This document shows positions 1-26,789 of a stretch of 26,789 bases of DNA, piece by piece. Origin of the DNA: Burkholderiales bacterium. GTDB lineage: Bacteria; Pseudomonadota; Gammaproteobacteria; Burkholderiales; Burkholderiaceae. The stretch is taken from the NCBI GenBank assembly GCA_947372535.1, contig CANBUA010000028.1:1-26789 (forward strand). Reading direction: 5' to 3'. The notes under the pieces are model-generated. The model worked only from the letters and a program-made list of their open reading frames with translations. It did no database searches and was not told the DNA's origin. The position numbers and the translations under genes were made by a program. Numbering within the stretch: position 1 is the first letter of the stretch; each line of letters begins with the position of its first letter.

Positions 1-1704
1 GGCCGCATCGACCAGCACATCAATCCCTACATGACCACCGGTCAGCAGGCGGCCGAGCAAGGTGGCAGTTGCGCCCTGGAAGAAGCCGGCGAGTTCGATC
101 CGACCAAGCCAAAGGCACCACAGGCCGATCTGGCCGATGGCGCCAAGCCCATCCAGATCGTGCGCAACCCAGCCATCAGCGGCGTGAGCGGTCCCAAGCC
201 CGCCCTGCCCGCCCGGACCGGCAAGATCGCCCTGCCCCCGCGCGACCGCACCGTCATCCGCCTGCCCTCCTTCGAGCAGATCAAGGACGATGCCACGCTG
301 TATGCCCACGCCAACCGCGTGCTGCACCTGGAGACCAACCCCGGCAACGCCCGCGCCCTGGTGCAACTGCACGGCGAAGGCCCTGGTGCCAAAGATGTGT
401 GGATCAACCCGCCGCCCATCCCGCTCACCACGCCAGAGATGGACCTGGTCTTCGACCTGCCCTACACCCGCGCGCCCCACCCCAGTTACGGCGATGCCGT
501 GATCCCGGCTTGGGACATGATCCGTTTCAGCGTGAACATCATGCGCGGTTGCTTCGGCGGCTGCACTTTTTGCTCCATCACCGAGCACGAAGGCCGCATC
601 ATCCAGAGCCGCTCTGAGGATTCGGTCATCAAGGAGATCGAGGCCATCCGCGACAGCGTCAAGGGCTTCACCGGCGTCATCTCCGATTTGGGCGGCCCCA
701 CGGCCAACATGTACCGCATCGGCTGCAAGACGCCGCAGATCGAGGCCGCCTGCCGCAAGCCGTCCTGCGTCTACCCCGATGTCTGCTCGAACCTGAACAC
801 CGACCACGGCCCACTGATCAAGATGTACCGCCGTGCGCGTGCCTTGCGCGGCGTCAAGAAGATCCTGGTGAGCTCGGGGCTGCGCTATGACCTGGCCGTC
901 AAGTCACCCGAGTACATCAAGGAGTTGGTCACCCACCACGTGGGCGGCTATTTGAAGATCGCGCCCGAGCACACCGAGACCGGCCCGCTGTCCAAGATGA
1001 TGAAGCCCGGCATGGGCGCCTACGACCGATTCAAGCAGCTCTTCGAGAAATACAGCGAAGAGGCCGGCAAGAAGCAGTACCTCATCCCCTACTTCATCGC
1101 CGCCCATCCCGGCACCACCGATGAGGACATGATGAACCTGGCGATCTGGCTCAAGCGCAACAACTTCAAGGCCGACCAGGTCCAGACCTTCTACCCCAGC
1201 CCCATGGCCACCGCCACGGCCATGTACCACTCGGGCCTGAACCCGCTCAAGGGCATCAGCCGCATCGAGGGCAAGGGCGAGCGCGTGGACATCGTCAAGG
1301 GCGACAAGCGCCGGCGCCTCCACAAGGCTTTCTTGCGCTACCACGACCACAACAACTGGCCGCTGCTGCGCGAGGCCTTGAAAGACATGGGCCGCGCCGA
1401 CTTGATCGGCAACGGACAGCACCACCTGATCCCAACCTACCAGCCGGCCACAGATGGCGGTTACCAAAGTGCGCGCCGCAAGAACTCAACCGCGGCAGGC
1501 ACCAAAACCTCGGTGGTGACGACCGGGCGAGTGACTCGCCCACAGCCAGGCCAGATCCTGACCCAGCACACGGGTCTGCCACCACGCGAGCAGACCGTGG
1601 GCAAAAGCAGCCCTCAGAAACAACGCACCGAAGGCCGCGGCACACCGACATCGGCCCGCGGACCGGCGTCAGGTCCTCGTGGCCCAAACAAGAAGCCACG
1701 CTGA
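1..1704 (+). CDS. ygiQ: YgiQ family radical SAM protein, 3' part (N-terminus outside window)
   Basis: The frame is open from base 1, so the first in-frame ATG at 31 is internal and the gene is cut by the window edge; 567 residues are visible. The radical SAM cysteine motif CX3CX2C ([11 protein letters not shown]) is encoded at 550-573 and would bind the 4Fe-4S cluster that cleaves S-adenosylmethionine. The downstream part matches the YgiQ/UPF0313 architecture: a long SAM barrel, then a C-terminal region ending in a basic Pro/Gly/Lys/Arg-rich tail. E. coli YgiQ is about 740 residues, so roughly 170 residues are missing upstream. The family has no firmly established substrate that I know of. 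It stands alone here; cbpA starts 90 bases later on the same strand with its own ribosome binding site. Confidence 0.92.
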
Positions 1705-1793
1705 GCACACTGCCATTGCGACCCGCTGGGGGGCCGATGGCGCAGGCCCTGAGATGATCGCCCCATCCGGCGCATCGCCCAAGGAGCTCGTCT

Positions 1794-2786
1794 GTGGCGT
1801 TCAACGACTACTACAAGATGCTGGGCGTGCCTCGCACCGCCCAGCCTGACGAGATCAAGCGGGCCTACCGCGCGCTGGCCCGCAAATACCACCCGGACGT
1901 CAGCAAGGAAGCCGATGCCGAGCAGCGCATGCGGCAGGTCAACGAGGCCTACGTGGTGCTGTCCGATCCCGGCAAGCGCGCCGCCTTCGACCAGTTGGAC
2001 CCCAGCGGTCAGGGCAAGCCGGCATCGCCATCGCCCCAAGCAGCGTCTTCACCCGGCGACTTCACCCGCGCCGGCCCTGGTGAGCCTGACACGGCCGGCT
2101 TCAGCGATTTTTTCACCGACTTGTTTGGCCGCATGGGCGTCGGCTCACGCGGGCAGACTTCGGCACCTTATGCGCGGGGCGTCGATCACCACGCCACCAT
2201 TGAGCTTGAGCTCAAGGACGTCTGGAGCGGCGCGCAACGGTCAGTGACGCTGAAATCGCCGCCCTCGGAGATGAAGGGCGCGGCCACAGTCGCGCAGCGG
2301 CAGTTGCAAGTGAAGATTCCAGCGGGCGTCAAACCCGGCCAGATGATCCGCCTGAAAGGCCAGGGCGCCCCCAGCGACAACGGCGGGCCACCGGGCGATT
2401 TGCTGTTGGAGGTGCAGGTCAAGCCGCATCCTCGCTTCAAGCTTCAGGGCACCACGCTGCTGGCCGATCTGCCTTTGGCACCCTGGGAGGCGGCGCTGGG
2501 CAGCATCGTGCCCGTGGCCCTGCCGCACGGGCCTGACTTGAACGTGCGCATCCCTGCTGGCGCGCAAAGCGGCCAAGTGCTCACGGTGAGCGGCAAAGGC
2601 TTGCCCGCGCCCCGCGCGCCGGGCGATCTGGAATTGCGCCTGCGCCTGGTGCTGCCCAGCACCCAGGACCCGCGTGCCAAAAGAATTTATGAGCAGATGG
2701 CGACCGAACTTGGCGCCGATTTTGATGCCCGCCAGGTGTCTGCAGCGGCCTCCCCCAAGCAGCCTACACAGGAGGCCAAGCCATGA
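1794..2786 (+). CDS. cbpA: CbpA-type DnaJ family co-chaperone
   Basis: A 330-residue class II J-domain protein. The J domain occupies residues 4-70 with the HPD motif at 33-35, the element that stimulates DnaK ATPase. A Gly/Pro/Ser-rich linker follows (about 75-125), then two DnaJ C-terminal substrate-binding domains (about 130-315). There is no CxxCxGxG zinc finger, which separates it from DnaJ and fits CbpA. The start is GTG at 1794, chosen because AAGGAG lies at 1781-1786 with a 7-base spacer and the J domain begins directly after it. In E. coli CbpA also binds curved DNA in the nucleoid. The next gene overlaps by 4 bases and encodes the modulator CbpM, which strongly supports the CbpA assignment. 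Confidence 0.93.
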   Translation: MAFNDYYKMLGVPRTAQPDEIKRAYRALARKYHPDVSKEADAEQRMRQVNEAYVVLSDPGKRAAFDQLDPSGQGKPASPSPQAASSPGDFTRAGPGEPDTAGFSDFFTDLFGRMGVGSRGQTSAPYARGVDHHATIELELKDVWSGAQRSVTLKSPPSEMKGAATVAQRQLQVKIPAGVKPGQMIRLKGQGAPSDNGGPPGDLLLEVQVKPHPRFKLQGTTLLADLPLAPWEAALGSIVPVALPHGPDLNVRIPAGAQSGQVLTVSGKGLPAPRAPGDLELRLRLVLPSTQDPRAKRIYEQMATELGADFDARQVSAAASPKQPTQEAKP

Positions 2787-3094
2787 ACGAATCGGAAGCA
2801 CTCCTGCTGGAAGTCACCTTGGACGAGTTCTGGCTGGACATGGACGAGGTGTGCCGCATGGCCTGCGTGGAGGTGACGTGGGTGCAGGCACGCCTCGATT
2901 GCGGCGCGTTGACCGCCCACCCCACCGACACCGGCGATGCCTGGCGCTTCAACCACGTCTCGCTCTGCCGCATCCGCCGCATGGCCTGCCTGGAGCGTGA
3001 CTTCGAGGCTGTGCCCGAGTTGGCCGCCTTGGTCGTGGACCTGGAAGATGAAATCCGGCAGTTGCGCGAGCGTTTGAAGTGCCTCGAAGGCTGA
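2783..3094 (+). CDS. cbpM: Chaperone modulator CbpM (MerR-like fold)
   Basis: A 103-residue protein whose ATG overlaps the cbpA stop codon (ATGA at 2783-2786), indicating translational coupling. The first 70 residues resemble the MerR-type helix-turn-helix fold of CbpM: a DEVCRMA helix, then a turn with WVQARLDCGAL and a following WRF segment. The C-terminal part (about residues 70-103) is an acidic/basic coiled coil with heptad-like leucines (LAALVVDLEDEIRQL). In E. coli, CbpM binds the CbpA J domain and inhibits its co-chaperone and DNA-binding activities. Assignment rests on size, fold signature and the strict cbpA-cbpM linkage. Confidence 0.88.
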   Translation: MNESEALLLEVTLDEFWLDMDEVCRMACVEVTWVQARLDCGALTAHPTDTGDAWRFNHVSLCRIRRMACLERDFEAVPELAALVVDLEDEIRQLRERLKCLEG

Positions 3095-3097
3095 GGC
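3081..3097 (+). terminator. Weak hairpin over the cbpM stop codon
   Basis: GCCTC at 3081-3085 pairs with GAGGC at 3093-3097 around a 7-base loop. No T-run follows, so intrinsic termination is doubtful. It sits between the convergent cbpM and PEP-CTERM genes, where a terminator is expected. Confidence 0.25.
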
Positions 3098-3151
3098 AGC
3101 TCTTGCGAAGACGGCCTGAGGGGCAAGGCATGCCGAGCCGAGCGGCCTCGA

Positions 3152-3724
3152 TCAGGTCTTTTGACGATACTTCAGCACCTGCGCCACCACGAACGCCCCC
3201 GCCAAGCTGAGAACGCCCGACGCAGGCTCAGGCACGCCAGGCACCACCGGCTGATTGATCGCCGTGCCGCCCTTGCCACCGACAAAGGTCGGTGTGGCCA
3301 CCACCACATTCATGTTCCCAAAGCCGGAAATGCTGATCTCGAATTTCTCGTTGTTGGCAATGCCCACCCCATTGGCCTTGTCGAAGAAATCGGCCGACTT
3401 GGGCGTCACGTTGTAGCTCCCGAAGTAAAGCGGCGTCTGGCCATCGGGCAAATCGTCATAACCACGCACGGCCAGGTTGTTGGCCCACGTGAAGTGAAAA
3501 TCCAGGATGGTCTTGCCCGTCTTGTTGAGGAAAGTCTCGGTGGTTGCCCCATTGATCAAGGTGATGTTGAAGGCGGCGCCGTTGTTGATGTTGGTGACCG
3601 GACCGATGCCGCCATGGATGAAGGTAATGCTGCCGTCAGCCCACGCAGCCACGGACATCAACGACAAGGCCAGGGCCATGAGCCAGGTAACCAGGCGGCG
3701 CGACAGGAATTGAATCGAAGACAT
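3152..3724 (-). CDS. Secreted PEP-CTERM sorting domain protein
   Basis: A 190-residue exported protein. The start at 3724 is preferred over an upstream in-frame ATG because AAGGAG lies 6 bases before it and the protein then begins with a classic signal peptide: basic SRR near residue 9, hydrophobic stretch 11-28, probable cleavage after AAWA. The C-terminus has the exosortase signal: VPEPAS at 164-169, a hydrophobic helix, and a basic end (KYRQK). Exosortase/EpsH systems are thought to recognise this tail and release or anchor the protein at the outer surface. The middle (about 30-160) is Gly/Asn-rich and predicted beta-like, with no domain I recognise. No exosortase gene is in the window. 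Confidence 0.85.
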   Translation of the reverse strand: MSSIQFLSRRLVTWLMALALSLMSVAAWADGSITFIHGGIGPVTNINNGAAFNITLINGATTETFLNKTGKTILDFHFTWANNLAVRGYDDLPDGQTPLYFGSYNVTPKSADFFDKANGVGIANNEKFEISISGFGNMNVVVATPTFVGGKGGTAINQPVVPGVPEPASGVLSLAGAFVVAQVLKYRQKT

Positions 3725-3784
3725 GGGGAACTCCTTGGAAGAGGGGTTGGGGGTTGGCGCCCGAATCTTCCACGCAATGAAAAA

Positions 3785-3801
3785 CAAGCATTGCAAGCAT
3801 T
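3785..3801. repeat. Two tandem CAAGCATT copies upstream of the PEP-CTERM gene
   Basis: CAAGCATT occurs at 3785-3792 and 3794-3801, a 9-base period, within an unusually AT-rich stretch between the divergent PEP-CTERM and tetR genes. It lies 61-77 bases upstream of the PEP-CTERM start, a position suitable for regulator binding. No binding protein can be named. Confidence 0.35.
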
Positions 3802-3831
3802 TGTGTCATTTTGGAGGTCAACTTAGGGGTG

Positions 3832-3860
3832 TTGACTTTTTGAGTTACCTACCGTACAGT
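3832..3860 (+). promoter_or_regulatory. Predicted sigma-70 promoter of the tetR gene
   Basis: TTGACT at 3832-3837, a 17-base spacer, and TACAGT at 3855-3860 resemble -35 and -10 boxes. Transcription would begin near 3867, two bases before the ATG at 3869, and there is no Shine-Dalgarno before that ATG. If correct, the regulator mRNA is leaderless. The -10 box lies inside the palindromic operator, which fits autorepression. Confidence 0.55.
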
Positions 3861-3866
3861 AGGTAG
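3846..3866. promoter_or_regulatory. TetR operator, copy 1 (CTACC-N8-GGTAG inside a larger palindrome)
   Basis: Bases 3846-3865 form a 20-base palindrome with one mismatched pair (arms TACCTAC and GTAGGTA). Nested in it, CTACC at 3849-3853 and GGTAG at 3862-3866 are separated by 8 bases, the same arrangement as at 4518-4535 before the thiolase. It ends two bases before the tetR start codon and covers the predicted -10 box. Confidence 0.75.
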
Positions 3867-3868
3867 CC

Positions 3869-4465
3869 ATGAAAACAGCCGCCGTTACTCGTCCTGCCGC
3901 CAACCCCGGCGACACCCGTCAGTTGATCCTGCGCGCCGCCCGCGAATTGATCCAGACGCGCTCCTACCTGGGCCTGAGTTTCCAAGAGCTGGCCGATCGC
4001 GTGGGCATCCGCAAGGCCAGTCTGTATCACCACTTCGAATCCAAAGAGGCCCTGGGCATCGCCGTGATCGAGCGGGCCAGCGAGGTCTTTGAGCAATGGA
4101 TCTCGCACCACGCCAGCCAATCACCGCAAGCGCGTTTGCTGGCCTACATTGGCATGCTCCGCGACCGTGTCGGCGCAGGCGAGCGCATGTGCCCTGGCGG
4201 CGCCATGGGACCCGGCTGGGATTGCATTGAGCCTGGCCTGCAAGATGCTGTGCGCGGCATGGCCAAGCAACACCTGAATTGGCTCACGCACACCATCGCC
4301 GAGATGCCGGCTGCTTTGTCGCCTGCCAGCCTGACACCTGCCCAGCAAGCAGCCCATTTCTACGCCACTGGCCAAGGCGCTTTGTTCCTGGCGCGCATTG
4401 CTCATGATGTGGCCCAGTTCGACCAGGCCACTGCCGCCTTGACGGCCCCGCTGATGTCGTCCTGA
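3869..4465 (+). CDS. TetR/AcrR family transcriptional regulator
   Basis: A 198-residue one-component repressor-type protein. The N-terminal helix-turn-helix is clear: helix 1 around residues 16-30, HTH 37-56 (LSFQELADRVGIRKASLYHH), then the FESKEAL helix. The C-terminal ligand-binding/dimer domain (about 65-195) includes a CPGG motif near residue 108 and is of unknown specificity. The gene is preceded directly by a 20-base palindrome and followed by an intrinsic terminator, then by an operon of thiolase, SDR and MFS genes that carries a second copy of the same element. I infer it represses itself and that operon and responds to a small hydrophobic or acyl compound. No conventional ribosome binding site precedes the ATG. 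Confidence 0.92.
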   Translation: MKTAAVTRPAANPGDTRQLILRAARELIQTRSYLGLSFQELADRVGIRKASLYHHFESKEALGIAVIERASEVFEQWISHHASQSPQARLLAYIGMLRDRVGAGERMCPGGAMGPGWDCIEPGLQDAVRGMAKQHLNWLTHTIAEMPAALSPASLTPAQQAAHFYATGQGALFLARIAHDVAQFDQATAALTAPLMSS

Positions 4466-4479
4466 ACCTCCTGATCAGC

Positions 4480-4505
4480 GCCGGCCACGCAGGCCGGTAT
4501 TTTTT
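4480..4505 (+). terminator. Rho-independent terminator after tetR
   Basis: CCGGCC at 4481-4486 and GGCCGG at 4492-4497 form a six-pair GC stem (a G-T pair extends it) around a five-base ACGCA loop. A run of six T residues at 4500-4505 follows. It separates tetR from the thiolase operon, so the latter needs its own promoter. Confidence 0.88.
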
Positions 4506-4517
4506 CGACCCAGGAAA

Positions 4518-4535
4518 CTACCAACCGTAAGGTAG
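4518..4535. promoter_or_regulatory. TetR operator, copy 2, upstream of the thiolase operon
   Basis: CTACC at 4518-4522, 8 bases, GGTAG at 4531-4535: the same arms and spacing as at 3849-3866. The left part TACCAACCGTA also matches TACCTACCGTA of copy 1 in 10 of 11 bases. It lies 22 bases before the thiolase ATG and just ahead of GAAGGAG at 4545-4551, a good place to block transcription. Confidence 0.7.
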
Positions 4536-4557
4536 TCAACCACCGAAGGAGTTTGTC

Positions 4558-5697
4558 ATGAAAGCCGTCATCACCGCCTACGCCCGCTCGCCCTTCCACT
4601 TCGCCCGCAAAGGTGCACTGGCCACCACCCGGCCCGACACGCTGGCCGCGCAGGTGGTCAAAGGCCTGCTCAGCCGCATCGACATGGACCCGGCCTTGCT
4701 GGAAGACGTGATCCTGGGCTGCGCCTACCCCGAGGGCCCGCAGGGCAACAACCTGGCGCGCCTGGTCGGCTTCCTGGCGGGCCTGCCGCAGCACGTTGGC
4801 GGCATGACCATCAATCGCTTTTGCGGTTCGTCGATGTCGGCGGTGCACATGGCCGCCGCGCAGATCGAAGCGGGCATGGGCGATGCCTTCATGTGCGTGG
4901 GTGTCGAGTCCATGACCATGGTGCCGCAGGGCGGCTTGCACTTCGACCCCAGCCCCGAACTGCTGGCAAGCTATCCCCAGGCCTACATCAGCATGGGCGA
5001 GACGGCTGAGAACGTGGCCCAGCGCTACAGCGTCAACCGTGCCGATCAAGAAGCGCTGGCCTTGCGCTCGCACCTCAAGGCCGCCAAGGCGCGCGAAGCC
5101 GGCCTGTTGCGCGATGAGATCGTGGCCATCACCACGCCCGAGGGCCTGGTCGTGGACAGCGATGGCTGCATCCGCCCGCAAACCACGCTGGAGGCCCTGT
5201 CCACGCTCAAGCCCGCTTTCCGCCCCAATGGCGTGGTCACCGCAGGCACGGCCTCGCCGCTGACCGATGGCGCGGCCGCCGTGCTGGTCACCAGCGAGGA
5301 GTTCGCCAATCGGCACCGCCTGCAGCCGCTGGCGCGCATCCGCTCGTTCGCCACCATCGGCTGCGACCCCACCGAGATGGGCATGGGCCCGGTGCCCGCC
5401 ACACGCAAGGCCCTGGCCCGCGCGCGCCTGAGTCTGTCGGACATCGATCTGGTCGAGATCAACGAAGCGTTTTCATCGCAAGCACTGGCCTGCCTTCGCG
5501 AGTTGGGCCTGGATGAAGCCCGCGTCAACCTGGATGGCGGCGCGTTGGCCTTGGGCCATCCGCTGGGCGCCACCGGGGCACGCATCACGGGCAAGGCCGC
5601 CTCTCTGCTGGTCCGCGAAGGCGCGCGCTATGCCTTGTCCACCCAGTGCATCGGCGGCGGCCAGGGCATCGCCACCGTGCTCGAATCACTGGCCTGA
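4558..5697 (+). CDS. Thiolase family protein (acetyl-CoA C-acyltransferase type)
   Basis: A 379-residue thiolase with the full catalytic set: nucleophile Cys89 in NRFCGSSMSAVHMAA, the NEAFSSQAL motif, His334 in GHPLGATGAR, and Cys364 in CIGGGQG. Such enzymes cleave 3-oxoacyl-CoA with CoA (degradative, FadA-like) or condense two acyl-CoAs; sequence alone does not fix the direction. The best match in style is the acetyl-CoA C-acyltransferase group used in beta-oxidation. GAAGGAG at 4545-4551 sets the ATG. It is first in an apparent operon with a short-chain dehydrogenase and an MFS exporter, under a TetR-type operator. No hydratase or FadB partner is adjacent, so it may serve a specialised acyl substrate. 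Confidence 0.93.
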   Translation: MKAVITAYARSPFHFARKGALATTRPDTLAAQVVKGLLSRIDMDPALLEDVILGCAYPEGPQGNNLARLVGFLAGLPQHVGGMTINRFCGSSMSAVHMAAAQIEAGMGDAFMCVGVESMTMVPQGGLHFDPSPELLASYPQAYISMGETAENVAQRYSVNRADQEALALRSHLKAAKAREAGLLRDEIVAITTPEGLVVDSDGCIRPQTTLEALSTLKPAFRPNGVVTAGTASPLTDGAAAVLVTSEEFANRHRLQPLARIRSFATIGCDPTEMGMGPVPATRKALARARLSLSDIDLVEINEAFSSQALACLRELGLDEARVNLDGGALALGHPLGATGARITGKAASLLVREGARYALSTQCIGGGQGIATVLESLA

Positions 5698-5742
5698 ATC
5701 CACCCCTCATTCCCCTTTTCTTACACCACCGAAAGACCTGCC

Positions 5743-6444
5743 ATGAACATCCACAACGCCGTCGTCTTCATCACGGGCGCCAACCGGGGCCTGGGCCTGG
5801 CCTTCGCCAAGGCCGCCCTCGCCGGGGGCGCCCGCAAGGTCTACGCCGCCGCGCGAGACCCCGCCACCGTGACGCTGCCTGGCGTCATCCCCATCCAGCT
5901 GGACGTGACCGACGCCGCGCAGGTGCAGGCCGCCGTCCAGGCCTGCGGCGATGTCACCGTGCTGGTCAACAACTCGGGCATCTTTCGCTCGGTCGATGTG
6001 CTGGCACCCGACGCGCTCGCCCGCGCCGACGAAGAGATGGCCACCAACTTCCTGGGCCTGTGGCGCGTCAGCCAGGCCTTTGCGCCGGTGCTGGCCAAGA
6101 GCGATCACAGTGCGGTCATCAACGTGCTGTCGGTGCTGAGCTGGTTGAGCGTGCCCAATGTGGCGGCCTATTGCGCCAGCAAGGCCGCTGCCTGGTCCAT
6201 CACCAACAGCCTGCGCGAGGCCTTGAAACCCCAAGGCACTCAGGTCATGGCCCTGCACGTGGGCTACATGGACACCGACATGACCGCCGGCATCGAAGCG
6301 CCCAAGACCGATCCGCTGACGGTGGCCCAAGGCGCTTTCACCGCGCTGGGCCAAGGCGCCAGCGAGTACATCGCCGATGAGTTCAGCGGGCAGATCAAGC
6401 AGACGCTGTCCCTGGCTGTCGCCCCTCACACCACGGAGGCGTGA
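5743..6444 (+). CDS. Short-chain dehydrogenase/reductase (SDR) family oxidoreductase
   Basis: A 233-residue classical SDR. The Rossmann cofactor motif TGANRGLG is at residues 11-18, NNSG at 77-80, and the catalytic Ser130, Tyr143 and Lys147 (YCASK) are present. Arg38 after the second strand (AAARDP) suggests NADP(H) preference, an inference. Substrate is unknown. It starts 45 bases after the thiolase stop and ends one base before the MFS start, so the three are probably one transcript. With a thiolase upstream, reduction of a 3-oxoacyl or aldehyde/ketone intermediate is possible. Confidence 0.92.
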   Translation: MNIHNAVVFITGANRGLGLAFAKAALAGGARKVYAAARDPATVTLPGVIPIQLDVTDAAQVQAAVQACGDVTVLVNNSGIFRSVDVLAPDALARADEEMATNFLGLWRVSQAFAPVLAKSDHSAVINVLSVLSWLSVPNVAAYCASKAAAWSITNSLREALKPQGTQVMALHVGYMDTDMTAGIEAPKTDPLTVAQGAFTALGQGASEYIADEFSGQIKQTLSLAVAPHTTEA

Positions 6445-6445
6445 G

Positions 6446-7834
6446 ATGAACAGCCACCCCGCATCCCCCTGGCGGATCTTCTTCACGGCCTGCATCGCCG
6501 TGTTTCTGGTCTCGCTTGACAGCACCGTGCTGTTCGCGGCCTTCGGGCACTTGAGCGCGGGCTTTCCGCAGGCCACGCAGGCCGACTTGTCCTGGGTGCT
6601 CAATGCCTACACGGTGGTGTTTGCCGCCATGCTGGTGCCGGCGGGCCGCCTGGCCGATCTCCATGGGCGCAAGCGGATCTTCATGATCGGGGTGGCGTTG
6701 TTTTTGATCTCCTCGCTGGCGTGCGGGCTGGCACCCAACGTCGGGGTGTTGATCGGTGCGCGGGTGGTGCAGGCCATTGGCGCTGCCTTGCTGACACCGG
6801 CCTCGCTGGCCATCGTGCTGGGCGCCTTTCCACCTGACAAACGCGCCGTTGCCGTGAGCCTGTGGGGCGCGGTTGGCGGCCTGGCCGCCGCACTGGGCCC
6901 CAGCGTCGGCGCCTTCCTGGTCGACACACTGGGTTGGCCCTGGGCCTTCTACCTGAACTTGCCTCTGGGCTTGTGGTCGCTCTGGCGGGCCAACAGCGTG
7001 CTGGTCGAATCACGCAACCTGGAGACCGCCGCGCCGATGGACGTGCCCGGCGTGCTGCTGCTGATCGGTGGCGTGGGTGGGCTGACCTGGGGTGTGGTGC
7101 GCAGCGATGCGCTGGGCTGGACATCGAGCGCGGTCCTGGGTGCCGTGATCGGCGGCCTGGCCACCCTGGGCGTGTTCATCGCCTGGGCGCGGCGCGCCAA
7201 GCACCCAGCCATCGACCTGAGCCTGTTCGCCAACCCCACCTACCGCGCGGTGAACCTGGCCACTTTCAGCTTCAGCATGGCTTTTTCCATGATGTTCTTC
7301 GCCTTCTTTTTCTACATGACGCAGATCTGGCACTACAGCCTGCCACTGGCCGGCATCGCCATCACCCCCGGGCCCTTGCTCGTGATCCCGGTGGCCATCG
7401 TGAGCGGGCGCCTGGCCGGGCGCTTCGGGCACCGCCCGCTGCTGGTGATCGGCAGCCTGCTGTTCGGCGCGGGCGGTCTGTGGCTGCGGCTGATGCCCAC
7501 AGCCACGCCTGACTATCTGCACGCCTGGTTGCCCGGCCTGTTGCTGACGGGCATTGGCGTGGGCATGACCCTGCCATCGCTGTCCGGCGCGGCCGTGGCG
7601 CATCTGCCACCACATCGTTTTGGCATCGGCAGCGCGGTCAACCAGGCGGTGCGGCAGGTGGGCTCGGTCTTCGGCGTGGCGCTCACCGTGGTCCTGCTGG
7701 GGCACGCACACCTTCAGCCCGAAGATTTCCACACGCTGTACGCCACCCACGCCGCCCTGGCCGTGCTGACCGCGCTGTGGTGCTTGCCGGTGGACACGCG
7801 CCGAGTGCGCCAGACGGCCTTGGCGCCCAGCTGA
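6446..7834 (+). CDS. MFS transporter, DHA2/EmrB-QacA-like
   Basis: A 462-residue inner-membrane transporter with many hydrophobic helices; I estimate 12-14. The start at 6446 is preferred over upstream in-frame codons because GGAGG lies at 6435-6439 and the first helix (IFFTACIAVFLVSLDSTV) follows at once. Motif A appears as GRLADLHGRKR around residues 67-77, and the LDSTV sequence in helix 1 is typical of drug:H+ antiporters of the DHA2 family. It follows the SDR stop by one base. Association with a TetR regulator is typical of efflux pumps; here it is linked to a thiolase and SDR, so the exported compound may be an organic acid or other lipid-derived molecule. Substrate cannot be assigned. 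Confidence 0.9.
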   Translation: MNSHPASPWRIFFTACIAVFLVSLDSTVLFAAFGHLSAGFPQATQADLSWVLNAYTVVFAAMLVPAGRLADLHGRKRIFMIGVALFLISSLACGLAPNVGVLIGARVVQAIGAALLTPASLAIVLGAFPPDKRAVAVSLWGAVGGLAAALGPSVGAFLVDTLGWPWAFYLNLPLGLWSLWRANSVLVESRNLETAAPMDVPGVLLLIGGVGGLTWGVVRSDALGWTSSAVLGAVIGGLATLGVFIAWARRAKHPAIDLSLFANPTYRAVNLATFSFSMAFSMMFFAFFFYMTQIWHYSLPLAGIAITPGPLLVIPVAIVSGRLAGRFGHRPLLVIGSLLFGAGGLWLRLMPTATPDYLHAWLPGLLLTGIGVGMTLPSLSGAAVAHLPPHRFGIGSAVNQAVRQVGSVFGVALTVVLLGHAHLQPEDFHTLYATHAALAVLTALWCLPVDTRRVRQTALAPS

Positions 7835-7914
7835 AGTCCAACTGAAATCGAGGCAACGGACAGGCCCGGCGCAGGCCTTAAACTCGTGACTTCGCCACGC
7901 GCCGTCAGAGCCCC

Positions 7915-8688
7915 ATGTCCGTCGCCCCAGCCGGTAACCAATCCGCTATTTTCGACCTCAAAAGCGCCACGCTGACCGCCGTGTCCCTGGTGCTCAAGAC
8001 CAGCGACATGATCGCGCTGCAGGCCGACATGCAGCAGCGCTTTGGCGACACGCCCGACTTCTTCAGCCACGACGCCGTCGTCATCGACCTCTCGCCGCTG
8101 GCCGCCTCGGTCACCACCATCGATTTTGCGACCCTGATCCCGCTGCTGAAACGCCATCGCCTCACGCCCGCCGGCGTGCGCGGCGGCTCGCCGGAGCAGA
8201 TGCAGTCCGCGCTCGAGGTCGGCCTCGGTGAAGCGCCCCAGGCCAGCGCCGCCGCCCCGCGCATCGAGCGAGTCGAAGTGATCAAGGAAGTCATCCGCGA
8301 AGTGCGGGTGGAAGTCCCGGTCGAGGTGGCCGTGCAGGCGCCAGCCGCGAGCGTGGGCGCCATGATCGTCGACAAGCCCTTGCGCTCGGGCCAGCAGATC
8401 TACGCCAAGGGCGGCGACCTCATCATCACGGCCGTGGTCAACCATGGCGCCGAGGTCATCGCCGACGGCTCCATCCACGTCTATGCCCCGCTGCGCGGCA
8501 AGGCGATTGCCGGTGCCAAGGGCAACACCAACGCACGCATCTTTTCAACCTGCATGGAGCCCGAGCTGCTGTCCATCGCAGGCACCTACCGCACGACCGA
8601 AAACCCCCTGCCCGCCGATGTGGTGGGCAAGCCAGCGCAGATTCGCCTTGATGGCGAGCGGCTGGTGTATGAGGCGATCAAACTTTGA
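7915..8688 (+). CDS. minC: Septum site-determining protein MinC
   Basis: A 257-residue division inhibitor, followed immediately by minD and minE. The N-terminal domain (about 1-105), which antagonises FtsZ polymerisation, is followed by a linker rich in Val/Glu (EVIKEVIREVRVEVPVEV) and the C-terminal beta-helix domain (about 145-257) that binds MinD. The conserved C-terminal-domain pattern appears as GQQIYAKGGDLIITAVVNHGAEV, then DGSIHVYAPLRGKAIAGA, then the CMEPELLSIAGTYR segment. The Val-Glu repeat linker is longer than in E. coli MinC (231 residues). No strong Shine-Dalgarno is seen before 7915. It acts at the membrane with MinD to block polar septa. Confidence 0.95.
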   Translation: MSVAPAGNQSAIFDLKSATLTAVSLVLKTSDMIALQADMQQRFGDTPDFFSHDAVVIDLSPLAASVTTIDFATLIPLLKRHRLTPAGVRGGSPEQMQSALEVGLGEAPQASAAAPRIERVEVIKEVIREVRVEVPVEVAVQAPAASVGAMIVDKPLRSGQQIYAKGGDLIITAVVNHGAEVIADGSIHVYAPLRGKAIAGAKGNTNARIFSTCMEPELLSIAGTYRTTENPLPADVVGKPAQIRLDGERLVYEAIKL

Positions 8689-8717
8689 CATCGACTGACC
8701 TGAAAGGACCGCCATTC

Positions 8718-9533
8718 ATGGCCAAGATCATCGTGGTGACCTCCGGCAAGGGGGGCGTCGGCAAGACGACCACCAGCGCCAGTTTTGCATCGGGCTTGGC
8801 CCTGCGCGGCCACAAGACCGCCGTCATCGACTTCGACGTGGGCCTGCGCAACCTCGACCTCATCATGGGGTGCGAGCGCCGCGTGGTCTATGACCTGATC
8901 AACGTCATCCACGGCGAGGCCAACCTCAACCAGGCGCTGATCAAGGACAAGCAGTGCGACAACCTGTTCGTGCTGGCCGCCTCGCAGACGCGCGACAAGG
9001 ACGCCCTCACGCAAGATGGCGTCGAGCGCGTGCTCAAGGACCTGGGCGAGATGGGCTTCGAGTACATCGTGTGTGATTCGCCCGCCGGCATCGAAACCGG
9101 CGCGCTGATGGCCATGCACTTTGCCGACGAGGCCATCGTGGTGACCAACCCCGAGGTGTCCTCCGTGCGCGACTCCGACCGCATCCTGGGCATGCTCAAC
9201 AGCAAGACCCGCCGTGCGCAAGAAGGCGGCGAGCCCATCAAGGAGCATTTGCTGATCACGCGCTACAACCCCAACCGGGTCGAGGGCGGGCAGATGCTGT
9301 CGCTGGAAGATGTCAACGAGATCCTGCGCGTCAAACTGATCGGCGTGATCCCCGAGTCGGAGAGCGTGCTCAACGCCTCCAATCAGGGCATACCCGCCAT
9401 CCACATGAAAGACACGGACGTGGCCGAGGCGTATAAGGACGTGATCGCGCGTTTCCTGGGCGAAGACAAGCCCATGCGCTTCATCGACGCTGAAAAGCCC
9501 GGTTTCTTCAAGCGCCTGTTCGGAGGGAAGTAA
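8718..9533 (+). CDS. minD: Septum site-determining protein MinD
   Basis: A 271-residue deviant Walker A ATPase of the ParA/MinD family. KGGVGKTT lies at residues 11-18 with the signature lysine Lys11, and the [17 protein letters not shown] segment is diagnostic for MinD. The C-terminus ends in an amphipathic membrane-targeting helix ([12 protein letters not shown]). The start at 8718 is chosen over an in-frame ATG at 8685 because MinD proteins begin [13 protein letters not shown] and AAAGGA lies at 8703-8708. MinD binds the membrane as an ATP dimer, recruits MinC, and is released by MinE, which gives pole-to-pole oscillation. The gene lies between minC and minE in the standard order. Confidence 0.97.
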
Positions 9534-9538
9534 GCACC

Positions 9539-9799
9539 ATGGGATTCCTCTCCTTCTTCATTGGCGAGAAGAAAAAAACCGCCACGGTGGCCAAGGAACG
9601 CTTGCAGCTGATCCTGGCCCACGAGCGCAATGGACGCTCGGTCAGCCCCTCTTACCTGCCCGACCTCCAGCGCGAGCTGGTGGCCGTCATCTCCAAGTAC
9701 GTCTCGATCAATCCCGAAGACATCAAGGTCAACCTGGAACGCCAGGACGATCTTGAAGTGCTCGAGGTCAAGATCGAGCTGCCTGACACCCATCGCTGA
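9539..9799 (+). CDS. minE: Cell division topological specificity factor MinE
   Basis: An 86-residue protein of standard size for MinE. It begins with the membrane-binding segment [12 protein letters not shown], continues with the MinD-interacting helix ([14 protein letters not shown], about residues 18-31), and ends in the beta-rich dimerisation domain containing [16 protein letters not shown]. It stimulates MinD ATPase and forms the ring that restricts MinC/MinD to the poles. Start 9539 is 5 bases past the minD stop, with GGAGGG at 9522-9527 inside the minD end. A strong hairpin overlaps the stop codon. Confidence 0.96.
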
Positions 9800-9817
9800 A
9801 GCCTCTTTCAGGCTTCA
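9797..9817 (+). terminator. Hairpin incorporating the minE stop codon
   Basis: TGAAGCCT (9797-9804) pairs perfectly with AGGCTTCA (9810-9817) around a 5-base CTTTC loop, eight base pairs. The stem begins with the minE stop codon itself. No T-run follows, so it may stabilise the 3' end or attenuate rather than terminate cleanly. Confidence 0.5.
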
Positions 9818-9843
9818 CACCTTCCACCCCAACGAAAGCACCC

Positions 9844-10026
9844 TTGGCCACCCCCAATTATTCCTATGAGAAACGGCAGCGCGAGCTGGCCAAAAAACGC
9901 AAACAAGAAGACAAGCGCCGCAGCAAGCTCGATCCCAAGGGCCAGCCGGCTTCGGATGATCAGAACAGCGAGCCGCAGCCTCCACAAGGCACGCCGCCAG
10001 AAGGCAGCGAGACACCTTTGGGCTGA
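9844..10026 (+). CDS. Small basic/acidic conserved hypothetical protein
   Basis: A 60-residue protein with a highly charged N-terminal half (YSYEKRQRELAKKRKQEDKR, residues 6-25, predicted helix) and a Pro/Gln/Ser/Glu-rich, probably disordered second half. The start is TTG at 9844 with only a weak purine stretch upstream. I recall similar short proteins beginning with YSYEKRQRELAKK in Burkholderiales genomes, annotated hypothetical; function is unknown. The strong Lys/Arg charge could suggest nucleic acid or ribosome contact, but nothing shows this. It sits between minE and a ParA-type ATPase, on the same strand. Confidence 0.65.
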   Translation: MATPNYSYEKRQRELAKKRKQEDKRRSKLDPKGQPASDDQNSEPQPPQGTPPEGSETPLG

Positions 10027-10094
10027 TCTGACTGAAACGACGTTGTTGCAGTGCACAATGGCGCCAGGTCAAACCGCCTGGAGGGGCTGAGCTC

Positions 10095-10868
10095 ATGCGT
10101 TATGTCGTGTTCAATCAGAAGGGTGGCGTGGGCAAGTCCACGATCACCTGCAATCTGGCCGCCATCAGCGCCCACCAGGGCCTGCGCACCCTTGTGGTCG
10201 ATCTCGACCCTCAGGGCAACAGCACGCGCTACCTGCTGGGCGACAGTCAGATCGAAGGCCAGGAAGGCGCGGCCGAGTTCTTCGACCAGACGCTCAAGTT
10301 CAGCGGCCGGGCCAAGCCCACGCTGGACTTCATCGCAGCGAGCCCCTGGGAAAACCTGTCCGTGATGCCTTCGAGCCCCAACCTGGACGACATGCAGGCC
10401 AAGCTCGAATCGCGCCACAAAATCTACAAGCTGCGAGAGGCCCTGGAAGAAGTCGCCGATGATTTCGACCGCATCTACATCGACACCCCGCCCGCGCTGA
10501 ATTTCTACACCCGCTCGGCGCTGATTGCCGCGCAGGGCTGCCTCATCCCTTTTGATTGCGACGATTTTTCGCGCCGGGCGCTCTATACCCTGCTGGAGAA
10601 CGTCAAAGAGATGCAGGCCGATCACAACGAGGACCTCGTGGTCAGCGGCATCGTGGTCAACCAATTCCAGCCTCGGGCCAATTTGCCACAGCAGTTGGTG
10701 CAGGAATTGATCGACGAAGGCCTCCCCGTCTTGCAGCCCTACCTGAGCGCCTCGGTCAAGATCAAGGAGTCGCACCAGTTGAACCGGCCCATGATTCACC
10801 TGGACGCGCGCCACAAGCTGACACAGGAAATGCTGGCCCTGCACGACCAACTGAGCACAACAGCTTGA
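10095..10868 (+). CDS. Orphan ParA family ATPase
   Basis: A 257-residue deviant Walker A ATPase. The motif NQKGGVGKST spans residues 7-16 with signature Lys9 and catalytic Lys14; the VVDLDPQGNST segment and YIDTPPALNF (Walker B region) follow. GGAGGGG at 10080-10086 gives the ATG at 10095. No parB or parS-like gene is adjacent, so this is not a plasmid-type parABS. It differs from MinD in lacking the amphipathic C-terminal helix, ending AMLALHDQLSTTA-like instead. Orphan ParAs in Proteobacteria can position chemoreceptor, polar or storage-granule cargo, or partition chromosomes. Which cargo applies is unknown. Confidence 0.88.
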   Translation: MRYVVFNQKGGVGKSTITCNLAAISAHQGLRTLVVDLDPQGNSTRYLLGDSQIEGQEGAAEFFDQTLKFSGRAKPTLDFIAASPWENLSVMPSSPNLDDMQAKLESRHKIYKLREALEEVADDFDRIYIDTPPALNFYTRSALIAAQGCLIPFDCDDFSRRALYTLLENVKEMQADHNEDLVVSGIVVNQFQPRANLPQQLVQELIDEGLPVLQPYLSASVKIKESHQLNRPMIHLDARHKLTQEMLALHDQLSTTA

Positions 10869-10994
10869 AACAAAAGGTCGGGCTGTCACCCATGGACAAG
10901 CGCGGCCCGGTCGCACCATGATGGCGCCAAGTCGCGGCGATGCGTTCAACGTGTCCCGCTCGCCCTCAGACATGTCCGACCAGGAGAACAAATC

Positions 10995-11393
10995 ATGACC
11001 CCACAAGCACACACCATTCGCGCCCTCGTGGCCGCTACCCTGCTGACCCTGGGCGCACACGCTGCCATGGCAGCACCCGCCCCCACTGCGGTCGAGGTCA
11101 GCATCGGTGGCATTGGCCCGGGCGTGGACGCCAAGGCCTTCACCAAGGTCAAGCTGCTGGTGGCCGATGCGCTCTACCGCGGCACCATCGACTATTTCGA
11201 TGTCTACGGCTATGGCAAAGAAGGCGGTTACTCGGCCTGCATGGAAAAGGGCCGCTTTGCCGCCGCTGGCAGCTTCGAGGCTTTCCTCAAAGGCCTGAGG
11301 TCAATCAAGCCCAACCCCAGCACCACGGCTTACAACATCAACACGGTAGAAGCCTGCAGCTACCCGACACCCGTGGTCACCCCGACACCTTGA
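10995..11393 (+). CDS. Small secreted hypothetical protein
   Basis: A 132-residue protein with a clear signal peptide: TIRALVAATLLTLGAHAAMA, cleaved after AMA near residue 27. AGGAGAACA ends a few bases before the ATG at 10995. The mature part (about 105 residues) contains two cysteines (in SACMEK and EACSYP) that could form a disulfide in the periplasm, and a Tyr/Gly-rich core (DYFDVYGYGKEGGYS). I recognise no domain. It lies between the ParA gene and a secreted serine protease on the same strand; a functional link to the protease is possible but not shown. Confidence 0.7.
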   Translation: MTPQAHTIRALVAATLLTLGAHAAMAAPAPTAVEVSIGGIGPGVDAKAFTKVKLLVADALYRGTIDYFDVYGYGKEGGYSACMEKGRFAAAGSFEAFLKGLRSIKPNPSTTAYNINTVEACSYPTPVVTPTP

Positions 11394-11406
11394 TGCGCAT
11401 CGAACA

Positions 11407-11425
11407 GCCCCCTTGTTGAGGGGGC
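11407..11425 (+). terminator. GC-rich hairpin downstream of the secreted hypothetical protein
   Basis: GCCCCCT (11407-11413) and AGGGGGC (11419-11425) form seven base pairs around a TGTTG loop. There is no T-run after it. Its place 14 bases past the stop codon favours a terminator or mRNA 3'-end stabiliser. Confidence 0.5.
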
Positions 11426-11563
11426 GTGGCGATCTCGCAGCTGGGCGCCAATTTGTGTAAAGGCAAGGCAGAATCGGGATCGCCCTGAGTGACACCGATT
11501 TCATGGGCACGAAAATACGCGCACGCTCATCCGAGTGCCGCCACCAAAAGCCTTCTGCCCATC

Positions 11564-12409
11564 ATGAATCACGTTCGTTTTCCTGTGCGCCACCTCGTCG
11601 GCGTGGCCATGGCCATGTTCGTTGCCACTTCAGCCCACGCTTTGGTCCAGGGGGCCGACACCAGCCAGTTCTCTGCCGTCGGCGAAATTGGTGGCGCATC
11701 GGGTGTGCAGATCGCCAACAATTGGGTGCTGACTGCCGCTCACGTCGCGCAAGGGGTCGTGGCCAACTTGACCACTTTCGAAAGCATCGTGGGCAGTTCC
11801 ACGGTCGATGCGGTCTATTTCGTCTCGAACGGTGAATTCCCGGGCAATGACCTCGCCCTGCTGCACTTGAGCACCGCGCTTGATGCCGACCTGCCCATGC
11901 TCAACGACACGCTGATCACCAGCAAGACAGCCAGCACCTACGGCGCGGTGACCTTGGCCACGGCCCAAAACGCTGTGCTCAATGGCTACGGCCAAAGCAC
12001 CGTGAAGTCGACGATGACCGTCGACTACCAGAACAACACGGCCTACACCGTGAACTGGCTCATCACACAAGGTGGTGCAGCGGTGCAAGGCGGCGACAGC
12101 GGCAGCGCCGTCTTCAAGGGTCTGGTCACCGATTCCGGCGGTGCCACACTGTTGGGCATCGCATCGGCCACCCTGGGCACCACGAGCAGCGGCGCCGGCA
12201 TCTCGGCCTATGTGCAGACCGCCGCCTACAAAACCTGGATCAACAACACCATGGCCAGCTCTGGTCAGCAGGCCACTTGGTCTGGCACGGCCACCGCCGT
12301 GAAAGCCGCCACCAGCCTGGTGCCCGAGCCTGGCACCTATGCCATGTTCATGCTCGCTGGCGTTGCGGCTTTGGCCCACCGCCCGACGCGTCGCCGTTTG
12401 ATCGGCTAA
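11564..12409 (+). CDS. Trypsin-like serine protease with PEP-CTERM sorting signal
   Basis: A 281-residue exported protein. The start at 11564 is chosen because a signal peptide begins there (hydrophobic 10-24, cleavage near SAHA). An in-frame GTG at 11489 would add 25 residues ahead of the signal, and no clear ribosome binding site decides. The chymotrypsin-fold triad is visible: His60 in WVLTAAH, Asp96 in GNDLALLHL, Ser179 in GGDSGSAV. It has no cysteines, so no disulfides stabilise it. The C-terminus carries VPEPGTYAMFMLAG (from residue 253), a hydrophobic helix and a basic end (HRPTRRR), an exosortase target. I infer a protease that is processed to the cell surface or extracellular matrix. 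Confidence 0.9.
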   Translation: MNHVRFPVRHLVGVAMAMFVATSAHALVQGADTSQFSAVGEIGGASGVQIANNWVLTAAHVAQGVVANLTTFESIVGSSTVDAVYFVSNGEFPGNDLALLHLSTALDADLPMLNDTLITSKTASTYGAVTLATAQNAVLNGYGQSTVKSTMTVDYQNNTAYTVNWLITQGGAAVQGGDSGSAVFKGLVTDSGGATLLGIASATLGTTSSGAGISAYVQTAAYKTWINNTMASSGQQATWSGTATAVKAATSLVPEPGTYAMFMLAGVAALAHRPTRRRLIG

Positions 12410-12423
12410 CGCGCCAAGCGTTC

Positions 12424-12454
12424 ACCTGGGCTGTGCGCGATCAGCCGCCCAGGT
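12424..12454. terminator. Inverted repeat between convergent protease and DUF1993 genes
   Basis: ACCTGGGC at 12424-12431 and GCCCAGGT at 12447-12454 are exact inverted repeats with a 15-base loop, straddling the 3' end of the DUF1993 gene. It could act as a bidirectional terminator; neither side has a T-run. Confidence 0.4.
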
Positions 12455-12944
12455 AGTCGCGCTTGCCCAGTTCGACACCGCCATGGCGCAGCAGGTTGTA
12501 GGCCGTGGTCACGTGGAAGTAGAAGTTGGGCAGTACCCATTGGGTCAGGTAGTCCTGGCCCTTGAACGCTAGCTGGCGATCACGCAACTGAAGCACGATG
12601 TCGCGGCCTTCGCTGCCATCGATCTGCGCGGCTTGCAGGCTCTCCAGGAAGGTGGCCGTCTTTTGCAGGCGCGCCTGCAACTGGGCAAACGTGGTCTCCA
12701 CATCCTCGTACTTTGGGATTTCGACGCCAGCCAGTCGTGCTCCGCCACCCTTGATCATATCGGTCGCAATGTAGAGTTGGCGCACCAGGGGCAACATGTC
12801 CGGGAACAAGCGCGATTGCAGGAACACCGCTTCGTCGATCTGACGTGCCTGGCAATGAGCCGCAGCCTTGCCCAGGATGGCCGACAAATTGTTGAGCGTG
12901 CGAACGGCGCCTGGGATCAGGGCCTGGTACATCGACATCGTCAT
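12441..12944 (-). CDS. DUF1993 domain-containing protein
   Basis: A 167-residue helical protein. The start is placed at 12944 (MTMSMYQALIPG) because DUF1993 proteins typically begin near MxMYQAxIP; the ATG at 12938 is equally possible. Characteristic stretches are RTLNNLSAILGKAAAHC, FPDMLPLVRQLYIATDMIK, and the C-terminal NFYFHVTTAYNLLRHGGVE. The fold is considered DinB-like, a four-helix bundle that may bind metal, and the catalytic role is not known to me. It faces the protease gene convergently and dusC divergently. No operon partner. Confidence 0.88.
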   Translation of the reverse strand: MTMSMYQALIPGAVRTLNNLSAILGKAAAHCQARQIDEAVFLQSRLFPDMLPLVRQLYIATDMIKGGGARLAGVEIPKYEDVETTFAQLQARLQKTATFLESLQAAQIDGSEGRDIVLQLRDRQLAFKGQDYLTQWVLPNFYFHVTTAYNLLRHGGVELGKRDYLGG

Positions 12945-13100
12945 GGTGAGGGTCTCGTTGTTCGTCAAAATGAGCGGCCAGGGTAACGCAATGTGTTGGT
13001 CGCTGGGATGCCCCCACGCCGGCCCAGGCCAATGTGTGGTCCACTCGCGGCTCATCCAGACTCCCATGCGCCGGCGCGCGTGGCCACCGCTTGTTCAGTC

Positions 13101-14084
13101 ATGACCTTGTTGCTCGCCCCCATGGAGGGGCTGCTCGATTTTTCCTTGCGTGACGTGCTGACCCGCGTGGGCGGCATCGACCGCTGCGTCTCGGAGTTCA
13201 TCCGCGTCACGGACGCGGTACTGCCCGAGCGCGCCTTCCGCCGCGTGATGCCCGAGCTGAACAACGGCAGCCTCACGCCCGCTGGCGTGCCGGTGCGCGG
13301 CCAGTTGCTGGGCTCGGACCCCATCTGCATGGCTGACAACGCCGCGCGCTTGGCCAGCCTGGGCACGACTGGCGTCGACCTGAACTTCGGCTGCCCTGCC
13401 AAGGTGGTCAACCGTCACGGCGGCGGTGCGGCCCTGCTGCAAACGCCCGAGCTGATCTGGAAGATCGTCCATGAAGTGCGGCGCGCCGTGCCTGCTCACC
13501 TGCCTGTATCGGCCAAGATGCGCCTGGGCTTCAATGACGACCGGCGCGCCGAAGAAAACGCACTGGCCATGGCCGATGCCGGTGCTTGCGAATTGGTGAT
13601 CCACGGCCGCACCAAGGCCGATGGCTACCGGCCGCCGGCCTACTGGGCGCGCATCGCCGAGGTCAAATCGGTGCTGTCCATCCCGGTGGTGGCCAATGGC
13701 GAGATCTGGACCGTGGACGATGCCGTGCGCTGCCGGCAAGAAAGCGGCTGCGATGCCCTCATGCTGGGGCGCGGCATGGTGACCGACCCGGGCCTGGCGC
13801 TGGCCATTGCGGCGCACCTCAAACCCGGCCAAGGCGCGCGCCCGGTGCAGTGGCAGGACCTGGCACCGCTGCTGCAGGTGTATTGGGACCTGGTCGCTGG
13901 CCACGTGGTCCCCAAGCACCGCCCCGGCCGCCTCAAGCAGTGGCTCAATTTCCTGCGCCGCCGCTATGCAGAGGCCGAAGAGGCCTACCAGGAGGTGCGC
14001 ACCATGGCCGATTCACGCGAGGTCGAGGCCTGGGTGGCTAGGCACGCCACAGGCCCGACGATGATGCCCAAGGCCATCGCTTGA
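13101..14084 (+). CDS. dusC: tRNA-dihydrouridine synthase, DusC type
   Basis: A 327-residue FMN enzyme that reduces uridine to dihydrouridine in tRNA; DusC acts at position 16 in E. coli. The N-terminus LLLAPMEGLLD and the CVSEFIRVT segment match the Dus barrel; the catalytic cysteine is Cys98 in NFGCPAKVVNRHGGG, and VIHGRTKADGY lies near residue 170. The FMN phosphate-binding end appears as VVANGEIW and LMLGRGMV. E. coli DusC is 315 residues, close in size. The start at 13101 is preferred because the family begins with this LAPMEG strand. Upstream in-frame codons would add a Pro/Arg-rich stretch with no family match. Confidence 0.92.
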   Translation: MTLLLAPMEGLLDFSLRDVLTRVGGIDRCVSEFIRVTDAVLPERAFRRVMPELNNGSLTPAGVPVRGQLLGSDPICMADNAARLASLGTTGVDLNFGCPAKVVNRHGGGAALLQTPELIWKIVHEVRRAVPAHLPVSAKMRLGFNDDRRAEENALAMADAGACELVIHGRTKADGYRPPAYWARIAEVKSVLSIPVVANGEIWTVDDAVRCRQESGCDALMLGRGMVTDPGLALAIAAHLKPGQGARPVQWQDLAPLLQVYWDLVAGHVVPKHRPGRLKQWLNFLRRRYAEAEEAYQEVRTMADSREVEAWVARHATGPTMMPKAIA

Positions 14085-14159
14085 ACCACGACTGACTACT
14101 GGCGGGCCGACGTGAGGTATCGTCACGGCCTGATCACCACTCCCCCCTGCGCACACCTG

Positions 14160-15113
14160 ATGGCCATCCAATGGTTCCCCGGTCACATGAACGTGACCAA
14201 AAAAGCCATCCTTGAGCGCATCAAGGAAATCGATGTCGTCATCGAGATGCTGGATGCGCGCCTGCCTGGCTCCAGCGCCAACCCCATGCTGGCCGAGCTG
14301 ACCGGCTCGCGGCCCAAACTCAAACTGCTCAACAAGCAGGACGTGGCCGACCCGGTGCGCACCGAGGCCTGGCTGGCCTGGTACAACGCCCGGCCGAACA
14401 CCCGCGCCATCGCGATGGACGCCAGCGACACCGCACCCGCCCAGCGCCTGATCAAGGCCTGCCGTGAGATCGCGCCCAACCGGGGCGGCATGGACAAACC
14501 TTTGCGCGTGCTGATCTGCGGCATCCCCAACGTGGGCAAGTCCACGCTGATGAACACCTTGCTGGGCAAAAAGGCCGCCAAGACGGGCGATGAGGCCGGC
14601 ATCACCAAGGTCGAGCAGCGCAAGAACCTGGCGCCCGATTTCTACCTGTTCGACACGCCCGGCATGCTCTGGCCCAAGATCACGGTCGAGAAAAGTGGCT
14701 ACCACCTGGCCGCCAGCGGCGCAGTGGGCCGCAACGCGTATGACGACGAGGAAGTCGCGCTGGAGTTGCTGGCCAGCCTCAAAGGCCCCTACGCTCAGTT
14801 GCTGGCCGCGCGCTACAAGCTCGAGGCCGTGGACACCATCCCCACGCAGCATGATGAGGAACTGCTGGCCGAAATCGGGCGCAAGCGCGGTGCCGTCATG
14901 AGCGGTGGGCGCGTGAACCTGACCAAGGCCTCTGAGATCTTGCTCAACGATTTCCGCACGGGCATCCTGGGTCACATCACCCTGGAGGCCCCGGCCGAGT
15001 TCGAGGTCTGGTGGGCCGAAGGCGAAGCTTTGGAAGCTGCCCGACAAGCCGCCAAACTGGCACGGGGCAAGAAGGGCAGCCGCGCCCAGACCGATCCAGA
15101 CCTTGAAGAATAA
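14160..15113 (+). CDS. ylqF: Ribosome biogenesis GTPase YlqF
   Basis: A 317-residue circularly permuted GTPase (YlqF/RbgA family). The permuted order is visible: G4 NKQD at residues 58-61, then G1 GIPNVGKS at 121-128, and G3 DTPG at 165-168. The N-terminus [13 protein letters not shown] is the family signature. RbgA of Bacillus promotes late 50S subunit assembly; the betaproteobacterial homologue is probably similar. The start at 14160 is the family start; a 16-residue upstream extension is unlikely. It follows dusC by 75 bases on the same strand. The C-terminal helical domain ends with a Lys/Arg-rich stretch. Confidence 0.93.
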
Positions 15114-15165
15114 TGTCGGCCTGATCCATCGATCCTGCCCCTGACCCATCGCCTGAGGCCCTGTC

Positions 15166-15528
15166 ATGACCCAAGTGCTGCTCATCATCGAACCCAACGG
15201 ACAACGCCAGGCCCGCACCCAGGCCGAGGCCCGGATCGCCTATGACCGCATGGTCGCTTTCGGGCAGGACCTGCAGTCGCGAGGCCTGCTGCTGGCCAGC
15301 CAATCGCTCAAGTCACAAGCCGATGCCAGCCGCGTGCAGGTGCGCGATGGCAAGGCGCAGGTGGTGGACGGCCCCTTTGCCGAGGCCAAGGAAATGGTGG
15401 GTGGCTTCTTCATGCTGAACTGCCAGACGCGCGAAGAGGCGCTGGCCATTGCCCGCGAATGCCCGGCTGCCGAATGGTGCACGGTGGAAGTTCGCTCGCT
15501 GGCACCTTGCCACGAAGAAGCGCTCTGA
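15166..15528 (+). CDS. YciI family (DGPF domain) protein, copy 1
   Basis: A 120-residue protein of the YCII/DGPF fold. The signature DGPFAEAKE is at residues 68-76, followed by the VGGFFML strand. It belongs to the DGPF group commonly encoded beside ECF42-type sigma factors. The family is a ferredoxin-like dimer with a conserved His/Asp pair suggested to be enzymatic; no activity is established for this subgroup as far as I know. It is the first gene of a same-strand run: yciI, yciI, SRPBCC, sigma factor. TGTCGG at 15114-15119 resembles the -35 element found before the second copy, but no matching -10 lies 17 bases downstream. Confidence 0.9.
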   Translation: MTQVLLIIEPNGQRQARTQAEARIAYDRMVAFGQDLQSRGLLLASQSLKSQADASRVQVRDGKAQVVDGPFAEAKEMVGGFFMLNCQTREEALAIARECPAAEWCTVEVRSLAPCHEEAL

Positions 15529-15544
15529 ATTTCTGAGCGACGCT

Positions 15545-15573
15545 GGTCGAAAACCGGCGAGCTCGTTCGTCGT
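15545..15573 (+). promoter_or_regulatory. Predicted ECF sigma promoter of the second yciI gene
   Basis: GGTCGA at 15545-15550, a spacer of exactly 17 bases, then CGTCGT at 15568-15573. Start codon 15603 is 30 bases further, with GGAGAG at 15592-15597, a normal leader. The same arrangement with identical CGTCGT and a TGTCGA occurs at 24131-24159 before the YciI-VOC gene. As I recall, ECF42 promoters have TGTCGA and CGTC-like boxes. I infer that the neighbouring sigma factor uses this site. Confidence 0.6.
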
Positions 15574-15602
15574 GCTCATGAAACCTCAAATGGAGAGATC
15601 CC

Positions 15603-15980
15603 ATGCGATTCATGATCATCGTCAAGGCCACGGCGGACACGGAGGCCGGCGGCATGCCATCGCCCGAACTCGTGGCGTCGATGGCCAGCTACCGCGAAGC
15701 ACTTGTCAAGGCCGGCATCCTGCTGGATGCATCGGAGCTGCAACCATCGCGCAAAGGCTGGCGCATCCGTCATGCCGATGGACAGCACATCGTCACGGAA
15801 GGGCCGTTCAAAGACACGCGCGGCCTGATCGCGGGCTACACCATCATCCAGGTCCGCTCACGCGAGGAAGCACTGGAATGGACGCGCCGCTTCCCATCGC
15901 CCAACGAGGCCGGACTGGACGCCGAGATCGAGGTGCGCCAGTTGTTCGAGCTCGATGATGTCGCGCCCGGCCAGGCTTGA
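15603..15980 (+). CDS. YciI family (DGPF domain) protein, copy 2
   Basis: A 125-residue YCII-fold protein starting MRFMIIVKA, the usual DGPF-group opening. The core motif is EGPFKDTRG at 66-74 (Glu instead of the first Asp), followed by GLIAGYTIIQV and the EEALEWTRRFP segment. It is closer in sequence to the N-terminal half of the distant YciI-VOC protein (shared MRFM-I-KA opening, KAG.. and PS.KG stretches) than to copy 1. Its own GTCGA-N17-CGTCGT element precedes it. It is probably transcribed with the SRPBCC and sigma genes. Enzymatic role unknown. Confidence 0.9.
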   Translation: MRFMIIVKATADTEAGGMPSPELVASMASYREALVKAGILLDASELQPSRKGWRIRHADGQHIVTEGPFKDTRGLIAGYTIIQVRSREEALEWTRRFPSPNEAGLDAEIEVRQLFELDDVAPGQA

Positions 15981-16005
15981 TGACCCAACCCAAGGAGAGT
16001 CCCTC

Positions 16006-16536
16006 ATGCTCAAAGCCATCCTTTTCACGGCCGCCGCCGCCGTCACCCTGCTGCTGGCCTATGCCGCCACCCGGCCCAACACCTTCGCGGTGGAACGCCA
16101 CCTGGACATCGCGGCCACGCCCGCCCAGCTGCACCCGTTGATCGTCGACCTGCACCAGTTCAACACCTGGAACCCCTACAACCGCAAGGACCCGACCATG
16201 CAGGGGCAGTATTCGGGCCCAGCCAGCGGGCCCGGTGCGGTCTACGACTTCAAAGGCAACAAGGATGTCGGCAGTGGGCGCATCACCGTCACGGGCTCGT
16301 CACCTGAGCTGGTCAACATGAAGCTGGACATGTTCGAGCCCATGGAAGGCCACAACCAGGTCGAGTTCAAGCTGACACCGCAAAGCCCGAGCACCACGCG
16401 GGTCACCTGGGCCATGCACGGCCCCAGCCCCTACATCGCCCGGCTGGTGGGCATCGTCCTGAACATGGACAAGATGATCGGCGGGGATTTCGAAGCCGGC
16501 CTGGCCAACCTCAAAGCCCAAGCTGAAAAGCCCTGA
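16006..16536 (+). CDS. SRPBCC family protein with N-terminal membrane segment
   Basis: A 176-residue protein with an N-terminal hydrophobic helix (LKAILFTAAAAVTLLLAYAA), likely a membrane anchor or signal, then a START/SRPBCC-type lipid- or ligand-binding fold: VERHLDIAATPAQLHPLIVDLHQFNTWNPY is the usual opening strand/helix, and VTWAMHGPSPYIARLVG plus a C-terminal helix close it. Start 16006 follows AAGGAG with normal spacing. It sits 25 bases after the second yciI and 26 before the sigma factor, and SRPBCC/polyketide-cyclase proteins do occur near ECF42 loci. Ligand is unknown. I infer membership in the same operon. Confidence 0.86.
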   Translation: MLKAILFTAAAAVTLLLAYAATRPNTFAVERHLDIAATPAQLHPLIVDLHQFNTWNPYNRKDPTMQGQYSGPASGPGAVYDFKGNKDVGSGRITVTGSSPELVNMKLDMFEPMEGHNQVEFKLTPQSPSTTRVTWAMHGPSPYIARLVGIVLNMDKMIGGDFEAGLANLKAQAEKP

Positions 16537-16562
16537 CACCCACGCCAACACCATGCACGCCC

Positions 16563-17864
16563 ATGGCCTCGACAACGACAACGAGCACCACGCACCAGGC
16601 CATCGAGGCGGTCTGGCGCATTGAATCGGCAGGCATCGTCGCCGGTGTGGCCCGCATGGTGCGCGACCTGGGCGTGGCCGAGGAGCTGGCCCAGGACGCA
16701 CTGATCGCGGCCCTGGAGCACTGGCCTCGCGACGGCGTGCCTGATCGTCCAGGCGCCTGGTTGCTCACCACCGCGCGCCACCGGGCGCTGGACTGGCTGC
16801 GTCGGGGCAAACTCATGGACAGCAAACTCGACAGCCTGGGCGCCGACATGGCAGCCCTTGAAACGAACCACACGCCGGATTTCGTCGACGCGCTGGATGC
16901 CGCGCGTTCGGATCAGTTCGGCGACGACATGCTGCGACTCATGTTCACGGCCTGCCACCCAGTGTTACCGGCGCCGGCCCGCGTGGCCCTCACGCTCAAG
17001 GTCCTGGGCGGCCTGAGCACGGCCGACATCGCGCGGGGCTTCCTGGTCAGCGAGACGACCATGGCCCAGCGCATCGTGCGGGCCAAGCGCAGCCTGAGCG
17101 AGGCCCAGGTGCCTTTCGAGATCCCGCGGGACGAGGACCTGGCCCACCGCCTGGGCTCCGTGCTGGAGGTGATCTACCTGGTCTTCAACGAAGGCTACAC
17201 GGCCACGGCGGGCGATGACTGGATGCGCCCGGCCCTGTGCAGCGAGGCCTTGCGCCTGGGTCGCATGCTGGCCGAGTTGGCGCCCGAGGAGGCCGAAGTG
17301 CACGCCCTGGTTTCGCTCATGGAAATCCAGGCTTCGCGCTCGGCGGCACGCGTCGATGCCCAGGGCAAGCCAGTGCTGTTGCTGGATCAAAACCGCGCGC
17401 GCTGGGACTGGCTATTGGTGCGGCGCGGCCTGCATGCCCTCGCACGGTCGCAGGCGCTCTCACGCGATCAAGCCAAGCCAGCCGGGCCGTATGCGCTGCA
17501 AGCAGCACTGGCCGCCTGCCATGCACGTGCTCACACGGCTGACGCCACCGACTGGCACGAGATCGCCACCTTGTACGATCGCCTGTATCGAATGAATCCA
17601 TCACCCGTGGTCGAACTCAACCGGGCGGTGGCCGTGGGCATGGCTCAGGGGCCGGCAGCGGGCCTGGCCATTGTCGATGCCTTGCATGAAACGGGGGCCC
17701 TTGCCGGCTATCAATGGCTGCCCAGCGTGCGCGGCGATCTGCTACACAAGCTGGGCCGCTGCGAGGAGGCCCGTGCCGAATTCCTGCGTGCCGCCGAATT
17801 GGCAGGCAATGCGCGCGAGCGCGAACTCATGCAGGCACGTGCCCAAGCCTGCCTTCAGGCCTGA
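16563..17864 (+). CDS. ECF42-like RNA polymerase sigma factor with C-terminal extension
   Basis: A 433-residue sigma factor, far longer than the roughly 190 residues of standard ECF sigmas. Sigma region 2 spans about 15-82 (ELAQDALIAALEHWP, ARHRALDWLRRGK) and region 4 about 125-178 (DIARGFLVSETTMAQRI, RAKRSL). Residues about 190-433 form a helical, TPR-like extension that ends YQWLPSVRGDLLHKLG, then RCEEARAEFLRAAELAGNA, a hallmark of the ECF42 group. That group has no classical anti-sigma factor and is linked to DGPF genes, as here. I infer that the extension controls activity. No anti-sigma gene is adjacent. Confidence 0.9.
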   Translation: MASTTTTSTTHQAIEAVWRIESAGIVAGVARMVRDLGVAEELAQDALIAALEHWPRDGVPDRPGAWLLTTARHRALDWLRRGKLMDSKLDSLGADMAALETNHTPDFVDALDAARSDQFGDDMLRLMFTACHPVLPAPARVALTLKVLGGLSTADIARGFLVSETTMAQRIVRAKRSLSEAQVPFEIPRDEDLAHRLGSVLEVIYLVFNEGYTATAGDDWMRPALCSEALRLGRMLAELAPEEAEVHALVSLMEIQASRSAARVDAQGKPVLLLDQNRARWDWLLVRRGLHALARSQALSRDQAKPAGPYALQAALAACHARAHTADATDWHEIATLYDRLYRMNPSPVVELNRAVAVGMAQGPAAGLAIVDALHETGALAGYQWLPSVRGDLLHKLGRCEEARAEFLRAAELAGNARERELMQARAQACLQA

Positions 17865-17881
17865 GCGCGCCGGGCCGCGCT
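17864..17881. terminator. Inverted repeat between convergent sigma and TMEM175 genes
   Basis: AGCGCG at 17864-17869 and CGCGCT at 17876-17881 pair exactly around a 6-base loop, filling the 17-base gap between the two stop codons. It lacks a T-run but could terminate both directions. Confidence 0.4.
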
Positions 17882-18466
17882 TCAAGCAGCCGGGTGCATC
17901 AGCACGTGTTCGATGCGCCGGTCGGGCACCAGCCAGGTCAGCGCCACCGCCACATAGCCCGCCACCGAGATCCACGGGCTGACGAAAGCAAGCGGGATGG
18001 CCGCCGCATAAACCACCACCGACAGCTTGCCCTTCAGGTCGCGCCCCGTCGCGCGGGCCAGCAAAGAATCCTCGGGCTCGGCCGAGATAAGCGTGCGCAG
18101 CAAAATCCAGTACGCGATGGCGGCCATCATCAACACACCGCCATACAGGGCCACGGGCACGGCCGCGAAGTGGTTCTCGCCCATCCAGCCCGTCACGAAG
18201 GGGATCAGCGACAACCAAAACAGCAAATGCAGATTGGCCCACAGCGCGCCGCCGCTGACCGTGTGCACCGCGTGCAGCATGTGGTGGTGGTTGTTCCAGT
18301 AGATGCCAACGTAGACAAAGCTCAGCACGTAGCTGAGGAAGACCGGCATGAGCCCTTGCAAGGCCCCCAGGTGCTCACCATGGGGCACCTTGAGTTCAAG
18401 CACCATGATGGTGATGATGATCGCCAGGACCCCGTCACTGAACGCTTCGAATCGTGTTTTGCCCAA
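17882..18466 (-). CDS. TMEM175 family potassium channel-like membrane protein
   Basis: A 194-residue membrane protein. The family signature RFEAFSDGVLAI is at residues 5-16, in helix 1, where TMEM175 proteins keep FSDG; the following TIMVLELKVP also fits. About six hydrophobic helices are visible, including VFLSYVLSFVYVGIYW and LLFWLSLIPFVTGWMG. Prokaryotic TMEM175 proteins form tetrameric, weakly selective K+ channels. The start is TTG at 18466, the only in-frame position that gives the family N-terminus. It lies 48 bases downstream of the CDF exporter on the same strand and may share its transcript. Physiological role unknown. Confidence 0.88.
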   Translation of the reverse strand: MGKTRFEAFSDGVLAIIITIMVLELKVPHGEHLGALQGLMPVFLSYVLSFVYVGIYWNNHHHMLHAVHTVSGGALWANLHLLFWLSLIPFVTGWMGENHFAAVPVALYGGVLMMAAIAYWILLRTLISAEPEDSLLARATGRDLKGKLSVVVYAAAIPLAFVSPWISVAGYVAVALTWLVPDRRIEHVLMHPAA

Positions 18467-18514
18467 GGCCGCTGCTCCGTTGTCACTGCCAGTGGTCCAT
18501 GATAGCCAAGCCCC

Positions 18515-19456
18515 TCAGCTGCCCACGTGATCCAGGTCCGGCCGATGCCAGGGGTCCACATGGGTCATCACGTTGAGCACACGGTGGCGCACCATCACCC
18601 GTTGACGCGCGTCCACCGCGATGTCATGACCGGCCTCCACGCTGAGCAGGGCATCGACCTCGATGTGCACATCGACCACGATCATGTCGCCCATCTTGCG
18701 CGTGCGCACGTCGTGCACCCCGCTGACGCCCGGCGTGGCCTGCAGGGTCTCGCGGATGGCCTGCACCTCTTCCTCGTTCGCTGCGCGGTCCACCAGGTCC
18801 TGCGTGGCATCCCAGGCAAAGGACCAACCCATCTTGCCGATCATCAGCCCGACAACCAGGGCCGCGATGGGATCGAGGATGGGGTAGCCCATCAGGTTGC
18901 CCGCGATGCCCAGCCCCACCACCAGCGAAGAGGCCGCATCCGAGCGCGCATGCCAGGCATTGGCCACCAGCAGGCTGGACTTGACGCGACGGGCCACCGC
19001 GATCATGTAGCGGAACAAGGCCTCCTTGGCCAGCAAGGCGGCGCCCGCCACCCACAGCGCCACGCCATGCACGGCCGGGATGGCCTCGGGCTGCTGCAGC
19101 TTGTTGACTGCCGACCACAGCATGCCCGCGCCCACGGCCATGAGCATGGCGCCCAGCAGCAGCGAGGCGGCCGTCTCGAAGCGGTGGTGACCGTATGGGT
19201 GATCGGCATCAGCGTCCTTGCGGCTTTGGCGGGCGGCCATCAGCACCACGAAGTCGGACAGCAGGTCGGACAGCGAATGCACGCCATCGGCAATCAGGCC
19301 TTGCGATTTGGCCAGCAGGCCCACCACGATCTGCAACGTGCTGAGCACCACGTTGACAACCACGCTGACCCAGGTGCTGCGCGAAGCAGCAGCCGAGCGT
19401 TGGGCAGCGATGAATGGGCCGTCGTCGGCGTCTTCGATCGGATCGTCGAAATTCAT
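18515..19456 (-). CDS. Cation diffusion facilitator (CDF) family transporter
   Basis: A 313-residue inner-membrane divalent cation exporter. The CDF signature SQGLIADGVHSLSDLLSD carries the first metal-site residues (His60, Asp64; Asp57 nearby), and the second pair HxxxD is His168/Asp172 in NAWHARSDAASS. This His/Asp pattern is typical of Zn/Co-type exporters, though Fe or Mn cannot be excluded. After about six helices, the cytoplasmic dimer domain (about 210-295, GVSGVHDVRTRKMGDMIVVDVHI) follows. The start is ATG 19456; a TTG two codons upstream is possible. It is divergent from the helicase gene with 87 bases between. Confidence 0.92.
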   Translation of the reverse strand: MNFDDPIEDADDGPFIAAQRSAAASRSTWVSVVVNVVLSTLQIVVGLLAKSQGLIADGVHSLSDLLSDFVVLMAARQSRKDADADHPYGHHRFETAASLLLGAMLMAVGAGMLWSAVNKLQQPEAIPAVHGVALWVAGAALLAKEALFRYMIAVARRVKSSLLVANAWHARSDAASSLVVGLGIAGNLMGYPILDPIAALVVGLMIGKMGWSFAWDATQDLVDRAANEEEVQAIRETLQATPGVSGVHDVRTRKMGDMIVVDVHIEVDALLSVEAGHDIAVDARQRVMVRHRVLNVMTHVDPWHRPDLDHVGS

Positions 19457-19543
19457 GGTCAAAGCGCTCCGGCTCGGTCAAAGTCTGGGTGATGAGCGCC
19501 GAGTATCCCTCCAACACCTGCGGTCTGCCTTAGAGTCCATCCC

Positions 19544-21505
19544 ATGACCGACGACGCCATTTTCCAGCCCAAAGGCATCGCACCCACCGACGAGCAGCGG
19601 GCGATCCAGCTCGAGCGGCACAAATGCGTGATCGTCGAGGCCAATGCGGGCGCGGCCAAAACCACCACCCTGGCCTTGCGGCTGGCTCAAGCCATTGCGC
19701 GTGGCGTGGACCTGGAGCGCGTGCTGGTGCTGACCTACACCGATGCCGCCGTGACGGCCCTGCGCCAGGCCCTGGAGCGCATCGGCGTGGCCGCCAGCGT
19801 GCGCCAGCAGTTGCGCATCCAGACCTTCGACGAGTTCTGTGCCGAACGCCTGCTGGGCATCGAAGGCAGCAAAGTGCCGGCCTGCACCACGCCCGAGCAG
19901 CTCAAGCCCCATGTGCTGCTGGCCATCGAGCGCGTGCTGGCCAATGACGAGGACCGCCACCGCGACGAGTTCGCCATCGAGGGCGCTGGCGAAGGCATCG
20001 TCGAAGGGCTGCTGGCCTCGTTCTCGTGGCTCAAAGGCACGATGCAACTCACGCTGGAGGCCTTCGACCAAGCCTTGACGCCCACGCTGGCCGCCGAGCT
20101 GGGCCACGACTACCTGACCTTGCGCGCCTTCCGCGTCTTCGAGCACCTGCGCCGGGGCGGTCACCCCGATCACCACGCCTTCCGCGCACGCGACGATGCG
20201 ACCTACGACCTGGCCAGGATGCTGCTCGACGAAGAAGCCTTTTTCGAGCAGGTGCATCCGCTGACCTTGGGCCTGCACCTGGTCCTGGTCGATGAAATGC
20301 ACGACACCAACCGCGCCATGTTCACGGTCTTGCAGCACCTGCTGACACGCAACGGCAAGGCCGCGTTCGTGGGCGTAGGCGACCGCGACCAAGTGATCCA
20401 TGCGGTCGCCGGGGCGGATGCCACCTTCATGGGCGAGGGCTTCGACCGTGGCATCGCCCCGGCCCATCGCCTGCCGCTGACCGCGTCTTATCGCTTCGGC
20501 GCGACCTTGGCGCGGCATGCCGGCCGCTTGGCGCGCAAGCCCTGCGCCTCGGGCAAGGACCTGGACACACCCGTGCTCATGGTTGCCTGCGAGAGCCCGC
20601 TGGAGTCCAACCGCCACATCACGCTGGCCATCCGCAACCGCCAGGGTCTGGCCGACAAATCCACCGCCTCGGCACTGGCCATCTTGCTGCGCCTGCCGCA
20701 CCAATCCGTCGAGTTGGAGAACCACCTGCTGGACCAGGGCGTGGACTACCGCACCCTGGGTTTTGACACCTATTTGATGCGCCCCGAGGTGCTCTTCGTG
20801 CGCGGCCTGATCGCCCATGCGCGTGAAGATTTCGCCGCCATCGAGCGCCCGGAGACCCGCGCACGCATCCTGCAGGCCCTGCTGATGCTCAGCGGCTCAT
20901 CCGTGCAGACCCGCTCTGACGCCGACGACGACCCGCAGAAAGTGACCCGCCAGGCCATCCAGGAGGTCTCGGCCAACCCGGCGTTGCTGGGCTATTTCAT
21001 GGACAACCACGTGCTGCGCAACACCCACGCCTCCGCACGCCGGCTGATCGAAGCGGCCACTGAGGTCATCGCCGAGAACACCACGGACATCCTGCTGCAC
21101 CGCTTCGTGCAGGCCCTGCAACCCGAGGTGCTGGCCGCCCGCGTCATGGTGCGCCAGCAAGACATCGAGCAGGTCAGTGCCAACATCGGCGGCCTGATCG
21201 AATCGGCCTCCACTTTCGACAACGTCGAGTCTTTTTTCCGGGCCATGAACGGGCGCGAGATCCGCCAGCAGGCCATGCGCGGCAAGGACTGCGTGGTCAT
21301 CGCCACCATCGAAGCGGCCAAGGGCCTGGAGTTCGACCACGTCTTCATGCCGGGCCTCAATCGCGGCGAATTTGCCGTGGGCGGCAACACCACCGACAAT
21401 CGCAACCTGCTCTACGTCGGCATGACCCGCGCGCGGCACCAATTGACCATCCTCCACCGGCCCGGCGCCCCCAGCAAATACCTCATCGACGCAGGCCTGC
21501 TCTGA
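19544..21505 (+). CDS. UvrD/Rep-like superfamily 1 helicase with degenerate Walker A
   Basis: A 653-residue SF1A helicase. The Q motif PTDEQRAIQ is at 14-22 and motif I is EANAGAAKTTT (32-42): Lys39 and Thr40 are kept but the usual Gly before Lys is Ala38. Motif Ia is VLVLTYTDAAVTALR. Motif II is DEMHD (250-254), His in place of the usual Gln. Motif III appears as GVGDRDQVIHAVAGAD, motif V as ATIEAAKGLEFDHVFMPGLN, and motif VI as LLYVGMTRARHQL. These define a UvrD-type ATPase that is somewhat diverged. No RecB-like nuclease domain is seen at the C-terminus. It is followed after 54 bases by a NYN-LOTUS gene on the same strand. DNA repair or RNA/DNA hybrid work is plausible; the exact role is unknown. 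Confidence 0.9.
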   Translation: MTDDAIFQPKGIAPTDEQRAIQLERHKCVIVEANAGAAKTTTLALRLAQAIARGVDLERVLVLTYTDAAVTALRQALERIGVAASVRQQLRIQTFDEFCAERLLGIEGSKVPACTTPEQLKPHVLLAIERVLANDEDRHRDEFAIEGAGEGIVEGLLASFSWLKGTMQLTLEAFDQALTPTLAAELGHDYLTLRAFRVFEHLRRGGHPDHHAFRARDDATYDLARMLLDEEAFFEQVHPLTLGLHLVLVDEMHDTNRAMFTVLQHLLTRNGKAAFVGVGDRDQVIHAVAGADATFMGEGFDRGIAPAHRLPLTASYRFGATLARHAGRLARKPCASGKDLDTPVLMVACESPLESNRHITLAIRNRQGLADKSTASALAILLRLPHQSVELENHLLDQGVDYRTLGFDTYLMRPEVLFVRGLIAHAREDFAAIERPETRARILQALLMLSGSSVQTRSDADDDPQKVTRQAIQEVSANPALLGYFMDNHVLRNTHASARRLIEAATEVIAENTTDILLHRFVQALQPEVLAARVMVRQQDIEQVSANIGGLIESASTFDNVESFFRAMNGREIRQQAMRGKDCVVIATIEAAKGLEFDHVFMPGLNRGEFAVGGNTTDNRNLLYVGMTRARHQLTILHRPGAPSKYLIDAGLL

Positions 21506-21559
21506 CACTTCTTGCCAGCTTGACCTGCCTGATCCCAACCACAGGAAAAACACCCACAC

Positions 21560-23086
21560 ATGGCCTCTCCCCAAGACCACATCAGCATGGCGCTGTTCTG
21601 CGACTTCGAGAACGTCGCCCTCGGCGTGCGCGATGCCAAGTACGACAAGTTCGACATCAAGCGCGTGCTTGAGCGCCTGCTGCTCAAGGGCAGCATCGTC
21701 GTCAAGAAGGCCTATTGCGACTGGGAGCGCTACAAAGGCTTCAAAGCCACCATGCACGAGGCCAACTTCGAGTTGATCGAGATCCCGCATGTGCGCCAAT
21801 CCGGCAAGAACTCGGCCGACATCCGCCTGGTGGTTGATGCCCTGGACCTTTGCTATACCAAGTCGCACGTCAACACCTTCGTGATCATTTCGGGCGATTC
21901 TGACTTCTCGCCGCTGGTCTCCAAGCTGCGCGAGAACGCCAAGCACGTGATCGGCGTGGGCGTCAAACAATCGACCTCGGACCTGCTGATCGCCAACTGC
22001 GACGAGTTCATTTTCTATGACGACCTGGTGCGCGAGAGCCAGCGCGCCGCCCGCCGCGATGAAGCACGCGACGACTCCCGTGACGCGCCACAACAGCCGC
22101 GCCGCACGCCTGAGGAAGAGCGCCAGCGACGCGAAACCATGGAGAGCCGCCGCACCAAGGGCGTCAACATGGCGGCCGAGACCTTCGAGGCCATGGTGGC
22201 CGAGCGTGGCGACAGCCGCGTCTGGGCCTCGGTGCTCAAGGAGGCCATCAAGCGCCGCAACCCCGGCTTCAGCGAAGGCTATTTCGGCTTCAAGACCTTC
22301 GGCAACCTGCTGGAAGAAGCCCAGGTGCGCGGGCTGCTGGAGTTCGGGCGTGATGACAAATCGGGCGCCTATGTGACGCGTGGCAGTGGCGTGCCCTCGG
22401 CACCCACACCCCGAGCTGACAACGCGCCGGTGCAACAGGAACAAGCAGCGCGTGCGCCCGCTTCAGAGCCCTTGCCCAGGCGACATGCCTTTCATCCGTC
22501 CGCAGCCCCGTCGGCCGAGGAGCAGGAACAGGCACACCCGCAACCTGAGGGCAACCGCCGTGGCAACCGTGGCGGACGCAACAACGGTGGCGGCCGGCCC
22601 CAGCCATCGCAGCAACAACAGCCCTCGTCGCCGGCTTCGGCCCGTCAGATGGCCGCTGAAGTGGCTGCGCAACTCATGGCCGAAGAGGACGGGCCTGCGT
22701 TCATGGACGCTGAACCGCCACTGACTGCCTCAGAGCCCGCCCCATCGGCCGAAACCGCGCATGCCACGGCGCCCAGGCAGCGTCAACGGCAAGGTGGCCG
22801 CAGGTCATCGGGTCAAGGCCGTGGCCGGGATCGTGACAACCAGCAGCCTGCCTTCGAAGCGGCTGCGCCAGCGGCAGCAGCTCAGGCGCCCTCACCCGCA
22901 CCCGTCTCGCCGCCACCTCAGGCTCAGCCCGAGGCCAGCGCGAGCGAGCCTGCAGCGCCCAAGCGCAAAGCGCCAGCCCGCAAGAAAGCCGCCACCACGG
23001 CCGAAAGCAGTGCGCCCGCCGAAGCGCCGGCACCGCGCAGCCGCCGGCCCGCCAGCAAAAAGGCTGTCAAGCCAGATCAAGGCTGA
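21560..23086 (+). CDS. NYN domain protein with LOTUS/OST-HTH domain and disordered tail
   Basis: A 508-residue protein. The NYN (PIN-like) ribonuclease domain occupies about 8-160 with the acidic residues expected for metal-dependent catalysis: Asp15 in FCDFENV, Asp87 in NSADIRLVVDAL, Asp113 and Asp115 in SGDSDFSPLV. A charged linker (160-203) leads to an OST-HTH/LOTUS domain at about 205-273 (FEAMVAERGDSRVWASVLKE, then KRRNPGFSEGYFGF), a fold that binds RNA, notably G-quadruplexes in some cases. Residues 280-508 are low complexity: Ala/Pro/Gln/Arg, ending in a Lys/Arg-Ala-rich tail (KRKAPARKKAA). AGGAAAA precedes the ATG. It probably cuts or surveys RNA; the target is unknown. Confidence 0.92.
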   Translation: MASPQDHISMALFCDFENVALGVRDAKYDKFDIKRVLERLLLKGSIVVKKAYCDWERYKGFKATMHEANFELIEIPHVRQSGKNSADIRLVVDALDLCYTKSHVNTFVIISGDSDFSPLVSKLRENAKHVIGVGVKQSTSDLLIANCDEFIFYDDLVRESQRAARRDEARDDSRDAPQQPRRTPEEERQRRETMESRRTKGVNMAAETFEAMVAERGDSRVWASVLKEAIKRRNPGFSEGYFGFKTFGNLLEEAQVRGLLEFGRDDKSGAYVTRGSGVPSAPTPRADNAPVQQEQAARAPASEPLPRRHAFHPSAAPSAEEQEQAHPQPEGNRRGNRGGRNNGGGRPQPSQQQQPSSPASARQMAAEVAAQLMAEEDGPAFMDAEPPLTASEPAPSAETAHATAPRQRQRQGGRRSSGQGRGRDRDNQQPAFEAAAPAAAAQAPSPAPVSPPPQAQPEASASEPAAPKRKAPARKKAATTAESSAPAEAPAPRSRRPASKKAVKPDQG

Positions 23087-23110
23087 CAGGCCGACCTGAG
23101 CCGCGGCAAC

Positions 23111-23128
23111 ACGAACCACCGAGTTCGT
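23111..23128 (+). terminator. Hairpin after the NYN-LOTUS gene
   Basis: ACGAAC at 23111-23116 pairs with GTTCGT at 23123-23128 around a six-base loop. It is followed by TCTAT, a weak T-rich tail, and lies between convergent genes. Confidence 0.45.
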
Positions 23129-23132
23129 TCTA

Positions 23133-24050
23133 TCAGCCAGGGCCTTGATCGCCCTTGAACATGGCTTGGAGCCGACGCTCGATCTCTTGGGGCGTCGGGT
23201 CCTCGACATGGGTGGCGATCATCCATTGGTGCCCGAACGGGTCAACAATGTTGCCGCAACGGTCGCCCCAGAACTGGTTCTGAACCGGCATCGTCACCTT
23301 GGCGCCGGCTTGTTCGGCGCTGGCAATGACCGCGTCGGCATCAGGCACATAAACCGTGACCGTCGAGCTGGAACCGCCCACCGTGAGCGGGCTGAGCGAG
23401 CCATATTGCGGCCGCTCTTCGGTCATCATGAAGCTGGCCGGGCCCACTTGGAGCTCGGCATGCATGAGCTGGCCATCGGGGGCATCGAAACGCATCAGCA
23501 CTTGCGCCCCGAACACCTGTTCGTAGAACGTGATCGCCCGGTGCGCATCCTTGATGACGAGGTAAGGCGTGGCACCACGTGGCGGAGGCACGGCCATCAC
23601 CTGAGCGGATGCCGACGACGTGCTGGCGAGCTGGGCATCCATTTGCGCCTTCAATTGGGCTTCTTTGTCCTTGAGTTCCGGCGTCATGGCATCACCAAAA
23701 TCTTCGGCCTCGAAGACCTGGCGTAACTCGACTTCACAGTCGCCAAGCGACGGGTTGGGACAGCGCTTGAGCCACTCGATGGCTGCGGCCTTGCTGGGCA
23801 CCTGCCAGACCCAGAAGCCGGCGATCAGCTCTTTCGTCTCGGCAAAAGGGCCATTGATGACCGTGCGCTGGTTGCCCTCAAAGCGCACGCGCGCCCCTTT
23901 GGCACTCGGGTGCAGGCCATCGCCGGCCAGCATCACGCCCGCCTTGACCAGTTCTTCGTTGAACCGGGTCATGTCGGCCAGCATTTGTTCGCTGGGCATC
24001 GTGCCCGCTTCGGAGGCCTGGTCGGCCTTGATGATCACCATGAATCGCAT
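23133..24050 (-). CDS. YciI (DGPF)-VOC/glyoxalase-like fusion protein
   Basis: A 305-residue two-domain fusion. Residues 1-120 are a YCII/DGPF domain (opening MRFMVIIKAD, motif NGPFAETKE at 66-74, Asn in place of the first Asp). A charged helical linker (about 122-150) follows. Residues about 154-290 are a VOC/PhnB-like domain: TPYLVIKDAHRAITFYEQVF, then LMHAELQVGPASFMMTEE, and WGDRCGNIVDPFGHQW. VOC proteins bind a metal and act on small molecules or confer resistance. The 5' region has a TGTCGA-N17-CGTCGT element like the one before yciI copy 2, so I infer control by the window's ECF sigma. AGGAGAAG precedes the ATG at 24050. Confidence 0.92.
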   Translation of the reverse strand: MRFMVIIKADQASEAGTMPSEQMLADMTRFNEELVKAGVMLAGDGLHPSAKGARVRFEGNQRTVINGPFAETKELIAGFWVWQVPSKAAAIEWLKRCPNPSLGDCEVELRQVFEAEDFGDAMTPELKDKEAQLKAQMDAQLASTSSASAQVMAVPPPRGATPYLVIKDAHRAITFYEQVFGAQVLMRFDAPDGQLMHAELQVGPASFMMTEERPQYGSLSPLTVGGSSSTVTVYVPDADAVIASAEQAGAKVTMPVQNQFWGDRCGNIVDPFGHQWMIATHVEDPTPQEIERRLQAMFKGDQGPG

Positions 24051-24106
24051 CGTCTTCTCCTGACAGGCTTGGTGCCCGATGTGGCTGGATCGGTGTAGCT
24101 CTACAA

Positions 24107-24123
24107 AGGCTCGACTTGAGCCT
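24107..24123. repeat. Inverted repeat in the leader of the YciI-VOC gene
   Basis: AGGCTC at 24107-24112 and GAGCCT at 24118-24123 are exact inverted repeats with a 5-base spacer, between the two candidate promoter elements and the start codon. It could form an mRNA hairpin or be an operator. No further evidence. Confidence 0.3.
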
Positions 24124-24130
24124 CATGACC

Positions 24131-24159
24131 ACGACGGATGGGCGCCCTCAGTTTCGACA
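24131..24159 (-). promoter_or_regulatory. Predicted ECF sigma promoter of the YciI-VOC gene
   Basis: On the minus strand, TGTCGA (24159-24154), a 17-base spacer, and CGTCGT (24136-24131). The spacer length and CGTCGT are identical to the element at 15545-15573. The start codon is 80 bases further. A weaker second match (AGTCGA at 24116-24111, 17-base spacer, CCGATC at 24093-24088) lies closer to the start codon, so tandem promoters are possible. Confidence 0.6.
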
Positions 24160-24192
24160 AGCGTCCTCAAATAAACTTCACGGCGTTGCGAC

Positions 24193-25704
24193 TCAAGGTT
24201 TGTCGGTCGGCGCGTCCATCTCGTTGACATGGCGCAAGAAGCGCTCGTAGAACTGGATCATCTCGGCGTAGTTGGCCACCCCGATGCGCTCATTGGTGCC
24301 GTGGATGCGCGGCAGGTCCTTGGCGGTTGCATGGATGGGCCTAAAGCGCAGGATGGTGTCGGTCAGGTCCGCGAAATGCAGCGAATCCGTGCCGCCGATC
24401 AGCAGGCCGGGCGCCACCACCGTGTCAGGTTGAAGCTCGCGCAGGCTGCGGGCCAGCGTGCGATAAGCCGGTGAATCGGTGCTGGACACCGAGGTGGCCT
24501 CCGAGCCCTTGGCCTCGCGCTCAATGCTCACGTCCAGGCCCTCGATGGCACGCTTGACATGCTTGATCACCGCCTCGCTGGTGTCGCCGGGCAGCAAGCG
24601 GTAGTTGATGGCAACAGACGCCGCGCCCGGCACGCTGTTCTCGCGGTCGCCCGCCTTGAGCACCGTCGGCACGGCCGTGGTGCGCAGCATGGCCTCGCTG
24701 GTCGGTGTCTTTTGCAGCTCGCGCTCGATCAAGGGCTTGGTCAGCCACAGGTTGCTCAGCACGACACGCATGACACCGCTCGCCTCGGCGGCCACGGCCT
24801 CCAATGTTTCGCGCGGCAGACCTTGAAGGCGGGCCGGCATGGGCTGGGCTTCCAGGCGCAGCAAGGCATCGGCCAGGATGCCGATCGCGTGGTGCTTGGG
24901 CGGTTGACTGGAATGCCCAGGCTGGCCGTGCGCGGTGAGCTTGAGCGTGAGGTAACCCTTTTGCGCCATGCCCACCAGGGCCACGGGCCGGCTGACCCCC
25001 GGCACCAAGCCGTGGGTGGTCACCATGCCCTCGTCCAGCACGAAGCGCAGCTTGACGCCTTGCTGGCGCAGCATCGCGGCCACGGGCTGGGCGCCGTCCT
25101 CGCCGCCGACTTCCTCGTTGCTGTCAAACACCAGGTAGATGGTCTGGCGGGGCTTGAAACCGGCCTTGGCCAGCATCTCGACCGCCTCCATCGTGGCCAT
25201 GAGGCTGGACTTGTCGTCCCAGGCGCCCCGGCCCCAGATGAAGCCGCCTTGCACCGCGCCGGAGAACGGCGGGTACTGCCAGTCCTTGTCCGTCTCCAGC
25301 GCCACGGGCACCACGTCCTGATGAGCCAGCAAAGCGATCGGCTGGGCCTTGGGGTCGGTCCCCGGCCAGGTGTAGAGCAGGCCGTGTCGGCCCACGGTTT
25401 GCCGCTTCATGACGGCATGGGCCGCCGGAAAGCTGGTGTCGATCAGGTGGTGCAAGGCTTCGAAAGCGCTTGCGTTATCGCCTGCATCAGACCAGATGGT
25501 GCGCTGTTGGACAGCCGCGCTCAGGCGTTGGGCGGCGGCGTTGGCATCGACGGCCACGCCGGGTTTGGGTGTGACCTGGATTTGCCGGGAGGGGAACTGC
25601 CAGGTGTGCCAGGCCAGGGCCAGCACCAAAGCCAGCAGCAGCCACAACGTCCACCAAAGCGTGCGCCGAATCAGCGATGGCCGCCGGACCAAAGTGCCAG
25701 CCAT
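24193..25704 (-). CDS. Membrane-anchored M20 family peptidase
   Basis: A 503-residue zinc peptidase resembling carboxypeptidase S. An N-terminal helix (about 14-33, RTLWWTLWLLLALVLALAW) is a likely membrane anchor or signal. Metal ligands are in the M20 pattern: His128 in LLAHQDVVP, Asp163 in GAWDDKSS, Glu197/Glu198 in NEEVGGED, Asp224 in VLDEG; the C-terminal GGTDSLHF segment supplies the last His. The dimerisation/lid domain lies about 240-350. Start 25704 is ATG; an in-frame GTG at 25719 forms GTGA with the glnS stop codon, suggesting coupling, and a TTG at 25728 also exists. It probably cleaves dipeptides or N-acyl amino acids. Substrate unknown. Confidence 0.9.
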   Translation of the reverse strand: MAGTLVRRPSLIRRTLWWTLWLLLALVLALAWHTWQFPSRQIQVTPKPGVAVDANAAAQRLSAAVQQRTIWSDAGDNASAFEALHHLIDTSFPAAHAVMKRQTVGRHGLLYTWPGTDPKAQPIALLAHQDVVPVALETDKDWQYPPFSGAVQGGFIWGRGAWDDKSSLMATMEAVEMLAKAGFKPRQTIYLVFDSNEEVGGEDGAQPVAAMLRQQGVKLRFVLDEGMVTTHGLVPGVSRPVALVGMAQKGYLTLKLTAHGQPGHSSQPPKHHAIGILADALLRLEAQPMPARLQGLPRETLEAVAAEASGVMRVVLSNLWLTKPLIERELQKTPTSEAMLRTTAVPTVLKAGDRENSVPGAASVAINYRLLPGDTSEAVIKHVKRAIEGLDVSIEREAKGSEATSVSSTDSPAYRTLARSLRELQPDTVVAPGLLIGGTDSLHFADLTDTILRFRPIHATAKDLPRIHGTNERIGVANYAEMIQFYERFLRHVNEMDAPTDKP

Positions 25705-25715
25705 GGCGTCGCCGC

Positions 25716-26789
25716 TCACTTCGCCCAATTCCCATCCTTCAAGCCTGTGATCTTGTTGAACACCGGCTTGCCTGGCTGATGATCCACCCGATCGGCCACG
25801 AAGTAGCCAAAGCGCTCGAACTGGAACTTCTGATCGGCCACGGCTGTGGCCAGTGAAGGCTCCACGAAAGCCGTCACGACCTTCTTGCTGTCCGGGTTCA
25901 GGCTGGCCAGGAAGTCCTTGCCGCCGGCATCGGGCTGCGCGTCAAGGAACAGGCGGTCGAACAGCCGCACCTCGGCGGCCACGCCATCGCTGACGCCCAC
26001 CCAGGTGATGGCCGCCTTGACCTTGACCGTGTCGGCGCCAGGCGTGCCGCTCTTGGTGTCGGGCACCACGGTGGCTTGCACCTCGGTCACGCGGCCATCG
26101 GCATCACGCGTGCAGCCGGTGCATTCGATCACATAGCCGCCCTTGAGGCGCACCTTGTTGCCAGGGAAAAGGCGCTTGTAACCCTTGGGCGGCACCTCTT
26201 CAAAATCCTCACGCTCGATCCAGACCTCGCGGCCCAGCTTGAACTGGCGAGGCGCAGGCTCTGGCGTGCCTTCTGGCGCGTCATGAGCATGGTGAGGCAG
26301 TGCCGGCAGCGAACAGGCTTCCAGGTGACCGGCGCCCATCACCTCGTCCCAGTTGCTCAGCACCAGCTTGACCGGATCCAGCACGGCCATGCCACGGTGC
26401 GCCTTGTTCTCCAGGTCATCGCGCAGGGCGATGTCCAGGGTGCTGTAGTCGATCCAACTGTCAGACTTGCTCACGCCGATGCGCTCGCAGAACAGCTGGA
26501 TGGCCTCGGGCGTGTAACCACGGCGGCGCAGGCCCACGATGGTCGGCATGCGCGGGTCGTCCCAGCCCTGCACCGTGCCTTCATCGACCAGTTGCTTGAG
26601 CTTGCGCTTGCTGGTGATGACGTAGGTCAGGTTCAAGCGCGCAAACTCGTATTGCTTCGGGTTGGGTTGCTTGAGCAGGCCCAGGTCGGCCAGGCGATCC
26701 AAAAGCCAGTCGTAGAAGGGGCGCTGGTCTTCGAACTCCAGGGTGCAGACGCTGTGCGTGATCTGCTCCAGCGCGTCCTCGATGGGGTG
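25716..26789 (-). CDS. glnS: Glutaminyl-tRNA synthetase, C-terminal part (N-terminus outside window)
   Basis: The frame stays open to the window end, giving 357 residues of an enzyme of about 550-600. It charges tRNA-Gln with glutamine in the cytoplasm. Segments match E. coli GlnRS: HPIEDALEQIT, EDQRPFYDWLLDRL, the KMSKS-equivalent TSKRK in LTYVITSKRKLKQLV, and GWDDPRMPTIVGLRRRGYTPE. Class I GlnRS usually has MSKRK here; TSKRK occurs in betaproteobacteria. The C-terminal anticodon-binding barrels follow, with a CTGC pair (ECTGCTRDADG) and a His/Ala/Pro-rich insertion (about 150-165 of the visible part). The 3' end overlaps the start region of the M20 gene. The catalytic HIGH motif is outside the window. 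Confidence 0.95.
   Translation of the reverse strand, partial: HPIEDALEQITHSVCTLEFEDQRPFYDWLLDRLADLGLLKQPNPKQYEFARLNLTYVITSKRKLKQLVDEGTVQGWDDPRMPTIVGLRRRGYTPEAIQLFCERIGVSKSDSWIDYSTLDIALRDDLENKAHRGMAVLDPVKLVLSNWDEVMGAGHLEACSLPALPHHAHDAPEGTPEPAPRQFKLGREVWIEREDFEEVPPKGYKRLFPGNKVRLKGGYVIECTGCTRDADGRVTEVQATVVPDTKSGTPGADTVKVKAAITWVGVSDGVAAEVRLFDRLFLDAQPDAGGKDFLASLNPDSKKVVTAFVEPSLATAVADQKFQFERFGYFVADRVDHQPGKPVFNKITGLKDGNWAK

Follow-up and report, generated by a model that had tools for sequence, protein, structure and literature searches.

Two short elements with the layout of a promoter lie 8.6 kb apart in the stretch of DNA analysed here (26,789 nucleotides of contig CANBUA010000028.1 from a Burkholderiales bacterium, hereafter the window). 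Each precedes a DGPF gene, and a gene for an ECF sigma factor lies between them. Are these elements promoters that the sigma factor reads, and how far does such a regulon reach? The comparisons described below make it very probable that both are read by RNA polymerase with the ECF42-type sigma factor whose gene is at 16563-17864, with an N17 geometry. The first element, P1 (15545..15573, plus strand), consists of a -35 hexamer GGTCGA, a 17-base spacer and a -10 hexamer CGTCGT. It is located within the 74-base gap between the genes yciI1 and yciI2, 5' of a string formed by yciI2, an SRPBCC gene and the sigma factor gene. The second element, P2 (24131..24159, minus strand), combines TGTCGA with the same spacer length and the same -10, so that the first base of the -35 is G in P1 and T in P2. 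It lies between an M20 peptidase gene on the same strand, ending at 24193, and the gene for a YciI-VOC fusion protein. Both boxes are present exactly as the original prediction had described them, and they are the sole matches to KGTCGA-N17-CGTCGT in the window when up to one mismatch is allowed. In 100 dinucleotide shuffles this pattern is found 0.22 times on average, and two or more matches occur in 1 of the 100.

The genes behind the boxes can be typed with Pfam, which places the YCII domain (PF03795) in three window genes. These are yciI1 (15166..15528, plus strand), a distant YCII paralogue with no box 5' of it; yciI2 (15603..15980, plus strand; E 1.7e-14), a DGPF/YCII-domain protein and the first gene after P1; and the fusion behind P2 (23133..24050, minus strand), which joins PF03795 to PF00903 (Glyoxalase). 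The DGPF genes with a box had been claimed to be the most similar pair, and this holds: yciI2 and the fusion share 47% protein identity, against 28-29% for either with yciI1. After yciI2, a gap of 25 bases leads to the SRPBCC gene (16006..16536, plus strand; Polyketide_cyc2, PF10604, E 7.6e-10) and a gap of 26 bases from there to the sigma gene (16563..17864, plus strand). A sigma-70 promoter search of 15000-18000 found none, and the three terminators predicted in this interval are all on the minus strand, with none on the strand of yciI2, SRPBCC and sigma. The YciI-VOC fusion is common, with 3513 homologues at E 1e-20 or better; among the 120 of these that were listed, all but P0025 have both domains. 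One 299-residue fusion, L211, is the same sequence as P0078 (named Albitalea terrae); its gene is preceded by an exact box, and it is 60% identical to the window protein. The window SRPBCC protein is in turn 60% identical to a protein (L213) whose gene, in another genome, is preceded by an exact box of its own. A search of solved structures returned only general ECF, VOC and YciI-type chains. Between P1 and P2, at 17882-23086, are genes of TMEM175-type, cation efflux, UvrD-type helicase and NYN-domain proteins; they have no box and look unrelated to the regulon.

The sigma factor has several traits of the ECF42 group. Pfam finds Sigma70_r2 (PF04542, region 2) and Sigma70_r4_2 (PF08281, region 4), no other sigma region, and DUF6596, in agreement with the ECF42-like gene expected between the boxes. 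Region 4 is matched up to residue 178 of the 433, which leaves a C-terminal extension of about 200 residues with DUF6596 at 196-296. No TPR family was found in the protein by Pfam at E 0.001, and the NCBIfam matches listed were to general ECF models, all below their cut-offs. The ECF42 extension is described as a protein-interaction module rich in TPR repeats, on which activity depends (PMC8999054, PMC9023288). A Pfam scan of nine neighbouring genes found no classical anti-sigma domain. The second trait, a DGPF/YCII neighbour, is seen in the three PF03795 genes of the window, and a YciI-type tblastn match is found at 45/45 loci of sigma homologues. The third, TGTCG(A/G)-N17-CGTC before a DGPF gene, is exact at P2 and has G at the first base at P1. 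The grouping of ECF42 sigma factors with DGPF genes and with TGTCG-type and CGTC boxes, stated in the original prediction, is indeed established, both as a promoter type and as a link (PMC6180224).

The same box accompanies the sigma factor in its relatives. Scanning species genomes with the sigma protein gave the 45 loci, the nearest from Leptothrix (73%) and Aquabacterium (72%). TGTCGA-N17-CGTCGT is found at most 220 bases from the yciI start at 42 of the 45 with up to two mismatches and at 37 with up to one, and is missing at three (L007, L039 and L043). Twenty of the loci are from Stenotrophomonas or the like and hence not independent; the other 25 have the N17 box in 22 (up to two mismatches) or 17 (up to one). 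No other spacer length between 12 and 22 reaches more than 3 of the 45 loci at up to one mismatch (range 0-3). The N14 spacer reaches 32/45 at up to two mismatches and 3/45 at up to one; most of these matches share their -35 with the N17 site and take the repetitive -10 three bases further upstream. At the eight Burkholderiales loci that have both yciI genes (L001-L004, L006, L008, L015 and L019), the box separates these two genes, the arrangement also seen in the window. The -10 varies by lineage, with CGTTGT in 18/20 Stenotrophomonas-type loci and CGACG in several actinobacterial ones, and the -35 is kept. Such shifts of the -10, with TGTCGA and N17 unchanged, suggest co-variation with sigma region 2. 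Loci with an altered -10 and a constant TGTCGA and N17 include L020-L044 (Stenotrophomonas-type), L005, L013, L017 and L045.

Whole-genome scans can show whether the box goes with particular genes. Eight genomes were reached through their sigma loci (G001-G008, of which three lie outside Burkholderiales). Together they contain 27 exact boxes, as opposed to 4 matches of the reversed pattern, with no exact box in G006 and G008. YCII, VOC, AHSA1, DUF1428 or GST genes follow 23 of the 27 (19/23 by comparison with known target proteins, plus 4/4 of G002), or 21/27 without two GST genes that themselves define the GST class there. When the spacer was allowed to vary in these genomes, lengths 12, 15, 18 and 21 seemed inflated among the matches listed, probably from codon periodicity, and a same-phase N20 spacer was therefore used as the control instead. 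Among 120 Burkholderiales genomes, 11 have a close sigma factor (at least 63%, a cut drawn after the match lists had been seen). These account for 35 of 68 exact N17 boxes in the set, compared with 2 of 28 for N20 (Fisher p 2.5e-5). Downstream of the 35 boxes, the first ORF belongs to YCII 13 times, to a VOC-type family 11 times, to AHSA1/SRPBCC 4 times and to DUF1428 twice. Two of the 11 VOC-type genes belong to PF06983, which we take to be VOC-type, and one is cut by a contig end. With the classes limited to those of the window itself (YCII, VOC and SRPBCC), the count is 28/35; the five sites outside the listed families are L103, L135, L141, L146 and L148.

The controls behave differently. 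The box enrichment before DGPF-type genes that the original prediction entails is seen in these relatives as 30/35 target-type first genes, against 0/24 in genomes without a full-length sigma homologue (one of which, G060, has a 50-residue fragment match) and 0/28 at N20 boxes. Because Pfam on the pooled controls (45 ORFs) shows 25 of 40 families, the zeros rest on comparing every ORF of at least 60 residues within 300 bases with known target proteins; no ORF passed the first-ORF rule at 2/24 and 5/28 of the control sites. In the distant-sigma genomes of the same set, 2/9 boxes lead into a target-type gene, both YCII. A set of 200 genomes of one family gives the same picture on a larger scale. 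The 70 with a close sigma (at least 56%, again drawn after seeing the match lists) hold 294 exact boxes against 34 for the reversed control, with at least one in 68 of them. The 111 without a sigma match at E 1e-40 hold 24 against 44, and 19 with a distant or partial ECF42-like match only hold 7 against 6. Since these last genomes have no excess, the exact box is a feature of the close clade. Box counts differ between close and none with a Mann-Whitney p of 2e-30, which overstates independence because the genomes are related.

The boxes also share features outside the two hexamers. In a logo of 49 target-bearing sites, the -35 is followed by A/T and the -10 is directly preceded by T, while position 20 favors G and position 35 a purine; at 33 sites without a target, no free position carries more than 0.2 bit. 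In a first matrix, the window sites score 27.1 and 28.4; 32 of the 33 no-target sites fall below both and one reaches 28.6. An independent matrix, built from 86 sites with the window and G001-G008 left out, gives 30.0 for P1 and 31.1 for P2. The best other place in the window scores 3.7, and the maximum in 20 order-1 Markov shuffles is 10.2.

Three other explanations must be weighed against recognition by the neighbouring sigma factor. The boxes could be real ECF promoters whose reader is a different sigma factor of this genome, for example a second paralogue from the ECF42 group or an ECF41-type protein, with the neighbour only overlapping in specificity. A second ECF42-like sigma, 34-49% identical, does co-occur in a number of the 200 family genomes, but this explanation is improbable, given that the 19 genomes with only a distant match lack an excess of boxes and that a box lies about 0.5-1.8 kb 5' of the close sigma gene, on the same strand, in 11/11 close-sigma genomes of the 120-genome set. 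ECF41 sigma factors likewise have a fused C-terminal regulatory extension and a -10 with CGTC. They differ in a SnoaL-like extension (PMC9023288) and, in the Sinorhizobium promoter given in PMC6180224, a TGTCACA -35 in place of TGTCGA; neither was seen in the window genes scanned. We give still less weight to the idea that P1 and P2 are alike through duplication of a promoter-plus-DGPF unit, of which one or neither copy is in use. Alignment does reveal shared sequence beyond the boxes, GACGCT-kGTCGAAA on the 5' side and CGTCGTGsTCATGA on the 3' side, so that GACGCT and TCATGA flanks are common to both, and the downstream proteins are paralogous at 47%. Their spacer interiors differ, however, boxes precede different families (DGPF, VOC, SRPBCC and DUF1428), and the TGA-like stretch after the -10 belongs to the general logo rather than to P1 and P2 alone. 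Chance matches in GC-rich DNA are the least credible of the three: exact boxes do occur without the sigma, at about 0.2 per genome (24 in 111), yet the 33 no-target sites of the logo comparison have hardly any free-position signal and nearly all score below both window sites, which stand more than 26 bits above the next place in the window and start 58 (P1) and 109 bases (P2) before DGPF start codons.

With the neighbouring ECF42-type sigma as the preferred reader, region 4 would recognize (T/G)GTCGA and region 2 CGTCGT, the fixed 17-base spacer would set the geometry, and a signal would act on the C-terminal extension. Start sites can be predicted from position 35, the 13th base when counting starts at the C of CGTC; this position is A or G in 94% of the 49 relatives' sites. 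In PMC6180224, the string of the SMc01149 promoter ends at this position in a lower-case letter, the mapped start according to the table note, and that of SMb20475 ends at the same position. By the SMc01149 rule, transcription from P1 would start at or near a G at 15580 (plus strand), 23 bases before the yciI2 ATG, and from P2 at or near a G at 24124 (minus strand), 74 bases before the fusion ATG. From P1, one transcript would cover yciI2 and the SRPBCC gene and probably extend through the sigma gene, which would create a positive loop; P2 would drive the fusion gene, 8.6 kb away. Judging from the position of the box, autoregulation of the sigma operon is likely. The box 5' of sigma in the 11/11 genomes lends support to this, and in one other genome, at L195 (G322:C1:1594437-1596865), an exact box directly 5' of an ECF42 sigma gene is a candidate for direct autoregulation. 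The behavior of Sinorhizobium RpoE10 counts against it, since overexpressing this sigma brought no increase in expression of its own YCII-sigma operon (PMC6180224).

The original prediction was of a local regulon comprising yciI2, the SRPBCC gene, sigma and YciI-VOC. This membership is strongly supported by comparison and by mapped Sinorhizobium ECF42 promoters with an identical geometry (PMC6180224), but "local" proved too narrow, with boxes scattered over the genomes of relatives. Because the products are small proteins of ligand-binding or detoxification type, P1 and P2 are probably the local members of a regulon that is dispersed and directed against reactive or toxic small molecules. For a view of its breadth, 60 of the 294 boxes were taken from nine genomes chosen for many listed boxes. 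The main first genes are YCII (16), VOC (11), SRPBCC (8) and DUF1428 (5), followed by DUF899 (3), S51 (3), MFS (3), RibD_C (2) and GST (2); MATE, YceI, HlyD-type (181 bases from the box) and ECF42 sigma genes occur once each, and three have no family. Of these first genes, 38/60 were typed by phmmer against a Pfam-typed set (both GST genes also by Pfam) and the rest by Pfam. Transporter genes of MFS or MATE type lie directly 3' of exact boxes at L222, L245, L209 and L229. The classes under the box (VOC, SRPBCC, GST, DUF1428, DUF899 and efflux) point to a common role in handling toxic or reactive small molecules. On balance, we favor a reading in which the Burkholderiales ECF42 sigma governs about four promoters per genome, and up to eleven, all of one fixed geometry, as a dispersed programme of small-molecule detoxification and export. 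This programme would span YciI/DGPF, VOC, SRPBCC/AHSA1, DUF1428, DUF899, GST, RibD_C, S51-type and MFS/MATE genes. If it is true, the YciI-VOC fusion would unite two regulon members in one gene.

Known ECF42 systems provide points of comparison. Sven_0747 of Streptomyces venezuelae and ECF-10 of Pseudomonas putida, among others, have the same regions 2 and 4, a YCII neighbour and a C-terminal extension roughly 200 residues long; the link of ECF-10 to oxidative stress and antibiotic sensitivity fits a detoxification regulon (PMC8999054). RpoE10 of Sinorhizobium meliloti likewise uses N17 and CGTC, with promoters of the form TGTCGG-N17-CGTC; its -35 ends in G, whereas that of the window boxes ends in A. 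Among its targets are a gene with a hydrophobic-ligand domain and genes of glyoxalase-like type, which occupy two operons separate from that of the sigma factor. Six genes were raised in all, and the rise was two-fold or more for four, which make up two operons (PMC6180224). Thus ECF42 itself, its DGPF neighbours, TGTCG-N17-CGTC promoters and a small scattered Sinorhizobium regulon were already known (PMC6180224). What is added here is the wide dispersed regulon in Burkholderiales, the absence of a box at yciI1 and the predicted start sites. The window differs from the known ECF42-DGPF systems in having yciI2, SRPBCC and sigma in one string, plus a distal YciI-VOC fusion target. Measured against these published descriptions, the Burkholderiales relatives differ in a box scattered over many other gene families. 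No description of the wide regulon was found among the papers listed by the literature searches, a set that did not extend to the original ECF42 publications or the 2021 classification of ECF sigma factors, so its novelty is unproven; the word ECF42 is absent from the extracted text of PMC3817407. The pairing of DGPF/YciI proteins with ECF42 sigma factors is widespread, and a precise box with a fixed spacer makes the regulon readable from sequence in many genomes.

The box can also be used to sort DGPF genes into those inside and outside the regulon. In G001-G008, 30 of 37 YCII matches were scored with the independent matrix. Where the protein starts like yciI2 or the fusion (M[RK][FV][MI]..V[KR]), 13/14 have a box scoring at least 21, with L074 as the exception. 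None of the other 16, among them classical YciI (MPYVIETFDKP) and yciI1-like genes, scores above 13.3, and intermediate values are seen at L048 (11.1) and L064 (13.3). The window follows this split, with a box for yciI2 and the fusion and none for yciI1. The split is not universal, since a third YCII type starting MKYLGLAY (L088, L096, L106 and L244) also has exact boxes. We rejected yciI1 as a regulon member: it has no box, nor do the yciI1-type genes scored in relatives, and it is probably outside the regulon. A separate feature was observed 5' of yciI1 in relatives, an inverted repeat CCTTGTC...GACAAGG that was not seen before yciI1 in the window sequence. The repeat is conserved between Leptothrix (L001:8132-8168) and Aquabacterium (L002:8129-8165), is overlapped at both loci by TGTCGA-N15-CGTCAA, and may be an operator for yciI1.
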